A program made the position numbers and the translations under genes. This document shows, one piece after another, positions 1-64,000 of a stretch of 64,000 nucleotides of DNA (position 1 is the stretch's first letter; each line of letters begins with the position of its first letter). The DNA lies in the NCBI RefSeq assembly GCF_023195925.1, contig NZ_JALPRE010000003.1:1-64000 (forward strand). The letters are read 5' to 3'. The notes beneath the pieces were generated by a model. It searched no databases. It saw only the letters and a program-made list of their open reading frames with translations, and was not told where the DNA came from. Origin of the DNA: Aquimarina acroporae. GTDB taxonomy: Bacteria > Bacteroidota > Bacteroidia > Flavobacteriales > Flavobacteriaceae.

Positions 1-537
1 AATGAATTGATAAAGAGCAACCGTCATATCAACTACAAAATGTGAAAGTTTCATTACTAAAGAGATCAAAGCTTGCATCATAAGGCTTGAATTTTTGATT
101 TGTGAAAAATATGACTGATCGTTTTTTGATTCATTCAAATATAAGCTCGATAAAAAGCCAAAAACAAGTGAAGTACATCGTCATTCGGGAATACAGACCC
201 TGCATTCCCAGAATTCAGACCAAGAGTTTTGGTGGTTAAAACATTGGTAATCAGTATTTTTTAATTATTTTTTCTTAAATACCAACTAAAAAGAGAAAAC
301 CGTATCTTTATATACCCTAGTAGAGGGATAGATTTTGGGTTTTTTAGGTTTATTGATATACTTTAGGTGATATAATTATTGTGCAGTACGATGAAATAAC
401 ACCAATTTCATAACATGTTTTTAAGAAAAAATTAGGATTTTTGTGCAAAAATGTGAAATAAAGTACCCTGAGCAGAGTCTTTTGTGAAAGAAAAAGAAAT
501 ATGCTACGACTAATTTTGTTAATCGTGGTGCTATGAA
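1..537. other. Gene-free stretch upstream of the first TPR-AraC regulator
   Basis: I see no convincing gene here. The longest ATG-led plus-strand frame (111-239, 42 codons) has no recognisable motif and runs through the direct-repeat boxes at 189-221, so I treat it as chance. The stretch is AT-rich. It holds two GAATWCAGACC boxes but no clean TAnnTTTG promoter element on the plus strand. It probably contains the control region of the regulator that starts at 538. Confidence 0.5.
189..221. promoter_or_regulatory. Two direct GAATWCAGACC boxes, candidate operator
   Basis: GAATACAGACC at 189-199 and GAATTCAGACC at 211-221 are direct repeats with starts 22 bases apart, about two helical turns. 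The same 11-mer occurs at 2311-2321 as one arm of a palindrome upstream of the peptide gene. Shared boxes on both sides of one regulator suggest binding sites for that regulator, though this is inferred from position and repetition only. The boxes are more than 300 bases upstream of the regulator start at 538, so a distant promoter or an unseen divergent gene is possible. Confidence 0.4.
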
Positions 538-2262
538 ATGACTAAACAAACTACAGTGAACACTAACTACTATCGTATAGTTTTTCCTTTATTGCTTTTA
601 GTTGGCTTTTTGGGAGTAAGCCAGGAAGCTGATGTTATAATTCCTGATTCTTTGAAAAAACGAAGTATTCGTGAAATAGAGAATTCATTAAATAAAAGTT
701 ATGGGGATTCAATTAAGTTCCCTTTGTATGCGAAGGTTTTAATCTCTAAAGCCAAGAAGAAAAATAACTTTTTGGCCTTATTGAAAGGATATGCTGCTGC
801 ATCATTTAGTTCGACTGATCCAAAACTTAAAATAAAATACCTTGATAGTTCTGTTGTATCCAGTAAAAATCTTGATGACAAGAATTATCCTGCATATTCA
901 CATTCTGAAAGAGCACGTACATATAAAAGATTAGGTAACTATAGCAAAGCCTTAGATGATTACTTAAAAGCCTTACAATATTTCGATGAAGCAAATAACA
1001 GAAGTTTCTATTATGAGACCAAGCATAATATTGGTTTGTTAAAAAAAATCATTTATGAGTATGAAGATGCCTCTAAAATGTTTGAAGAAGTGTTGCGGTA
1101 TGAAGATGATAATAATATATCTGGTAAGGGACATTTGTCGACCATGTTAGCGCTTTCTAGCACTTATGTAAAGTTAGGATTACAAGATTCTGCTGCCTAT
1201 TACAATAAAATTGGTATAAATGAATCTCTAAAAGACAGCTTGGACATTTATAATTTTTTCGTGTTGAATGAGGGTATCAACAAGTTTTATAAAAAACAGC
1301 ACAAAGCTTCTTTAGATAGTATAGAAAAGGCTGTGCCAATTATAGAAAAACAATTTAGAAAAATAAACAAATCATTACTTGTAAGTGGTTATTTGCATTT
1401 AGGAAAGTTATACAAGAAGTTTAATAATAATGAAAAAGTATTAGAGTCTTTAGGAAAAATAGATACATATCACGAGGAGACAGGTTTTACCTCTCTAGAG
1501 GTTAGCGAAGGCTATGAGATGCTTATTAAGCATTATAAGGCTGAAGATGACAAGAATCAACAGTTATATTATATTAATAAATTGTTTGCTGTAGACAGTA
1601 TCTTAGATATAAATTATAAAGACCTAAGTAAAAAAATAATTAGGGAATACGATACACCTAGACTTCTTGAAGAAAAAGAACTCTTGATAAGCGATTTACA
1701 AAAGAAGGAGAAAAAATCAAATTTAAAATTAATTATAACGCTAACAGTACTAGTTGTTACAATGGTTATTTTGTTATTACAATATAATAAAAACGTTAAA
1801 TACAAAAAGAGGTTTAATGAATTGATGGAAACTAAAATTCCTGAAGCAAATGAAAAAGAGATCAGTGATAATAAAGATGCAAAAGTTGCAGAAACTTCAA
1901 TAGGAATTTCTAATGAGATTATAACTGATATTTTAAATGGATTAGAAATATTTGAGAAGAAGAAAGGATTTTTATCTGCAAACATTACCACTAATGATCT
2001 TGCAAAACAATTAAATACCAATTCTAAGTACTTATCGAAAATCATTAATACGTATAAAAAGAAAAGCTTTAGTGTGTATATTAATGAATTGCGAATACAG
2101 TATGTTATTGAGAAACTAAAGGATGATTCTAAGTTTAGATTGTATACCGTTAAAGCAATTTCTCGTGAAATAGGGTTCAATACTACGGAGGCATTTTCTA
2201 AATCTTTCTACAAAACCACAGGAATATACCCTTCTTACTTCATTAAGCAGCTAGAAAAATAG
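538..2262 (+). CDS. Membrane-anchored TPR sensor with AraC-type DNA-binding domain (regulator 1)
   Basis: A 574-aa predicted one-component regulator. Residues 1-30 look like a signal peptide ending near GVSQ. About 30-390 is helical and TPR-like (for example ALDDYLKALQYFDEA). Residues 396-416 form a single hydrophobic helix, and about 480-574 is an AraC/XylS-type double HTH ending in GIYPSYFIKQLEK. This order puts the TPR sensor in the periplasm and the HTH in the cytoplasm. A GG-leader peptide gene follows 133 bases downstream on the same strand, and a paralogue with its own peptide gene lies at 3323. In Gram-positive RRNPP regulators a TPR domain binds signal peptides inside the cell; sensing of an exported peptide here is my inference. 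Composition is uniformly AT-rich. The domain call is firm, the ligand unknown. Confidence 0.85.
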   Translation: MTKQTTVNTNYYRIVFPLLLLVGFLGVSQEADVIIPDSLKKRSIREIENSLNKSYGDSIKFPLYAKVLISKAKKKNNFLALLKGYAAASFSSTDPKLKIKYLDSSVVSSKNLDDKNYPAYSHSERARTYKRLGNYSKALDDYLKALQYFDEANNRSFYYETKHNIGLLKKIIYEYEDASKMFEEVLRYEDDNNISGKGHLSTMLALSSTYVKLGLQDSAAYYNKIGINESLKDSLDIYNFFVLNEGINKFYKKQHKASLDSIEKAVPIIEKQFRKINKSLLVSGYLHLGKLYKKFNNNEKVLESLGKIDTYHEETGFTSLEVSEGYEMLIKHYKAEDDKNQQLYYINKLFAVDSILDINYKDLSKKIIREYDTPRLLEEKELLISDLQKKEKKSNLKLIITLTVLVVTMVILLLQYNKNVKYKKRFNELMETKIPEANEKEISDNKDAKVAETSIGISNEIITDILNGLEIFEKKKGFLSANITTNDLAKQLNTNSKYLSKIINTYKKKSFSVYINELRIQYVIEKLKDDSKFRLYTVKAISREIGFNTTEAFSKSFYKTTGIYPSYFIKQLEK

Positions 2263-2296
2263 AATCACACAAGATGTTGATTTACAAGTATTTAAA

Positions 2297-2321
2297 GGTC
2301 TGTTTTCTTAGAATACAGACC
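2297..2321. promoter_or_regulatory. 25-bp inverted repeat upstream of the peptide gene, candidate activator site
   Basis: The arms GGTCTGTTTTC and GAATACAGACC surround a TTA centre, with ten of eleven positions complementary. The right arm repeats the boxes at 189-221. The repeat is centred about 55 bases upstream of the TATATTTG element at 2363 and just upstream of the -33 position, where activators often bind. It could instead be a weak terminator for the regulator, but no T-run follows directly. A binding role is inferred. Confidence 0.45.
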
Positions 2322-2337
2322 GATAGATTGTTTTTTA

Positions 2338-2370
2338 TTGATTTTTTTCTAATCCCAATACCTATATTTG
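2338..2370 (+). promoter_or_regulatory. Bacteroidota-type promoter of the first peptide gene
   Basis: TATATTTG at 2363-2370 is an exact match to the -7 consensus TAnnTTTG known from Flavobacterium and Bacteroides. A TTG at 2338-2340 lies 22 bases upstream, in the -33 range. The predicted transcript start is about 20 bases before the ATG at 2396. A separate promoter means the peptide gene need not be read through from the regulator. Confidence 0.6.
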
Positions 2371-2395
2371 AATCAAACATTTAAACCAAATAATC

Positions 2396-2611
2396 ATGAA
2401 GAAGAATCACACAAAGAAAAAGTTAGTTTTAGGAAAAGTAAATATTGCAAAATTAGATCATAATACACTTGCTGCTGTTAAAGGAGGTACGGGTATTCCA
2501 GATCCAGATTCTAAAGATTCTTTATGTAATACAGGAGATGATAGAGCAGGTAGTGGGTGGCCATGTATATTTACTATTGGAAGAAATATACTTCTAGACA
2601 ATGAACAATAA
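2396..2611 (+). CDS. Double-glycine leader peptide precursor (peptide 1)
   Basis: A 71-aa small protein. Residues 1-31 form a leader with the pattern KLVLGKVNIAKL...AAVKGG, typical of Bacteroidota GG-type natural-product precursors, including those annotated as class I lanthipeptides. Such leaders are normally cut after GG by the peptidase domain of a C39-type ABC exporter. The 40-residue remainder (32-71) is acidic and rich in Gly, Pro and Asp, with two cysteines (44 and 57) that could form a disulfide or a thioether. It has its own promoter and terminator and sits directly after regulator 1. No modifying enzyme or exporter is in this window. It may be a bacteriocin-like product or the signal sensed by the neighbouring regulator; neither is shown. 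Confidence 0.7.
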   Translation: MKKNHTKKKLVLGKVNIAKLDHNTLAAVKGGTGIPDPDSKDSLCNTGDDRAGSGWPCIFTIGRNILLDNEQ

Positions 2612-2785
2612 TATAATAAGTCTTTATTTGATAGTCCTATAACCATTAACACAAAATAGTTCAACAAGTACATATCAGTTAAGACTATTTGTTCTTAATT
2701 GAATATAAAATTTAGCCTTTGCCTTTTGGCAAACAGGGCATCCGGCATATCAACCAGACAGTGAGTAATTATATTTAAAATGATG

Positions 2786-2826
2786 ACAAAACCCCAACTC
2801 TTCTTGAGTTGGGGTTTTGTTTTTTT
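2786..2826. terminator. Intrinsic terminator between peptide 1 and the HTH gene
   Basis: A perfect 15-bp stem (2786-2800 with 2806-2820), TTCTT loop, followed on the plus strand by a run of T to 2826. It ends the peptide 1 transcript and may also stop the converging HTH gene. The 170 bases between the peptide stop and this stem hold only a short hairpin (TTTGCC/GGCAAA at 2718-2733) and no gene I can support. Confidence 0.85.
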
Positions 2827-3097
2827 AACTAGTAAATTGAAATGCAGATTTAGCAGTGTTAGATTTTAAATAAAAGCCATATGAAAACCCTACAACTTCT
2901 TCATAAATATAACTTTGCACATCTACATCATAAACAATAGGGGCGCCAAGAGCTTTCATAGTATTAATGATACGATGTAGTTTGGTTTTTGATATATCTA
3001 ATCGTCTGGCCAATGTGCTTGGAGAGCCAGTTGCCTGCATACGAATAAGTCTATCTATACGCGATATTAATTCTAATTGTATAAGTATATTTTGCAT
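2825..3097 (-). CDS. Small HTH-domain DNA-binding protein
   Basis: A 90-aa protein. Residues about 10-55 match a winged-helix/HTH pattern (IDRLIRMQATGSPSTLARRL, then DISKTKLHRIINTMKALG), like the HTH_11/DeoR-type domains found in short Bacteroidota proteins. The C-terminal part is rich in Tyr, Phe and Val (YIYEEVVGFSYGFYLKS) and not recognisable. It is transcribed toward peptide 1 and away from regulator 2. Short proteins of this kind often lie next to small-peptide genes in flavobacteria, so a role in local control is plausible but unproven. It could also be a remnant of a longer regulator. Confidence 0.6.
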   Translation of the reverse strand: MQNILIQLELISRIDRLIRMQATGSPSTLARRLDISKTKLHRIINTMKALGAPIVYDVDVQSYIYEEVVGFSYGFYLKSNTAKSAFQFTS

Positions 3098-3322
3098 TAC
3101 TTTTCCCTTTTTAAGTTTGTTAGTTATTCATGATTAGTAAAAGCAATTATAATCATATGGTTACAAATTATCTAGACGTAGGTTTTTTTACGTTTACAGG
3201 TCAAATGTAGTGGCAAGTTGCTCCCAAAAACAAGAAAATATACCCGTAATTCATGAAAATAGGGCGATATTATAAGGGTTAAGTATTTGATAATAATGGT
3301 ATTATTGATTTTTCTAAGAAAA

Positions 3323-5179
3323 ATGATTACATGCAATAAAAAACTTATTTTTGATATCTATTTTAAGGTAAAACCAATTGTACAATCTCTTTTGAAACCT
3401 GTTTCTACATTTTTTTATCCCTATAAAATACAAGTACTGTTGTTCTTTTTTGTGGTATTTGGGTTGCAAGCAGCAATAGCTCAAGAAAAGAATCTTATAA
3501 TTCCAGACTCATTACTAAAGTTGAGTTATGATGAGCTTAGATCAAGATGGGAACAAGAAAGATATGGGGAAAATAAATACACTGAAGTTTATGCTAGAGC
3601 TTACCTCCAAAAAAGTAAGAATGAAAATAGTGTTATAGAAAATGCAATTGGATATATAATGGTTAGTGTTATTTTCCATGATAGCCCAGAAATACAAATC
3701 CAATATAATGATAGTGCGATAGCAATTACAAAGAATATTAAACATAAATCCTTTCCTGCGCTTTTTTACATTTATAAAGGAACCAATTATGATGAATTAG
3801 GAAATTTTAGTAAAGCATTTGAGAACTATTTGGAAGCAATGAAATGGGCAAAAAGATCCCAAAACAAAAACCATATATCTATTCTAAAAAATAACATTGC
3901 TATTTTGAAAAGAAAGATAGGGAAATATGAAGAAGCTAAATCTATGATGAAAGAATGTCTAATTTACATTGGCAATAAAAAAGAAATGAGAAAAATAGAT
4001 TCCCTTAGTTATTTGGTATCATTATCAGATTTGGTTAATATTTATCGTTTGAATTCACAGATTGATTCTGCTTTAATTTATAACAAAAAAGGTCTTAATT
4101 CTTCTATTGGAGAAAGGTTAAATAATAATGATAAATCGATAAAGGAGAAAGAAACTGCGAACTTATTCAAATTGAATAAGGCTATGCTTTATTATTATGA
4201 AAAAAGATATAGTGAAGTTATAGATGGAATTAATGATGTTTTACCGGATTTATTAAGTTATGAAAACAGGTATTTTTTTAATGAATATGATTTGATAACT
4301 GCTTATCTATATTTAGGAAAATCATATGAGGCGTTATTGGATGAAAAAAACATGGTTTATTATTATAAAAGAATTGATTCTCTTGCTCAAACAGTAAATT
4401 ACATCTTACCTGAAACTAAATTGGCGTATAAAAAGTTGATTCAATATTATAAAATAAACGAGAATAGAGATCAACAACTTTTTTACATTAACAGATTGTT
4501 ATATGCGGACAGTATTTTGGATCATACCTATCGATATTTAGGAGATAAACTTAAAAAAGACTACGACATTCCGCAGTTACTTGTAGAAAAAGAAGCCTTA
4601 ATCACAGATTTAGAAGCCAAAGACAACCAATCGTCCAAAGTAATTTTGGGGCTGTCTTTGTTTTCTCTGGTGCTTGGTGGTTTTTTATTCTGGAATTATC
4701 GTAAACGTAAGGCTTATACGCAACGTTTTGAGCTGCTTATGAATCAAACGAAAGAAGAGGAACAAAAACCCGTGCAAGAGTCTTCTAAAGATTCAGATAT
4801 TGGTATTTCAGACAGTATCGTGACCGAAATTCTACAAAAACTTGATGATTTTGAGCAGCAGCAAGGGTATCTTAAAAATAGCCTTACTCTAAACTCACTG
4901 GCCAAAGAGCTAAAAACAAATGCCAATTATTTGTCTAAGATTGTAAATGCCAATAAGCATAAAAGTTTTAGTCATTACATTAATGATCTTAGAATTGAAT
5001 ACGTTGTTACACAACTTAAGTCAAACTCTACTTTTAGAAAGTATACCGTAAAAGCTATTGCCAACGAGATAGGATTTAAAAGTCCCGATGCCTTCTCAAA
5101 AGCGTTTTACAAGAGTACAGGTATTTACCCTTCTTATTTTATCAAACAGTTGGAAAAGCAGACGACGGTTACAACTTAA
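3323..5179 (+). CDS. Membrane-anchored TPR sensor with AraC-type DNA-binding domain (regulator 2)
   Basis: A 618-aa paralogue of the regulator at 538 with the same order: long N-terminal segment ending in a signal-like stretch (VLLFFFVVFGLQAAIAQ), then IIPDSL as in regulator 1, a TPR-like region, a membrane helix at about 437-459, an acidic linker, and an AraC double HTH in the last 95 residues. The end GIYPSYFIKQLEK is identical in both. The start is uncertain: TTG 3287, ATG 3296 and ATG 3323 are in frame. I prefer 3323, which shortens the odd N-terminal extension and has A-rich upstream sequence. Composition changes inside the gene: sampled 60-base lines are 23-25% G+C before 4140 but 37-45% after 4620, suggesting a mosaic. 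A GG-peptide gene converges on its 3' end. Confidence 0.8.
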   Translation: MITCNKKLIFDIYFKVKPIVQSLLKPVSTFFYPYKIQVLLFFFVVFGLQAAIAQEKNLIIPDSLLKLSYDELRSRWEQERYGENKYTEVYARAYLQKSKNENSVIENAIGYIMVSVIFHDSPEIQIQYNDSAIAITKNIKHKSFPALFYIYKGTNYDELGNFSKAFENYLEAMKWAKRSQNKNHISILKNNIAILKRKIGKYEEAKSMMKECLIYIGNKKEMRKIDSLSYLVSLSDLVNIYRLNSQIDSALIYNKKGLNSSIGERLNNNDKSIKEKETANLFKLNKAMLYYYEKRYSEVIDGINDVLPDLLSYENRYFFNEYDLITAYLYLGKSYEALLDEKNMVYYYKRIDSLAQTVNYILPETKLAYKKLIQYYKINENRDQQLFYINRLLYADSILDHTYRYLGDKLKKDYDIPQLLVEKEALITDLEAKDNQSSKVILGLSLFSLVLGGFLFWNYRKRKAYTQRFELLMNQTKEEEQKPVQESSKDSDIGISDSIVTEILQKLDDFEQQQGYLKNSLTLNSLAKELKTNANYLSKIVNANKHKSFSHYINDLRIEYVVTQLKSNSTFRKYTVKAIANEIGFKSPDAFSKAFYKSTGIYPSYFIKQLEKQTTVTT

Positions 5180-5212
5180 AAAACCCTGCTATGTATACAT
5201 AACAGGGTTTTG
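5178..5212 (+). terminator. Intrinsic terminator of regulator 2
   Basis: AAACCCTG and CAGGGTTT arms with a nearly fully palindromic interior (TATGTATACATA) and T-rich ends. It overlaps the regulator stop codon. It separates the regulator from the converging peptide gene and could work in both directions. Confidence 0.75.
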
Positions 5213-5253
5213 TTCAACACAAATAATCTTGGTTCAGACAAGAAAATTTTTTA

Positions 5254-5421
5254 TTAGTACTGGATAAGATCCTCTAGAGTTGGTCGTTTAGGTCCGATAG
5301 GTAAAACAGGCCCTGTGCATCCGTTTCCAGATCCGTCATCAGTGACATTTGTAGTGTGAGGATTCATTCCTCCATTAATACTAGTTAATTCACGAACAGT
5401 TAAATTTTGTAAACCTTTCAT
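5254..5421 (-). CDS. Double-glycine leader peptide precursor (peptide 2)
   Basis: A 55-aa precursor starting MKGLQNLTVRELTSINGG. The pattern MKxLxxLxxxxLxxIxGG is the short GG-leader form common in flavobacteria. The frame is open to an ATG at 5442, but the start at 5421 gives the usual leader length and follows an A-rich stretch. The predicted mature part (residues 19-55) is Gly, Pro and Thr rich with one cysteine (residue 35) and ends EDLIQY. It converges on regulator 2, with a terminator between them. No modifying enzyme or exporter is in view. Together with peptide 1 it makes two regulator-peptide pairs within 5 kb. Confidence 0.65.
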   Translation of the reverse strand: MKGLQNLTVRELTSINGGMNPHTTNVTDDGSGNGCTGPVLPIGPKRPTLEDLIQY

Positions 5422-5479
5422 TTTTTGATTTTTTAAATACATTACCTTGATGAAGGGTAATAGTGTTATTGTTTGATTT

Positions 5480-5519
5480 CAATGGTAAAACTAGAGTACT
5501 TGTGTCTCAAATTTTGAGA
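5480..5519 (-). promoter_or_regulatory. Candidate promoter and palindrome of peptide 2
   Basis: On the minus strand TACCATTG (5487-5480) matches TAnnTTTG at all but one position, with TTTG (5511-5508) 20 bases upstream. A palindrome TCTCAAATTTTGAGA at 5505-5519 overlaps that -33 element. It lies 84-98 bases upstream of the peptide start, close to the 75-99 bases of the palindrome upstream of peptide 1. The palindromes differ in sequence. A role in regulation is inferred. Confidence 0.35.
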
Positions 5520-5561
5520 TGAACGTAGAAAATGTAGAAGGAATTAAAAATAGGGCATAAA

Positions 5562-5591
5562 AAAACCCGGTTCGATATCGAACCGGGTTTT
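5562..5591 (-). terminator. Intrinsic terminator of rng
   Basis: A perfect 30-bp palindrome centred on GATATC, with ACCCGG/CCGGGT arms, followed on the minus strand by TTTTTT. It lies seven bases beyond the stop codon of the ribonuclease gene. Confidence 0.85.
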
Positions 5592-5597
5592 AGTTTT

Positions 5598-7136
5598 TTA
5601 CTTGATCACTTCACCATCTTTATCGTGAAAGTGATACTCTAAATACGTGTAAGCGTCTCTAGGTACAATCTTTACCCATCGCTTATGGTCAAAGAACCAT
5701 TTTGATCGGGTAGATGGAAATCCTTTGGTTAAAAAAGCCGCAATAAAAGGATGTGCACTCAAGGTGATCTTTTTATGGTCTTTTTTAATTAATTTTTCTA
5801 GTTCGACCTTTATTTTATCTACCAGAACGATTGGCGCCTCAATTTCGCCGTTTTCACCATTCGGGTTTTCCTCTCGGGTTTTGATATTCATTTCAGGTCG
5901 CACGCGTTGTCGCGTGATTTGAATCAAGCCAAACTTACTTGGCGGTAAAATTTTATGTTTCGCTCTATCATCTTTCATTTCTTCCCTTAGGTGATTGAAG
6001 AGCGTTCTACGATTTTCGGCATTATTCATATCGATAAAATCGACTACAATAATACCTCCCATATCTCTAAGACGCAGTTGGCGAGCCACTTCGGCTGCGC
6101 TAATAAGGTTTACTTCGAGGGCAGTATCTTCTTGGTTTTTGGCTTTATTAGAGCGGTTTCCGCTGTTAACGTCTATAACGTGCATGGCTTCGGTATGCTC
6201 GATAACCAAATAGGCACCTTTACTCATAGATACCGTTTTGCCAAAACTGGTTTTGATCTGTCTCTCGATTCCGTATTTTTCAAAAACGGGAGCCTTAGAG
6301 GTGTGTAATTTTACAATTGATTCCTTTTTAGGTGCAATTTCTTGCAGATACTCTTTGATTCTGTTGTAGAGTTCTTCGTCATCTACAACAATAGATGTAA
6401 AGGTGTCATTAAAAACATCTCTTAAAATAGAGGATGCTCTGTTCATTTCACCTAATACTTTTGACGGGTGGTGGGCTTTGTATAATTTTTTACACATGGC
6501 TTTCCAGCGATCCATCAAGTTTTGCAAATCTTTGTCTAGTTCTGCTACTTTTTTGCCTTCCGCTACTGTACGAACAATAATTCCGAAACCTTTGGGCTTA
6601 ATACTTTTTACAAGCCTTTTTAGGCGCTCCTTTTCTTCTGTAGATTCTATTTTTTGCGAAATAGAAATTCGATTAGAAAAAGGAACCAATACAATATATC
6701 TACCGGCGATAGATAGCTCAGAGCTTATTCTGGGGCCTTTGGTAGATATAGGTTCTTTTACTATTTGTACTAATAGCGATTGGTTTGATTTTAACACGTT
6801 TGTAATCGTACCGTGTTTATCAATGTCTTTCTCGAAAGGAAAATCCTTAAGAGAATAGTTTTTTAATTTACCTGTGCTTACACGTTTGATGAATTTAAGT
6901 AAAGAAGATACTTGAGGACCCAGATCATGATAATGCAAAAAAGCATCTTTTTCGTAGCCAACATTTACAAATGCGGCATTTAATCCAGGGACAGATTTTC
7001 TTATTTTGGCAATAAAAATATCACCAACAGAAAAATTACTATCATCTTCTTCCTTATGTAATTCAATTAGTTTTCCATCCTTTAATAAGGCAAAATCTGT
7101 AGAGGAACCAGATCTAATGATCAATTCTTTGTTCAC
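5598..7136 (-). CDS. rng: Ribonuclease G
   Basis: A 512-aa RNase E/G family endoribonuclease that cuts single-stranded RNA and matures rRNA. It has an N-terminal S1-like RNA-binding region (about 35-125) and the catalytic core with VIDVNSG and GGIIVVDFIDM, carrying the metal-binding aspartates. Length fits RNase G rather than the longer RNase E scaffold. The start is GTG at 7136, giving MNKELIIRSGSS, the usual N-terminus of this family in Bacteroidota. It is downstream of HU and the 29-aa peptide on the same strand, with a terminator-like hairpin between, so it may have its own promoter, though I saw no clean TAnnTTTG. Confidence 0.95.
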   Translation of the reverse strand: MNKELIIRSGSSTDFALLKDGKLIELHKEEDDSNFSVGDIFIAKIRKSVPGLNAAFVNVGYEKDAFLHYHDLGPQVSSLLKFIKRVSTGKLKNYSLKDFPFEKDIDKHGTITNVLKSNQSLLVQIVKEPISTKGPRISSELSIAGRYIVLVPFSNRISISQKIESTEEKERLKRLVKSIKPKGFGIIVRTVAEGKKVAELDKDLQNLMDRWKAMCKKLYKAHHPSKVLGEMNRASSILRDVFNDTFTSIVVDDEELYNRIKEYLQEIAPKKESIVKLHTSKAPVFEKYGIERQIKTSFGKTVSMSKGAYLVIEHTEAMHVIDVNSGNRSNKAKNQEDTALEVNLISAAEVARQLRLRDMGGIIVVDFIDMNNAENRRTLFNHLREEMKDDRAKHKILPPSKFGLIQITRQRVRPEMNIKTREENPNGENGEIEAPIVLVDKIKVELEKLIKKDHKKITLSAHPFIAAFLTKGFPSTRSKWFFDHKRWVKIVPRDAYTYLEYHFHDKDGEVIK

Positions 7137-7155
7137 TCTTAAATAGATTTTTATC

Positions 7156-7169
7156 CCGATAACTATCGG
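7156..7169. repeat. Short palindrome CCGATAACTATCGG
   Basis: A 14-bp perfect palindrome just upstream of the rng start. Similar CCCGATA/TATCGGG palindromes are, to my recollection, scattered through flavobacterial genomes. This is the only such copy I found in the window apart from part of the terminator at 38329. It may form a small hairpin in the rng leader. Confidence 0.35.
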
Positions 7170-7285
7170 AATGGATTAAACAATTTTTTCACAGGAATTT
7201 TTGACAATTCCGTTGAAATAAAGGCTATATTTTGGTAGCTTGAGCTATAGGATCTTTATTTCGATTTCAAAGAACATTTAAATGA

Positions 7286-7310
7286 AAAAAGTAGTTAGAA
7301 ACTACTTTTT
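7286..7310 (-). terminator. Terminator overlapping the end of the 29-aa peptide gene
   Basis: AAAAAGTAGTT and AACTACTTTTT arms around a 3-base loop. On the minus strand more T follows. The stop codon of the small basic gene (7304-7302) is inside the stem, so translation to the end should affect folding. Confidence 0.65.
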
Positions 7311-7391
7311 CTTGTGGCGATTAGCTCTTCTTCTCTTTTTACGCTTGTGCGTCGCTACCTTGTGTCTTTTACGTTTTTTACCACTTGGCAT
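7302..7391 (-). CDS. 29-aa highly basic conserved peptide
   Basis: A very short gene encoding MPSGKKRKRHKVATHKRKKR followed by RRANRHKKK; about two thirds of residues are Lys, Arg or His. The same type of peptide occurs between HU and rng in many Bacteroidota, as I remember it, which argues for a real gene. Its composition fits an rRNA-binding ribosomal peptide such as bTHX-like proteins or bL38, the ribosomal protein reported from Flavobacterium johnsoniae, but I cannot confirm identity with either. It lies 21 bases after HU and is probably cotranscribed with it. Confidence 0.7.
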   Translation of the reverse strand: MPSGKKRKRHKVATHKRKKRRRANRHKKK

Positions 7392-7412
7392 AGTGTACTT
7401 CTATTTATATGA

Positions 7413-7703
7413 TTATTTAACTTCTACGTTGGTCTTAACACCTTCTACAAATACTTTTGCAGGCTTGAATGCTGGTATATTGTGTGCAGGAATCTTGATA
7501 GTCGTATTTTTAGAAATGTTACGACCAGTTTTCTCTGCTCTTGTTTTGATGATAAAGCTTCCAAATCCTCTTAGATAAACGTTGTCTCCGCTTTCTAATG
7601 AACTTTTTACTTCTTCCATGAATGTTTCAACTGTTGCTTGAACATCTCCTTTTTCTATTCCTAGCTTTTCAGAAATTTTTGCTACGATATCTGCTTTAGT
7701 CAT
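7413..7703 (-). CDS. HU family DNA-binding protein
   Basis: A 96-aa nucleoid protein that bends DNA as a dimer. The family signature is clear: MTKADIVAKISEKLG at the start, GFGSF, then RNISKNTTIKIPAHNIPAFKPAK with the DNA-contacting beta arm. It is slightly longer than the usual 90 aa. An exact TATATTTG promoter element lies 40 bases upstream, and the 29-aa basic gene follows on the same strand. Confidence 0.95.
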   Translation of the reverse strand: MTKADIVAKISEKLGIEKGDVQATVETFMEEVKSSLESGDNVYLRGFGSFIIKTRAEKTGRNISKNTTIKIPAHNIPAFKPAKVFVEGVKTNVEVK

Positions 7704-7742
7704 TATTTACCTATTTAGGGGTTTTTTAAATTTTCAAGGGGG

Positions 7743-7774
7743 CAAATATAAGAATTTAAAATCCAAAAAATCAA
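7743..7774 (-). promoter_or_regulatory. Promoter of the HU gene
   Basis: On the minus strand TATATTTG (7750-7743) is an exact -7 match, with TTG (7774-7772) 21 bases upstream. It leaves a 5' leader of roughly 30 bases. Confidence 0.65.
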
Positions 7775-7806
7775 TACTTAAGATTAAATTATCATCTTTA
7801 TTCAAT

Positions 7807-7814
7807 TAATTTTG
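7807..7814 (+). promoter_or_regulatory. -7 element of the mutY promoter
   Basis: TAATTTTG matches TAnnTTTG exactly and ends 19 bases before the mutY ATG. No clear -33 element was found. Confidence 0.5.
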
Positions 7815-7833
7815 CAAAACAGATAAATTTGCT

Positions 7834-8889
7834 ATGATTTTTTCTAAAAAACTCATTTTGTGGTATTTACAAAACAAAAGATCGATGCCATGGCGTGAAA
7901 CTAAGGATCCGTATCGAATTTGGTTAAGTGAAATTATACTTCAACAGACCAGAGTCGCGCAAGGATTACCCTATTATTTGTCTTTTGTAGAATCGTTTCC
8001 TACCGTTTTTGATTTGGCTTCTGCTAGTGAAGAACAGGTCTTAAAATTATGGCAGGGGTTGGGGTATTATTCGCGAGCTAGAAATCTTCATTTTACAGCA
8101 CAATATGTAGCCAATGAATTGAACGGAGTTTTTCCGAACACTTATAAAGGTCTTCTAGAATTAAAAGGTGTGGGTGATTATACGGCTAGTGCCATAGCTT
8201 CTATATCTTTTAATGAACCGGCTCCCGTAGTAGATGGTAATGTGTATAGAGTATTATCGAGATATTTCGGAATAGATACTCCTATTAATAGTACTCAAGG
8301 AATAAAAGAGTTTAAAAAATTGGCCATAGAATTAATTGACCTGGAAAAGCCAGCAGATTATAATCAGGCCATTATGGAATTTGGGGCGTTGCAGTGCAAA
8401 CCTAAAAACCCATATTGTATTGTGTGTCCATTAAATGATAGCTGTGTTGCGTTAGAAAAAGGTAAGATCAATGAGTTGCCAGTAAAACTTAAAAAGTTAA
8501 AGATTAAGAAAAGATACTTTAATTATACGGTCTTTATTATTAATGATGAATATACCATTCTTCAACAAAGAACGGGGAATGGAATTTGGAAAGGGTTGTA
8601 TGAGTTTCCATTGTTAGAAGGAGAGGGATATACCGAAGAAAGTATCCCTTCAGACAAGGTATTTCAAGATATTATAGATGGTGCAAGCTATGATCTTACT
8701 GCCTATACAAAGGAATATTTGGTGCATAAATTATCTCATCAACATTTATACACTCGATTTTATATCGTAAAACTAGGTGAGATGCCAAACATAAGTGACG
8801 AACAAAAAATTGTTAATTTTAAAGAGGTACACAATTATCCTGTTCCTATTTTGTTAGGTAATTTTATAGATTCCTTTTTTAAGGTATGA
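7834..8889 (+). CDS. mutY: A/G-specific adenine glycosylase
   Basis: A 351-aa base-excision repair enzyme that removes adenine mispaired with 8-oxoguanine or G. The HhH-GPD core is seen: SEIILQQTRV with the catalytic Glu, LKGVGDYTASAI as the helix-hairpin-helix, and VVDGNVYRV with the catalytic Asp. The iron-sulfur cluster loop has C188, C195, C198 and C204 (C-X6-C-X2-C-X5-C). The C-terminal 120 residues are NUDIX-like and recognise 8-oxoG. It is the first gene of a likely mutY-ssb-gldE-gldD unit. Confidence 0.97.
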   Translation: MIFSKKLILWYLQNKRSMPWRETKDPYRIWLSEIILQQTRVAQGLPYYLSFVESFPTVFDLASASEEQVLKLWQGLGYYSRARNLHFTAQYVANELNGVFPNTYKGLLELKGVGDYTASAIASISFNEPAPVVDGNVYRVLSRYFGIDTPINSTQGIKEFKKLAIELIDLEKPADYNQAIMEFGALQCKPKNPYCIVCPLNDSCVALEKGKINELPVKLKKLKIKKRYFNYTVFIINDEYTILQQRTGNGIWKGLYEFPLLEGEGYTEESIPSDKVFQDIIDGASYDLTAYTKEYLVHKLSHQHLYTRFYIVKLGEMPNISDEQKIVNFKEVHNYPVPILLGNFIDSFFKV

Positions 8890-8929
8890 GGCTTTTTTAT
8901 TACATTTACTAATATTAACAAAGAAGAGA

Positions 8930-9388
8930 ATGTCAGGAACATTAAATAAAGTAATGCTTATAGGGCATACTGGAGATGAGGTAAAGATGCATTATTTTGA
9001 AGGAGGTAATTGTATTGGAAGATTTCCATTGGCCACCAATGATTCTTATATGAATAAAAGTACTGGTGAGCGTGTGACAACTACAGAATGGCATAACATT
9101 GTGGTTAGAAACAAAGCTGCCGAAATTTGCGAAAAATACCTTAATAAAGGAGATAAAATCTATATCGAAGGTCGACTTAAGACTAGAAAATGGCAAGACG
9201 AACAAGGAAAAGATCGATATAGTACAGAAATACAATGTACAGATTTTACCTTTCTAACTCCTAAAAACGAGACCCAACCCACTGAGTCAAATACTCAGCA
9301 TCCATCGAATATGAGTACGCCTGCGGCAAATCCACAGGCAGTGTCCTCTAGTACGCAGCAAACAGAAGACGATGACCTTCCGTTCTGA
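8930..9388 (+). CDS. ssb: Single-stranded DNA-binding protein
   Basis: A 152-aa SSB. The OB fold covers about 1-110 (LNKVMLIGHTG, TTEWHNIVV, KIYIEGRLKTRKW). A Gln, Thr and Ser rich linker follows, and the acidic tip is EDDDLPF, the site that recruits repair and replication proteins. It lies 41 bases after mutY and 24 bases before gldE with no terminator between, which suggests cotranscription. Bacteroidota often carry several ssb paralogues, so it may not be the only one. Confidence 0.95.
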   Translation: MSGTLNKVMLIGHTGDEVKMHYFEGGNCIGRFPLATNDSYMNKSTGERVTTTEWHNIVVRNKAAEICEKYLNKGDKIYIEGRLKTRKWQDEQGKDRYSTEIQCTDFTFLTPKNETQPTESNTQHPSNMSTPAANPQAVSSSTQQTEDDDLPF

Positions 9389-9412
9389 TATGTTTAACTA
9401 AACGAAGATAAT

Positions 9413-10741
9413 TTGGACCCTGATCCTGAACCTTTATTAGCTACTCTATTTATTTTTGATATCATGCAGACCATAAATTTGGTTGTGCTTTTGGTGTTAT
9501 TGGTGTTTTCTGCACTTATCTCGGGTAGTGAAGTAGCTTTATTTTCTTTAACTCCCGCAGATCTTAAGGATCATGAAAACACTTCAAAAAATCTAAGAAT
9601 TGTTGGTAAATTGCTAAATAACCCCAAAAAGCTATTGGCGACCATTCTGGTGGCAAATAATTTCATCAATATTGCCATTGTACTATTATTCGCTTCGCTT
9701 GGTGAAACATATTTTAAGAGCTTAGATTATGATTGGTTAGGTGTTGTTAATGTGCGATTCGTTGTAGAGGTGGGTATTGTTACATTTTTGATCTTACTTT
9801 TCGGAGAAATTTTGCCAAAAGTATATGCGAGCAGGAATAGAGTAAAATTTGCAAAGTTTATGGCACGTCCGATAGGGATATTGTATTGGTTACTTTCTCC
9901 AATTAGTCAACCTATGCGCAATGTAACTACAAGAATTCACAACAAGCTGGGGAAACAAAAATCTAATTTAAGTGTAGATCAACTTTCACAAGCTTTAGAG
10001 CTTACTTCAGATCAGGAAACAACAGTTGAAGAAAAGAAGATTCTTGAAGGAATAGTATCTTTTGGTAATACTGATACTAAACAAGTCATGAAGCCAAGAA
10101 TGGATATTTTTGCACTGAATTGTGAGGCGCCTTACAAAGAAATTCTTCCGGAGATAATTGAAAAAGGATTCTCCAGAATCCCAGTGTTTGAAGAAAGTAT
10201 AGACAAAGTAACCGGTATCTTGTATGTAAAAGATCTTCTACCTTATATAAATGAAAGCAATTTTAATTGGGTAAGCCTTATAAGAGAGCCATACTTTGTT
10301 CCTGAAAATAAAAAATTAGATGATTTATTGAGTGACTTTAAAAACAAAAAGAATCACTTAGCTATTGTGGTAGATGAGTATGGTGGGACCAGTGGTTTAA
10401 TTTCTATGGAAGATATTATTGAAGAGATTGTTGGTGATATAAGTGATGAGTTTGATGATGAAGATTTGATTTATTCGAAACTAGATGATTTAAATTATGT
10501 TTTTGAAGGTAGAACAGCGCTTAAAGATTTTTATAGAGTATTACGATTAGAGGATAATAGCGTCTTTGAAGATAAGAAAGGAGATGCTGAAACTATTGCA
10601 GGTCTGTTGCTCGAAATTTCAGGTAGTTTTCCTAAGAGAGGTGATAAGATAACTATTGAAAATTATACCTTTAAAATAGAGTCTTTAGATAAGAAAAGAA
10701 TAAAACAGGTGAAATTAACAATTGATGAAACAAGTGTATAA
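9413..10741 (+). CDS. gldE: Gliding motility-associated protein GldE, CorC/HlyC-type CBS protein
   Basis: A 442-aa inner-membrane protein. The N-terminal DUF21 part has several hydrophobic helices (TINLVVLLVLLVFSALISG to about residue 180). A CBS pair follows at about 210-340 (SRIPVFEESIDKVTGILYVK, HLAIVVDEYGGTSGLISMED), then a CorC_HlyC C-terminal domain. GldE is known in Flavobacterium johnsoniae to support gliding and type IX secretion and is encoded next to gldD, as here. The start is TTG at 9413, giving MDPDPEPLL, which agrees with the known flavobacterial N-terminus. A later ATG at 9464 would remove that part. Confidence 0.92.
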   Translation: MDPDPEPLLATLFIFDIMQTINLVVLLVLLVFSALISGSEVALFSLTPADLKDHENTSKNLRIVGKLLNNPKKLLATILVANNFINIAIVLLFASLGETYFKSLDYDWLGVVNVRFVVEVGIVTFLILLFGEILPKVYASRNRVKFAKFMARPIGILYWLLSPISQPMRNVTTRIHNKLGKQKSNLSVDQLSQALELTSDQETTVEEKKILEGIVSFGNTDTKQVMKPRMDIFALNCEAPYKEILPEIIEKGFSRIPVFEESIDKVTGILYVKDLLPYINESNFNWVSLIREPYFVPENKKLDDLLSDFKNKKNHLAIVVDEYGGTSGLISMEDIIEEIVGDISDEFDDEDLIYSKLDDLNYVFEGRTALKDFYRVLRLEDNSVFEDKKGDAETIAGLLLEISGSFPKRGDKITIENYTFKIESLDKKRIKQVKLTIDETSV

Positions 10742-11300
10742 GAAGTTTTTTATAGTAATATTTACAGTGCTCTTATGCAGTGCATGTGGTGGAGAAGTGC
10801 TTCCAAAACCAAAAGCAATGCTTAGGTTGAGTTATCCAAAACCTGAGTATAAAGAAGTGTCTATTCCTTGTTCTTATACCTTTGAAAAAAATGAATTTGC
10901 CGAACTCCAAAAAGCCAGAAGAAATAGAAAGTGCTGGTATAATCTTGAGTATAAAAGACTAAAAGCAACATTGTATATTTCTTATTTCGAAATTAATAAT
11001 AATTTGGATTCTCTTCTAAGAGATGCTCAAAACTTAACTCAGGAGCATGTTATCAAAGCCGATGGTATTTTACAGGAACCTTATGTAGATGCAGAGAAAA
11101 AGGTATATGGTATGTTTTATGAGGTAACAGGGGATGCGGCGTCACAATCTCAGTTTTATGTAACCGACAGTCTTAACCATTTTATTTTGGGGTCTATCTA
11201 TTTCAAAGTTAAACCTAACTATGATTCTATTCTGCCTGCGGCCAATTATCTGCGAAATGACATGAAACATCTTATAGAAACCTTAAACTGGAAAGACTGA
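10725..11300 (+). CDS. gldD: Gliding motility lipoprotein GldD
   Basis: A 191-aa lipoprotein with a short signal peptide and lipobox LCSAC, then GGEVLPKPKAMLRLSYPKP, the characteristic GldD start. GldD is essential for gliding in Flavobacterium johnsoniae and forms part of the motility/type IX secretion apparatus. I chose the ATG at 10725 over the TTG one codon earlier. It overlaps gldE by 17 bases, indicating translational coupling. Other gld genes are outside the window. Confidence 0.93.
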   Translation: MKQVYKKFFIVIFTVLLCSACGGEVLPKPKAMLRLSYPKPEYKEVSIPCSYTFEKNEFAELQKARRNRKCWYNLEYKRLKATLYISYFEINNNLDSLLRDAQNLTQEHVIKADGILQEPYVDAEKKVYGMFYEVTGDAASQSQFYVTDSLNHFILGSIYFKVKPNYDSILPAANYLRNDMKHLIETLNWKD

Positions 11301-11357
11301 ACGCTAAATCTTAGTTAATTTTCATTCCAAACCATTTTTGTTCCAGTAGAATTTTAT

Positions 11358-11381
11358 CATTTTTGCAGCGTAGCAAAAATG
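11358..11381. repeat. Inverted repeat upstream of the EamA transporter gene
   Basis: CATTTTTGC and GCAAAAATG around a 6-base loop, ending 4 bases before the ATG at 11386. It could act as a gldD terminator or as a hairpin masking the translation start of the next gene. There is no following T-run on the plus strand. Confidence 0.35.
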
Positions 11382-11385
11382 GGAA

Positions 11386-12300
11386 ATGCAACACGGAAAG
11401 CTTAAATGGATATATCTTACCATATTATCTCTTATTTGGGGTAGTTCTTTTATTCTCATTAAAAAATCCCTTATTGGGTTAACGCCTATGCAATTAGGTG
11501 CTTTGCGTACTGTTTTTGCTGCAATTTTTTTATTTTCAATAGGTTTTAAAAGTATCAAAACCATTCATGGAAAAGAGTGGAAATGGGTTTCCATATCAGC
11601 TTTTGTGGGAACATTTATACCAGCTTTTTTATTTGCATTTGCAGAAACAGAAATCGATAGTGGAATCACCTCTATTCTTAATTCTCTTACTCCTCTAATC
11701 ACATTTGTGCTAGGGGTAATCCTCTTTTCTGTCCGTTTTAATAAGAATCAACTTCTAGGAGTACTTATTGGTTTAATTGGAAGTATTGGGCTCATTTGGG
11801 AAGGTGCTATTATTAATCCGAATCAGGACTATAGCTACGCTTTTTTGGTGATTATAGCAACGTTTGGGTACGGGATTAATGTAAATATTATCAAGCGTCA
11901 TTTGCAACATCTCTCCCCTATGGCAATCGCAAATGGAAACTTTGTTGTTCTAGTTATTCCAGCACTATGTGTGCTGTTTTTTTCAGGTTTTTTTAGGTCA
12001 GAGATACTTACTAGCAGTGAATTGCAAACTAGTATTTTATATATGGCTATTCTAGCTGTTGTAGGAACTGGAATTGCAAAGCTAATGTTTAACAAGCTTA
12101 TACAAATTAGTACTCCGGTATTTGCAAGCTCGGTGACTTACACAATGCCTATTATTGCTTTAATTTGGGGTTTATGGGATGGTGAGAAGTTTTCATTCTA
12201 CCAATTGCTGGCTTCGTTAGTGATCGTTTTTGGAGTGTACTTAACCAATAAAAAAGCTAGTCGTAAACCATTGTTAAACAATAAATTAACAAGCCTTTAA
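11386..12300 (+). CDS. EamA/DMT family transporter
   Basis: A 304-aa inner-membrane protein with about ten hydrophobic helices in two EamA repeats (LSLIWGSSFILIKKSLIGL in the first, a second set from about residue 150). The family exports or exchanges metabolites such as amino acids and nucleosides; the substrate cannot be told from sequence. It stands as a single gene between gldD and a DUF4199 gene. Confidence 0.9.
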   Translation: MQHGKLKWIYLTILSLIWGSSFILIKKSLIGLTPMQLGALRTVFAAIFLFSIGFKSIKTIHGKEWKWVSISAFVGTFIPAFLFAFAETEIDSGITSILNSLTPLITFVLGVILFSVRFNKNQLLGVLIGLIGSIGLIWEGAIINPNQDYSYAFLVIIATFGYGINVNIIKRHLQHLSPMAIANGNFVVLVIPALCVLFFSGFFRSEILTSSELQTSILYMAILAVVGTGIAKLMFNKLIQISTPVFASSVTYTMPIIALIWGLWDGEKFSFYQLLASLVIVFGVYLTNKKASRKPLLNNKLTSL

Positions 12301-12356
12301 GGTTAAAGAACTCTTAAATTTCATACTTTTAATAAGAATCCTAAAATAGAAAAGTT

Positions 12357-12830
12357 ATGAAAAAGTCTACTATCCCTGTGAAATATGGAGTTTATATCGC
12401 AATTGGGCTTATTGCATATTTTTTAATTCTTTCTTTAATCGGAGTACAAACCAATCCTGTGTTTAGCCTTGGAAACGGTATTCTAGTTGCAATAGGTTTG
12501 TATAAAGCAATGAAAACGTATAAAGAAGAAAAAGGAAGTGGTTTTGAATATCAAAAAGGGTTTATGGCTGGGTTGTTTACCGGTTTTAATGCTACAATGA
12601 TCTTTACTATTTTCTTTGCTATTTATGTAACCAATATAAATACTAATTTTCTTCCTGAGATGCTGGCCAACTGGAGTTCTCACTATCATGTAGGAGTAGG
12701 TATAGTAGTGTTTATTGCAGCGATAATGGGATTTGCGACTACTTTTGTACTTACCTTATCTTTCATGCAATTATTTAAAGAAAGCTGGAATACTCGAAAA
12801 AGACATAATTCTTCACCGGTAGAGGCTTAA
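12357..12830 (+). CDS. DUF4199 family membrane protein
   Basis: A 157-aa protein with four hydrophobic helices (at about 12-30, 33-50, 70-92, 105-135). The pattern matches DUF4199, a Bacteroidota membrane family of unknown function (LGNGILVAIGLYKAMKTYK and YQKGFMAGLFTGF are typical). It ends just upstream of the rplU promoter. Confidence 0.75.
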   Translation: MKKSTIPVKYGVYIAIGLIAYFLILSLIGVQTNPVFSLGNGILVAIGLYKAMKTYKEEKGSGFEYQKGFMAGLFTGFNATMIFTIFFAIYVTNINTNFLPEMLANWSSHYHVGVGIVVFIAAIMGFATTFVLTLSFMQLFKESWNTRKRHNSSPVEA

Positions 12831-12834
12831 AATA

Positions 12835-12887
12835 TTTGTCATTTAATTAATTAGCAGTATATTTGCACCCGCCTATTGCAAAATAGG
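12835..12887 (+). promoter_or_regulatory. rplU promoter and leader hairpin
   Basis: TTTG at 12835-12838 and TATATTTG at 12858-12865, 19 bases apart, form one of the best promoters in the window. Right after the predicted start the leader can form a stem CCTATT/AATAGG (12872-12887) inside a CACC/GGTG frame. Ribosomal protein leaders often carry autoregulatory structures, but whether this one binds L21 is inference. Confidence 0.65.
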
Positions 12888-12930
12888 TGTTGTTCTTGTA
12901 TATAAAAATAAATTAATTAAACGTTACGCT

Positions 12931-13476
12931 ATGTACGCAATTGTAGAGATAGCAGGGCAGCAATTTAAAGTTGCAAAAGACCAAAAAGTATTTGTACATC
13001 GTTTAGCAGGAGAAGAAGGAGATAAAGTATCTTTTGATAAAGTACTTCTTGCTGCAGATGGAGATAAAGTTACTTTAGGCGCCCCAGCTATAGATGGAGC
13101 TCAAGTAGGAGCGAAAATCACAAGACACCTAAAAGGTGATAAAGTTATTGTTTTCAAGAAAAAGAGACGTAAAGGATACCGTGTAAAAAATGGTCACCGT
13201 CAAGCTCTTACAGAAATTGTAATTGAAAGCATTGTAACTTCTGGAGCTAAAAAAGCTGCTCCAAAGAAAGAAGCTAAAAAAGCTGAGCCAAAAGCTAAGG
13301 TAGAAGCTGCTCCAAAAGCAGAAGCTCCTAAGAAAGAAGCTGCTCCAAAAGCGGTAAATGAAGATTTAAGCTCTAAAACTGTAGCTGAATTAAAAGAAAT
13401 GGCAAAAGCTCAAGGGATTTCAGGAATTTCTTCTATGAAGAAAGCCGAATTAATCGAAGCTTTACAAGGAAAATAA
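12931..13476 (+). CDS. rplU: 50S ribosomal protein L21 with a C-terminal extension
   Basis: Residues 1-105 are a normal bL21 (MYAIVEIAGQQFKVAKDQ, KKKRRKGYRVKNGHRQALTEI). The protein is 181 aa instead of about 103. The extra part is an Ala, Lys, Pro and Glu rich linker (about 108-143) followed by a 35-residue SAP/HeH-like helix pair (SSKTVAELKEMAKAQGI, SSMKKAELIEALQGK), a fold that often binds nucleic acid. Extended L21 is known in Bacteroidota. It is followed by rpmA, the standard L21-L27 operon. Confidence 0.97.
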   Translation: MYAIVEIAGQQFKVAKDQKVFVHRLAGEEGDKVSFDKVLLAADGDKVTLGAPAIDGAQVGAKITRHLKGDKVIVFKKKRRKGYRVKNGHRQALTEIVIESIVTSGAKKAAPKKEAKKAEPKAKVEAAPKAEAPKKEAAPKAVNEDLSSKTVAELKEMAKAQGISGISSMKKAELIEALQGK

Positions 13477-13522
13477 AACGGCAGGTAATACTGTTTAATA
13501 TTAACTATAAAACCTAAAGAAA

Positions 13523-13783
13523 ATGGCTCATAAAAAAGGAGTTGGTAGTTCGAAGAACGGTAGAGAATCAGAATCGAAACGCTTAGGTGTAAAGATATTT
13601 GGTGGACAAGCTGCCGTGGCTGGTAACATCATTGTAAGACAAAGAGGTACAGCACACAAGCCAGGTGAAAATGTTTACGCTGGTAAAGATCATACCCTAC
13701 ACGCAAAGGTAGATGGTATCGTAAAATTTACTAAAAAGAAAGATAATAAATCCTACGTTTCGATAGTTCCTTTCGAAGCATAA
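13523..13783 (+). CDS. rpmA: 50S ribosomal protein L27
   Basis: An 86-aa bL27 starting [20 protein letters not shown], with [21 protein letters not shown]27 reaches the peptidyl transferase centre with its N-terminus. No cleavable N-terminal extension of the Firmicutes type is present. It lies 46 bases after rplU and is followed by an intrinsic terminator. Confidence 0.98.
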
Positions 13784-13807
13784 GGATCTTTCCTTTGTAA
13801 TATATTA

Positions 13808-13842
13808 TCACCCTTTTCAGGTAACTGGAAAGGGTTATTTTT
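13808..13842 (+). terminator. Intrinsic terminator of the rplU-rpmA operon
   Basis: CCCTTTTCAG and CTGGAAAGGG arms with a GTAA loop, followed by ATTTTTTAG. It ends just before the stop codon of the converging gene. Confidence 0.8.
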
Positions 13843-13850
13843 TAGATGAT

Positions 13851-14462
13851 TTAATCGTAAACATTACAAATACTTTTGTTGGTGTTGTCCTTTTGAAAAC
13901 TACGAAGGTAAAGATATCGTCTTATAACTTCAGGCTTTAATTCGCTACCGCAATCAATAACAACGTTTTTTATAGTATCAGACAATTTGTTTGATTCTTC
14001 ATGCGGTAGGTCGGCAGATTTTTGTTGATACGTCTTATATAAACATTTTATGGGAGTTTTATTGTTGAAGTATGTGCGCTGTTCTTCATATGTCCATATC
14101 TCATTGGTAAATCCTTGTTCCGGAGGTGTAGATTCATAATCCCAAATCCAGGATGAATATTCAGAGAAAAAGAAGATCAATTGGTTGTTCCAAAGATAAT
14201 AGTGATCGTTATAATCGTTATGTCCTTCATGGCGTTGACAATGAATATATACCAGACTATCGTTGTGGTAATAAAAGGATGCGAATGTGTTAATTTGTCC
14301 ATTGCCAGTACAATCGCTTTCTTTAGAAATCTCTACTAGACTGCCTTGTTCGAGCAGTTCGCAGATTACTAAATACTGTCTTTTAATATCTTGAATGACT
14401 TGGTCCTTACTCTGGGCAAAGGTTGTTAGCGATATAAGAAATAAAGTAAAGATCAGTTTCAT
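13851..14462 (-). CDS. Exported hypothetical protein
   Basis: A 203-aa protein with a short signal peptide (MKLIFTLFLISLTTFAQ). I do not recognise the family. The body is acidic and rich in Tyr and Trp (YYHNDSLVYIHCQRHEGHNDY, WNNQLIFFFSEYSSWIW, YEEQRTYFN), with five cysteines in the mature part that may form disulfides. It probably acts in the periplasm or outside the cell. It converges on rpmA and has its own upstream region, so it appears to be a single-gene unit. Confidence 0.7.
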   Translation of the reverse strand: MKLIFTLFLISLTTFAQSKDQVIQDIKRQYLVICELLEQGSLVEISKESDCTGNGQINTFASFYYHNDSLVYIHCQRHEGHNDYNDHYYLWNNQLIFFFSEYSSWIWDYESTPPEQGFTNEIWTYEEQRTYFNNKTPIKCLYKTYQQKSADLPHEESNKLSDTIKNVVIDCGSELKPEVIRRYLYLRSFQKDNTNKSICNVYD

Positions 14463-14519
14463 TTATGTGTTTATATAGGATCAAAAGGATGTACTAAATT
14501 TAATATGTAAACATAAATC

Positions 14520-14553
14520 AAAAAAATAACCCCAACTATTAGTTAGGGTTATT
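14520..14553 (-). terminator. Intrinsic terminator of ahcY
   Basis: AATAACCC and GGGTTATT arms with AACT/AGTT interior pairs and an ATT loop. On the minus strand a T-run follows at 14526-14520. Confidence 0.8.
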
Positions 14554-14583
14554 GATATTTTAAAAACGAAATGTTTTTAATCG

Positions 14584-15900
14584 TTAGTATCTGTAATATT
14601 CTGGTTTGAATGGTCCTTCAACTGTAACTCCAATATATTCTGCCTGTTCAGGTCTTAGTGTTTCCAGTTCTGCTCCTAAACGTGCAAGGTGAAGTTTTGC
14701 TACTTTTTCATCTAAGTGTTTTGGTAGCATATATACTTCATTTTTATAGTTTTCAGAGTTCTTCCATAATTCTATTTGAGCCAATGTTTGATTGGTAAAT
14801 GAGTTACTCATTACAAAACTTGGGTGTCCTGTAGCACATCCTAAGTTTACCAAACGACCTTCGGCAAGAATGATAATATCTTTTCCATCGATAGTGTATT
14901 TATCTACCTGAGGTTTGATTTCATCCTTAGTGCTACCGTAGTTATTGTTTAACCAAGCCATATCGATCTCGTTGTCAAAATGACCGATATTACAAACGAT
15001 GGCTTTATCTTTTAAAGCTTTAAAGTGTTGTCCTTGAACAATATCCTTATTTCCGGTAGTAGTGATAACAACATCTGCATTACCAATAACGGTTTCTAAT
15101 TTTTTTACTTCAAAACCATCCATGGCAGCCTGAAGTGCACAAATAGGATCTATTTCGGTTACAGTTACAATAGAGCCAGCTCCTCTAAACGATGCAGCGG
15201 TACCTTTTCCAACATCACCGTATCCACAAACTACTACTCTTTTACCTGCAAGCATGGTGTCTGTAGCTCTACGAATAGCATCTACTGCACTTTCTCTACA
15301 TCCGTATTTATTATCGAATTTTGACTTGGTCACAGAGTCATTTACATTAATAGCAGGCATTGGTAAGGTCCCGTTTTTCATTCTTTCATACAAACGGTGA
15401 ACTCCAGTAGTAGTTTCTTCAGATAAACCTTTAATATCGTCTACTAATTCTGGATACTTATCTAAAACCATATTGGTAAGATCTCCTCCATCATCAAGAA
15501 TCATATTTAATGGTTTACGATCTTCTCCAAAAAACAAAGTTTGCTCTATACACCAATCAAATTCTTCTTCATTCATTCCCTTCCATGCATATACAGGTAT
15601 TCCTGCTTCTGCAATTGCAGCGGCAGCCTGATCCTGGGTAGAGAAAATATTACAAGAACTCCAGGTAACTTCTGCGCCCAAAGCAACAAGAGTTTCAATT
15701 AATACTGCAGTTTGAATCGTCATGTGTAAACATCCTGCAATACGTGCTCCTTTAAGTGGCTGTTCATCTTTATATTCTTCTCTAAGTGACATAAGACCTG
15801 GCATTTCAGCTTCAGCCAATTCTATTTCTTTTCTTCCCCATCCTGCTAGAGAAATGTCTTTTACCTTATAAGGCACGTAAGGTGCTGTTTTGGTGCTCAT
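14584..15900 (-). CDS. ahcY: Adenosylhomocysteinase
   Basis: A 438-aa cytosolic NAD-dependent enzyme that splits S-adenosylhomocysteine into adenosine and homocysteine in the methyl cycle. Seen: the substrate region near the N-terminus ([16 protein letters not shown]), the NAD-binding [35 protein letters not shown], and the C-terminal FKPEYYRY, whose lysine and tyrosine contact NAD of the partner subunit. Length is normal for bacterial enzymes. It has its own promoter and terminator. I see no riboswitch in its leader. Confidence 0.97.
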
Positions 15901-16005
15901 AGTATTTATTTTATGTTTATAAAGCGCCCTTTGGTTTTTGGCACTAAATTGTTCTAAATTCGTTTCCTGAAAATAAAACAGCTTTATTTGTCAATTTTCA
16001 GTTTG

Positions 16006-16013
16006 CAAAGGTA
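16006..16013 (-). promoter_or_regulatory. -7 element of the ahcY promoter
   Basis: TACCTTTG on the minus strand is an exact TAnnTTTG match. It lies about 105 bases upstream of the ATG, implying a leader of roughly 100 bases in which I see no known riboswitch. Confidence 0.45.
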
Positions 16014-16035
16014 CATAATAACTTTAAGATTTTAA

Positions 16036-16671
16036 ATGCCTCTTTACAAAACTATAACAGTAGACAAAAGCACTAAAGTGCTGATTTGGAAGATTGAAGA
16101 GTCTTATGAATTTCTTAGTAATGAGGTTGAGTTAACGCCTCATTGCCAGGATAGGGTAGATAATATGAAATCTGAAATGCATCGAAGAGGTTTTATGAGT
16201 GTGAGACACCTGTTAGCCGTTATAGGATATACAGATCATGATCTGTTTTATGATGAATTTGGAAAACCGCATTTGAAAGATGGAAAACAAATTTCTATTA
16301 CACATTCATTTAACTTTGCGGGAATAATTGTTAGCGACAAACCTGTAGGTATAGATATAGAAAAACAGCGCGATAAAATTAATCGTATTGCTCATAAGTT
16401 TGTCAACCCTTTAGAGAAAACGTATTTGGAGGCTCAAGATATAGATGAAACTAGGGCGCTTACGGTAATTTGGGGAGCCAAAGAATCATTATACAAATTA
16501 TTTGCGACTGCAGGACTAAGTTTTGAGCAACATATTTACATTTCCACATTCACTTTAGAATACCCATTTGTTTTTGGAGCCATAAATTATAAAGACGTAA
16601 TTAGTCATTATGATTTGTCATTTACCGAGTTTGAAGGTTTTACCTGTGTATATGCTTTACCTTCTTCTTAA
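16036..16671 (+). CDS. 4'-phosphopantetheinyl transferase superfamily protein
   Basis: A 211-aa Sfp-type transferase that moves phosphopantetheine from CoA to a serine of carrier proteins. The two family motifs are present: VGIDIE at about 104-109 and WGAKESLYKLF from about 146, with the Mg- and CoA-binding acidic residues. Length fits the Sfp/Gsp type rather than short AcpS. No carrier protein or synthase gene is adjacent, so its target (fatty acid ACP or a secondary pathway) is open. The downstream genes start 47 bases on. Confidence 0.88.
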   Translation: MPLYKTITVDKSTKVLIWKIEESYEFLSNEVELTPHCQDRVDNMKSEMHRRGFMSVRHLLAVIGYTDHDLFYDEFGKPHLKDGKQISITHSFNFAGIIVSDKPVGIDIEKQRDKINRIAHKFVNPLEKTYLEAQDIDETRALTVIWGAKESLYKLFATAGLSFEQHIYISTFTLEYPFVFGAINYKDVISHYDLSFTEFEGFTCVYALPSS

Positions 16672-16718
16672 TATATGTACCTTCGTATGATACAAACCTT
16701 AATTTTGACTTTACGTAT

Positions 16719-16979
16719 ATGCAAGTTTCTGTTGAACTAACGCTTACTCCGCTTCAAGATGATTATGAAAAGCATATTATTCAATTTATCAAAAGGTTAA
16801 GAAACTCAGAGTTTACTATTTTAGAAAACCCCTTGAGTACACAGGTATATGGAGAGTATGATAAGGTCATGCAGTTTTTGACAAGCGAGATAAAAAATGC
16901 ATTTGGTGAAATGGAGCATGTTTTGGTGTATATGAAACTTGTAAAAAGTAATAGAAGCGACTATGAGCCAAATTTTTGA
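16719..16979 (+). CDS. Thiamine-binding family protein (DUF77/MTH1187 type)
   Basis: An 86-aa protein with a ferredoxin-like fold pattern (VSVELTLTPLQDDYEKHI, ENPLSTQVYGEYDKVMQFL, HVLVYMKLVKSNR). It resembles the small Thiamine_BP family, relatives of the YkoF domain that binds thiamine or its pyrimidine. Its 3' end overlaps pnuC by 17 bases and a NadR-type kinase follows. This suggests vitamin salvage, but which vitamin is uncertain. No TPP riboswitch precedes it. Confidence 0.7.
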   Translation: MQVSVELTLTPLQDDYEKHIIQFIKRLRNSEFTILENPLSTQVYGEYDKVMQFLTSEIKNAFGEMEHVLVYMKLVKSNRSDYEPNF

Positions 16980-17595
16980 ATTTCTCTTCGGGCAATATTC
17001 AGAATATTCTACATTACATATTGTTCTTGAAATAATTGCTGTTTTCTTTGGTGTTGCAAGTGTTTTTTTTGCATGGTTTAATAAAATATGGGTATATCCC
17101 ACAGGAATTATTAGCACTGCTATTTATGTGTACTTACTTTTTAAGTGGTCATTGTTGGGTGACATGATGATTAATGGGTATTATTTTATAATGAGTATTT
17201 ATGGGTGGTATGTCTGGACCCGTAAAATTGATGAAACCCATGTTACTCCTATCAGCCGGACAAATCGAATGGAAAAACTGGTTCAGGTTTTGATATTTGT
17301 TGCCGCTATTATCTTTGTGTATTCGGTATATATTACATTTGATAAATGGAACGACTGGACAGCTTATGTTGATACGTTAACCACGGCTATATTTTTTGTA
17401 GGGATGTGGTTAATGGCTCGTAGAAAAATAGAAAATTGGATATTTTGGATTGTGGGTGATCTTATTTCTATACCTCTTTATTTTTATAAAGGATTCACTT
17501 TTACTAGTTTTCAATACGTTCTATTTACAATTATGGCAATTTTTGGATATCTGGCATGGAAGAAAAGTATAGACAGCAACCCGGTAATAGCTTAA
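16963..17595 (+). CDS. pnuC: PnuC family vitamin transporter
   Basis: A 210-aa inner-membrane protein with about seven hydrophobic helices and the PnuC signature region (WVYPTGIISTAIYVYLLFKW, YYFIMSIYGWYVWTRK, GDLISIPLYFYKGF). PnuC proteins carry nicotinamide riboside by facilitated diffusion with trapping by phosphorylation; close relatives (PnuT) carry thiamine in Bacteroidota. The overlapping kinase gene downstream fits nicotinamide riboside, while the thiamine-binding gene upstream fits thiamine. I lean to nicotinamide riboside. Confidence 0.88.
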   Translation: MSQIFEFLFGQYSEYSTLHIVLEIIAVFFGVASVFFAWFNKIWVYPTGIISTAIYVYLLFKWSLLGDMMINGYYFIMSIYGWYVWTRKIDETHVTPISRTNRMEKLVQVLIFVAAIIFVYSVYITFDKWNDWTAYVDTLTTAIFFVGMWLMARRKIENWIFWIVGDLISIPLYFYKGFTFTSFQYVLFTIMAIFGYLAWKKSIDSNPVIA

Positions 17596-18137
17596 GAATT
17601 GTACTTTTTGGCCCAGAATCTACGGGTAAAACTACCATGTGCGAACAATTAGCTAAACACTATAAAACCCAATGGGTTCCAGAATACATGCGTGAATATC
17701 TTCAGGCAAAGTGGGATAATCACAAAGAAATCTGTGTATACGAAGATCTTCTTCCCATAGCAGAAGGTCAAATGAAATTAGAGAATAAATTAGTGTTAGA
17801 AGGTAACAAAATACTATTTTGCGACACCAATTTATTGGAATTAAAAGTATACTCTGAGATATACTATGAGGGAAAAGTACCAGAAATCTTAAATAAAATT
17901 TCATTAGAAAATAATTATGATTTGTATCTTTTAACCTATATTGATATCCCTTGGGTGCCAGATGATCTTAGAGATAAACCCAACGAGAGAGAAGAGATGT
18001 TTTTTAGGTTTAAAGAAACTCTAGACAAATATGATCTTCCGTATGTCACTATAAAAGGAGACGAAATGTCTCGGTTAGAAAAAGCAATCAAGGTAATTGA
18101 CCAACTAATATATAAGAAACGTGAATATAACAGATAA
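17556..18137 (+). CDS. NadR-type P-loop kinase
   Basis: A 193-aa ATPase with Walker A GPESTGKTT (residues 19-27) and the pattern of the C-terminal ribosylnicotinamide kinase domain of NadR (YMREYLQAK, FCDTNLLELKVYSE, DIPWVPDDLRDKP). The NMN adenylyltransferase and HTH domains of full NadR are absent. It likely phosphorylates nicotinamide riboside brought in by the overlapping pnuC (40 bases overlap). A different vitamin substrate is possible given the thiamine-binding neighbour. Confidence 0.8.
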   Translation: MEEKYRQQPGNSLRIVLFGPESTGKTTMCEQLAKHYKTQWVPEYMREYLQAKWDNHKEICVYEDLLPIAEGQMKLENKLVLEGNKILFCDTNLLELKVYSEIYYEGKVPEILNKISLENNYDLYLLTYIDIPWVPDDLRDKPNEREEMFFRFKETLDKYDLPYVTIKGDEMSRLEKAIKVIDQLIYKKREYNR

Positions 18138-19686
18138 AGACATTAAATTAATAAAATCGAAAGGATTAACAGTTGATAAAGTGTTCTCTCAAATTGAGAC
18201 ATTCAAGAACGAAATTCCTTTTGTGGCTTTAAGAAGCGCAGCTACCTTAAATAACGGAATACTTAAATTCTCTGAGCATTATCAATCTGAATTATCCAAA
18301 CTATATGATTCAAGATCTGGAGACCTTGATACGATAAAGTTTGTTCCTGCCTCTGGTGCTGCCACAAGAATGTTTAAAGATTTGTTCAGGTTTTTAGATA
18401 ATTACAATTGTGAGAAAGAAAGCTTAAATTCTTATACCAACCTTGAAAAAGCAGATGCTATTCGTCTTTTTTTGATTGGATTAGAAAAATTTCCATTTTA
18501 CGATGTAGTCATGGAAAAGGTAAAAACGTCCTATCCAAAATTTGAATCCTTATCTGAAGGAAGACAACTTTATATTTTTGTCGAGATGATGTTAAAGGAA
18601 AAAGGGATGAATTTTGGTAATTACCCTAAAGGATTGCTTCCATTTCATAAATACAGTAGTAGTATTGCAACTTCTTTTGAAGAGCATTTATATGAAGCTG
18701 CGGGTTATAATACGAATGAAAATGGAGATTCCGAGTTACATTTTACCATTTCAAAAGAACATCTTGAAGCCTTTAAAGGAGAGTTTGAAAGAATTAAGAA
18801 AAAGGTCGAGGAAAAAACGAAAACCAATTTTATTATCTCATATTCATTTCAAAAACCAGAAACAGATACTATTGCTGTAGATTATAGAAATGAACCTTTT
18901 AGAACAAAAGATGGGTCACTAGTTTTTAGACCTGGAGGACACGGTGCTTTAATAGAAAATCTTGATGATTTAACCGCAGACATTATTTATATAAAAAACA
19001 TAGATAATGTAGTTGTGAGAAAGTATCAGGATGAGGTTTCTAGCTACAAAAAAGTTTTGGCCGGTAAGCTAATTGAGATACAGGATGAAGTGTTTAGAAT
19101 TTTGGATTCTATAGATAAGAAAAAGCCTTCTGAAGCCGAATTAAAAGATATTAAGAAATTCCTGGTACAACAACTTAATGTTAGATTACCACTAGATTTT
19201 GATAAATTTTCAGATAAATACAAACTCCAATTCTTAAGAGAATCTTTAAATAGACCAATTCGTGTTTGTGGTATGGTAATTAATGAAGGCGAACCTGGAG
19301 GAGGTCCGTTTTGGGTTAAAAAGGAAAATGGACGATTGGTGCTTCAAATCATTGAAACTCCACAAATTAACAAAAAGGATCAAAGGCAAGAGGATATTCT
19401 AAATAGCGCGACACATTTTAATCCTGTAGATTTAGTGTGCGGAGTTAAAGATTACAAGGGTAATAAGTTTAATTTATTAGAATTTGTTGATCCTGAGGCT
19501 GGATTTATTACCAGAAAAACAATGAATGGGAAGGTTTTAAAAGCTTTGGAGCTTCCAGGTTTATGGAATGGGGCAATGTCGAATTGGATAAGTGTTTTTG
19601 TCGAAGTGCCACTAACTACTTTTAATCCAGTAAAAACCGTGAATGATTTATTAAAATCTGCACATCAGGTTAAACTATTTTCGTGA
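18121..19686 (+). CDS. DUF4301 family protein
   Basis: A 521-aa cytosolic protein matching DUF4301, a Bacteroidota family of unknown function. Typical stretches are KFVPASGAATRMFKDLFRF, SLVFRPGGHGALIENLDDL and IIYIKNIDNVV. The PASGAATRM and GGHGAL patterns recall sugar nucleotidyltransferases, so a nucleotide-sugar role is conceivable. The start is GTG at 18121, overlapping the kinase by 17 bases; its stop overlaps the next start as GTGA. It is translationally embedded in this operon. Confidence 0.8.
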   Translation: MNITDKDIKLIKSKGLTVDKVFSQIETFKNEIPFVALRSAATLNNGILKFSEHYQSELSKLYDSRSGDLDTIKFVPASGAATRMFKDLFRFLDNYNCEKESLNSYTNLEKADAIRLFLIGLEKFPFYDVVMEKVKTSYPKFESLSEGRQLYIFVEMMLKEKGMNFGNYPKGLLPFHKYSSSIATSFEEHLYEAAGYNTNENGDSELHFTISKEHLEAFKGEFERIKKKVEEKTKTNFIISYSFQKPETDTIAVDYRNEPFRTKDGSLVFRPGGHGALIENLDDLTADIIYIKNIDNVVVRKYQDEVSSYKKVLAGKLIEIQDEVFRILDSIDKKKPSEAELKDIKKFLVQQLNVRLPLDFDKFSDKYKLQFLRESLNRPIRVCGMVINEGEPGGGPFWVKKENGRLVLQIIETPQINKKDQRQEDILNSATHFNPVDLVCGVKDYKGNKFNLLEFVDPEAGFITRKTMNGKVLKALELPGLWNGAMSNWISVFVEVPLTTFNPVKTVNDLLKSAHQVKLFS

Positions 19687-20084
19687 ATACTTCTATAATC
19701 ATAAAAGAGATAAGTTTTAAGGCAATAAGAAGTTCGGGGGCTGGAGGGCAACACGTAAATAAAGTTTCTTCCAAAATCGAATTAAGTTTAGATATCCTTT
19801 CTTCACTTGCCTTCACCGAAGAGGAGAAGTTAATACTACAACAAAAACTCTCTTCAAAGTTGACTAAAAACGGAATCTTAATCCTGCAGTGTAGTGATAG
19901 TAGAAGTCAACATAAAAATAAAGAACTAGGGATAAAAAGATTGTTGGAGATTTTAAAAACTAATCTTCATATTCCTAAAAAACGAAAACCCACCAAACCT
20001 TCAAAACGGTCGGTTTTAAAAAGATTAGAAAGTAAGCAAAAGCAGTCTTTAAAGAAATCAAGCCGCAAAAAACCGGAATGGTAA
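19683..20084 (+). CDS. arfB: Alternative ribosome-rescue factor ArfB (GGQ-domain peptidyl-tRNA hydrolase)
   Basis: A 133-aa protein with the catalytic GGQ at residues 21-23 in RSSGAGGQHVNKV, then a release-factor domain 3 fold and a Lys/Arg-rich tail (KKRKPTKPSKRSVLKR) that in ArfB threads into the mRNA channel of stalled ribosomes. It lacks the stop-codon reading domains of RF1/RF2. The GTG start overlaps the DUF4301 stop by four bases. A T-rich hairpin follows. Confidence 0.9.
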   Translation: MNTSIIIKEISFKAIRSSGAGGQHVNKVSSKIELSLDILSSLAFTEEEKLILQQKLSSKLTKNGILILQCSDSRSQHKNKELGIKRLLEILKTNLHIPKKRKPTKPSKRSVLKRLESKQKQSLKKSSRKKPEW

Positions 20085-20098
20085 AATTATTGCATTTC

Positions 20099-20125
20099 AA
20101 AAGTGTGTAAAATTTCTACACTTTT
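20099..20125 (+). terminator. Possible terminator after arfB
   Basis: AAAAGTGT and ACACTTTT arms with a loop of about 11 bases. The T-run is short, so termination may be partial. It closes the run of overlapping genes that begins at 16719. Confidence 0.4.
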
Positions 20126-20200
20126 ATGTGGATTCTACAGTTTTTTTAGTCCAACTAGCTACTATTGACGTATTTTAAATAGTTGATTTTCAGATAATTA

Positions 20201-20229
20201 TTTGTTTTATTGGTTCGCTGGTATTTTTG
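20201..20229 (+). promoter_or_regulatory. Promoter of the small exported protein gene
   Basis: TTTG at 20201-20204 and TATTTTTG at 20222-20229 are 17 bases apart. The predicted transcript begins near 20236, which rules out the in-frame start at 20210 for the next gene and supports the ATG at 20285. Confidence 0.6.
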
Positions 20230-20284
20230 GAATAGTTATTACTTATATAATTGTGTAGAAATTATTTTACAAACTATAAACCCA

Positions 20285-20617
20285 ATGAAAAAGTTACAAA
20301 TGATAGTAGCGATTGTAGTAAGTATTTTTTCGGCTCAGGGTGTTTTGGCTCAAGATGAATTAGCTCTTAACGATGAGTATGGTTATGGCAGTTATGAATA
20401 TGAGCAACAAGAATATACCGAAGTAAAAGCGGTAGAGTTACCGATGGCAGTGCAAGAAGCAGTAGCTCGAGATTTTCAGAAATTAAGAATTGTAAAAGCT
20501 TATATGGCTAAAGACAATACATATAAGATTATTTTACAAGATAACGATAACAACAAAAAAGTTGTATTTGCAAGCGCTAATGGCGAATGGATTACGCCAA
20601 ACGACAATAAATCTTAA
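20285..20617 (+). CDS. Small exported acidic protein of unknown function
   Basis: A 110-aa protein. Residues 1-23 are a clear signal peptide (MKKLQMIVAIVVSIFS, cleavage near VLAQ). A Tyr/Glu-rich stretch (EYGYGSYEYEQQEYTEV) follows, then a region (VELPMAVQEAVARDFQKLRI, YKIILQDNDNNKKVVF, NGEWI) that resembles PepSY-like periplasmic proteins of Bacteroidota. No catalytic motif is seen. It has its own promoter and strong terminator and lies just upstream of a sigma-54 response regulator, to which it may or may not be related. Confidence 0.7.
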   Translation: MKKLQMIVAIVVSIFSAQGVLAQDELALNDEYGYGSYEYEQQEYTEVKAVELPMAVQEAVARDFQKLRIVKAYMAKDNTYKIILQDNDNNKKVVFASANGEWITPNDNKS

Positions 20618-20680
20618 ATCTAGGGGTAGAAAAAGGATATCGTTTTGCAACCAAGGACGATATAAAGTTGTTTAGTGCTA

Positions 20681-20714
20681 AAAAAGAGACTCAATCCCAA
20701 GGGTCTCTTTTTTT
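20681..20714 (+). terminator. Intrinsic terminator after the small exported protein
   Basis: AAAAAGAGAC and GTCTCTTTTT arms with a 12-base loop and T-run. It separates the small exported protein from the response regulator. Confidence 0.8.
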
Positions 20715-20787
20715 ATGTTTTTAATCAAACTAAGTGTTTTTAGTTGTAATTTTATAACATAGTTCTCAAACAAAAAAAGTATAGAAT

Positions 20788-22137
20788 ATGTCAAAGATAC
20801 TTATCGTAGAAGATGATGTGGCTTTTTGTACAATGCTGAAAACCTTTTTAGAAAAAAAGGAATATGAAGTGGCCACAGCTTTTTCTGGAAATGAGGCTAT
20901 TCCTAAAATAAAAAAGGAAACTTTTGATATTGTATTAGCCGATGTAAGACTTCCCGATCGAGATGGAATTACGTTACTTGATGAAATTCATAAAAGTAAT
21001 AGTGATACTCAAGTGATTATTATGACTGGTTATGCCGAGATCAATATGGCTGTGAACGCCATAAAACAAGGAGCTTTCGATTATGTTTCTAAACCGTTTA
21101 ATCCGGACACCATACTACAAACTATACAAAAGGCTTTAAATACAAGTAAAGCACCAATACCTACTAAAAATAAAAAAACACCTAAGAGCGAAGTTTCTAC
21201 CAGTCAAAATGAAGCTTTTGTAAGAGGAGTAAGTGATGCTTCAAAAAAACTGAACGAGTATGTGGCTTTGGTCGCCCCTACTCGCATGTCTGTTTTGGTA
21301 GTAGGTGATAGTGGTACGGGAAAAGAATATGTAGCGAGTAGTATTCATAAAGCTAGTAAACGATCAGAAAAACCTTTTGTCGCGGTAGATTGTGGAGCGA
21401 TACCTAAAGAAATTGCTTCTAGTGAGTTTTTTGGCCATATAAAAGGATCTTTTACAGGAGCAGTAAACGATAAAGTAGGGCATTTTGAAGCTGCCAATGG
21501 AGGGACCTTGTTTTTGGATGAAATAGGTAATCTAAGCTATGAATTACAGGTACAATTACTAAGAGCATTACAGGAGAGAAAGATTAAACCAGTTGGTAGC
21601 AATAAAGAGATAGAAGTTGATATACGAGTTATTGCCGCAACAAATGAAGATTTGAGTCTTGCGGTAAAGGAAGGAGAGTTTAGAGAAGATTTATATCACA
21701 GGCTTAATGAGTTTTCTATAAAAGTTCCTCCTTTGAAAGATAGGATTGAAGATTTGATGCTTTTTGCGAATCATTTTCTAGAAGAATCAAATGTAGAGCT
21801 AGATAAACATGTAGTTGGTTTTGCTGATGAGGTATTAGAGGCATTCAAAAATTATGATTGGCCTGGTAACCTTAGGGAGCTTAAAAATATAGTAAAACGC
21901 TCGGTACTGCTATCCCAAAAAGATATGATCACATTAGATATTCTTCCAAATGATATTGCATATGCAACTACTAGCGCTAAGCAAACGTATGGTCTTTTTA
22001 AAAACCAAAATGAACAAGAATTAATTCTTGATGCACTTGAGAAAGCTAATGGGAATAAAGCAAAAGCTGCTAGAATGTTGTCTATTGACAGAAAAACACT
22101 TTATAATAAGTTGAAGCAGTATGATATAAGTCTTTAG
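20788..22137 (+). CDS. NtrC-family sigma-54-dependent response regulator
   Basis: A 449-aa protein with three domains. Residues 1-120 are a receiver with phosphoacceptor D52. The AAA+ ATPase covers about 145-385, with Walker A GDSGTGKE (173-180), the sigma-54 contact loop GSFTGA (220-225, a variant of GAFTGA) and Walker B LFLDEI. The last 45 residues form a Fis-type HTH (NGNKAKAARMLSIDRKTLYN). It activates RNA polymerase carrying sigma-54. Its stop overlaps the stop of a converging hybrid kinase by 4 bases, making that kinase the likely partner. Confidence 0.95.
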   Translation: MSKILIVEDDVAFCTMLKTFLEKKEYEVATAFSGNEAIPKIKKETFDIVLADVRLPDRDGITLLDEIHKSNSDTQVIIMTGYAEINMAVNAIKQGAFDYVSKPFNPDTILQTIQKALNTSKAPIPTKNKKTPKSEVSTSQNEAFVRGVSDASKKLNEYVALVAPTRMSVLVVGDSGTGKEYVASSIHKASKRSEKPFVAVDCGAIPKEIASSEFFGHIKGSFTGAVNDKVGHFEAANGGTLFLDEIGNLSYELQVQLLRALQERKIKPVGSNKEIEVDIRVIAATNEDLSLAVKEGEFREDLYHRLNEFSIKVPPLKDRIEDLMLFANHFLEESNVELDKHVVGFADEVLEAFKNYDWPGNLRELKNIVKRSVLLSQKDMITLDILPNDIAYATTSAKQTYGLFKNQNEQELILDALEKANGNKAKAARMLSIDRKTLYNKLKQYDISL

Positions 22138-24569
22138 GTCTCTACTTTTAACTTATCTATTAAACTTTCTATATTGATAACGGCTTGCTTGGCAAGTTTG
22201 AGAACAGTATCGTTATCCAAATCATATTGTTCATGGTGTTCCAGTTTGGTAAGTAATGGCACAACTTCTTTGGCCTTTATTTGCTTAAACATGGGTAGCA
22301 TCTTGTGTGCTATTTTTTGGATTTGCTCTATGTCCTGTTCGTTTACCATATTTTTAAGATCAGCAATATTTTCAATCGTACTTTCATAAAAAGTGTCTAA
22401 AATAGCGTACAATGATTCTGAGTCGCCATGAGCAAAGAGCATTAAGTCGTTTAGAGAGTATTCTTTATCAGGATCTTCATTTTCTTCAATATTGATGCTT
22501 GATTCAGGTTCATCCAAATCAAAACTTAATATTTCTGCAATTAAATCTGTTAGTTCTTTGGGAGCATATGGCTTTCTTAAACTTCCAGAAAAACCAGCAT
22601 CTTCATATTCGGCTATGGTAGTATCAGTTCTACCAGATAAAGCTATTACTGGTAAATCAATCAGTTCTAATTCTTCTTTAATGGTTTTTAGAAGTTCGAA
22701 GCCATCCATTTTTGGCATTTGAATATCGGTAAGTACTAGATCATATGTGTTTTTCTTTAAAAATGAAACAGCATGAGTGCCATTTTCGCAAACGTCATAA
22801 GATAAACCGGCTAGGGCTGCTACTTCACTAGTTAGTGCTAGCTGACTTGGGTCGTCATCTACAATAAGCACCTTCTTGTTTATGAAGTTTTGTATTTCAG
22901 AAACTTCTGATTCTTCTTCAGGAGTAGAAGGGCTAGAAAGTTTAATAGGTATATAAAAGGTAAAATTACTCCCTTTGTCAGGCTCGCTCTCCAGAGTTAT
23001 TTTACCATTAAGGAGTTTAATTATTCTTTTGGTAATGGCAAGTCCAAGGCCAAATCCACCAAATTTCTTTTCGGTGTCTTCATCTCCCTGAGAGAATTCC
23101 TCAAAAATATACTGCTGTTGAGCTTTGGTAATCCCTATTCCAGTATCCTGAACAGATATTTTTAGCTGTTTTTGAGATAAACCATTTTCAACAATAGTAC
23201 TTTCTATAGTAATCGAGCCGTGATCGGTAAACTTGTAAGCGTTGTTTACCAAGTTTATAAGTACCTGTTTTATTCTAAAAGGATCACTAAGATATTGTTT
23301 CTTTAATTGATCATCGGTAATGATCTGAATGTCCAGATTTTTCTTATCATTTACAGGAATAACACTTGAAATGGTATTTTCAATAAGTTTTTTGGGAGAA
23401 AAAGGCAATTCTTCTATGATCATTTTTCCAGCCTCTAGTTTTGATAAATCCAAAAGATCATTTACCAAATGGAGGATATAATCTGAAGACTTTTTTAGAT
23501 GATCCAAATAGTGCTTTTGTTTATTACTTAGTCCAGTCCTTTCCAATAAATCCGAATACCCTATTACTGTGTTTAAAGGGGATCTTAAATCATGAGTAAC
23601 AGTATTAATAATAGATTCTCTGGTTTTGAGTAAGGATTCTGTATATGTTTTTTCATGTTCTAGGTCGTTACGGTATTTCTGACTCTGAGAAACATCTTTT
23701 GTAATCAAGAAAAGAAACAGAATCGCTATAAATAGACTTATAGCCGTTATGATGATGATAAATTTGGCAGTTTTGTCAAGAATATGGTTAGATCTTTCTA
23801 GTTTGGCTACATACTCTTTTCTTTCACTGTCTTCAATAGCTGCCATTAAATCACGAAGCTGTTTGGTAATAATTTGATCGTTCTTTAATAGTTTGTTTTC
23901 TCTGGCTTTTATTTGTTTTTCATATTTTCTTTGCCGCTCTTCAACTTCAATAAGTACTTTGTAAAAGTGATACGAAACAGAATCTAAGGTTTGATTGGTA
24001 AGGTATTCTTCATTGTCTTTTTTTGACCAATTAATAAGATTTTTGATCAGTCTTTTTGTCGCTGGATTTTGATTTTTAATCCGATCGTCCAAATCCAGAT
24101 AGTTACCATATTCTTTACTGGATTTTTTGAGCTGATCTATCACATTTTCCTTTAACCCTTTTTCTTTTTGCTGCTCATAAATAGCGATAAGTTTTTCGAA
24201 ATTTCTGTTTTTGCTATCAATAAGTACTTTAATGCTATCTATTTTATTAGCTTGAAATCCATCAACAGACATTCCTCCAACCAAATCTATAGTAGTTATT
24301 ATGGAATCAATTTTTGCCTTGTAAGCGGCAAATTTTTCAGTATCTGAGGTTTGAATAATGTTCCTTGTTAAACTTTCTGCTTCATATAGACCTGTAATCG
24401 CTTCTCCAACCAAAACAAGCTTCTCATTGTTGTCATTTTTAATCTGTGTAATTTCAGAGTAGTTCCCGAATTGTCTATAGATGACCCAAAAAGAAATTAC
24501 GGCAAGTACAATGGCTAGTAAATACCCCAAAATTATCTTTAACGTAACCGACTTTTTTGTATTCTTCAT
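22134..24569 (-). CDS. Hybrid histidine kinase with receiver and HPt domains
   Basis: An 811-aa membrane sensor kinase. Helix 1 at about 12-31 and helix 2 at about 270-290 enclose a 240-residue helical periplasmic domain. Then HisKA with H326 in THDLRSPLN, HATPase with N443 (NLVNNAYKF) and G-boxes (DTGIGI, GGFGLGL), a receiver at about 565-685 with D615 (VLTDIQMPKMDG), and a C-terminal HPt-like domain with H755 (IQKIAHKMLPM). All parts of an internal phosphorelay are present. A coiled-coil linker precedes HisKA. It converges on the sigma-54 regulator. The signal is unknown. Confidence 0.95.
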   Translation of the reverse strand: MKNTKKSVTLKIILGYLLAIVLAVISFWVIYRQFGNYSEITQIKNDNNEKLVLVGEAITGLYEAESLTRNIIQTSDTEKFAAYKAKIDSIITTIDLVGGMSVDGFQANKIDSIKVLIDSKNRNFEKLIAIYEQQKEKGLKENVIDQLKKSSKEYGNYLDLDDRIKNQNPATKRLIKNLINWSKKDNEEYLTNQTLDSVSYHFYKVLIEVEERQRKYEKQIKARENKLLKNDQIITKQLRDLMAAIEDSERKEYVAKLERSNHILDKTAKFIIIITAISLFIAILFLFLITKDVSQSQKYRNDLEHEKTYTESLLKTRESIINTVTHDLRSPLNTVIGYSDLLERTGLSNKQKHYLDHLKKSSDYILHLVNDLLDLSKLEAGKMIIEELPFSPKKLIENTISSVIPVNDKKNLDIQIITDDQLKKQYLSDPFRIKQVLINLVNNAYKFTDHGSITIESTIVENGLSQKQLKISVQDTGIGITKAQQQYIFEEFSQGDEDTEKKFGGFGLGLAITKRIIKLLNGKITLESEPDKGSNFTFYIPIKLSSPSTPEEESEVSEIQNFINKKVLIVDDDPSQLALTSEVAALAGLSYDVCENGTHAVSFLKKNTYDLVLTDIQMPKMDGFELLKTIKEELELIDLPVIALSGRTDTTIAEYEDAGFSGSLRKPYAPKELTDLIAEILSFDLDEPESSINIEENEDPDKEYSLNDLMLFAHGDSESLYAILDTFYESTIENIADLKNMVNEQDIEQIQKIAHKMLPMFKQIKAKEVVPLLTKLEHHEQYDLDNDTVLKLAKQAVINIESLIDKLKVET

Positions 24570-24658
24570 ATCTTAAATTCGACTAATTTAATAACTTAAA
24601 AAAGCGAAAAGCATTGTTTTTATAGTAAATAAAGTTACGATAAATGAATAAAACATAG

Positions 24659-24666
24659 TATTTTTG
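24659..24666 (+). promoter_or_regulatory. -7 element upstream of the first TPP riboswitch
   Basis: TATTTTTG is an exact TAnnTTTG match placed about 10 bases before the riboswitch, so transcription should begin at its first stem. Confidence 0.55.
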
Positions 24667-24675
24667 CGCCGAAAT

Positions 24676-24770
24676 CTCAAAGGGGTGCTAAACCTTCAAA
24701 GTGTTTTTTGGAGCAAAGCTGAGATCATACCCGATGAACCTGGGCAGGTAATGCTGCCAAGGGAGGCCAA
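24676..24770 (+). promoter_or_regulatory. TPP riboswitch (THI element) upstream of the TonB receptor
   Basis: The conserved THI-box parts occur in order: GGGGTGC (24682), CTGAGAT (24719), ACCCGATGAACCTGG, then GGTAATGCTGCCAAGGGAGG to about 24766. The long variable P3 region between the first two parts is normal. TPP binding reduces expression of the downstream gene. Between it and the ATG at 24907 lie a G+C-rich hairpin near 24800-24820 and a short stem GCATTT/AAATGC (24825-24837) followed by TTATTTT, which may be the expression platform. Confidence 0.93.
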
Positions 24771-24906
24771 GCGTAAAGAAAATGTCCTTTGGATATTTTA
24801 GCGCAGGAGCTAGCTGGCGCGGTGGCATTTTAAATGCTTATTTTAGTAATTATCAATTTTAAACATTAGAATAATTACCCCTTTTATTCGTAAAAATCAT
24901 TTACGA

Positions 24907-27090
24907 ATGAAAAATGTAGTATTTTGTTTTCTTGTTATTCTATTTGGGTTTAATGCTATAGCCCAACAAAAACAAACCGATTCTATACGTAATGGTGTCG
25001 AAAAACTGGATGAGGTATTAGTGAAATCTGTTCGTGTTGATGCCGATTCGCCCATTACCCACTCCAACCTATCAAAAGAGGAGTTAGCAGAGCGTAATCT
25101 AGGTCAGGATATCCCAATTTTATTAAATTATTTACCTGGTGTAGTTACAGCATCAGATGCTGGCGCGGGTGTGGGATATACGTATATTAGAGTTAGAGGT
25201 AGTGATGCATCTAGGGTAAATGTTACGTTAAATGGGATTCCGTTTAATGATGCTGAAAGTCAAGGTACATTTTGGGTGAATTTGCCAGATTTTGCCTCTT
25301 CGATAGAGAATCTACAGTTGCAAAGAGGAGTAGGAACATCTACCAACGGTTCTGGAGCATTTGGTGCCAGTTTAAATTTACTAACCGATGCTGTTTCTGA
25401 AATTGCAAATGCTGAAATTTCAAATTCTTTCGGTTCTTTTGGAACAAGAAGACATAATGTAAAGTTTAGCACTGGTCTTATCAATGAGCAAATAGAAATA
25501 GCAGGTCGTTTATCTGCTATTGCTTCAGACGGATATATAGATCGAGCATCTTCAGATTTGAAATCTTACTTTTTACAGGGGTCTTTTGTTGATGAGAATA
25601 CATTGATTAAGGCAATTGCGTTTGGAGGCCACGAAATTACCTATCAATCCTGGTTTGGAATCGACGAAGCTACTTTAGAAAGTGATCGTACTTTTAATCC
25701 TGCAGGGCAATATACCGATGAAAATGGAAATACAAGATTTTATGATAATGAAGTAGATAACTACAAACAAGATCATTATCAGTTGCATTGGAATCAAAAA
25801 TATAACAATAATTGGTCAACAAATCTTGGATTGAATTATACCTACGGAAGAGGGTTTTTCGAACAGTATAGAGAAGACGAAGATTTTGCTGATTACGATT
25901 TTACACCTATTGTGCTAGGAGGAGAAACAATTAACACCACAGATTTAATTCGTCGTAGATGGTTAGATAATGATTTTTATGTTGTAAATGCTTCTGCTAA
26001 TTATAAAAACAATACACTCGATGTTGATTTTGGAGCATTTTTCAGCCATTATGATGGAGATCATTTTGGAGAAGTGATCTGGGCTCAAAATGCAGGAGGT
26101 TCAGAAATCAGAGATCAGTATTACTTCGGGAATGGGACCAAAAATGAATTTACAATATTTGGGAAAACTACCTATAGAATCAATGACAAATGGAGCGGTT
26201 TTGTCGACTTACAGGGGCGTTTTGTAGATTATGAAACTAGTGGAGAAACGTCAGATAGAGTTCCTTTAGAAGTTGATGAAAGATATGAGTTTTTTAACCC
26301 AAAATTAGGGGCGACCTATCAGGTTAATAAAGAAAATCAGTTATATGTTTCTTATGCAAGAGCCAATCGTGAACCAAGAAGGAGTGATTTTGAAAACGGA
26401 ATAAACACAGCAGAACGATTGAACGATATAGAATTGGGATGGAGATTTGCCAAAAAACGAACAATAGTCAATACTAATATTTATTATATGTGGTATAGGG
26501 ATCAGTTGGTATTAACTGGTGCTTTGGACGATGTTGGAGCGCCTATTCGAGCAACTAGTGGTGAAAGTTATCGCCTGGGGATAGAAATCGATGCAGATAT
26601 TACACTTTCAGACAAGTTTGTTGTAAAACCAAATATATCGCTTAGTGCAAATAAGAATAAAGATTTTGTTACTTCAAGAGATGGTAGCCTGGTTAATTTG
26701 GGAGATACCAATATTTCGTATTCTCCAAATGTGGTAGCTGGAAATATGTTCATATACCAACCAATAAAAAATCTACAGATAGGATTTTTGTCAAAATTTG
26801 TTGGCGAGCAGTACATGGGTAATATCGATAGTGAAACCTCTAAACTTGATAGTTTCTTTGTGAACGATCTAAACATTGTTTACGAGATTAAAAACATCCC
26901 GGTTTTCAGCTCTATCGTGCTCACAGGGCTGGTGAATAATGTTTTCGATGAAGAATATGTGTCCAATGGATACTTCTTTACGTTTGATGACGATTTTACC
27001 AATCCAGGAACTGTTACCACTGTAGAAGGAGCAGGGTTTTATCCTCAAGCAGGAATTAATTTTCTTGCTGGAGCAACACTAAAATTTTAA
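24907..27090 (+). CDS. TonB-dependent outer-membrane receptor, probably for thiamine or a precursor
   Basis: A 727-aa receptor with signal peptide (MKNVVFCFLVILFGFNAIAQ), plug domain at about 45-165 (DIPILLNYLPGVVTASDAG, YTYIRVRGSDASRVNVTLNG) and a beta-barrel ending in an aromatic residue (GATLKF). There is no N-terminal carboxypeptidase-like or SusC-type extension. The TPP riboswitch upstream and the thi operon downstream imply import of thiamine or its pyrimidine or thiazole part; the exact ligand is not shown. Energy would come from TonB-ExbBD encoded elsewhere. Confidence 0.92.
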   Translation: MKNVVFCFLVILFGFNAIAQQKQTDSIRNGVEKLDEVLVKSVRVDADSPITHSNLSKEELAERNLGQDIPILLNYLPGVVTASDAGAGVGYTYIRVRGSDASRVNVTLNGIPFNDAESQGTFWVNLPDFASSIENLQLQRGVGTSTNGSGAFGASLNLLTDAVSEIANAEISNSFGSFGTRRHNVKFSTGLINEQIEIAGRLSAIASDGYIDRASSDLKSYFLQGSFVDENTLIKAIAFGGHEITYQSWFGIDEATLESDRTFNPAGQYTDENGNTRFYDNEVDNYKQDHYQLHWNQKYNNNWSTNLGLNYTYGRGFFEQYREDEDFADYDFTPIVLGGETINTTDLIRRRWLDNDFYVVNASANYKNNTLDVDFGAFFSHYDGDHFGEVIWAQNAGGSEIRDQYYFGNGTKNEFTIFGKTTYRINDKWSGFVDLQGRFVDYETSGETSDRVPLEVDERYEFFNPKLGATYQVNKENQLYVSYARANREPRRSDFENGINTAERLNDIELGWRFAKKRTIVNTNIYYMWYRDQLVLTGALDDVGAPIRATSGESYRLGIEIDADITLSDKFVVKPNISLSANKNKDFVTSRDGSLVNLGDTNISYSPNVVAGNMFIYQPIKNLQIGFLSKFVGEQYMGNIDSETSKLDSFFVNDLNIVYEIKNIPVFSSIVLTGLVNNVFDEEYVSNGYFFTFDDDFTNPGTVTTVEGAGFYPQAGINFLAGATLKF

Positions 27091-27163
27091 GTAAATGAGG
27101 GTTAGAAATTTGATTTTTAACCCTTGTTTTTAAACAAGTTTAAGTACATTTATACCAACATTA

Positions 27164-27250
27164 AACTTTAGGGGTGACCTTTACCATATGTTGAGGTCTG
27201 AGAAATACCCTTTGAACCTGATGCGGTTAGTACCGACGAAGGGAAAAGTT
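27164..27250 (+). promoter_or_regulatory. TPP riboswitch (THI element) of the thi operon
   Basis: A canonical THI box: GGGGTGACC at 27171, GTCTGAGAAATACCC, TTTGAACCTGATGCGGTTAG, TACCGACGAAGGGAAAAGTT. Stem P1 pairs AACTTTAGGGG with the GGGAAAAGTT end. It is followed directly by a terminator-like hairpin, giving a transcription attenuation layout in front of thiS. Confidence 0.97.
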
Positions 27251-27284
27251 AAAATTGCATATTGTTATATGTAATTTTTCTTCT
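27251..27284 (+). terminator. Attenuator hairpin following the second TPP riboswitch
   Basis: AAAATTGCATAT pairs with ATATGTAATTTT around a TGTT loop (one G-T pair), then TTCTTCTC. The stem is AT-rich but 12 bp long and begins at the last base of the riboswitch, the expected position for a ligand-controlled terminator. Confidence 0.6.
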
Positions 27285-27330
27285 CATAGGTGTATCCTAC
27301 CTAAAGTTTATGGAATTAATCATATAAGAT

Positions 27331-27531
27331 ATGACCGTAAACGTAAACAATCAATCTCAGTCTATTTCAGAAAATAGTTCGATAGCGACATTATTAGCAG
27401 AGCTACAAATTACTGTTAATGGTATAGCTGTAGCCCTAAATAACGAAGTGATCTCAAAGGAAAATTGGGGTCAGATAACTCTTAAAAATGAAGATCAAAT
27501 TACCATTATCCGTGCTACACAGGGAGGGTAA
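27331..27531 (+). CDS. thiS: Sulfur carrier protein ThiS
   Basis: A 66-aa ubiquitin-like carrier that ends in the required GG (RATQGG). The C-terminal glycine is adenylated and turned into a thiocarboxylate that gives sulfur for the thiazole ring. First gene of the thi operon, 81 bases after the riboswitch. Confidence 0.95.
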   Translation: MTVNVNNQSQSISENSSIATLLAELQITVNGIAVALNNEVISKENWGQITLKNEDQITIIRATQGG

Positions 27532-27547
27532 ACAATACTTTTTATAA

Positions 27548-29443
<1,896 letters not shown>

Positions 29444-29458
29444 TAGTATTGCGATACC

Positions 29459-30058
29459 ATGTTAATAGTCATTACCTCTGAAGGCATTGTTGAGAATGAG
29501 GCACTAAAAATTAATGCATTGTGTAAAGCTGGTTTAGAAAGATTACATCTTAGAAAACCAGGGTTTAGCGACGATGGATACAGAGCGCTGCTGGATCAAA
29601 TAGAGCCTAAGTATTATGATAGAATAATGCTTCATGAGTGTCACCAATTGAGCCATGAATATTCGCTAAGAGGAATTCATTTGCAAGAACAAGCCAGAAG
29701 AGATTTAGGAGACGCTTTACATGTAACGATACAGGTATACACAAACAAAAATCTAAAAGTATCTAGTTCTTTCCATTCTATTGAAGATATAGAAGAACAT
29801 ACAGGAGTTTTTGAATATGTGCTATTAAGTCCTGTTTTCAGCTCGATATCCAAAGTTGGGTATGAGGGTAAGGGTTTCGATGTGAACCATCTTGATGAAT
29901 TTGTGATTGGTATGGGGGGGATTAATGCAGAGACTCTTCTGCCAACATTTAAACTAGGGTTTAAAGGTGTAGGAGTTTTGGGTGGTATTTGGAATACAGA
30001 CAATGAGCTGGAAAGTTTCAAAGAAATTTATAATAAGTTGAAAGAAGTATATCATTAA
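29459..30058 (+). CDS. ThiE/TenI-like thiamine phosphate synthase family protein
   Basis: A 199-aa TIM-barrel protein of the ThiE/TenI family (LERLHLRKPGFSDDGY, RGIHLQEQARRD, YVLLSPVFSSISKVGY, GMGGINAETL). A canonical thiE lies two genes downstream, so this copy may act like TenI, the thiazole tautomerase, or as a second synthase. It starts 15 bases after thiC. Double ThiE-like genes around thiD are common in Bacteroidota thi operons. Confidence 0.85.
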   Translation: MLIVITSEGIVENEALKINALCKAGLERLHLRKPGFSDDGYRALLDQIEPKYYDRIMLHECHQLSHEYSLRGIHLQEQARRDLGDALHVTIQVYTNKNLKVSSSFHSIEDIEEHTGVFEYVLLSPVFSSISKVGYEGKGFDVNHLDEFVIGMGGINAETLLPTFKLGFKGVGVLGGIWNTDNELESFKEIYNKLKEVYH

Positions 30059-30065
30059 ATTAAAA

Positions 30066-30836
30066 ATGAAGACTCGACCTTTTGTATTAAGTATAGCCGG
30101 TTTTGATCCTTCTAATGGGGCTGGCCTTACTGCAGATGTAAAGACATTTGAAGCTTTGAAGGTATATGGTTTGTCGGTATGTACTTCAAATACAATTCAA
30201 AATGATATAGACTTTGTCTTTTCTCATTGGGTAGATTTTGACGTTATAAAAGCACAACTTGAAGTATTATTTAAGCGCTTTAAAGTAGAGTTTGTGAAAA
30301 TTGGAATTGTTCAAAACTGGGAAATGTTGAATAGCATAATTGATATGGTTCTAGATCAAAATAGAGACATAAAAATTGTTGTAGATCCGGTATTGAAATC
30401 TAGTTCAGGTTTTAGTTTTCATAATGCATCAATAGCATCCTGGATGAAAACTGAAAAACAGTTTGAAGAAATTTTGAATAAGATCTATCTACTTACTCCA
30501 AATTATAGGGAAATTGAACATCTGTTTCCCGATAAAAATGTAGATGAAACGATTCAAGCGATAAGATCCAAAACTAACCTTTTACTTAAGGGAGGTCATA
30601 GAAAAAATGAAGTCGGTAAAGACGAGCTATATACCAAAGATGGTAAATATTATGCTTTACAACCAAAAAGAAAAGATATTTCAGAGAAGCATGGTAGCGG
30701 ATGTGTTTTATCTTCTGCTATTCTGGCTCATCTTGCTCTTGGTTTTTCGCTACACAAAGCATGTTTTAAAGGAAAGCGATATGTAGAGAAGGTACTAAGT
30801 TCAAATAAGAATCTTTTGGGATATCATCGTATATAA
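30066..30836 (+). CDS. thiD: Hydroxymethylpyrimidine/phosphomethylpyrimidine kinase
   Basis: A 256-aa ribokinase-like enzyme that phosphorylates HMP and HMP-P. Seen: SIAGFDPSNGAGLTADVKTF at the start, VVDPVLKSSSG, LLKGGHRKNE, and the anion hole KHGSGCVLSSAI. Seven-base gaps on both sides show a tight operon. Confidence 0.95.
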   Translation: MKTRPFVLSIAGFDPSNGAGLTADVKTFEALKVYGLSVCTSNTIQNDIDFVFSHWVDFDVIKAQLEVLFKRFKVEFVKIGIVQNWEMLNSIIDMVLDQNRDIKIVVDPVLKSSSGFSFHNASIASWMKTEKQFEEILNKIYLLTPNYREIEHLFPDKNVDETIQAIRSKTNLLLKGGHRKNEVGKDELYTKDGKYYALQPKRKDISEKHGSGCVLSSAILAHLALGFSLHKACFKGKRYVEKVLSSNKNLLGYHRI

Positions 30837-30843
30837 AGGAGTT

Positions 30844-31467
30844 ATGAAAGAGATTAGATTACAATATATATCACAAGGAAACACGCCTCAGGAGCATCTT
30901 CAAAAGATAGAAGAAGTATGTCGAGCTGGAGGTAAATGGATACAATTAAGGTTGAAAAACACTGATGCTGCTACATCATTAACCACAGCATTAAAATGTA
31001 GGGAGATTTGTGACCGATACGAAGCACTATTAATCGTAAATGATCAGGTGAGTGTCGCTAAAGCAGCGATGGCTGATGGCGTTCATTTAGGTTTGAATGA
31101 TATGAGTCTTGTAGAAGCAAGAAATATCTTAGGAGATAATTTTATTATTGGAGGTACAGCAAATACTCTAGAAGATTGTTTGGATCATGCAGAAAATGGT
31201 GCTGATTATGTAGGATTAGGACCATTTCGATTTACGTCAACCAAGAAGAAATTAAGCCCTATTTTGGGGTTAGAGGGATATACAGAAATTCTTTCCGAAT
31301 TTAATCAGTACAAGGGTAAAGTGCCTGTTGTTGCGATTGGAGGAATAGGAATAAGAGATATTGAAGGCCTTAAAGCTACTGGAGTTTCTGGGGTAGCCGT
31401 TTCAAGTATGCTAAGTGAGCCTAAAGGGTTGAAAGAGAAAATAGAAAACATTAAAAACACTTTTTAG
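30844..31467 (+). CDS. thiE: Thiamine phosphate synthase
   Basis: A 207-aa TIM-barrel enzyme that joins HMP-PP and thiazole phosphate. Canonical pattern: WIQLRLKNTDAAT, LIVNDQVSVAKAAMADGVHL, GGTANTLEDCLDHAENGADY, GLGPFRFTSTKKK, VVAIGGIG and VSSML at the phosphate site. It is more typical than the ThiE-like copy at 29459 and is taken as the main synthase. Confidence 0.93.
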   Translation: MKEIRLQYISQGNTPQEHLQKIEEVCRAGGKWIQLRLKNTDAATSLTTALKCREICDRYEALLIVNDQVSVAKAAMADGVHLGLNDMSLVEARNILGDNFIIGGTANTLEDCLDHAENGADYVGLGPFRFTSTKKKLSPILGLEGYTEILSEFNQYKGKVPVVAIGGIGIRDIEGLKATGVSGVAVSSMLSEPKGLKEKIENIKNTF

Positions 31468-31476
31468 TTTAAAAGA

Positions 31477-32250
31477 ATGGATACATTAAAGATCGCAGAT
31501 AAGGAATTTTCATCAAGATTGTTTACCGGTACAGGAAAATTTAGCTCGTCTAGGTTTATGAGAGATGCATTGTTAGCGTCTGAAAGCGAACTTGTAACAG
31601 TAGCCTTAAAACGTGTTGATGTTCATAAGGATAATGATGATATTCTAAATCATTTACAACATGATCGTATACATCTACTACCCAATACTTCAGGGGTAAG
31701 AGATGCTAAAGAAGCCATTTTTGCTGCTCAATTGGCCAAAGAAGCATTGGGAACAAATTGGGTAAAATTAGAAATTCATCCCGATCCCAAGTATTTATTA
31801 CCCGACCCAATAGAAACATTGAAAGCGGCAGAAGAATTGGTGAAACTTGGTTTTGTTGTCATGCCATATATTCATGCAGATCCTGTATTGTGTAAAAGGT
31901 TAGAAGAAGTAGGGGTGCAATGTGTTATGCCGTTAGGCGCTCCAATAGGAAGTAACAAGGGATTAAAAACCTTAGAGTTTTTAGAGATTATTATTGATCA
32001 AAGTAATGTTCCTGTAATAGTGGATGCTGGAATTGGTAGTCCTTCTCATGCAGCGCAAGCAATGGAAATCGGTGCCGATGCAGTTTTGGTGAATACCGCT
32101 ATAGCAGTTTCTCAAAATCCGGTGGCCATGGCCAAAGCTTTTAAAATGGCAGTTGAAGCAGGTAGAATGGCATATAATGCAAAGTTGGCCCCGGTTAAAA
32201 AACATGCCGAAGCTAGTAGCCCTTTAACAAGTTTTTTAAATGAATCATAG
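31477..32250 (+). CDS. thiG: Thiazole synthase
   Basis: A 257-aa TIM barrel that builds thiazole phosphate from DXP, dehydroglycine and ThiS thiocarboxylate. Seen: [29 protein letters not shown] with the Schiff-base lysine, [33 protein letters not shown]. Its end overlaps thiH by 11 bases, matching their joint function. Confidence 0.97.
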
Positions 32251-33355
32251 TTTTAAAAATATATTTGACGAGTACAATTGGGATGAAGTTTTAAATACCA
32301 TTATATCCAAAACAGAAGATGATGTTCTTCGCGCCTTGGGTGCTTCCAAAAGAACTTTAGATGACTTTATGGCTCTAATATCTCCTGCTGCAAGACCATT
32401 TTTAGAAGAAATGGCTCGTCAAAGCAATATGATTACCAAAAAACGTTTTGGAAACACGATACAAATGTATGCTCCGTTATATCTTAGTAATGAGTGTCAG
32501 AACATCTGTACCTATTGCGGTTTCAGTATGACCAATAAGATTCCCAGAAGAACATTAACCGATGAAGAAATACTTAAAGAAGTAGCATATTTAAAAAGCA
32601 AAGGGTACGATCATATTCTTCTGGTTACCGGTGAAGCAAATAAAACGGTTGGTGTAGATTATATCAATAATGCAATACAACTTATTCAATCACATGTAGC
32701 AAATATTACGATCGAAGTACAGCCGTTGAATGAAGAAGATTATAGCACATTAATTGAAAGTGGGTTGTATGCTGTACTGGTATATCAGGAAACATATCAT
32801 CAAGATGAGTATAAGAAACATCATCCCAAAGGAAAGAAATCGAATTTCAATTACCGATTAGACACTCCAGATCGTTTGGGTAGAGCGGGGATTCATAAAA
32901 TTGGCTTAGGGGCGCTTTTTGGGTTAGAAGATTGGAGAGCCGATAGTTTTTTTACGGCTCTACATTTAAAATATCTTCAAAAGACCTATTGGAAAACAAA
33001 GTATTCAATTTCATTTCCCAGATTACGGCCGCATAGTGGAGGTTTAGAGCCCAAAGTAGCGATGACTGATGCCGATTTGGTACAATTAATTTGTGCATAC
33101 CGACTTTTTGATGAAGATGTAGAATTATCTCTTTCTACTCGTGAAAGTGAAATATTTAGAGAACACATCGTTAATCTCGGAATTACTTCAATAAGTGCAG
33201 AGTCTAAGACCAATCCTGGAGGATATGTTGTAGAGCCTCAGTCGTTAGAGCAGTTTGAAATCTCTGATGAACGTTCAACAGAAGAAGTCGTTACAATGCT
33301 AAAAAATCAAGGCTTAGAAGTAGTCTGGAAAGATTGGGAATATAACTGGAAATAA
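32240..33355 (+). CDS. thiH: 2-iminoacetate synthase
   Basis: A 371-aa radical SAM enzyme that cleaves tyrosine to give dehydroglycine for ThiG. The cluster motif is C86, C90 and C93 (CQNICTYC), followed by [23 protein letters not shown] and LRPHSGG are also typical. It is the last gene of the operon; no thiF follows, and a lipoprotein gene converges 2 bases beyond its stop. Confidence 0.97.
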
Positions 33356-33357
33356 CC

Positions 33358-33792
33358 TTAGTTAGAAATAATAAGTGTATTTCCGTTTTTTTCTACCCTA
33401 TATGAAAGAAGAGGACGCCCGCCTTCACCCTGTATTTGTTGGCCAAATGAAGTGATTTCATACATATTTTCATTTCCACAATTTGATACCGCTCTAGTTC
33501 CCTCCACACTTAATGCCGAACAATCACTAGGAGGAATGTTTGGGTCACTTAATTCGTATGCAAAAAACTGTTGATCATTTTGGTTGTACAGGATCAATCC
33601 TCGAATACCTCGACCATCGGTTCTATCTACTTCTATTCCTCCCGGAAACCTCAGGTTTACGAATTGAGGTAAATTAAGGTTGATTTGAGCTGTAAAACTT
33701 ACATTTGGTAAATTTGGATTGTTTTGATTTCCGTCATCACTGCTACAAGAAGTTATAAGAATAAGGCCTAATAGGAATGCAATCTTTTTCAT
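33358..33792 (-). CDS. Small lipoprotein of unknown function
   Basis: A 144-aa protein with a lipoprotein signal peptide (lipobox ITSC, then SSDDGNQNNPN), so it is probably attached to the outer or inner membrane. The mature part has two cysteines (DCSALSVEGTRAVSNCGNENM) and resembles small Bacteroidota lipoproteins with a Rieske-like sequence pattern, but the cluster ligands are not complete. No terminator separates it from converging thiH. Confidence 0.7.
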   Translation of the reverse strand: MKKIAFLLGLILITSCSSDDGNQNNPNLPNVSFTAQINLNLPQFVNLRFPGGIEVDRTDGRGIRGLILYNQNDQQFFAYELSDPNIPPSDCSALSVEGTRAVSNCGNENMYEITSFGQQIQGEGGRPLLSYRVEKNGNTLIISN

Positions 33793-33850
33793 ATCATTAT
33801 TATTGTAAAGGCAAATTACGTAAATTTGTAATCTTCCATGAAATTTTTGT

Positions 33851-33890
33851 TATCTTTGAATAACAAATCCCATTTTCTATGGGATTTTTT
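33851..33890 (+). promoter_or_regulatory. greA promoter and 5' stem-loop
   Basis: TATCTTTG (33851-33858) is an exact -7 match. Only seven bases on, AAATCCCAT and ATGGGATTT (33865-33887) form a stem followed by TTT. With the expected start point the mRNA would begin with this hairpin. It may stabilise the 5' end or, less likely so close to the start, cause early termination. Confidence 0.55.
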
Positions 33891-33913
33891 GTATTTATAT
33901 AAACGATGAAGTT

Positions 33914-34390
33914 ATGAGCAAAGTATCTTATTATACTGCAGAGGGGCTAAAAAAATTAAGAGATGAACTAAATAATCTTAAAGATATAGAACGCCCTAAA
34001 GCTTCTCAAGCTATTGCAGAGGCGCGTGACAAAGGAGATTTAAGTGAGAATGCTGAGTATGATGCCGCAAAAGAAGCACAAGGATTATTAGAGATGCGAA
34101 TTTCTAAATTAGAGGAAACGCTGGCTAATGCGCGTTTAATAGACGAATCTCAATTAGATACATCTAAGGTTTTAATTCACTCTACGGTGAAGATTAAAAA
34201 CCAGACCAACGGCGCACAAATGACGTACAAATTGGTTGCGCAAAGTGAAGCCGATTTAAAAACTGGGAAAATATCTGTAGATTCTCCTATTGGTAAAGGA
34301 TTACTGGGTAAAAGTGTAGGAGAAGTTGCAGAAATTCAGGTTCCCAACGGAATCATGAAATTTGATGTTGTAGAAATCACCAGAGAATAA
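33914..34390 (+). CDS. greA: Transcription elongation factor GreA
   Basis: A 158-aa secondary-channel factor that rescues backtracked RNA polymerase. N-terminal coiled coil with the acidic tip (AEARDKGDLSENAEYDAAKE) and C-terminal FKBP-like domain (ISVDSPIGKGLLGKSVGE). Length is normal. Its own promoter lies upstream and a strong terminator downstream. Confidence 0.97.
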   Translation: MSKVSYYTAEGLKKLRDELNNLKDIERPKASQAIAEARDKGDLSENAEYDAAKEAQGLLEMRISKLEETLANARLIDESQLDTSKVLIHSTVKIKNQTNGAQMTYKLVAQSEADLKTGKISVDSPIGKGLLGKSVGEVAEIQVPNGIMKFDVVEITRE

Positions 34391-34413
34391 AAATAAATTT
34401 TAGTTATGTAAGG

Positions 34414-34443
34414 GCCTTTTTTAGAATTAAAAAAGGCTTTTTT
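34414..34443 (+). terminator. Intrinsic terminator of greA
   Basis: GCCTTTTTT and AAAAAAGGC arms with an AGAATT loop, followed by TTTTTT. Confidence 0.8.
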
Positions 34444-34505
34444 ATGTTTTCGACTTGTAAAAAATAATTATATTTCGAGATCATAAACCGACTAAAATTA
34501 ATTTA

Positions 34506-34895
34506 ATGCCTACCCTATTCACTAAAATTATTAATGGAGAAATTCCGTCTTATAAAGTTGCCGAAGATGAGAATTTCTACGCATTTTTAGACATTAGTCC
34601 AAATGCAAAAGGACATACTTTGTGTGTACCCAAAAAAGAAGTAGACAAAATATTCGATCTTGGGGAAGACGAATATCTTGAGCTTATGCGATTTTCAAGG
34701 AAAGTTGCCAAAGCTATCGAAAAAACAGTTACTTGTAAACGAGTGGGAATTGCTGTTGTTGGATTAGAAGTTCCTCATGTTCATGTGCATTTGATTCCGA
34801 TAAATGAAATGAAGGACATGACCTTTCAACATAAAATTTCTATGTCAGAATCAGAATTTGAGACACTGGCATCAGCCATTCAATCAAATTTATAA
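34506..34895 (+). CDS. HIT family protein
   Basis: A 129-aa histidine-triad protein with the motif VPHVHVHLIP (H-x-H-x-H). These nucleotide-binding hydrolases (HINT-type) act on adenylated amines and similar compounds. Also typical are TKIINGEIPSYKV and FYAFLDISPNAKGHTLCVPK. The next gene starts within a few bases, so the two form an operon. Confidence 0.93.
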   Translation: MPTLFTKIINGEIPSYKVAEDENFYAFLDISPNAKGHTLCVPKKEVDKIFDLGEDEYLELMRFSRKVAKAIEKTVTCKRVGIAVVGLEVPHVHVHLIPINEMKDMTFQHKISMSESEFETLASAIQSNL

Positions 34896-34901
34896 TTGTT
34901 T

Positions 34902-35315
34902 ATGCAAAATTCAGATGTTAAATTGTCCCTCACTCTACGAATTGATTGGAGTGAGATGGACACCTATCAGCATGTCAATAATGTTAATTTTATGAAGTAC
35001 ATGCAAAGTGCACGTGTACAGTTTTGGGATGTTACAGGATTGGCTAAGCTATATGACGAAACCAAAAAAGGACCTATGTTGGTTTCTACGAAATGTGATT
35101 TTAAACATCCATTGTTTTTCCCAGGAAATGTAACTATAGAGACCAAAGTAGAATTTATTAAAAATTCGAGTTTTGGATTACATCATATGCTCTATAACGA
35201 TGATGGCGTGCTTTGTGCCGAAGGACATGACGTAGCTGTGTGTTTTGATTTTAATATTGATCAAACTTTTAAGATTAGCGACGATCTGCGACAAATAATG
35301 TCTAAGTACTCATAA
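34902..35315 (+). CDS. Acyl-CoA thioesterase, 4HBT hotdog family
   Basis: A 137-aa hotdog-fold protein. RIDWSEMDTYQHVNNVNFMKY matches the 4-hydroxybenzoyl-CoA/YbgC pattern, with the catalytic acidic residue and HVNN region. The frame allows a TTG at 34896, but I take the ATG at 34902, 6 bases after the HIT stop. Substrate not predictable. Confidence 0.88.
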   Translation: MQNSDVKLSLTLRIDWSEMDTYQHVNNVNFMKYMQSARVQFWDVTGLAKLYDETKKGPMLVSTKCDFKHPLFFPGNVTIETKVEFIKNSSFGLHHMLYNDDGVLCAEGHDVAVCFDFNIDQTFKISDDLRQIMSKYS

Positions 35316-35317
35316 GA

Positions 35318-35683
35318 CTATGAAGTTAAGCCTAGAAGTTCTGGATGGCTGAAGTAAATATACCCTAAACTCAATATGGTAATGAGTATAAAAACTATAG
35401 CATAAGATAAACCTGTAAATTTTGTAGAACCTGGTTTAGCGGTAATGGTCTTTCTGTGATAATCATAAACTCGTTCGATATCTGGAGTCCATCGTCCGGG
35501 AAAAATTTGAGTACCGCATTTACTACAATGAATATTATCCAGTACTTTTTTGTTGGTTTTAATTATAAAGCTAGAGGTTTTTTTTTCTTGCATAAAAGAA
35601 AGTACCATACCGTCAGTAGCATAACATTCTGGACAATTGTTGGTTAGATTTGCCCTCTTTAGAATTATATGTTCAGTTTTCAC
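35318..35683 (-). CDS. Zinc-ribbon membrane protein of unknown function
   Basis: A 121-aa protein. Two cysteine pairs (CPEC near residue 18 and CSKC near residue 53) suggest a zinc ribbon. One hydrophobic helix lies near the C-terminus (SYAIVFILITILSLGYIYF). The ribbon would face the cytoplasm. I know no function. It is 45 bases from the histidine kinase start-side neighbour on the same strand and converges on the thioesterase gene. Confidence 0.65.
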   Translation of the reverse strand: MKTEHIILKRANLTNNCPECYATDGMVLSFMQEKKTSSFIIKTNKKVLDNIHCSKCGTQIFPGRWTPDIERVYDYHRKTITAKPGSTKFTGLSYAIVFILITILSLGYIYFSHPELLGLTS

Positions 35684-35728
35684 CTTGAGTAGATTTTGAA
35701 TCTATATAACGCTCTATTGTAGTTATTG

Positions 35729-36916
35729 TTATACGGTAGCTCCTATTTTGCGTAGGGTAATTTGGAAGGTAGTTCCTTTCCCTATATCAGACTTAAGAAC
35801 TTTGATTCTTCCAGAATGATATTCTTCAATAATTCTTCTAGAAAGTGATAAACCTAAGCCCCAACCACGGCTTTTTGAAGTGTATCCTGGTTCAAATATT
35901 TTGGTGAATTTGCTTTTTGGGATTCCTTTTCCAGAATCTTTAATTCGTATAAAAACCCGTTTGGCATCATCAGATAAATCAATTTTTAGATCGCCCTTTC
36001 CACGCATTGCATCTATTGCGTTTTTAACCAGATTTTCTATAGTCCAACTGTAAAGTTGAGAGTTTAATGAAACAAGAATAGGTTTATCTGGTAAATCTAA
36101 CGAGAAGTTGATAAGCTTTGAACTTCTTGATTGCAGATATGTGTAGGCATTTCGTGTTTCTTCAACAATATCAACCTCTTCTAGAATAGGAATTGATCCA
36201 ATTTTTGAGAAGCGTTCGGTGATTACTTTAAGTCTTGAAATATCCTTTTCAATTTCGGTTATGTAATCCGGATTTACATTTTCTCCTTTCAAGATTTCAT
36301 TCCACCCTACCAATGAAGACAAAGGAGTTCCTATCTGATGGGCTGTTTCTTTGGCCATACCTGCCCATAATTTGTTTTGCTCACTTATTTTAGAAGTAGT
36401 AAAAAAGAAATAAATTACTCCTATCAGCAAAAATAAAATGAGTGCAATGGCTATGGGGTAATATTTCAGTTTATTTAATACGTCAGAATGGCCATAGTAG
36501 ATGTATTGTACACTGTCTTTAAGATCAAGTTCTATGGGATCGTTTTCAGATTTGATTTTTTTTAGATAAGACCTTAATTTCCTTTCGTCATTAAGTACGT
36601 TCTTAGATAAGTTTTGAAAATAACTAGGGTCGGGTTTACCCAAAGAATCTCTAATAAAATCTCCCTTAGAGTCTGTAATTATAAAAGGTACCGATTTGTT
36701 GGTTTCTCCAATCAGAATTACCAAATCGAGGTAATCGTCAGACTGTTCGCTGTTAAAAGCTTTTCTAGATTGTGTCCATATTTCAATTTTGGTACGTTCA
36801 TCATCTTTAAATCGCTGTAGGAACAATGAAGTATTCCATAACACAAGAATGGTGATTACCAAAACTGCTACAATGATAAAGTAGCTAGAAAAATTACGCT
36901 CATCAGAGAAATTCAT
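35729..36916 (-). CDS. Sensor histidine kinase
   Basis: A 395-aa membrane kinase. Helices at about 12-32 and 153-173 enclose a 120-residue periplasmic domain. The H-box MAKETAHQIGTPLSSLVG has H193, followed by HATPase boxes (NLVKNAIDAM, DSGKGIP, GWGLGLSLSRRI). No response regulator gene is adjacent, so it is an orphan here. The AHQIGTPLSSL form of the H-box is frequent in Bacteroidota NtrY-like kinases. Confidence 0.93.
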   Translation of the reverse strand: MNFSDERNFSSYFIIVAVLVITILVLWNTSLFLQRFKDDERTKIEIWTQSRKAFNSEQSDDYLDLVILIGETNKSVPFIITDSKGDFIRDSLGKPDPSYFQNLSKNVLNDERKLRSYLKKIKSENDPIELDLKDSVQYIYYGHSDVLNKLKYYPIAIALILFLLIGVIYFFFTTSKISEQNKLWAGMAKETAHQIGTPLSSLVGWNEILKGENVNPDYITEIEKDISRLKVITERFSKIGSIPILEEVDIVEETRNAYTYLQSRSSKLINFSLDLPDKPILVSLNSQLYSWTIENLVKNAIDAMRGKGDLKIDLSDDAKRVFIRIKDSGKGIPKSKFTKIFEPGYTSKSRGWGLGLSLSRRIIEEYHSGRIKVLKSDIGKGTTFQITLRKIGATV

Positions 36917-36989
36917 AAGAACCGTTAACTAAATCCTAAATATAAACGTTTTTATATAATTTTATTGTTTATGTAAGAGAATACTAAAG

Positions 36990-37022
36990 TTGAAATTAGT
37001 GGTCAAACTTTGGTTATCTTTG
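36990..37022 (+). promoter_or_regulatory. Promoter of the flavin reductase gene
   Basis: TTG at 36990-36992 and TATCTTTG at 37015-37022, 22 bases apart. It lies about 20 bases upstream of the ATG. Confidence 0.55.
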
Positions 37023-37040
37023 CTCAAGATAAAATAAAAT

Positions 37041-37916
37041 ATGATTACAATAGATCCTTCAGTTGTTTCTACAGGAAAATTACACGGTTTCATGTTGGGT
37101 GCAATAGGCCCGAGACCTATAGCTTTTGCGAGTACTGTAGATGTTGATGGCAATCCAAATTTGTCTCCATTTAGCTTTTTTAATGTGTTTAGTGCGAATC
37201 CTCCAATACTAATTTTTTCGCCTGCAAGAAGGGTTCGGGATAATACTACAAAACATACCTTAGAAAATGCTCAAGCCACAAAAGAAGTGGTAATTAATAT
37301 TGTAAACTATGATATTGTGCAGCAAATGTCTTTATCTAGTACGGAATATGGTGAAGGTGTGAATGAGTTTACAAAATCGGGTTTAACTATGGTGAAATCT
37401 GAAAAAGTAGCGCCATTTAGAGTGGGTGAATCCCCGGTACAGTTCGAGTGTAAAGTAAATGATATTATACCTATGGGAAGCGAAGGCGGTGCTGGTAATC
37501 TTGTTATGTGTGAAGTGCTGTTAATGCACGTAAATGAAAATATTGTTGATGCCGATGGTCGTATCGATCAATATAAAATTGATCAGGTAGCCCGTATGGG
37601 AGGAAATTGGTACACTCGTGCAAATAGAGGTATGTTTGAAGTGCCTAAACCGTTGAGTACGATAGGAATTGGTGTAGATGAATTGCCAGAAGATATTAAG
37701 AATAGTACAGTTTTTACAGGAAACGATTTAGGTAAACTTGCGAATATTGAGCATTTGCCAAGGAAAGAAGAAGCTTTAGATTTTGTTAATAAACAAGATG
37801 ATATTAAGAACAAAATAGCACAGGCCAACCCAATAGAAATTCATAAATTTGCTAAGCAATATTTAGATGACAACCACATAGATATTGCATGGAAGATTTT
37901 AGCAGCAAAATTATAA
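37041..37916 (+). CDS. Flavin reductase-like (FMN-binding split barrel) protein
   Basis: A 291-aa protein. The N-terminal 200 residues match the flavin reductase-like domain (GAIGPRPIAFASTVDVDGNP, NLSPFSFFNVFSANPPILIF, TKEVVINIVNYDIVQQM). The C-terminal 80 residues form a helical extension found in Bacteroidota members. It probably binds FMN and reduces flavin with NAD(P)H, or serves as part of a two-component oxygenase; no oxygenase is adjacent. Confidence 0.85.
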   Translation: MITIDPSVVSTGKLHGFMLGAIGPRPIAFASTVDVDGNPNLSPFSFFNVFSANPPILIFSPARRVRDNTTKHTLENAQATKEVVINIVNYDIVQQMSLSSTEYGEGVNEFTKSGLTMVKSEKVAPFRVGESPVQFECKVNDIIPMGSEGGAGNLVMCEVLLMHVNENIVDADGRIDQYKIDQVARMGGNWYTRANRGMFEVPKPLSTIGIGVDELPEDIKNSTVFTGNDLGKLANIEHLPRKEEALDFVNKQDDIKNKIAQANPIEIHKFAKQYLDDNHIDIAWKILAAKL

Positions 37917-37925
37917 TACATTAAG

Positions 37926-38303
37926 ATGGAAGTACAAGGTAAAGTAAAGATGGTCGGGGAGACACAAACCTTTGGAAGCAATGGTTTTAGAAAGAGAGAA
38001 ATAGTTGTAACTACAGACGAGCAGTATCCACAACATATCATGGTAGAATTTATTCAGGATAAGTGTGATCTGTTGAATAATTTTCAAGTGGGACAAGACG
38101 TGAAAATAAGTATCAATTTAAGAGGGCGCGAATGGGTGAACCCTCAAGGAGAAACAAAATATTTTAATTCTATTCAGGGTTGGAGAATCGAAAGCCTGCA
38201 ACCAGCTGCTCCTGCGGCTTCGGCACCACCAATGCCACCTGCAGATGCATTTGAGCCAGCAAACGATTTTTCTGAAGAAGAACACGACGACTTACCGTTC
38301 TAG
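37926..38303 (+). CDS. DUF3127 protein with SSB-like acidic tail
   Basis: A 125-aa protein matching DUF3127, a small Bacteroidota family with an OB-fold-like pattern (GKVKMVGETQTFGSNGFRKR, FNSIQGWRIE). After an Ala/Pro linker it ends EEEHDDLPF. The SSB encoded at 8930 ends EDDDLPF, the tip that docks replication and repair proteins. The shared tip suggests DUF3127 proteins bind single-stranded nucleic acid and recruit the same partners; that is inference. It lies 9 bases after the flavin reductase gene. Confidence 0.85.
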   Translation: MEVQGKVKMVGETQTFGSNGFRKREIVVTTDEQYPQHIMVEFIQDKCDLLNNFQVGQDVKISINLRGREWVNPQGETKYFNSIQGWRIESLQPAAPAASAPPMPPADAFEPANDFSEEEHDDLPF

Positions 38304-38328
38304 AAAAAAACATAAATAGTAAAAAGTA

Positions 38329-38361
38329 AAAAGTCCGGTAGTATACTATCGGACTTTTCAT
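38329..38361 (+). terminator. Intrinsic terminator after the DUF3127 gene
   Basis: AAAAGTCCGGTA and TATCGGACTTTT arms with a GTATAC loop (one mismatched pair allowed as G-T). The 150 bases between it and aat hold nothing I can name. Confidence 0.8.
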
Positions 38362-38512
38362 ATTGTGGTTTAGGTTAACCTTTTAATAAAACTCAAAAAA
38401 GCAATGATGAACAAAATTTATCTTAAAAGGTCTTAACAAAGATTGTGATTTTTTTGGTCAATTCAAACAACTGATTGATATTTAACGTTGCAGAAACTCA
38501 TATAATTACACT

Positions 38513-39151
38513 TTGTTTATTCTAACAGAATCCATAGAATTTCCTCCAGTTGCTTATGCCGATACCGATGGATTACTGGCGATAGGCGGCGATTTGTCTA
38601 CAGATAGATTGATATTTGCATACCGTAACGGGATTTTTCCCTGGTATAATGAAGGACAGCCTATTTTATGGTTTAGTCCAGACCCTCGTATGGTTTTATT
38701 TCCCAATGAATTGAAAATAAGTAAAAGCATGCGACAAATACTGCGAAAAAAAGCTTTTGAAGTTACCTTTAATTCAAATTTTGAAGAAGTCATATATAAT
38801 TGTGCAACCATAAATCGTCCCGATCAAGAAGGAACATGGATTACAACTGATATGCAAAATGCCTATAAAAAGATGTTCGATTTGGGTTATGCAATTTCTG
38901 TTGAGGTGTGGAAAGAAAATACTATGGTTGGAGGGCTATATGGGATATGGCTAGAAGAAAAAAGGATCTTTTGTGGTGAAAGTATGTTTTCTACCATGAG
39001 TAACGCTTCCAAATATGGGTTTATAATGTTAGTAGAGTGGTTGCAGCAAAAAGACGTGAAGCTTATAGATTGTCAAGTGCATACAGATCACTTATCAAGT
39101 TTAGGAGCTAGAGAAATTCCCAGAGACGAGTTTCTGAAATATTTAAAATAA
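38513..39151 (+). CDS. aat: Leucyl/phenylalanyl-tRNA-protein transferase
   Basis: A 212-aa enzyme that adds Leu or Phe to proteins with N-terminal Arg or Lys, marking them for ClpS-ClpAP under the N-end rule. Signature stretches: FPPVAYADTDGLLAIGGDLS, YRNGIFPWYNEGQPILWFSP, GGLYGIWLEEKRIFCGESMF. The start is TTG at 38513, since no in-frame ATG exists upstream and homologues begin at this position. Confidence 0.95.
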   Translation: MFILTESIEFPPVAYADTDGLLAIGGDLSTDRLIFAYRNGIFPWYNEGQPILWFSPDPRMVLFPNELKISKSMRQILRKKAFEVTFNSNFEEVIYNCATINRPDQEGTWITTDMQNAYKKMFDLGYAISVEVWKENTMVGGLYGIWLEEKRIFCGESMFSTMSNASKYGFIMLVEWLQQKDVKLIDCQVHTDHLSSLGAREIPRDEFLKYLK

Positions 39152-39192
39152 TTAATATTACCTTATTGCGGTGTATTAAAAACTATACTCTT

Positions 39193-39846
39193 ATGACCAT
39201 TCATAATTTAGGATTAGAAAATTCGGTTTTAAATCAATTTGTGCTTGAGCTTCGTGATGTAACTATTCAAAAGGACAGTATGCGATTTCGAAGAAATGTA
39301 GAGCGTATAGGAGAGATTTTAGGATATGAACTCAGTAAAACGCTGGAGTTTGTTCATAAAACCGTTCAAACACCATTAGGAGAACAGAAGACGCTAGTTC
39401 CTGTAGAAGAGATTGTTTTATGTGCCATTTTACGGGCAGGCCTTCCTTTGCATAACGGATTATTGAATTATTTTGATAAAGCTGAAAATGCATTTATCTC
39501 AGCATATCGGGATCATAAAAGAGATAGTGATGATTTTGATATTGTAGTGAATTATTTGGCGTCACCAAGATTAGAGAATAAAACCTTGATTTTGGCCGAT
39601 CCTATGCTTGCTACAGGGAAAACACTAGAAAATACCCTACAAGCAATGAAAGGGCATGGTACCCCTCGTCAAATTCATATTGTTTCTGTAATTGGTTCAG
39701 AATCTGGGGTTGGGTACACCGAAAAAGTATTTCCCGAGAATACACATCTATGGATTGCAGCGGTAGACCAGGAGCTCAATGCTAAAAGCTACATTGTTCC
39801 GGGGTTGGGAGATGCGGGAGATTTATCTTTTGGAGTGAAACTATAA
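39193..39846 (+). CDS. upp: Uracil phosphoribosyltransferase
   Basis: A 217-aa pyrimidine salvage enzyme that makes UMP from uracil and PRPP. The PRPP loop ILADPMLATGKTLENTL and the uracil-binding C-terminus (PGLGDAGDLSFG) are clear. The open frame begins at 39166 (TTG), but the ATG at 39193 gives the normal N-terminus (MTIHNLGLENSVLN). It lies 41 bases after aat. Confidence 0.93.
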   Translation: MTIHNLGLENSVLNQFVLELRDVTIQKDSMRFRRNVERIGEILGYELSKTLEFVHKTVQTPLGEQKTLVPVEEIVLCAILRAGLPLHNGLLNYFDKAENAFISAYRDHKRDSDDFDIVVNYLASPRLENKTLILADPMLATGKTLENTLQAMKGHGTPRQIHIVSVIGSESGVGYTEKVFPENTHLWIAAVDQELNAKSYIVPGLGDAGDLSFGVKL

Positions 39847-39847
39847 T

Positions 39848-40252
39848 TCAATCTTTATAGTTTTCAGATAATTGTTTCAGAATTTTTACCGCTTTATTAC
39901 CATCTTTTTTATGTACAAAAATATGGTCATGATAAAACCCTGCTATTACATTGCAGCTAATATTATGTTTTGCCAGTTCAGACGAAAAAATTGCAGTCAT
40001 ACCGACCGCGTCCAATGAAGAATGTACTTTTAGTGTGATCCAGTTAGCAATATAGGTATAAGATAGTTTGTGGTCATCCGCTTTTTGACGCTCCATAACG
40101 ATTGTTACTCCTTCTTTTTCTTTGAATTCACAAAGAATATCGCTTCTGGCAATACTATTTGCGTTTTCTACGGTAGAAAAAATATACTCGCCCTCTTGTA
40201 ACTTAGGCTGTAATGATCGTATCAGTTTGGTCAAATTGGTTTCTCCTTCCAT
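39848..40252 (-). CDS. ACT domain-containing protein
   Basis: A 134-aa protein. Two ACT-like halves: residues 1-60 (LTKLIRSLQPKLQEGEYIFS) and 65-130 (WITLKVHSSLDAVGMTAIFS, HNISCNVIAGFYHDHIFVHK), like the amino-acid-binding DUF2241/CASTOR type. Probably senses an amino acid; no enzyme is fused. The ATG at 40252 is preferred over the TTG at 40258. It follows tag by two bases and is likely cotranscribed. Confidence 0.82.
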   Translation of the reverse strand: MEGETNLTKLIRSLQPKLQEGEYIFSTVENANSIARSDILCEFKEKEGVTIVMERQKADDHKLSYTYIANWITLKVHSSLDAVGMTAIFSSELAKHNISCNVIAGFYHDHIFVHKKDGNKAVKILKQLSENYKD

Positions 40253-40254
40253 GA

Positions 40255-40818
40255 TCAAACCTCATTATATCTAAAACAATCTACTACATGGTCATTGACC
40301 ATTCCTATGGCTTGCATAAAGGCATATACAACAGTGGATCCAACAAATTTAAAACCTCTCTTTTTTAAGTCTTTACTAATGCGATCAGAAATTTCGGTAT
40401 TTGCCGGACAATCTTTATGATGTTTCCAAGAGTTTTTAATAGGTTTTCTGTCAATAAAACCCCAGATATAACTATCGAAACTGCCAAATTCTTCCTGAAT
40501 TTTTATGAAATTTTGGGCATTAGTTATAGCAGAGTTTATTTTCAATTTATTTCTTATGATACCAGCATCTTGAAGCAATTCTTCCTTTTTAGTTTCTCCA
40601 TATTTTGCTACAATTTTGTAATCAAAATTATCAAAAGCTTTTCTGAAGTTATCTCGTTTTCTTAAAATGGTTATCCAGCTCAAGCCAGCCTGAAAAGTCT
40701 CTAATATCAAAAACTCAAATAAAAGCTGCTCATCATGAAGAGGAGTTCCCCATTCATTATCATGGTAAGATTCGTATAAGTCGTCACCAACACACCATCC
40801 ACATCTGATTTTTGTCAT
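40255..40818 (-). CDS. tag: DNA-3-methyladenine glycosylase I
   Basis: A 187-aa repair enzyme that removes 3-methyladenine. Starts with the zinc-site and substrate region RCGWCVGDDLYESYHDNEWG, then ETFQAGLSWITILRKRDNFR, and late residues VYAFMQAIGMVNDH with a C-terminal Cys. Length and pattern are typical. Confidence 0.95.
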   Translation of the reverse strand: MTKIRCGWCVGDDLYESYHDNEWGTPLHDEQLLFEFLILETFQAGLSWITILRKRDNFRKAFDNFDYKIVAKYGETKKEELLQDAGIIRNKLKINSAITNAQNFIKIQEEFGSFDSYIWGFIDRKPIKNSWKHHKDCPANTEISDRISKDLKKRGFKFVGSTVVYAFMQAIGMVNDHVVDCFRYNEV

Positions 40819-40946
40819 ATTCCGAATTTTAGAATATAAATATATTGCATTTATTTATTCTGATACTTCCTTGAAGTACGATTATAGAATGAAAAAACCA
40901 ATTTCGTAAGTTTTAAAAATAATTATCGTCTTATCTTGTAACATTT

Positions 40947-41570
40947 ATGAAAAGAAATATGAATACTACCACAATAACAATAAACGAATTAATAGAAAAG
41001 GGAATTTCTAATTCTGCTAGCTATGAAGAATATAAAGAATTAGTAAGTAGCCTATTGCTAGAAGGTAAATCTACCGGTAATGATCAAACCGAAGCTTTGA
41101 CAAATTATAGTATGTTGAATGATCGAAGAATGAAGCGATTAGATAAAACTATAAAAGTAAATGATGCGGCTAAAAAGATATTTTCTGACGCAAAATTGAA
41201 TGTAACTTGGTTAGTGTTGACCGAAGGTTGGTGTGGCGATGCCGCACAGTCTCTGCCTGTAATAAATAAATTGGCAGAACTTAATGATGGGATCGATTTA
41301 AGAATTGTTTCTCGCGATGAGCATGATGACTTAATGAGTAATTTTTTAACCAATGGAGGTAAAGCAATTCCTAAATTGATTGCATTTGATAATGATAAAA
41401 AGGAAGTGCTAAATTCCTGGGGTCCTCGACCTTCAGTAGCTACAAAAATGGTAAACGATTATAAAGCTGAGCACGGTAGTCTTGATGCAGATTTTAAACA
41501 AGATTTACAAGTATGGTATAATAAAGATAAGGGGGTTAATATCATCGAAGATTTAACCAAACTTATCTAA
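40947..41570 (+). CDS. Thioredoxin-like protein with a single cysteine
   Basis: A 207-aa cytosolic protein with a thioredoxin fold (WLVLTEGWCGDAAQSLPVIN, cis-Pro loop KAIPKLIAFD). The active site is WCGDAA: C96 is present, the second Cys is replaced by Ala, and no other Cys exists in the protein. This family is common in Bacteroidota and is annotated as thioredoxin family protein. A dithiol exchange mechanism is not possible; a monothiol or binding role is likely. Its stop overlaps the converging TonB-like gene by 4 bases. Confidence 0.85.
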   Translation: MKRNMNTTTITINELIEKGISNSASYEEYKELVSSLLLEGKSTGNDQTEALTNYSMLNDRRMKRLDKTIKVNDAAKKIFSDAKLNVTWLVLTEGWCGDAAQSLPVINKLAELNDGIDLRIVSRDEHDDLMSNFLTNGGKAIPKLIAFDNDKKEVLNSWGPRPSVATKMVNDYKAEHGSLDADFKQDLQVWYNKDKGVNIIEDLTKLI

Positions 41571-42262
41571 TTACTATAATTAAAGTAATATGTAATTGAA
41601 CCCTGTTGTTCTTCTACATCAGAACGAGAAAATAGTGCTTGTTTGGCATACTCCATAGCATTGTCGAATAAGCACTCATTTCTTGTTGTAGAACGCTTTT
41701 TATCGACTTTGGTATCTACTACATATCCGTTTTTGTTCACTTCAATTTTAACCACTACTTTTCCGCTTCCATTACAGGTATAAACTGGATTAGGCAATTC
41801 AAGCGAGTTTCTTCCTTTAAGACTGTAGGTTAACGAACTATTTCTGTTATTGGTTTCTTTTCCTTCGGGTTCGAGTTCTTCTTTTTTTGTATCGTCTCCT
41901 TCAGCTTTTTCTTCTATGGGCACCTCGCCATCATTGGTTTGTGTTTCTTCATTTTCTGAAGATGCCTGCTCGGCTTCCATTAATGATTTAATGCGTTCTT
42001 CTATTTCATCATGATCTTCAAAATCTTCATTATAGGCATTGTGAGTTCTTTTAGAAGCGATTAGGTCTCTTGCTTCTTCCATTTGCGGTTCTTCTTCTTC
42101 AGCTTGTTCTTCTTCAGCAAGGAATTCTTCAGGAATCTCCATAAGAATTTCAGATTGCTGTTTTTGCTTCTTAAACATGCTAATGTTATAAAGACTAAGA
42201 ACAAAAATACCCATCAGCATCGATGTGATAATCAGGGCTTTATGTTTTTCTATAAACTCCAT
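41567..42262 (-). CDS. TonB-like energy transducer protein
   Basis: A 231-aa protein with one N-terminal helix (about 9-28), a long highly acidic Glu-rich spacer (about 35-140), and a C-terminal domain of about 80 residues (GKVVVKIEVNKNGYVVDTKV) like TonB C-terminal domains. The usual spacer in TonB is Pro/Lys rich; here it is acidic. It may link the inner membrane to receptors, but its partner is unknown. It is last in the ftsX-uppP-truB run. Confidence 0.75.
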   Translation of the reverse strand: MEFIEKHKALIITSMLMGIFVLSLYNISMFKKQKQQSEILMEIPEEFLAEEEQAEEEEPQMEEARDLIASKRTHNAYNEDFEDHDEIEERIKSLMEAEQASSENEETQTNDGEVPIEEKAEGDDTKKEELEPEGKETNNRNSSLTYSLKGRNSLELPNPVYTCNGSGKVVVKIEVNKNGYVVDTKVDKKRSTTRNECLFDNAMEYAKQALFSRSDVEEQQGSITYYFNYSN

Positions 42263-42295
42263 AGGTATCTATAACTAATTTTCTTATACAATATT

Positions 42296-43003
42296 TTAAT
42301 TAGTTTCAATTTTAACTGGTAACTGGGTTTTAAAAGCCTCAATAGTCATAGCTTCTTCCACCGAAAATTCCCCTATTTTGGTTCTTCTCAAAGCGGTTAG
42401 GTGTGCTCCACTTTGTAAATGTTTTCCAAAATCGTGTGCTAGAGATCGTATGTATGTTCCTTTACTGCAAACTACCCTGAAATCAATTTCTGGCAGTGCA
42501 ATTTTTGTAATTTCAAATTCGTCAATTGTTATTTTTCTGGGGGTGACTTCTACGTCTTCTCCTTCTCGGGCATACTCATACAAGCGTTTTCCATCTTTTT
42601 TCAAGGCTGAAAAGACCGGTGGAAATTGCTGTATTTCACCAATAAAATGAGAAGTAGCATCCATAACTTTTTTTTCAGAAACATGATCTATCGGAAAAGT
42701 TTGATCTATTTCAGTTTCCAAATCATAAGAAGGAGTTGTAGCTCCTAATGTGATGGTCCCAGTATATTCTTTGGCTTGACCTTGAAATTCTTGTATGCGC
42801 TTAGTGAATTTTCCGGTACATATTACCAATAACCCCGAAGCTAGAGGATCTAATGTTCCGGCATGCCCAACCTTAATTTTCTTTATGCCGAACGTCTTCC
42901 GAATAAGCCAACGCAATTTATTTACAACCTGGAAAGAAGTCCATTGTAGTGGTTTGTCGATCAATAGAATTTGACCATCTTTATAATCTTGTTCGGTTAA
43001 CAT
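42296..43003 (-). CDS. truB: tRNA pseudouridine(55) synthase
   Basis: A 235-aa enzyme making pseudouridine 55 in the T-loop. The catalytic Asp lies in GHAGTLDPLASGLL. KPLQWTSFQVVNKLRW and GTYIRSLAHDFGKHL are also typical. It starts 14 bases after uppP, as usual in flavobacteria. Confidence 0.96.
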   Translation of the reverse strand: MLTEQDYKDGQILLIDKPLQWTSFQVVNKLRWLIRKTFGIKKIKVGHAGTLDPLASGLLVICTGKFTKRIQEFQGQAKEYTGTITLGATTPSYDLETEIDQTFPIDHVSEKKVMDATSHFIGEIQQFPPVFSALKKDGKRLYEYAREGEDVEVTPRKITIDEFEITKIALPEIDFRVVCSKGTYIRSLAHDFGKHLQSGAHLTALRRTKIGEFSVEEAMTIEAFKTQLPVKIETN

Positions 43004-43017
43004 TGTTGTGTGGGGCG

Positions 43018-43812
43018 CTATTTAATAAAACCAAAACTGATGGCAAGTATGCCAACAAGTATACAATATACGGCAAAATACGTTAACTTGCTCTTTTTCA
43101 CCAGAGAAATCATCCATGTACAGGCGAAAAGCCCTGAAATGAATGCCGCAATAAAACCAACAATGATGGGTATACTGTTCTCTGACGAAAAATTAAGATC
43201 ACCACTTAAAAGGTCTTTGGCTATTTTACCGAAAATTAAAGGAATAACCATTAGAAAAGAGAAACGAGCAGCTTTTGTTTTGTCATTGCCTAGTAAAACC
43301 GATGTAGAAATAGTAGCTCCGCTTCGTGATATTCCTGGTAACATGGCAATTGCCTGCGCGATACCAATTATAAATGCATTGGAGGTGCTTACTGGTTTAA
43401 GCGTGTTTTTGGCTTTGTCTGCTAACCACAATAGAATTGCAGTGATAATAAGCATAAAACCAACAAATGTGATGTTTCCTCCAAATAATTGCTCTAACTG
43501 TTCTTCAAAAAACAAACCCACAATAACCGCTGGTATCATTGAGATAATAATTTTGAAAGAAAATAAGGTTTCTTCGTTTTTTTTAAACTTAAATAATCCA
43601 GAAATAATTTCCAGAATATCTTTTCGAAACACTACAATAGTACTTAGTGCAGTGGCAAAATGAAGGACTACGGTGAAAAGAAGAGATTCTTCGGGTACGC
43701 TGGTGTCACCTAAAATAGCTTTTCCTAGTTCTAAATGGCCGCTAGAGGAGACAGGTAAAAATTCTGTAAGTCCTTGTATAATGCCTAAAATAATCGAATC
43801 AATGATTTCCAT
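43018..43812 (-). CDS. uppP: Undecaprenyl-diphosphate phosphatase
   Basis: A 264-aa inner-membrane enzyme that recycles the lipid carrier of peptidoglycan synthesis and gives bacitracin resistance when abundant. Motifs GLTEFLPVSSSGHLEL and MLPGISRSGATIST are complete, with about eight hydrophobic helices. Confidence 0.96.
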   Translation of the reverse strand: MEIIDSIILGIIQGLTEFLPVSSSGHLELGKAILGDTSVPEESLLFTVVLHFATALSTIVVFRKDILEIISGLFKFKKNEETLFSFKIIISMIPAVIVGLFFEEQLEQLFGGNITFVGFMLIITAILLWLADKAKNTLKPVSTSNAFIIGIAQAIAMLPGISRSGATISTSVLLGNDKTKAARFSFLMVIPLIFGKIAKDLLSGDLNFSSENSIPIIVGFIAAFISGLFACTWMISLVKKSKLTYFAVYCILVGILAISFGFIK

Positions 43813-43875
43813 AAAGGATTCAGGGTTTTCTTAAACTTTGGCAAATATAGGGTAGTGGAATGATAAATTGATCGA

Positions 43876-44142
43876 TTACTTATCTTTCTTCTTATCTGGA
43901 TTTAATAAGATTGCGTAAATTTCTATACCAAAACCGATTAATACAATCGTGGGAGCAAGTCTTATTCTTCTGAAACTATAGATTTCCGGATTAAAGACAT
44001 TAGGATCGTCACTTCCTCCACCTGCCATCAAAATAAAACCAAGAGCAATAACTGCAATACCAATGGCCATGAACATATAATTTTTCTTTCCGAAAACGAA
44101 GTCTGGTTTCGGTAATGAATTTTTATTGGATTGTTTTTTCAT
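43876..44142 (-). CDS. DUF3098 membrane protein
   Basis: An 88-aa protein with two hydrophobic helices (YMFMAIGIAVIALGFILMAGG and APTIVLIGFGIEIYAILL). It matches DUF3098, a Bacteroidota family of unknown role encoded next to ftsX and uppP. Its start overlaps the upstream gene by 20 bases. The conserved neighbourhood hints at a cell-envelope role. Confidence 0.85.
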   Translation of the reverse strand: MKKQSNKNSLPKPDFVFGKKNYMFMAIGIAVIALGFILMAGGGSDDPNVFNPEIYSFRRIRLAPTIVLIGFGIEIYAILLNPDKKKDK

Positions 44143-44530
44143 GTATATCGTTATTAATCTCGTTATAAATTACCTTGTCCTTAAGCATCAATTTAGAAAT
44201 ATGTCCCATATTTCCGTCGCGAGTAAAGATAGTCCATCTTTTAATAGGATACAAAGTAACAGTTTTGTTTAAAATATCAAGACGAGTTTGTTCTACCGTT
44301 AATCCTTGCTGTAAGCCTCGATTAATATAGTAATAGTGCTCGTCGCCTTTTAGTGTAATGACAAGGTCAAGACCTGGGCCTTCTTCTATTTTGGTTACTG
44401 TTCCTTTTACGGTGAGTACATCTTCAGGTTGAACATTTCGAACAGGCTTAAAAGTTTGTACCATCATCCACATAAAGCCTAAAAACAACACAAAAACGAC
44501 TGAGAACCATATTTTAGCTACTTTTTTCAT
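44123..44530 (-). CDS. Membrane-anchored protein of unknown function in the ftsX operon
   Basis: A 135-aa protein with one N-terminal helix (about 5-26) and a periplasmic part that is beta-rich (VLTVKGTVTKIEEGPGLDLV, HYYYINRGLQQGL, KTVTLYPIKRWTIF), possibly an OB-like fold. I do not recognise the family. It begins 9 bases after ftsX and overlaps the DUF3098 gene. Confidence 0.7.
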   Translation of the reverse strand: MKKVAKIWFSVVFVLFLGFMWMMVQTFKPVRNVQPEDVLTVKGTVTKIEEGPGLDLVITLKGDEHYYYINRGLQQGLTVEQTRLDILNKTVTLYPIKRWTIFTRDGNMGHISKLMLKDKVIYNEINNDIHEKTIQ

Positions 44531-44539
44531 CTTGAGAGC

Positions 44540-45418
44540 TTAATAATATAATTCGTCGGTTCTAAGATTTAAGAATCGCTGGGTTGCAAAAAAGGTACTA
44601 ATCCAGGTGATAAGTACTCCAATTCCAAAAACGCCTAAAAATAAAATTGCTAAGAGGGCCTTATCATCTAGCAAAGCCAATTCTGGGAAGGTCTTATTCA
44701 AATAATATAATACAATACCTACTCCTACAAGAGCCACGATTGCACCTATCATACCAAGGCGAACACTTTTCCAGACAAATGGTCTGCGAATAAATTTTTT
44801 GGTAGCACCAACCATTTGCATGGTTTTAATAATAAATCGTTTAGAATAAACCGATAAACGAATAGAACTATTGATCAATAGCACTGCGATAAAAGTGAAA
44901 ATCCCGCTTATTAATAATACCCAAAAGCTTATACGTCTAATATTATCATTTAGTAAAGAAATAAGCGGTTTGTCATAAATCACTTCGTCTACAAAATTCT
45001 TCTTAGTGATAGACGCAGAAATATCTTCAATTTTGGCAGCATCTACAAAATCAGCTTTCAAATATACGTCGATAGAATTTTGCAAGGGATTATACCCAAG
45101 AAATTCCATAAAATTCTCACCGATATCCTTACTGTGTTCTTCGGCAGCTTCATCTTTAGATATAAATGTAGTCGACTTTGTATATTCTGCTAAGGCTAGC
45201 GTTTTTTCAAGCTGTTTGATTTCTACCTCTTTGGCAGTGTCTTTTAAATAAATCGTAAGAGCGATCTTTTCTTTAAAATGATCTGCTACTTTTTTAGTAT
45301 TCAAAACCAACAAGCCCAATAAACCTAATAAAAATAAAACCAAAGAGATACTAATCACCACCGAGAAGTATGAAGAAATTAGTCTGCGTTTTTGGTATTT
45401 TTCAAAGGATGAGCTCAT
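44540..45418 (-). CDS. ftsX: Cell-division protein FtsX
   Basis: A 292-aa ABC-type membrane protein with four helices: one near residue 20-40, then three in the C-terminal FtsX domain. The extracytoplasmic loop (about 45-165) and C-terminal pattern (KTMQMVGATKKFIRRPFVWK) are typical. FtsX with ATPase FtsE controls peptidoglycan hydrolases at division; ftsE is not in this window. It heads the minus-strand operon. Confidence 0.92.
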   Translation of the reverse strand: MSSSFEKYQKRRLISSYFSVVISISLVLFLLGLLGLLVLNTKKVADHFKEKIALTIYLKDTAKEVEIKQLEKTLALAEYTKSTTFISKDEAAEEHSKDIGENFMEFLGYNPLQNSIDVYLKADFVDAAKIEDISASITKKNFVDEVIYDKPLISLLNDNIRRISFWVLLISGIFTFIAVLLINSSIRLSVYSKRFIIKTMQMVGATKKFIRRPFVWKSVRLGMIGAIVALVGVGIVLYYLNKTFPELALLDDKALLAILFLGVFGIGVLITWISTFFATQRFLNLRTDELYY

Positions 45419-45461
45419 AAAGAATTATATTTTCGGGTAAAAATAATAAAGAATAGTTAAT

Positions 45462-45469
45462 TAACTTTG
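45462..45469 (+). promoter_or_regulatory. -7 element upstream of panE
   Basis: TAACTTTG is an exact TAnnTTTG match, 58 bases before the ATG at 45528. Confidence 0.4.
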
Positions 45470-45527
45470 GTTTGTACAGGAATAACGTATACTTAACAAC
45501 ATTCTTATTTACTTAAAGGATTTATAT

Positions 45528-46460
45528 ATGCACACAGTTGTTTTTGGTGTTGGAGGTGTAGGAGGATATTTTGGAGGAAAAATTTCGAATTCTGGTCAAA
45601 AAGTTACGCTTATTGCCAGAGGGGAGCATCTTATAGCTATTAAAAATAAGGGCTTAGAGGTGAATAGTATTAATGGAGACTTTGTGACGCACCCTTATTT
45701 AGTGACAGATCAAATTAATGAAGCAGAAAAGGCAGATCTTATTCTTATTTGCACAAAATCATGGCAGGTTGCAGAAGCTGCAAAATTGGTGCTGCCCATA
45801 ATTAAGGAGAACACCGTGGTTATTCCGTTGCAAAATGGTGCTGATAATGTAGAGAAATTACTTTCTGCTATTCCCAAACAACATGTGCTGGGCGGGTTGT
45901 GTAAAATTTATAGTAAAATTGAAGCTCCAGGGGTGATCTCTCATTTTGGTCATGATCCAGAAGTTGTTTTTGGAGAGATTGATGGTACTCTTACCAAAAG
46001 ATTGTCCACTATTCAGCAAGTGTTTAATAAAGCAGGTTTTCATAATACCATTTCAAAAAACATTTATGTAGATATTTGGAGTAAGTTTATGTTTATAGCA
46101 ACCGTAAGTGGTCTAGGTGCCCTAACTCGACTTACTATTGGTGAAATGTATCAAGATTCAGGAACGCAAAACTTATTGGAGAAAACGGCCCAGGAAATTT
46201 ATGAGATTGGAGTAGCCAAAGGCATAGGGCTACCAAGTGATCTGGTAAAACGTATTATGGCTTTTATCGAGAAGCAACCTTTTGATTCTACCGCCTCTAC
46301 GCAACGAGATATTTTAGAGGGGCGACCTTCAGAATTAAATAATTTTAATGGATTTATTGTTGAAGAAGGTAAAAAACTAGGAATTTCTACGCCTGTTAAT
46401 GCTTTTATTTATAGTTGCTTGCAGCCAATGGAAGCCAAAGCAAGGTTAACCAAAAACTAA
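45528..46460 (+). CDS. panE: 2-dehydropantoate 2-reductase family protein
   Basis: A 310-aa NADPH-dependent ketopantoate reductase family enzyme in pantothenate synthesis. The Rossmann motif FGVGGVGGYFGGK, the substrate loop TKSWQV, LQNGADN and the conserved Lys in the C-terminal domain (SKFMFIATVSGLGALTR) are present. Some members of this family act on other keto acids. Confidence 0.9.
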   Translation: MHTVVFGVGGVGGYFGGKISNSGQKVTLIARGEHLIAIKNKGLEVNSINGDFVTHPYLVTDQINEAEKADLILICTKSWQVAEAAKLVLPIIKENTVVIPLQNGADNVEKLLSAIPKQHVLGGLCKIYSKIEAPGVISHFGHDPEVVFGEIDGTLTKRLSTIQQVFNKAGFHNTISKNIYVDIWSKFMFIATVSGLGALTRLTIGEMYQDSGTQNLLEKTAQEIYEIGVAKGIGLPSDLVKRIMAFIEKQPFDSTASTQRDILEGRPSELNNFNGFIVEEGKKLGISTPVNAFIYSCLQPMEAKARLTKN

Positions 46461-46493
46461 AGCGAAAAAACGTAGTAAACTCGCATAAAATCG

Positions 46494-46501
46494 TAAATTT
46501 G
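46494..46501 (+). promoter_or_regulatory. -7 element of the leuS promoter
   Basis: TAAATTTG is an exact match 19 bases before the leuS ATG. Confidence 0.5.
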
Positions 46502-46520
46502 CGATCTTAATTTTAGATTA

Positions 46521-49334
46521 ATGAGCTACGATTTTAATACTATTGAGGCCAAGTGGCAAAAATATTGGGCAGAGCACCAAACATTCAAAGCAGAAAACAA
46601 CAGTGCTAAACCAAAATATTATGTACTAGACATGTTTCCTTATCCTTCTGGTGCCGGATTACATGTGGGGCATCCACTAGGGTATATTGCCAGTGATATT
46701 TATGCGAGATATAAACGCCATAAAGGATTCAATGTATTACATCCTCAGGGGTATGATTCTTTTGGGTTGCCTGCAGAACAATATGCTATTCAAACGGGAC
46801 AGCATCCTGCTATTACCACCAAAGAAAATATTGCAAGATATCGTGAGCAATTAGATAAAATAGGGTTTTCTTTCGATTGGAGTCGTGAAGTGAGAACCAG
46901 TGATCCTAAATTTTATAAATGGACACAATGGATTTTTATTCAGCTGTTTAACTCTTGGTATGATAATGATGCAAATAAGGCCAGAGATATTTCAGATTTA
47001 GCAACCATTTTTTCAAAAGATGGAAATAGTGCGGTAAATGCAGTTTGTGATGATGATACGAATGTGTTTACAGCCGAACAATGGAATGCATTTTCTGTCA
47101 AAGAAAAACAAGCAGTACTTCTAAAATACAGATTAACATACCTTGCCGAAACAGAGGTGAATTGGTGTCCGCAACTAGGAACAGTCTTAGCCAATGATGA
47201 AATAGTAAATGGAGTGTCAGAACGTGGTGGCTACCCGGTGATTCGCAAAAAAATGACACAATGGAGTATGCGAATTTCGGCATATGCGCAACGTTTATTG
47301 GATGGATTGAATACCATTGATTGGCCACAACCTCTAAAGGATTCTCAGACCAACTGGATAGGAAGATCTCAAGGAGCTAGTGTGACTTTTAAAGTAAAAG
47401 ATCATGATGAAGTTATAGAAGTATTTACTACTCGGCCAGATACTATTTTTGGAGCTAGTTTTATGACCTTAGCGCCAGAACATGATTTGGTGCAAAAAAT
47501 TACAACTGCAGCGCAAAAAGCCGAAGTAGAAGCATATATTGAAGCGACCGCTAAGCGAAGTGAGCGAGAGCGTATGGCCGATGTAAAAACCATTAGTGGT
47601 GCTTTTACTGGAGCCTATGCAGAGCATCCTTTTACCAAGGTGCCAGTGCCAATCTGGATTGGAGATTATGTTTTAGCGGGCTATGGTACAGGAGCTGTAA
47701 TGGCTGTTCCTTGTGGAGATCAACGAGATTATGACTTTGCGAAACACTTTAATATTGAAATTCCTAATATTTTTGACGGAGTAGATATTTCTGAAGAAGC
47801 CTTTGCAGATAAAGAGAATACGGTTATCGCTAATTCAGATTTTTTAAACGGATTAAGCTATAAAGAAGCTACAAAAAAGGCGATAGAAGAACTTGAAAAG
47901 CTAGGTCAGGGAGAAGGAAAAATTAATTACCGTCTTCGTGATGCTGTATTTAGTAGACAGCGATATTGGGGTGAGCCTTTTCCTGTATACTATGTCGATG
48001 GAATGCCACAAATGATTGAGGCTAAACATTTACCTATTGAGTTGCCCGAAGTAGAGAAATACTTACCCACCGAAACAGGTGAGCCGCCTTTGGGAAGAGC
48101 GACAGAATGGGCTTGGGATACCAATAGCAATACGATTGTTTCAAATGATAAGATTGATCATAATACCGTTTTTCCATTAGAATTAAATACGATGCCGGGT
48201 TGGGCAGGGAGTTCTTATTATTTCAATAGATATATGGATCCTCAAAACGAACATGAAGTGTTTTCTAATGAGGCAATCGAATATTGGAAAGAAGTAGACC
48301 TTTATATAGGAGGAAGTGAGCATGCAACAGGACATTTGTTATATGCTCGTTTCTGGCAAAAATTCTTGTTCGACAAAAGAGTTGTGCCAGTCGAAGAATT
48401 TGCTAAGAAATTGATCAACCAAGGAATGATTTTAGGTACTAGTGCTATTGTATATAGAATTAGTGGTACAAATTCTTATGTTTCTAAAGGTTTAAAAGCT
48501 CAGCATAAAACCGAAGAGCTAAGGGTAGATGTTGGTTTGATCAATAATTCCGATGAGCTCAATTTGGAAGCTATCAAAAATTGGCAGCCACAGTTTATTG
48601 ATGCCGAGTTTATCCTTGAAGATGGTAAGTATATTGTAGGTCGAGAGGTAGAAAAAATGTCTAAAAGGTGGTTTAATGTAGTAAACCCAGATGATATTTG
48701 TAATGATTATGGGGCAGATACCTTACGATTATACGAAATGTTCCTAGGTCCATTAGAACAGGCCAAACCTTGGAATACCGCGGGTATTACAGGTGTACAT
48801 TCTTTCTTGAAGAAATTATGGAAATTATATCATAATGGAGATGCTTTTGAAGTTTCTGAAACAGAGCCAACAAAAGATAATCTTAAAACGCTACACAAGA
48901 CAATCAAAAAAGTAGAAGAAGATATAGAGAATTTTTCTTTTAACACTTCAGTAAGTACTTTTATGATTGCTGTAAATGAGCTTACCGCTCAAAAATGTAA
49001 TTCAAGAACGATTTTGGAGCAGCTTTTGGTGCTTATATCTCCTTATGCTCCTCATATTGCTGAAGAGCTATGGCAAAAGTTAGGGAATACCACTTCTATT
49101 ACTACTACTGCTTTTCCAAAATTCGAAGAGAAATATTTGGTAGAAAGCGCAAAAGTATACCCGATCTCTTTTAACGGGAAAAAACGTTTTGAGCTTGAGC
49201 TACCTTTAGATATGAGTAAAGAAGATATTGAAGCGGCTGTAATGGCTCACGAAAAAACACAACAGCAACTTGCTGGGCGTGAACCTAAAAAGGTGATAGT
49301 AGTACCTGGCAAGATTGTAAATGTAGTAGGATAA
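46521..49334 (+). CDS. leuS: Leucyl-tRNA synthetase
   Basis: A 937-aa class I synthetase. HIGH-type motif HVGH (48-51), KMSKR at 712-716, an editing CP1 domain with TFTTRPDT-type sequence (VIEVFTTRPDTIFGASF) and a C-terminal tRNA-binding domain. It is longer than the about 860 aa of Escherichia coli LeuRS; extra segments near residues 145-185 (DLATIFSKDGNSAVNAVCDD) and 640-705 resemble insertions typical of Bacteroidota. Confidence 0.98.
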   Translation: MSYDFNTIEAKWQKYWAEHQTFKAENNSAKPKYYVLDMFPYPSGAGLHVGHPLGYIASDIYARYKRHKGFNVLHPQGYDSFGLPAEQYAIQTGQHPAITTKENIARYREQLDKIGFSFDWSREVRTSDPKFYKWTQWIFIQLFNSWYDNDANKARDISDLATIFSKDGNSAVNAVCDDDTNVFTAEQWNAFSVKEKQAVLLKYRLTYLAETEVNWCPQLGTVLANDEIVNGVSERGGYPVIRKKMTQWSMRISAYAQRLLDGLNTIDWPQPLKDSQTNWIGRSQGASVTFKVKDHDEVIEVFTTRPDTIFGASFMTLAPEHDLVQKITTAAQKAEVEAYIEATAKRSERERMADVKTISGAFTGAYAEHPFTKVPVPIWIGDYVLAGYGTGAVMAVPCGDQRDYDFAKHFNIEIPNIFDGVDISEEAFADKENTVIANSDFLNGLSYKEATKKAIEELEKLGQGEGKINYRLRDAVFSRQRYWGEPFPVYYVDGMPQMIEAKHLPIELPEVEKYLPTETGEPPLGRATEWAWDTNSNTIVSNDKIDHNTVFPLELNTMPGWAGSSYYFNRYMDPQNEHEVFSNEAIEYWKEVDLYIGGSEHATGHLLYARFWQKFLFDKRVVPVEEFAKKLINQGMILGTSAIVYRISGTNSYVSKGLKAQHKTEELRVDVGLINNSDELNLEAIKNWQPQFIDAEFILEDGKYIVGREVEKMSKRWFNVVNPDDICNDYGADTLRLYEMFLGPLEQAKPWNTAGITGVHSFLKKLWKLYHNGDAFEVSETEPTKDNLKTLHKTIKKVEEDIENFSFNTSVSTFMIAVNELTAQKCNSRTILEQLLVLISPYAPHIAEELWQKLGNTTSITTTAFPKFEEKYLVESAKVYPISFNGKKRFELELPLDMSKEDIEAAVMAHEKTQQQLAGREPKKVIVVPGKIVNVVG

Positions 49335-49346
49335 CTCAAAAACAAT

Positions 49347-49607
49347 ATGATTGACCCAATAGAAATTCTGGGACTCGTAGCCGCAGTTTTAACGACTGCG
49401 GCTTTTTTTCCTCAGGTGTATAAAACCTGGAAAACAAAATCAACAGATAGTTTATCATTATCTATGCTGTTAATTTTTGTTTCTGGGTTACTTTGTTGGT
49501 TGGTTTATGGCTTTTTGATCGATAGTTTTCCTATTATTTTAGCAAATTTTGTCACCATTATTTTAGGGTTGATACTCTTGTATTTCAAGCTTCGCTATAA
49601 AAACTAA
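49347..49607 (+). CDS. SemiSWEET sugar transporter
   Basis: An 86-aa protein with three hydrophobic helices and the PQ-loop motif (TAAFFPQVYKTWKTKSTDSL). SemiSWEETs dimerise to move small sugars across the inner membrane. It lies 12 bases after leuS, probably cotranscribed. Confidence 0.9.
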   Translation: MIDPIEILGLVAAVLTTAAFFPQVYKTWKTKSTDSLSLSMLLIFVSGLLCWLVYGFLIDSFPIILANFVTIILGLILLYFKLRYKN

Positions 49608-49741
49608 CTATCTATAACAAGGTTTTTTAAATTTTAACAATTTAAATGAAAACCTGCTAAAATTATCAATAAAATATTTTTAGAGGCTGGTTTATTGTTT
49701 TATTTCATAAAAACAGCTATTTTCGACCAAAAAATAAGAAT

Positions 49742-50857
49742 ATGATAATTGGTGTCCCCAAGGAAATCAAAAATAACGAGAACAGAGTAGGTGTAACACC
49801 TGCCGGGACTATGGAACTTGTTAGACATGGTCACACCGTTTTTATTCAGCAAAATGCTGGTCTACAAAGTGGATTTAGCGATGAAGAATACATAAGTGCT
49901 GGTGGGCAAATTTTACCCACAATTGAAGATGTATACCAAACCGCTGAAATGATCATTAAGGTTAAAGAACCAATAGAACCAGAATATTCTTTAATTAAGA
50001 AGGATCAGTTATTATTTACATATTTTCATTTCGCTTCTAGTGAGGTGCTAACCAAAGCTATGATCGATAGTGGATCGGTGTGTGTTTCTTATGAAACCGT
50101 AGAGGATCCAGATAGAAGTCTTCCATTATTAACTCCTATGAGTGAAGTTGCAGGGAGAATGTCGATCCAACAAGGAGCCAAATATCTTGAAAAACCTTTG
50201 AAAGGAAGAGGTATTCTTTTAGGAGGTGTTCCTGGAGTAGCACCAGCAAAGGTTTTAATTCTAGGAGGTGGAGTTGTAGGTACACAAGCCGCTAAAATGG
50301 CAGCGGGTATGGGTGCAGATGTTACTATACTAGATATTAGTCCGAAAAGATTAAAATATCTTGATGATGTAATGCCTGCCAATATAAATACTGAATATTC
50401 TAACGAATACACGATTAGAAAACATATCAAAACTTCAGATCTTATTGTAGGAGGGGTGTTAATTCCGGGGGCAAAGGCGCCAAAATTGATTACCAGAGAT
50501 ATGCTTAAAGATATGCGCCCTGGAACGGTGTTGGTTGATGTTGCGGTTGATCAAGGAGGGTGTTTTGAAACTACTAAACCAACGACACACCAAGACCCTG
50601 TATATATTATTGATGATGTAGTGCACTATTCTGTAGCAAATATGCCAGGTGCAGTGCCTTATACGTCAACTTTGGCACTTACTAATGTCACTTTGCCATA
50701 TGCTGTGCAATTGGCAAATAAGGGCTGGAAAAAGGCTTGTAAAGAAAATGAACCCCTAAAGAAAGGACTAAATGTAATTAATGGAGATGTTGTGTACCCT
50801 GCAATATCAGAGGCTTTTGGCCTTCCGTTAGAAGATGTAAATGGTTATTTAGATTAA
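49742..50857 (+). CDS. ald: Alanine dehydrogenase
   Basis: A 371-aa NAD-dependent enzyme interconverting alanine and pyruvate. Seen: GVPKEIKNNENRVGVTPAG at the start, PLLTPMSEVAGRMSIQQGA, the NAD fold LILGGGVVGTQAAKMAAGMG, and DQGGCFETTKPTTH. Length is typical. A terminator follows. Confidence 0.96.
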   Translation: MIIGVPKEIKNNENRVGVTPAGTMELVRHGHTVFIQQNAGLQSGFSDEEYISAGGQILPTIEDVYQTAEMIIKVKEPIEPEYSLIKKDQLLFTYFHFASSEVLTKAMIDSGSVCVSYETVEDPDRSLPLLTPMSEVAGRMSIQQGAKYLEKPLKGRGILLGGVPGVAPAKVLILGGGVVGTQAAKMAAGMGADVTILDISPKRLKYLDDVMPANINTEYSNEYTIRKHIKTSDLIVGGVLIPGAKAPKLITRDMLKDMRPGTVLVDVAVDQGGCFETTKPTTHQDPVYIIDDVVHYSVANMPGAVPYTSTLALTNVTLPYAVQLANKGWKKACKENEPLKKGLNVINGDVVYPAISEAFGLPLEDVNGYLD

Positions 50858-50895
50858 ACTCGACTTATTGGCTAACTCAAGTTTATTTAACCGAG

Positions 50896-50923
50896 AACCT
50901 CGCTTTTATGGCGAGGTTTTTGC
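50896..50923 (+). terminator. Intrinsic terminator of ald
   Basis: AACCTCGC and GCGAGGTT arms with a 7-base loop and a T-run. Confidence 0.8.
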
Positions 50924-50966
50924 TTTTTATGTTGTAACTTTAACAAACATAAAAAGTACATAAGTT

Positions 50967-51659
50967 ATGATGGGATATTATATCATTGCGGGAATTATCT
51001 TCTTGGTTAGTTCTTATGTGAGCAATAAACTTAAAAGTAAATTTAAAAAGTACTCCAATATTCATTTACAAAATGGAATGAGTGGAGCCGAAATAGCGAC
51101 CAAAATGCTTCAAGATAATGGCATATTTGATGTTCAAGTTATTTCTACACCAGGAATGCTAACAGATCATTATAACCCACTAAAGAAAACTGTAAATCTT
51201 AGTGAAGGAGTATATAACCAGCGTAATGCAGCTGCTGCTGCTGTAGCAGCACATGAAGTTGGTCATGCTGTACAACATGCTACTGCTTATAGTTGGTTAA
51301 CAATGAGGTCTAAGATTGTGCCTGTAGTGGGAATGGCAGGGAAATTTTCAAATTTTGTAATCATGGCAGGATTAGTGATGTCTGCTTCAGGAATGCTTCT
51401 CGGTAATACAGTGTTTCTGCTGGGTATAGTATTATTCGGGATGACTACGCTATTTGCGTTTATTACTCTTCCTGTAGAATATGATGCTAGTAATAGAGCT
51501 TTGGCCTGGCTTGAAAATAACAATATAGTGACTCAAAAGGAGTATGCGGGAGCAAAAGATGCATTGAAATGGGCAGCAAGAACGTATGTAGTGGCTGCAC
51601 TAGGTTCCTTAGCTACGCTGTTATATTTCATTTCTATATTTTTAGGAAGAAGAGACTAG
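50967..51659 (+). CDS. Membrane zinc metallopeptidase (YugP family)
   Basis: A 230-aa inner-membrane protein with the zinc motif HEVGH (96-100) followed by AVQHATAYSW, and about four helices. It belongs to the neutral zinc metallopeptidase YugP/DUF2 family. The substrate is unknown; a role in membrane protein quality control is possible. Confidence 0.9.
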   Translation: MMGYYIIAGIIFLVSSYVSNKLKSKFKKYSNIHLQNGMSGAEIATKMLQDNGIFDVQVISTPGMLTDHYNPLKKTVNLSEGVYNQRNAAAAAVAAHEVGHAVQHATAYSWLTMRSKIVPVVGMAGKFSNFVIMAGLVMSASGMLLGNTVFLLGIVLFGMTTLFAFITLPVEYDASNRALAWLENNNIVTQKEYAGAKDALKWAARTYVVAALGSLATLLYFISIFLGRRD

Positions 51660-51681
51660 ATAAGATGTGTGCCTAGATGAT

Positions 51682-51718
51682 AAAAAAACCTCCAAGTTTA
51701 CATCTTGGAGGTTTTTTT
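51682..51718. terminator. Bidirectional terminator between the peptidase and lrp genes
   Basis: A perfect 15-bp stem (51682-51696 with 51704-51718) with A-rich left and T-rich right ends, suited to stopping both converging genes. The right arm ends one base into the lrp-like gene. Confidence 0.9.
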
Positions 51719-52181
51719 ATATGTTTATTTGACGGTCGATTTGCTGATCTAGAGAGATGAAAGTTTCTGTTCGAGAAACGCCTTCTATAGCTTGGATGTT
51801 CTTGTTTAAAACGTTCATCAAATGCTCATTATCTTTGCATAATATTTTGATAAAAATTGACCAGTTACCTGTTGTATAATGACATTCTATTACTTCAGGA
51901 ATTTCTTTGAGTTGTTTTACTGCTTTTGGATTGCTAACAGCCTTATCTAGAAAAACACCCACAAAAGCCATCGTTTTATAACCAAGTACTTTCGGGTCAA
52001 TGATAAATTTTGATCCTGCTATTAGTCCTGAAGCTTCAATTTTACGTAATCTTTGGTGAATTGCGGCACCAGAAATACCAACTTTTCTGGCAATTTCTAG
52101 AATGGGTCTTCTAGCGTCTTCCATTAAATTGCGTAAAATTTCTTTATCAATTCCGTCGATTTTTACTTGACTATTTTTCAT
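51717..52181 (-). CDS. Lrp/AsnC family transcriptional regulator
   Basis: A 154-aa regulator with N-terminal HTH (DGIDKEILRNLMEDARRPIL, KVGISGAAIHQRLRKIEASG) and C-terminal RAM/ACT-like ligand domain (VIECHYTTGNWSIFIKILCK). It likely senses an amino acid. It lies on the same strand downstream of a saccharopine dehydrogenase-like gene with a 91-base gap, and ald is nearby, so control of amino-acid metabolism is plausible. Confidence 0.93.
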   Translation of the reverse strand: MKNSQVKIDGIDKEILRNLMEDARRPILEIARKVGISGAAIHQRLRKIEASGLIAGSKFIIDPKVLGYKTMAFVGVFLDKAVSNPKAVKQLKEIPEVIECHYTTGNWSIFIKILCKDNEHLMNVLNKNIQAIEGVSRTETFISLDQQIDRQINI

Positions 52182-52272
52182 AGGGGAATTATTTCAACTG
52201 TTAACCAAAAATACGATTATTGATATAAAATTGAAATTTCAAATGTTATAAATGTATAAAATTGTAATAAAA

Positions 52273-53643
52273 TTAACCTTTTACTCCATCAGGATTGTAG
52301 CCTAAATAGTCGCGCTCTATCTCATTAAATGTGATTCCGAAATCTTCTAATTCTTTTAAGATGGGGTCATATATCTCTTTTTTGATAGGGATTTGAACTC
52401 CACTATGTGTATACTCTTTATTAAGAATACGAAGTGCTGCCATGGCTACAGGAAGTCCAACTGTCCTGGCCATTGCAGTATAGGTTTGATCTTCACCTAT
52501 ACTCACCATTGTGGCGTCTATTTGTTGACGTTTTCCGTTGAGTTCATATCCAAATTTATGATACATAACAATCATGTCTTTATCTCCGTCATCTAGAGTC
52601 CATTTGTCCATTAGTATTTTTTGAAGAATCTGGGCAGGAGTTGCATTTGAGATACTAACTTTTTTGTGAGGGTTGAAGAGATCAAGTTCTAAAAGCTTGT
52701 CCCACATGATGTCATCTTGATCTATTTTGAGGTAATGTCTTAGTTTTAGTTCAACAGAATCCGAAGGAGAGTAGGGTAAAAAGGAATTCATAAAATCGCG
52801 ATAACTCATATGCTCAGAATTTTCTATGGTATAGTCATCTGCCGTCATTCCTAATTGAACAAAAATGTTCCATGCTCTTGAGAAACCTACCCTACGAATG
52901 GTTCCTCGGTATAATGTTAAAATATCTTCTAAGCCATATATGCTTTGATATTTGAGTGAATTTCTGTTGGCATAAGCCTCAAAACGCCCATATCCTTCTA
53001 CTTCCAAAAACTCGGTTCTTCTAAATAGTTTGTGGTATGGAATATATTTATAGGTGCCTTCCTGCAGGAACTCTGCAGATCCTCCTTGGCCTGCGATAAC
53101 CACATTTCTAGGATTCCATGTGAACTTATAATTCCATAAGTTGGTATCGCTTTCTGGTGCTACCAGACCGCCAGTAAAAGATTCGAATAAGATTATTTTA
53201 CCTCCTTGATTTCTAATTCGATCAATCACTTGCATGGCACTCATATGATCTATTCCGGGATCCAGGCCAATTTCATTCATGAATACTAATCCTTTCTTGC
53301 GAACTTCGGAATCAAGCTCTTGCATTTCTTCACTCACATAAGAAGCGGTAACCATATTTTTTTCATATTTCAAACAGTCTTTAGCAACTTCAATATGAAA
53401 TCTTGCGGGAAGCATAGAAACCACTATGTCGGCATTTTGAATGGCATTTTCTCTGGAGTTTTTATCAAAAACATCTAGCAATATCGCTTCGCTGAAGGGA
53501 TGATTATTAGCTAATTTTTGAGCATTTTCTATTGAAATGTCTCCAATAATAATCTGAAGATTTTCTGATTCAGCTTTATCCTGAAAATATTTAATCAATA
53601 CGGCGGTAGATTTACCAGCTCCGATAACTAAAACCTTTCGCAT
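52273..53643 (-). CDS. Saccharopine dehydrogenase family protein
   Basis: A 456-aa NAD(P)-dependent enzyme with Rossmann motif VLVIGAGKSTAVLIKYF at the N-terminus, NMVTASYVSEEM, and NEIGLDPGIDHMSAMQVID, as in the LYS9-like saccharopine reductases. The family forms or cleaves saccharopine in lysine metabolism. No fused lysine-ketoglutarate reductase is present. The adjacent Lrp gene fits an amino-acid role. Confidence 0.88.
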   Translation of the reverse strand: MRKVLVIGAGKSTAVLIKYFQDKAESENLQIIIGDISIENAQKLANNHPFSEAILLDVFDKNSRENAIQNADIVVSMLPARFHIEVAKDCLKYEKNMVTASYVSEEMQELDSEVRKKGLVFMNEIGLDPGIDHMSAMQVIDRIRNQGGKIILFESFTGGLVAPESDTNLWNYKFTWNPRNVVIAGQGGSAEFLQEGTYKYIPYHKLFRRTEFLEVEGYGRFEAYANRNSLKYQSIYGLEDILTLYRGTIRRVGFSRAWNIFVQLGMTADDYTIENSEHMSYRDFMNSFLPYSPSDSVELKLRHYLKIDQDDIMWDKLLELDLFNPHKKVSISNATPAQILQKILMDKWTLDDGDKDMIVMYHKFGYELNGKRQQIDATMVSIGEDQTYTAMARTVGLPVAMAALRILNKEYTHSGVQIPIKKEIYDPILKELEDFGITFNEIERDYLGYNPDGVKG

Positions 53644-53789
53644 ACAAGTTTATATTTTGATAACTTTGATACGAATGTAATAAATACCTCAAAAAATAGT
53701 AAGTGTTATCTATTGGATTAATTCTATTTTTTGAAAAAAAATGTCTAAATAGTTTAGAAAATATGTTTGAAAAATCAATTGAACAGAAA

Positions 53790-54179
53790 ATGAGATTAAA
53801 TAAGACAATTTTGATTACTGGGGCAACCTTGGCTCTTATTGCAGTACTATTTGGTGCTTTTGGTGCGCACGGCCTTAAGAAATTGGTAGATGAGTCAAGT
53901 GTCACTTCTTTTAATACCGGAGTAAGGTACCAGATGTACCATGCAATTGTGCTTATTATTTTAGGAAATATGTCTGCTTTAAATAAGACTTTTCAGAAAC
54001 GTATCTTCTATTTCTTTATAGGGGGAATTGCCCTTTTTTCAGGATCCATCTATCTTTTGGTAATAGATGAAGTATTAGGGATTTCTCTATCAAGTATTGG
54101 TTTTATTACGCCTTTGGGAGGTTTTTTGTTAATTTTTGGATGGATTTTCTTTATTGCCGCACTTGTTAAGATTAAGTAA
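53790..54179 (+). CDS. DUF423 membrane protein
   Basis: A 129-aa protein with four helices matching DUF423 (LIAVLFGAFGAHGLKKLVDE, TGVRYQMYHAIVLIILG, SGSIYLLVI, ITPLGGFLLIFGWI). Function unknown. The frame is open from 53703, but the ATG at 53790 gives the normal family N-terminus; an ATG at 53763 is the alternative. Confidence 0.85.
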   Translation: MRLNKTILITGATLALIAVLFGAFGAHGLKKLVDESSVTSFNTGVRYQMYHAIVLIILGNMSALNKTFQKRIFYFFIGGIALFSGSIYLLVIDEVLGISLSSIGFITPLGGFLLIFGWIFFIAALVKIK

Positions 54180-54210
54180 AGTTTTTCACGGTTAGTGTAA
54201 TTATTATTTA

Positions 54211-54218
54211 TAATTTTG
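54211..54218 (+). promoter_or_regulatory. -7 element of the pckA promoter
   Basis: TAATTTTG is an exact match about 30 bases before the ATG. Confidence 0.5.
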
Positions 54219-54247
54219 CACGTACATAACATACACAACATATTTTT

Positions 54248-55864
54248 ATGGAACCACTGTATCCAATTACGAAAACGTTTTCGTTAAAGCATTACGGTAT
54301 TGAAAATGCTACAATGCGCTACCAATTATCTCCAGAAGAACTAGAGAATGAGGCGGTGCAAAAAGGCCAAGGGAAAATAACTAAGTCGGGAGCACTGGCA
54401 ATAAACACAGGGGAGTTTACAGGTCGCTCACCAATGGATCGTTTTATTGTTAAAGATGACATTACCAAAGACAAAATTTGGTGGGGAGATATTAACATTC
54501 CTTTTGAACCCGACGCTTTCGATAAGCTTTATGATAAGGTTACCAAATACCTATCAGGAAAGGAAATTTTCGTTAGAGATAGTTATGCATGTGCCGATCC
54601 GGAGTATAGATTAAACATACGAGTGATAAATGAGTATCCATGGTCAAATATGTTTGCTTATAATATGTTCTTAAGACCAACTCAAGAAGAGTTAAAAGAC
54701 TTTAAGCCAGAATGGACTGTAGTTAATGCACCTGGTTTTATGGCAGAAGCTGCTGTAGATGGAACAAGGCAGCATAATTTTGCCATCTTAAATTTTGAGC
54801 GAAAAATTGCACTTATTGGAGGAACTGGGTACACGGGAGAGATTAAAAAAGGAATCTTTTCGGCATTAAATTTTATTCTTCCGGTAGAAAGAAACTCTCT
54901 GCCAATGCATTGCTCTGCCAATGTTGGTGAAGAGGGAGATACTGCAATATTCTTTGGTCTTTCAGGAACAGGTAAAACGACTCTTTCTACCGATCCAAAT
55001 CGCAAACTTATCGGTGATGATGAGCATGGTTGGACAAAAGAAAATACAATCTTCAATTTTGAAGGAGGTTGTTATGCAAAAGTGATCGATTTGTCTGCGG
55101 AGAAAGAGCCAGAAATTTATGGTGCGATTAAAAAAGGAGCTATTCTGGAAAATGTGATTATTGATGATAATGGCGAGGTTGATTTTGCTGATACGTCAAT
55201 CACACAAAACACCAGAGTAAGTTACCCGATACATCATATAGAGAATATAAAGACACCATCTATTGGTAAAAACCCTAAGAATATATTTTTCTTAACGGCT
55301 GATGCTTTTGGAGTGTTGCCTCCTATTTCTAAGCTTACTCCAAGTCAGGCGGCATATCATTTTATATCTGGATATACAGCAAAAGTTGCTGGAACTGAAG
55401 CTGGAGTAGTAGAACCACAACCTTCATTCTCTGCTTGTTTTGGAGCTCCATTTATGCCGTTACACCCTGCAGAGTATGCAGAAATGTTAATCAATAAAAT
55501 GCAGGAGACCGGTGTGAATGTGTGGCTTGTAAATACGGGGTGGACCGGCGGACCTTATGGAGTAGGTTCAAGAATTAAGCTTAAGTATACTAGAGCTATG
55601 ATTCAAGCGGTGCTTAACGGTGATCTTGGTCTATATTCGTATGACGATTATCATATTCATTCGGTTTTTGGTGTAGCGCAACCAAGAAAGTGTCCCGGTG
55701 TTCCAGATAGCGTGCTAAGTCCTAGAGCGACTTGGAATGATGATGAAGCATACTATACCACTGCTTTTAAATTAACGAATGCGTTTAGAGAGAATTTCAA
55801 GAAATTTGAATCTTATGCGAACGAGGAAATCCGAAGAGGAGGGCCACAACGTTATGGGTTCTAA
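54248..55864 (+). CDS. pckA: Phosphoenolpyruvate carboxykinase (ATP)
   Basis: A 538-aa enzyme of gluconeogenesis that turns oxaloacetate and ATP into PEP. Motifs: TGEFTGRSPMDRFIV, HCSANVGEEGDTAIFFGLSG, the P-loop GLSGTGKTTLS (237-247), LIGDDEHGW, and FSACFGAPFMPLHP. Length is typical of the ATP-dependent type. Its own promoter and terminator flank it. Confidence 0.98.
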   Translation: MEPLYPITKTFSLKHYGIENATMRYQLSPEELENEAVQKGQGKITKSGALAINTGEFTGRSPMDRFIVKDDITKDKIWWGDINIPFEPDAFDKLYDKVTKYLSGKEIFVRDSYACADPEYRLNIRVINEYPWSNMFAYNMFLRPTQEELKDFKPEWTVVNAPGFMAEAAVDGTRQHNFAILNFERKIALIGGTGYTGEIKKGIFSALNFILPVERNSLPMHCSANVGEEGDTAIFFGLSGTGKTTLSTDPNRKLIGDDEHGWTKENTIFNFEGGCYAKVIDLSAEKEPEIYGAIKKGAILENVIIDDNGEVDFADTSITQNTRVSYPIHHIENIKTPSIGKNPKNIFFLTADAFGVLPPISKLTPSQAAYHFISGYTAKVAGTEAGVVEPQPSFSACFGAPFMPLHPAEYAEMLINKMQETGVNVWLVNTGWTGGPYGVGSRIKLKYTRAMIQAVLNGDLGLYSYDDYHIHSVFGVAQPRKCPGVPDSVLSPRATWNDDEAYYTTAFKLTNAFRENFKKFESYANEEIRRGGPQRYGF

Positions 55865-55884
55865 TTCATCTAGAATAAACAATT

Positions 55885-55918
55885 AAAAAAGGGTCTGATT
55901 TATTTCAGATCCTTTTTT
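55885..55918 (+). terminator. Intrinsic terminator of pckA
   Basis: AAAAAAGG...TCTGA and TCAGA...CCTTTTTT arms around TTTAT with one wobble pair. It may also serve converging hemD. Confidence 0.8.
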
Positions 55919-55961
55919 AATTATATGTTATCAAGATAACTCTCTTTAAGTTCTTAAAAAG

Positions 55962-56708
55962 TTATTTTTTGTTGACTTCTTTAATGTATTTCTGAAGTGC
56001 CATTGTCATAGATGGTGTTTCAGGGGTTGGTGCCTGAATATTTACTACCAAACCATGTTCTTCGGCTGCTTTTACTGTTGAGTTCCCAAATACAGCAATA
56101 CGAGTATTATTTTGCTTAAAATCTGGGAAGTTTTCGAATAACGACTTTATTCCAGAAGGGCTGAAAAACACAAGTACGTCATAAAAAACATCTCTCAAAT
56201 CAGAAAGGTCACTAACAACAGTTCTGTAGAATATCCCCTGTTTCCAATTTACCTTAAGACTGTCTAGGGTGTTAGGAATTTCAGGTTTTAATTTATCAGA
56301 AGATGGTAGTAAGAACTTTTCTGTCTTATACTTTTTAATTAAAGGTGAAAGCTCTTGGAACGTTCTTTTACCAACATATATTTTTCTTTTTCTGTAAACA
56401 ACATACTTCTGTAAATAGTATGCTACCGCCTCACTCTGACAAAAGTATTTCATGCTATCCGGAACCTTGTAACGCATTTCTTCTGCGATTCTAAAAAAAT
56501 GATCGACAGAATTACGGCTGGTAAGAATAATTGCGGTGTATTGCGATAAATCCACTTTTTGTAATCTTACCTCCTTGGCATCAACTCCTTCAACATGAAT
56601 AAAAGGAATAAAATCGATCTTCACTTTTTCCTTTTCTTCTAGATCAAAATAAGGTGAATTTTCTACTTTAGGCTCTGGTTGTGAGACCAAAATTGTTTTC
56701 ACTTTCAT
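55962..56708 (-). CDS. hemD: Uroporphyrinogen-III synthase family protein
   Basis: A 248-aa protein with the loose HemD pattern (YTAIILTSRNSVDHFFRIAE, YDVLVFFSPSGIKSLFENFP, IAVFGNSTVKAAEEHGLVV). HemD closes hydroxymethylbilane to uroporphyrinogen III for heme. Sequence conservation in the family is low, but the two-domain spacing and the order DUF4271-hemD are standard in Flavobacteriia. Confidence 0.88.
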   Translation of the reverse strand: MKVKTILVSQPEPKVENSPYFDLEEKEKVKIDFIPFIHVEGVDAKEVRLQKVDLSQYTAIILTSRNSVDHFFRIAEEMRYKVPDSMKYFCQSEAVAYYLQKYVVYRKRKIYVGKRTFQELSPLIKKYKTEKFLLPSSDKLKPEIPNTLDSLKVNWKQGIFYRTVVSDLSDLRDVFYDVLVFFSPSGIKSLFENFPDFKQNNTRIAVFGNSTVKAAEEHGLVVNIQAPTPETPSMTMALQKYIKEVNKK

Positions 56709-56741
56709 ATATATTCTTTTCTTACGTTCGTAACCTAAATT

Positions 56742-57395
56742 TTAGATTATAAGCTTATATAGTATAAAATAAGGCGCGATTTCAAGTGCGCAAAGATACA
56801 AAATAAAATAAAACTTATGGTTTAAAATTATGTTTTCATTTTTCTTGTAAAAAGAAATAAGCACGATAGTATTTAGGACAAGCAATGCTATAACGAGAGC
56901 GATAAGTGCAATTTTGGATGGGGTAAATGTATAAATAAATAGAATGTTGGCAATAAGTAGAACCACTCCCATAAAATTGCGATAAGATACCTTGTAAAAC
57001 AAGTATTCGTCAATTATGGTGTCAATAGCAAAAATAGTTCCTATTATTTTTTCTATTAATAGTTTACAAATAACGACTACAGTATATATAATAAGAATTT
57101 TAAAATATAAGTTGATTTCTGACGAAGTAACTTGCGAATCAAAAACGTTAAAGCATAAGTATAGAAATAGTGATGCCGAGATGATCTGAAAAAGCAATAA
57201 AACACTATTGAAACTGGTCGAAAGTCGATTTGGTTTCTGATAAGAAATAATGTATTTATTATTGCTTAAAAGCATCATGAAATTTGAGAATGAAAGACTG
57301 TTAATCCTTTTAGCTACAGACAGTAAAACAAGGCAAGCTATAATGAGAATAGTAAGCCAATTATTTGCAATGATGTTTCGTGTAATAATTTCCAT
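56742..57395 (-). CDS. DUF4271 membrane protein
   Basis: A 217-aa protein with about six hydrophobic helices matching DUF4271, a Bacteroidota family of unknown function found upstream of hemD. The C-terminus (LYLCALEIAPYFILYKLII) carries the family's conserved EIAP. It lies 33 bases upstream of hemD and is likely cotranscribed with it. Confidence 0.85.
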   Translation of the reverse strand: MEIITRNIIANNWLTILIIACLVLLSVAKRINSLSFSNFMMLLSNNKYIISYQKPNRLSTSFNSVLLLFQIISASLFLYLCFNVFDSQVTSSEINLYFKILIIYTVVVICKLLIEKIIGTIFAIDTIIDEYLFYKVSYRNFMGVVLLIANILFIYTFTPSKIALIALVIALLVLNTIVLISFYKKNENIILNHKFYFILYLCALEIAPYFILYKLII

Positions 57396-57464
57396 AAACT
57401 GTTAAGGGTAAAATTACAATCAAATAACTCACAAAAACAAGAAAAAATCTAGTAATTATTTAAT

Positions 57465-57472
57465 TATATTTG
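57465..57472 (+). promoter_or_regulatory. -7 element of the glycosyltransferase operon promoter
   Basis: TATATTTG is an exact match 17 bases before the ATG at 57490, upstream of three overlapping genes. Confidence 0.55.
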
Positions 57473-57489
57473 CGTGAAAAATGGTCTAG

Positions 57490-58221
57490 ATGGTAGACGC
57501 GATAGTCATAATTCCTACCTATAATGAGATAGAAAATGTAGAACGAATCATTAAGAATGTTTTTTCATTACAAAGAAATTTTCACATTCTTATTGTTGAT
57601 GATAATTCTCCAGATGGTACGGCTGCAGAGGTGAAAAAATTACAATCTGAATTTCCAGAAGGTCTTTTTCTTTTGGAAAGAAAGGGTAAACTAGGTCTGG
57701 GAACTGCTTATATCTCCGGATTTAAATGGGCCTTGCAAAAAGGATATGAATACATATTCGAAATGGATGCCGATTTTTCTCATAACCCCAATGACCTAAT
57801 ACGATTATATAATGCATGTGCCAAAGGGAGTTCACATGTAGCAATTGGGTCAAGATACGTCACAGGAGTAAATGTGGTTAATTGGCCAATGAGCAGGGTT
57901 TTACTTTCCTGGTTGGCTTCAAAATATGTTCGTTTTATTACAGGAATGAATATTCATGACACAACTGCTGGATTTATCTGTTATAGAAGAGAGGTTTTAG
58001 AAAAAATTAATTTAGACAAAATACGATTTGTAGGATATGCTTTTCAAATAGAAATGAAATTTAAAGCGTATTTGCTGAAATTTAAAATTAAAGAAGTGCC
58101 GGTAATATTTACCGATAGAACACGAGGAAATTCAAAAATGAGCAAAGGAATTATTTCTGAAGCTGTTTTTGGAGTGATTAAAATGAAATTAAAAAGCTTG
58201 TTTAAAAGTTACGAAATATGA
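57490..58221 (+). CDS. Polyprenol monophosphomannose synthase-type glycosyltransferase
   Basis: A 243-aa family 2 glycosyltransferase like dolichol-phosphate mannose synthase: VIIPTYNEIENVERII, DDNSPDGTA, GLGTAYISGFKWAL, EMDADFSHNPNDL (the DxD metal site). No C-terminal membrane helices, so it acts at the inner face of the membrane. It would make a polyprenyl-phosphate sugar donor for extracytoplasmic glycosylation. Its stop overlaps the next start by four bases. Confidence 0.92.
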   Translation: MVDAIVIIPTYNEIENVERIIKNVFSLQRNFHILIVDDNSPDGTAAEVKKLQSEFPEGLFLLERKGKLGLGTAYISGFKWALQKGYEYIFEMDADFSHNPNDLIRLYNACAKGSSHVAIGSRYVTGVNVVNWPMSRVLLSWLASKYVRFITGMNIHDTTAGFICYRREVLEKINLDKIRFVGYAFQIEMKFKAYLLKFKIKEVPVIFTDRTRGNSKMSKGIISEAVFGVIKMKLKSLFKSYEI

Positions 58222-59564
58222 TTATGGATAAGGTATTAATCAAAAATGCCAACATTGTTAACGAAGGAAAAATTTTTAACGGAGATGTGTATATCGAGAA
58301 TGGAGTTTTTAAGGAAATAGCTGCACAGATAAGCGCAAAATCTCCAGATATTCACATTTTTGACGCTGAAGGGAAATATTTATTGCCAGGAGTAATAGAT
58401 GATCAGGTTCATTTTAGAGAACCAGGTCTTACTCATAAAGCAAATATTGAAACTGAATCTAAAGCAGCTGTGGCTGGGGGTATTACCTCTTTTATAGAAA
58501 TGCCAAATACGGTTCCGCAAACTACAACTATAGAAAAACTAGAGGAGAAGTTTGAAATTGCAGCTAAGACCAGTTATGCAAATTATTCTTTTATGTTTGG
58601 TGGAACCAATGATAATCTTGAAGAAATTTTAAAGGTAGATCCTAAAAATGTTGCAGGCCTTAAGTTGTTTTTAGGCTCTTCTACAGGAAATATGCTGGTA
58701 GATAATCCAGAAGTGTTAGAAAAGATATTTTCTTCTACAGATTTGGTAATCTCGGTACATTGCGAAGATGAGCAAACAATACGAGATAATACTGCAAAAT
58801 ATAAAGAGCAATACGGGGATGATATTCCTATTGAACTACATCCTATTATTAGAAGTGAAGAAGCATGCTATATTTCTTCATCTAATGCTGTAGCTTTGGC
58901 CAAAAAGACAGGGGCCAGGTTACATGTTTTTCATCTTTCAACAGCTAAAGAATTAGAGCTGTTTACCAATAAAATACCCCTTAGGGAAAAGAAGATAACT
59001 GCCGAAGTGTGTATTCACCATTTATGGTTTTCTGATCAGGATTACAAAGAAAAAGGAACACATATTAAGTGGAATCCTGCAGTAAAAACAGCCAAAGACA
59101 GAGATGCGTTGTTCGAAGCATTACTAGATGATAGATTAGATGTGATTGCTACAGATCATGCTCCTCATACGCTTGAAGAAAAGAAAAACATGTATACCAA
59201 AGCGCCATCTGGAGGACCATTGGTACAGCATGCGTTGCCAGCTATGTTAGAGTTTTATCATAAAGGTAAAATTAGTTTGGAGAAAATAGTTGAAAAAATG
59301 AGTCATAACCCTGCAATCTTATTTCAGGTAGAAAAAAGAGGGTATATCAAAGAAGGCTATTTTGCAGATGCGGTTTTGGTGGATCTAAATGCTCCATGGA
59401 CCGTAAATAAAGATAATATTGCCTACAAATGTGGGTGGTCTCCATTTGAAGGAACCACATTTAAATCTAGAATTACACATACATTCATTAATGGAAGTCT
59501 GGTGTATAAGAACTTTAAATTCTATGATGTTAAAAACGCACAAAGATTAACTTTTGAAAGATGA
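58218..59564 (+). CDS. pyrC: Dihydroorotase
   Basis: A 448-aa metal-dependent amidohydrolase, third step of pyrimidine synthesis. Seen: DDQVHFREPGLTHKANIETE with the metal histidine, FIEMPNTVPQTTT, HCEDEQTI, and ATDHAPHTLEEKK. It is the class I type found in Bacteroidota; hydantoinase-like activity is less likely. It overlaps both neighbours by four bases. Confidence 0.93.
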   Translation: MIMDKVLIKNANIVNEGKIFNGDVYIENGVFKEIAAQISAKSPDIHIFDAEGKYLLPGVIDDQVHFREPGLTHKANIETESKAAVAGGITSFIEMPNTVPQTTTIEKLEEKFEIAAKTSYANYSFMFGGTNDNLEEILKVDPKNVAGLKLFLGSSTGNMLVDNPEVLEKIFSSTDLVISVHCEDEQTIRDNTAKYKEQYGDDIPIELHPIIRSEEACYISSSNAVALAKKTGARLHVFHLSTAKELELFTNKIPLREKKITAEVCIHHLWFSDQDYKEKGTHIKWNPAVKTAKDRDALFEALLDDRLDVIATDHAPHTLEEKKNMYTKAPSGGPLVQHALPAMLEFYHKGKISLEKIVEKMSHNPAILFQVEKRGYIKEGYFADAVLVDLNAPWTVNKDNIAYKCGWSPFEGTTFKSRITHTFINGSLVYKNFKFYDVKNAQRLTFER

Positions 59565-60061
59565 TACTAAGAGTTTTATTTTGTTTTGTTCTTGTTCTAG
59601 TTTTTTCATGCCAGAGTATAGAAAAATTTTCTAAACCAGAAGTCGTTCTTGAAGAAGATCTGATGGTAGAAATACTTACAGAAATAGCCTTTATAAAGGC
59701 AGCCAAAGCTTCTAGTAGAAAAGTTTTTGAAGAAAAAATGATCAATCCTGAGTCTTATATTCTTAAGAAGTATGATATCGATAGTATTGTTTTTGCTGAA
59801 AATAACTTGTGGTATTCGGGTCAGCTGGAGAGATATGAGAAAATTTTTAAAAGAGTAAAAGCAAACGTTGATAGCTCAAAAGTGCGTTTTGAAAAAATTA
59901 AAAAGAAAGAAGATTCAATTAAAAGAATAGAAGATTCTATCAAAAAGGCAAAAGATACTCTTGATGTAAAAGATAAATTGGTGCCATCTCAAGAAGAAAT
60001 GGAAAAAGAGATTGAAAAAGCCCGAAATAAAAGATTCAAAAATTCTTCAGAAGAAGAGTAG
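59561..60061 (+). CDS. DUF4296 lipoprotein
   Basis: A 166-aa protein with a lipoprotein signal (lipobox VFSC). The first 90 residues of the mature part match DUF4296 (LVEILTEIAFIKAAKAS-like region, LKKYDIDSIVFAENNLWYSG). The C-terminal 60 residues are a charged coiled coil. Function unknown; always near the dihydroorotase gene in flavobacteria as I recall. Its 3' end overlaps the converging epimerase gene by 26 bases. Confidence 0.85.
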   Translation: MILRVLFCFVLVLVFSCQSIEKFSKPEVVLEEDLMVEILTEIAFIKAAKASSRKVFEEKMINPESYILKKYDIDSIVFAENNLWYSGQLERYEKIFKRVKANVDSSKVRFEKIKKKEDSIKRIEDSIKKAKDTLDVKDKLVPSQEEMEKEIEKARNKRFKNSSEEE

Positions 60062-61043
60062 CGGTTTCTTTAATGGCTTGCTCAACAGGAGTAAATTTGT
60101 AATTAAGAGTTTCTTTTATTTTATCATTCTTATATAAAGAAACGGTAAATGCACTTCGTATCGACGATTTAAAGATAGATCGTTTCGTTCTAAACAAAAA
60201 GTGCCCAATTCTCTGTAACTCATAAGCGATATTCATAGTAAAAGGAGAAATCTTTTTTGAGGGAACCGGTTTGTTTAATGCTTTTGCAATTTGTGTGAAT
60301 GCACTTTGGTAACTCATGTTTTTGGCAGTGAGAATATACCTTTGATTTGAGTAATTCCCCGTAGTAAGTAAATACATGATATCTACTACATCATTAACCC
60401 CGATGTATCCCGATGTACCGGTGGTATAATATTTCATTCCTGAGTTGATTCTTTTAAATAGAATTCCGCTACCACTATTAAAAAAACCTGGACCAATAAT
60501 AATACCCGGATTTACGATTACTGCTTGTAATCCTTCTTGAATTCCCCTCCATACTTCCATTTCTGCGCCATATTTACTTATGGCATAAACAGAGTTAGGA
60601 ATTTCGGGATTCCATTCTGCTGTTTCATCAATATACTCTCCCGTACTGTTTTCTCCTAAGGCGGCAATTGAACTTACATAGCAAAGCTTTTTAATAGAAT
60701 GAATCAAACAAAGGTTAACAATATTGGCTGTACCCTCAATATTGACTTTACGCAGTTTTTTAAAATGCGATGGATCGAAACTTATTTTGGCAGCACAATG
60801 ATACACCTGCGTAATATTATCAAAAGCATCTGTGAGTGAAGGAATATCGGTAAGATCTCCTTGATACCATTCTATGGTGTTATATAAGGATTCATCTTGT
60901 TCAAAATAATAATCAAACAATTTTTTAAACTGCTCTTTTTTGGTTTCAGAACGATAGAGTGCTCTTACTTTTTTTTGTTCCCGTACCAGTTTCATTACCA
61001 GATGGGCACCTACTAAACCTGTTGCTCCTGTTACTAATATCAT
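60036..61043 (-). CDS. NAD-dependent epimerase/dehydratase family protein
   Basis: A 335-aa extended short-chain dehydrogenase with the nucleotide motif VTGATGLVGAHLVMKLV, DLTDIPSL, the catalytic YAISK (YxxxK) and VNPGIIIGPGFF. Members act on nucleotide sugars or on 3-beta-hydroxysteroid-like and dihydroflavonol-like substrates; the substrate is open. It begins at the last base of the CHAT gene stop (TAATG), so the two are translationally coupled. Confidence 0.9.
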   Translation of the reverse strand: MILVTGATGLVGAHLVMKLVREQKKVRALYRSETKKEQFKKLFDYYFEQDESLYNTIEWYQGDLTDIPSLTDAFDNITQVYHCAAKISFDPSHFKKLRKVNIEGTANIVNLCLIHSIKKLCYVSSIAALGENSTGEYIDETAEWNPEIPNSVYAISKYGAEMEVWRGIQEGLQAVIVNPGIIIGPGFFNSGSGILFKRINSGMKYYTTGTSGYIGVNDVVDIMYLLTTGNYSNQRYILTAKNMSYQSAFTQIAKALNKPVPSKKISPFTMNIAYELQRIGHFLFRTKRSIFKSSIRSAFTVSLYKNDKIKETLNYKFTPVEQAIKETATLLLKNF

Positions 61044-63865
61044 TATGTATGTTCTGTAATGCTAATGTAAGGAATTAACCTTCTATATTTGAGAATTTTG
61101 GTTTTGAATGATAGAAAAAGGATTATGCTTAAGATACATATACTAGTAATCCAATAAAGCCATTTGTGGTTATCAAAATGCATTGGTGTAGTTTCTCCAA
61201 TTAAGTAAAAACTTCCCCAGTAGAATGGATGTGTTCGATCAGCATCTGCATAGTTTAGGTAGGTTAACTTAGCTTTTTGTAATGCTTCATTTTTTTTCAT
61301 TCCTTGCTTAAGATAAGTGTAGAAATATTTCATTATTTCTGGGGTGGTTTCGTCAGAGACTTCCCAGCTAGATAGCAATAGGCTTTTGGTACCGGCATAC
61401 TGAAATGCATGGCCCAGGCTCATAATACCTTCCCCTTTGGCTATTTTACCACTGCCAGTATTACAAGCGCTTAGTACAGCAAGCTCAGCAGGGATATTCA
61501 GTCCAAAAAGCTCATGGCTATATAAGTTGTTATCTTCTTCTGAATTTTCACTTTTTGTAAATAGAAGTTTAGAGTTCTCAGGGTTTTCATGATCAACTTT
61601 ACCATGCATGGCAAGATGTAGAACATTGTAATTACTTGCATTTTTTTTAAAATTAGCTTCTATAGCTTGATCTCCAAAAAAATATTGGCCCTCCATAATT
61701 TTTGAAATAGACTTAATCTCTCTTCGAGTCCCTGGTAAGTCACTTTCTTTAGATGAAATAGCGTGTGTTTTTATACTGTTGGGACTTTGAAAACTTGCAT
61801 TGCTGGAAAAAGAAAATGCTAAACACTCTTTTTGCACGTGTAAAAAATCAAAAATACTCTCATTTCGATCTGAAAACAATAAGTTAGCAGAATTGGCATA
61901 TGAAACAATGTGTTTTTTTAATAGATAAGATAGTTCTTTCGGATTGTTAGAAATGTCCTTTTGATAAAGTAATAAATCAAAATTGAGATGCCATAAAGAC
62001 CCATCGGGTACAATTATAAGCTCCCTACCCTTTAATAATGGGGCAATAGGAGAGATAAGATCCTGATATAACTGGTGAGCAATTGTTTTATAAGCTTTGG
62101 TATGTTTGTTGGCGATTGCCCGTCTAAATTGTGTTATTTTTTTGGGAATATTTAAAATATTAAGTGCTTTTATTTCGATTTTGTCCTTTGTTATCGCAAA
62201 AACATATGTAGTACTTTCTGAGGTAAAAAATTCTAACAAATCGGTCTCCTTATTTAACATTTTTTGAATTTCATCTACTAGAATGACAGAGTTTTGAAAT
62301 TTAAGCCGATAATATTTGGGATGTTTGTCTTTAAAAATATTCGATAAAGAATCCTCTATTCTGTCGATATTAGCTATCTTTTTTTCGTATTCTTGAATTT
62401 TTGATTGATCTATATCGATATTAGAACTTTCTTCAATGATTCGGGATTGGTAAAATGCTCTATTAATTCTTTGAATTCTATCCATTTCTAATAGGTTGTC
62501 TGATAACCCAGAAAATTCCTTTGTTTTTGCTTCATTAATTAAATCCTTTAAGGTATTACCTTTACTTTTTTCTACGTAATAGATTATTTTTTGAGGTGTT
62601 TGTTGAGTTTTTGCTTCTTTATATAGCAGAAATTCTGCATCAACGGCGTCAGCATAGACTTTTCTTGCATTTTTGGCAAATGCCATTTTATCTTTATGGC
62701 TCTGGTAAGATTTTCTAATATAATCGATTAGTATGTCAGCTTGTTCATATATTTTTAAGCTACTATTTAAATCTCTTATATTTTTATCTTTAATAAATCT
62801 CTCTTGTAATACTTTCGCTTTTCCGTGTAGAATTTTTAGTAATAGCTTTGAGTCGTAATATTCACTTGGGGTAAATGTATCCCTGTTGTCTTTGGAGTAT
62901 GGTTTCTTATTTGATACTATAGCCTTGTCAAAATAGGAAATAGTTTTGTTAAACTCATTAAGTTTCTTTTTTTTGACTTGAACGTCTATTATTAACAAAT
63001 TTAAATCTACGATTTTTTGATCATCTTTGCTTAAGACGTTCATGTACCCATTAAGAGTTTTGTGATAATATTTTAGTGCACTATCATATTCTTTTTTGTC
63101 GTTGTAAATATTTCCGATGTCTAAACAAAGATCAGCGACATCTAAGCGATTTTCTCCATAAACATCTATTAGAATATTTAAACTTTTTTTGTAAAACAAT
63201 AATGCTTTTTCATAATCTTCTTTAAGATAATAGAGCGCTCCTATATTCTTATAATTTTTGCCATTTTCAACATAATTTTTTCCAAATAATTTGGCGATTA
63301 TATGTATGCTCCTTTCATAAAGATCAATAGCATTACTAAATTCCCCTTTTTTAGCAAGAATATCCCCAATACTATTATAAACAAATGCAACCATATCTGC
63401 TTTTTTGCAATATTGGAAGACTATTAGAGATTTGTTATAAGCTCTTAAGGCCATTTCATGGCGTAACAAATTTTTATAGGTGACACCAAGGTTTAAAAAA
63501 CCGTATCCAGTATATAAATGATTCTTTCCATATCTTTGGATTGCTAACTTTAAAAATATTCTAAAGTAATCAAGGGCAATTTCATATTCATTAAGGTTTC
63601 TATAAACAAATCCTATCTGGGCGTAGTAAATCAAGATTTTCTCTTGATCTTGGTCGATCCGCTGTAACTCAAAGTCCAGTGCGTTTTTCAAATAAGTAAG
63701 AGATGTGCCTAACTCTTTTTTTGATAACCTAAACTGTGTTTTGTTAAGATATTGTGACTCTAATACGCTATCCTGTTCTACTTGAGCCTCTCCTCTACTA
63801 AATGAAATTATAAAAATTAAAAACCATATGGTTTTAACCAGCATAGGTGGTCGAGGTAGCGTCAT
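61043..63865 (-). CDS. Exported TPR-CHAT domain protein with C-terminal membrane helix
   Basis: A 940-aa protein. Residues 1-28 are a signal peptide. About 50-300 hold TPR repeats (ALDYFRIFLKLAIQRYG, AIDLYERSIHIIAKLFG, ALLFYKKSLNILIDVYG), 340-560 is helical, and about 600-890 is a caspase-like CHAT domain. The catalytic pair is complete: H754 in LHLAMHG and C801 in VLSACNTG. A helix at 902-920 and a basic 20-residue tail follow, so the CHAT domain should face the periplasm, anchored at its C-terminus. CHAT proteins are proteases in several bacterial systems, with TPRs binding the partner. An ATG at 63844 is an alternative start. Substrate unknown. Confidence 0.9.
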   Translation of the reverse strand: MTLPRPPMLVKTIWFLIFIISFSRGEAQVEQDSVLESQYLNKTQFRLSKKELGTSLTYLKNALDFELQRIDQDQEKILIYYAQIGFVYRNLNEYEIALDYFRIFLKLAIQRYGKNHLYTGYGFLNLGVTYKNLLRHEMALRAYNKSLIVFQYCKKADMVAFVYNSIGDILAKKGEFSNAIDLYERSIHIIAKLFGKNYVENGKNYKNIGALYYLKEDYEKALLFYKKSLNILIDVYGENRLDVADLCLDIGNIYNDKKEYDSALKYYHKTLNGYMNVLSKDDQKIVDLNLLIIDVQVKKKKLNEFNKTISYFDKAIVSNKKPYSKDNRDTFTPSEYYDSKLLLKILHGKAKVLQERFIKDKNIRDLNSSLKIYEQADILIDYIRKSYQSHKDKMAFAKNARKVYADAVDAEFLLYKEAKTQQTPQKIIYYVEKSKGNTLKDLINEAKTKEFSGLSDNLLEMDRIQRINRAFYQSRIIEESSNIDIDQSKIQEYEKKIANIDRIEDSLSNIFKDKHPKYYRLKFQNSVILVDEIQKMLNKETDLLEFFTSESTTYVFAITKDKIEIKALNILNIPKKITQFRRAIANKHTKAYKTIAHQLYQDLISPIAPLLKGRELIIVPDGSLWHLNFDLLLYQKDISNNPKELSYLLKKHIVSYANSANLLFSDRNESIFDFLHVQKECLAFSFSSNASFQSPNSIKTHAISSKESDLPGTRREIKSISKIMEGQYFFGDQAIEANFKKNASNYNVLHLAMHGKVDHENPENSKLLFTKSENSEEDNNLYSHELFGLNIPAELAVLSACNTGSGKIAKGEGIMSLGHAFQYAGTKSLLLSSWEVSDETTPEIMKYFYTYLKQGMKKNEALQKAKLTYLNYADADRTHPFYWGSFYLIGETTPMHFDNHKWLYWITSICILSIILFLSFKTKILKYRRLIPYISITEHT

Positions 63866-63978
63866 GTTAATTAGTTTATATCCTTTATATAGTTAATATC
63901 AAATATCGTAAAAATGTTACCATAGAATCTTCATAGTTTTTCTATACCATTACTTTAGTTACATCTCGTGCTTATTTT

Positions 63979-63986
63979 TATCTTTG
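63979..63986 (+). promoter_or_regulatory. -7 element of a gene beyond the window
   Basis: TATCTTTG on the plus strand points out of the window. It suggests a divergent transcript starting near 63993. The rest of 63866-64000 shows no gene. Confidence 0.35.
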
Positions 63987-64000
63987 TCGCTCTTAAAAAG

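Follow-up and report, generated by a model that had tools for sequence, protein, structure and literature searches.

The window, a stretch of 64,000 nucleotides forming the left end of a contig within the 5.18 Mb genome of Aquimarina acroporae, carries a lanthipeptide precursor gene, lanA, behind the gene of a regulator, reg1, that joins a TPR sensor to an AraC-type DNA-binding domain through a single predicted membrane helix. We propose that reg1 and lanA act as a control cassette within a pathway for class I lanthipeptides, with peptide autoinduction, a reading to which we assign a probability of about 0.55. The closest named relatives of reg1 in a database comparison belong to the genus Aquimarina. 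The locus comprises the following features:

1-45, contig end: exact 45 bp overlap with the reverse complement of contig C30
184-221, minus strand: tandem of two sites, GGTCTG-NN-TTC-N2/3-GAA, located between reg1 and the exporter operon
538-2262, plus strand: reg1, 574 amino acids, with an N-terminal hydrophobic segment, a TPR solenoid, one membrane helix and an AraC-type HTH_18 domain
2297-2321: operator GGTCTGT-TTTCTTAGAAT-ACAGACC, with a TTC-N3-GAA core and GTCTG/CAGAC arms
2363-2370, plus strand: -7 box TATATTTG, which fits TAnnTTTG; the centre of the operator lies about 54 bp upstream
2396-2611, plus strand: lanA, lanthipeptide precursor, with the leader KKLVLGKVNIAKLD..VKGG and a core with two Cys
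3250-3257: TTC-AT-GAA core, flanked by CCC/GGG arms and located ahead of reg2, a weak candidate operator
3287-5179, plus strand: reg2, a paralogue of reg1, 630 amino acids from the TTG at 3287 as listed; true start uncertain
5181-5210: palindrome between reg2 and the second GG-leader ORF
5254-5442 (also listed as 5254-5421), minus strand: second GG-leader ORF, of a different leader class, convergent with reg2 and judged to lie outside the system

The initial annotation had described two paralogous proteins with a TPR-like region, one membrane helix and an AraC HTH, and this description held. TPR repeats and HTH_18 were detected by Pfam in both reg1 and reg2, which share 38% identity, and hydropathy alone places in each an N-terminal hydrophobic stretch and a single one before the HTH (19-aa windows starting at residues 393-400 in reg1 and, in the 630-aa numbering, at residues 449-453 in reg2). 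Each regulator had also been paired with a double-glycine (GG) leader peptide, and of these pairs only the first stood. The ORF behind reg1 scores 30.5 bits against the class I lanthipeptide leader model NF038153, above the cut-off of 22, and its core contains Ser/Thr and two Cys, the residues for thioether rings. The second ORF was rejected as the partner of reg2: it lies convergently on the minus strand, no family model matched it above cut-off, and it is missing from the sister loci checked. In four loci judged equivalent by synteny (L124, L138, L180 and L202), no GG ORF was listed between the regulator and the ribonuclease gene, which follows the regulator there and lies beyond the second GG ORF in the window. 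Among the loci examined, homologues of the second peptide (E below 1e-5) were found convergent downstream in L177, L186 and L196 only. Judged by its sequence, the palindrome at 5181-5210 looks like a bidirectional terminator.

Going beyond the initial annotation, which had spoken only of exported GG-leader peptides, we identify the regulator-paired peptides from their sequences as precursors of class I lanthipeptides, linked to a pathway of LanB, LanC and a C39 exporter. Their cores are diverse, with a median length of 33 residues; Ser/Thr precedes Cys in 106 of the 110 distinct cores from other species, and Cys makes up 7.7% of core residues. The long ORFs of these loci, of which regulators account for about half, contain 0.53% Cys. 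C39 exporters cut off GG leaders. The genome of A. acroporae has a single LanB, encoded on contig C3 together with a split LanB C-domain gene (Lant_dehydr_C), LanC, two lanA genes and three tandem regulators; the lanA of the window is remote from it, in the same genome and not adjacent. Among 66 Aquimarina genomes, 48 have both LanB and the regulator, three the regulator only (one of them 55% complete), two LanB only and 13 neither, a count that ignores genome size and kinship. We hold with good confidence that the precursors take the LanB/LanC/C39 route.

Contig C30 carries genes for an HlyD-type fusion protein and a C39-peptidase ABC exporter (Pfam HlyD_3, Peptidase_C39 and ABC_tran), and its 45 bp overlap with the contig end indicates that this exporter operon probably lies just left of the window, pointing away from it. 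A window-type locus was found in five out of eight sister-species regions (L243-L247), where gene names follow from resemblance to Pfam-tested genes of A. acroporae and the lanB N-parts from a separate LanB search. The full order is seen in L245, in which the C39 exporter and HlyD-type genes diverge from the lanB N-part, the lanB C-part, reg1, lanA, reg2 and the ribonuclease gene. The window keeps the order reg1-lanA-reg2-ribonuclease and lacks lanB genes in the interval from the 184-221 sites to reg1, so that its precursor would need LanB in trans. The reg2 gene is missing from L243 and L246; where found in sister loci, it comes after the reg1-lanA pair and has no lanA of its own.

The check proposed with the initial annotation, enrichment of GG peptides next to this regulator architecture, gave a positive result. 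The A. acroporae genome encodes 16 full-length regulator paralogues, and 11 of them are directly followed, after about 100-155 bp, by a leader peptide on the same strand. Two of the others open a tandem trio whose last regulator is paired with lanA, whereas reg2 and two more have no such peptide. Eight of the 11 NF038153 matches in this genome (E≤1) lie just behind a TPR-TM-AraC regulator, as do four of the six that exceed the cut-off. We further built a leader HMM from the peptides of this genome only and ran it on 124 regulator-selected loci of other Aquimarina genomes, which contain 143 regulators (141 distinct). As a result, 116 out of 121 matches of at least 10 bits were located downstream of a regulator, on the same strand and within 1 kb. 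Downstream sequence of 600 bp or more was available for 137 distinct regulators, of which 94 are followed by a leader peptide (17 by two or more) and the remaining 43 have no precursor behind them; the species are related, so that these pair counts are not independent. Among 575 small ORFs from 14 AraC-only loci of A. acroporae and the rest of the window, which served as a control, none matched.

The regulators of other Aquimarina genomes are the best by E-value among the matches listed, and weaker relatives are thus under-sampled. Locus L080 of A. acroporae, L079 (an HTH-only match) and duplicate regulators (143 to 141) were left out of the counts, as were the four regulators whose downstream sequence was shorter than 600 bp (141 to 137); a leader is present behind two of these four. 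For the comparisons of intergenic regions described below, pairs with an intergenic length outside 50-350 bp or with a short upstream region were dropped, which reduced their number from 107 to 105.

The cassette forms a large family within a single genus, Aquimarina, and is rarer elsewhere. The regulator was found at E≤1e-60 in 51 of the 66 Aquimarina genomes, with up to at least 20 copies per genome among the matches listed, and Aquimarina has expanded the regulator-lanA cassette. An even draw of 397 genomes from the family, a few of them Aquimarina, yielded a regulator match at E≤1e-100 in 69. In other genera, a leader peptide accompanies ten out of 30 regulators (28 loci), and seven of these ten lie directly behind a gene resembling the split LanB C-part; the other 20 have no peptide, and several of them adjoin pairs of proteins of about 240 aa. 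Viewed from LanB, three of seven split-LanB regions of other genera (two of the seven being short contigs with lanB at their end) contain a full TPR-AraC regulator, as against none of 13 full-length-LanB regions; these 20 regions were selected from 51 among the matches listed. The TPR-AraC cassette is not common to class I lanthipeptides in general. A gene for an S9 prolyl oligopeptidase follows lanA in 23 of the 124 other-species loci vs none of the 14 AraC-only loci.

Control of the peptide gene by its regulator, which had initially been assumed without further argument, is borne out by an operator, by its fixed spacing to the promoter and by its dependence on a residue of the recognition helix. 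The intergenic regions between regulator and lanA contain a palindrome whose core is shared and whose arms differ by lineage. The core, TTC-N2-4-GAA, was found in the first 100 bp of 98 out of 105 pairs (11 from A. acroporae and 94 from other species), compared with a mean of 15.2 in dinucleotide shuffles, and the palindrome exceeds the 95th percentile of shuffles in 45 and the 99th in 21 of the 105 regions. The half-operator GGTCTGNNTTCN(2,3)GAA has eight matches in the whole genome, whereas the reversed pattern has none; four are at the window locus (two of these being both strands of one palindrome), two at another locus, L002, and two inside open coding frames. Within L243-L247, a GTCTG/CAGAC half-site occurs before lanA and also between lanB and the exporter operon, the sites at lanB being matched on one arm only, and a further sister region, L248, has such a half-site before lanB only. 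No TTC core was seen by eye in the lanA-lanC interval of the lan cluster on contig C3. Among the 43 regulators without lanA, the core was found within 150 bp downstream in 19 (7.0 in shuffles) and within 300 bp upstream in 22 (11.3 in shuffles), a weaker enrichment than with lanA. Some arms, for example those of the TCGAAA type, are common to several paralogues, and the regulatory channels are thus not fully separate.

The intergenic regions were also compared with the regions upstream of their own regulators. Mean similarity was 12.5 for true partners and 10.7 for swapped ones, a modest difference, with 39 of the 105 pairs at or above the 95th percentile and 11 at or above the 99th; the pair of the window scored 12.0 through an AT-rich match and fell below the 95th percentile.

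A TAnnTTTG box, which we take to be the -7 box of Bacteroidota promoters, was found in 45 of 100 pairs vs 8.8 in dinucleotide shuffles, never more than once per pair, and the other 55 pairs have none. In 42 of the 45 pairs with a box, its start lies 52-54 bp downstream of the operator centre, where 0.2 of 100 would be expected in dinucleotide shuffles. This position is activator-like and leaves the core promoter uncovered, which speaks against a repressor or immunity function, in which the regulator would hold down lanA and the exporter until relieved by the peptide or by antibiotic stress. The near-perfect palindromes of part of the loci (the 21 above the 99th percentile) do resemble many repressor sites; AraC-type HTH proteins are, however, mostly activators, and we regard such a function as improbable.

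Residues of the recognition helix tie the operator to the regulator itself. The position of K497 in reg1 is occupied by K in 98, N in one and S in one of the 100 pairs with a TTC core, whereas the seven pairs without this core have T in six cases and K in one. A TTTATAAA core replaces the TTC core in three of the T-type pairs and also in the S-type locus L190. In ten pairs from other genera, K or R accompanies a TTC core in four out of four cases and S or T a TTTATAAA core in three out of four, with one of each core for N. The operator core thus tracks the recognition-helix residue. This covariation also bears on the possibility that the palindromes are mere terminators of the regulator genes and that the pairing reflects nothing but operon inheritance. 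They do lie shortly after the regulator stop codon, but terminators should neither change their core with an HTH residue, nor keep a fixed spacing to the -7 box of lanA, nor recur as cores or half-sites ahead of regulator genes and in the interval from lanB to the exporter, and we consider this reading highly improbable. Taken together, operator placement, -7 spacing, helix-residue covariation and the lanB/exporter half-sites indicate that the regulator very probably activates lanA. From the distribution of sites it probably also activates its exporter and itself, the exporter being supported less directly than lanA.

The TPR domain had been placed in the periplasm by the initial annotation, and hydropathy, charge and a structural model agree in predicting an extracytoplasmic position. 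A hydrophobic segment precedes the HTH in 106 out of 107 regulators, an N-terminal one is present in 90, and two have a further strong segment in between; the mean net charge is +1.2 before the helix and +4.8 after it. An AlphaFold2 model of reg1 (mean pLDDT 83.9, pTM 0.60, 18 sequences) shows a TPR solenoid at residues of about 37-360, then a single long helix that includes the membrane segment, and finally the HTH. The TPR domain is therefore predicted to be extracytoplasmic and the HTH cytoplasmic. The reg1 family would thus unite a sensor, one membrane helix and an AraC HTH in a single polypeptide, the layout of a transmembrane AraC-type one-component regulator, and its operator occupies the fixed, activator-like position at the target promoter that goes with such an activator.

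RRNPP receptors (Rap, NprR, PlcR, Rgg) are cytoplasmic proteins with an Xre-type HTH or none. The initial annotation had drawn on the peptide binding of their TPR domains. The TPR solenoid of the regulators is of similar length and shape, and its alignment with the peptide-bound structures of LGN, Rap-Phr and NprR-NprX covers about 300 residues at Z of about 23-25 (about 23 for Rap-Phr and NprR-NprX). The match is a generic TPR one; eukaryotic TPR proteins score equally well, and LGN ranks above Rap. Membership of the RRNPP family is excluded by architecture, as the regulators have an N-terminal TPR domain that is predicted to be extracytoplasmic, a membrane segment in 106 of 107 cases and a C-terminal AraC-type HTH_18 instead of Xre. 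Together, the predicted topology and the Rap-Phr/NprR/LGN-like fold make peptide binding outside the cytoplasm plausible.

TPR histidine kinases are frequent in the phylum. On contig C20 of A. acroporae, a lanA gene lies beside a TPR histidine kinase, a LytTR regulator and LanC, and a distant family has eight precursors beside a TPR histidine kinase and a response regulator. The TPR sensor is the common part of these kinase loci and the regulator-lanA pairs.

Is the exported peptide the ligand of the TPR domain? On the structural prediction we lean slightly towards this view. Over all positions, core similarity follows the TPR domain (partial r of 0.405 for core and TPR given HTH, -0.028 for core and HTH given TPR), and none of 500 permutations reached 0.405; with the 110 most conserved TPR columns as a conservation-matched control, the order is reversed (0.090 and 0.317, respectively). 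Eight pairs combine a similar HTH with a divergent TPR domain and six are of the opposite kind, too few for a comparison. The main alternative is that the regulator activates lanA and the exporter while its extracytoplasmic TPR domain senses the envelope state, a competitor's product or a surface component; the peptide would then be a weapon only, and the paralogous pairs would serve condition-specific production. All data that link the regulator to lanA fit this alternative equally well, the conservation-matched control failed to tie the core to the TPR domain, and many members have no peptide. Indeed, the 43 of 137 Aquimarina regulators and 20 of 30 regulators from other genera without one imply that the TPR family must also have signals other than these peptides. 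On the other side, each regulator is paired with its own core in an autoregulatory layout and TPR-histidine kinases adjoin lanA at two other loci, both of which make peptide sensing attractive without proving it. We regard this alternative as a serious one, with distinctly less than even chances.

Under the favoured reading of a reg1-lanA control cassette with autoinduction, reg1 would be anchored in the inner membrane, with the TPR solenoid predicted outside the cytoplasm and the AraC HTH inside. The HTH would bind the palindromic operator before lanA, as well as the sites between the C39 exporter operon and reg1, and activate transcription. The precursor would be dehydrated and cyclised by LanB and LanC, supplied in trans from contig C3, and would lose its GG leader to the C39 exporter. 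The exported peptide, or a breakdown product of it, could then bind in the TPR groove and switch the HTH through the single helix, and such sensing would close a positive autoinduction loop. More tentatively, and with less than even odds, the paralogues may form a multi-channel network of a Gram-negative bacterium, in which up to some 20 membrane receptors per cell would each recognise their own lanthipeptide pheromone through an extracytoplasmic TPR groove, with lineage-specific operator arms and one shared LanB to mature all the pheromones.

The two-component systems NisRK and SpaRK mediate lantibiotic autoinduction. As there, the precursor and the biosynthesis and export genes share operators of one cognate regulator, and product-driven autoinduction is possible; here, however, one membrane-spanning TPR-AraC protein of a Gram-negative bacterium replaces kinase and response regulator, and sensing of the product is what we infer. 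ToxR, CadC and TcpP are transmembrane one-component regulators with a periplasmic sensor, one helix and a cytoplasmic HTH in one chain. The regulators described here share the sensor, single helix and HTH in one chain, but differ in having a TPR sensor and a C-terminal HTH of AraC rather than OmpR type.

Class I precursors of Bacteroidetes with an LxLxKx5L motif and a GG leader are already described in the main text of PMC7268733, and the present precursors resemble those pinensin-type class I lanthipeptides in leader motif, GG site, split LanB and C39 exporter. The survey reported there kept precursors at most seven genes away from a LanC-domain protein, whereas most precursors of A. acroporae lie far from the single LanB, each with its own regulator; the terms TPR and AraC are absent from that main text. 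A passage of PMC10352776 suggests a possible regulatory role, after pheromone binding, for the TPR proteins of two Bacteroidales RiPP clusters. Among the open-access matches listed, judged by titles and abstract openings, we found no description of the TPR-TM-AraC/lanthipeptide architecture; a prior description elsewhere is possible.

If activation of lanA by the regulator holds, many Aquimarina precursors are encoded at a distance from the biosynthetic genes, and the regulator and its operator offer a way to find them, the operator also pointing to the promoter. If sensing is also true, the family would provide Bacteroidota with a pheromone receptor for modified peptides that consists of one membrane-spanning protein and is present many times over in a genome, and its ready modules of receptor, operator and peptide could serve for tests of signal specificity.

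In 23 of the 124 regulator-holding loci from other Aquimarina genomes, the lanthipeptide precursor gene lanA is followed on the same strand by a gene for a prolyl oligopeptidase (Peptidase_S9); the same downstream, same-strand placement is seen in the loci L050 (9692-11842) and L059 (5257-7422). In a few loci, a subtilase (S8) gene lies behind lanA. These assignments rest on Pfam for three S9 genes and one S8 gene, and on tblastn for the remaining genes. The S9 or S8 protease behind lanA is a possible candidate for maturation or turnover of the exported peptide.

Further peptides with GG leaders occur near regulator-lanA pairs. For example, a series of them, several Gly/Ala-rich and bacteriocin-like in look, adjoins such a pair in L053 (contig C25, 2493-5373). 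A C39 exporter and GG peptides, together with what looks, by sequence style, like a grasp-type maturase, adjoin the L004 regulator pair (L050:31-4857). Homologues of the second GG peptide of the window are found, convergent, downstream of other regulator-lanA pairs in L177, L186 and L196. Between lanA and the second regulator, the window also encodes:

2825-3097, minus strand, small winged-helix-like protein

Proteins that resemble it are encoded close to regulators in two further loci, L006 (3938-4231) and L132.

Among other genera, TPR-AraC relatives without lanA were found in L217, L219, L220, L223 and L224, where they adjoin a recurring type of ~240-aa protein with a signal-like start. In L290 (12207-16986), a locus from a different family within the class, eight lanthipeptide-type precursors surround a response regulator and a kinase of TPR-HisKA_3 type, grouped with LanB and a C39-like exporter. 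Within the A. acroporae genome, L054 (contig C20, 15000-25000) groups a TPR histidine kinase, a LytTR response regulator, LanC and lanA, and is a second TPR-sensor arrangement adjoining a lanthipeptide precursor.
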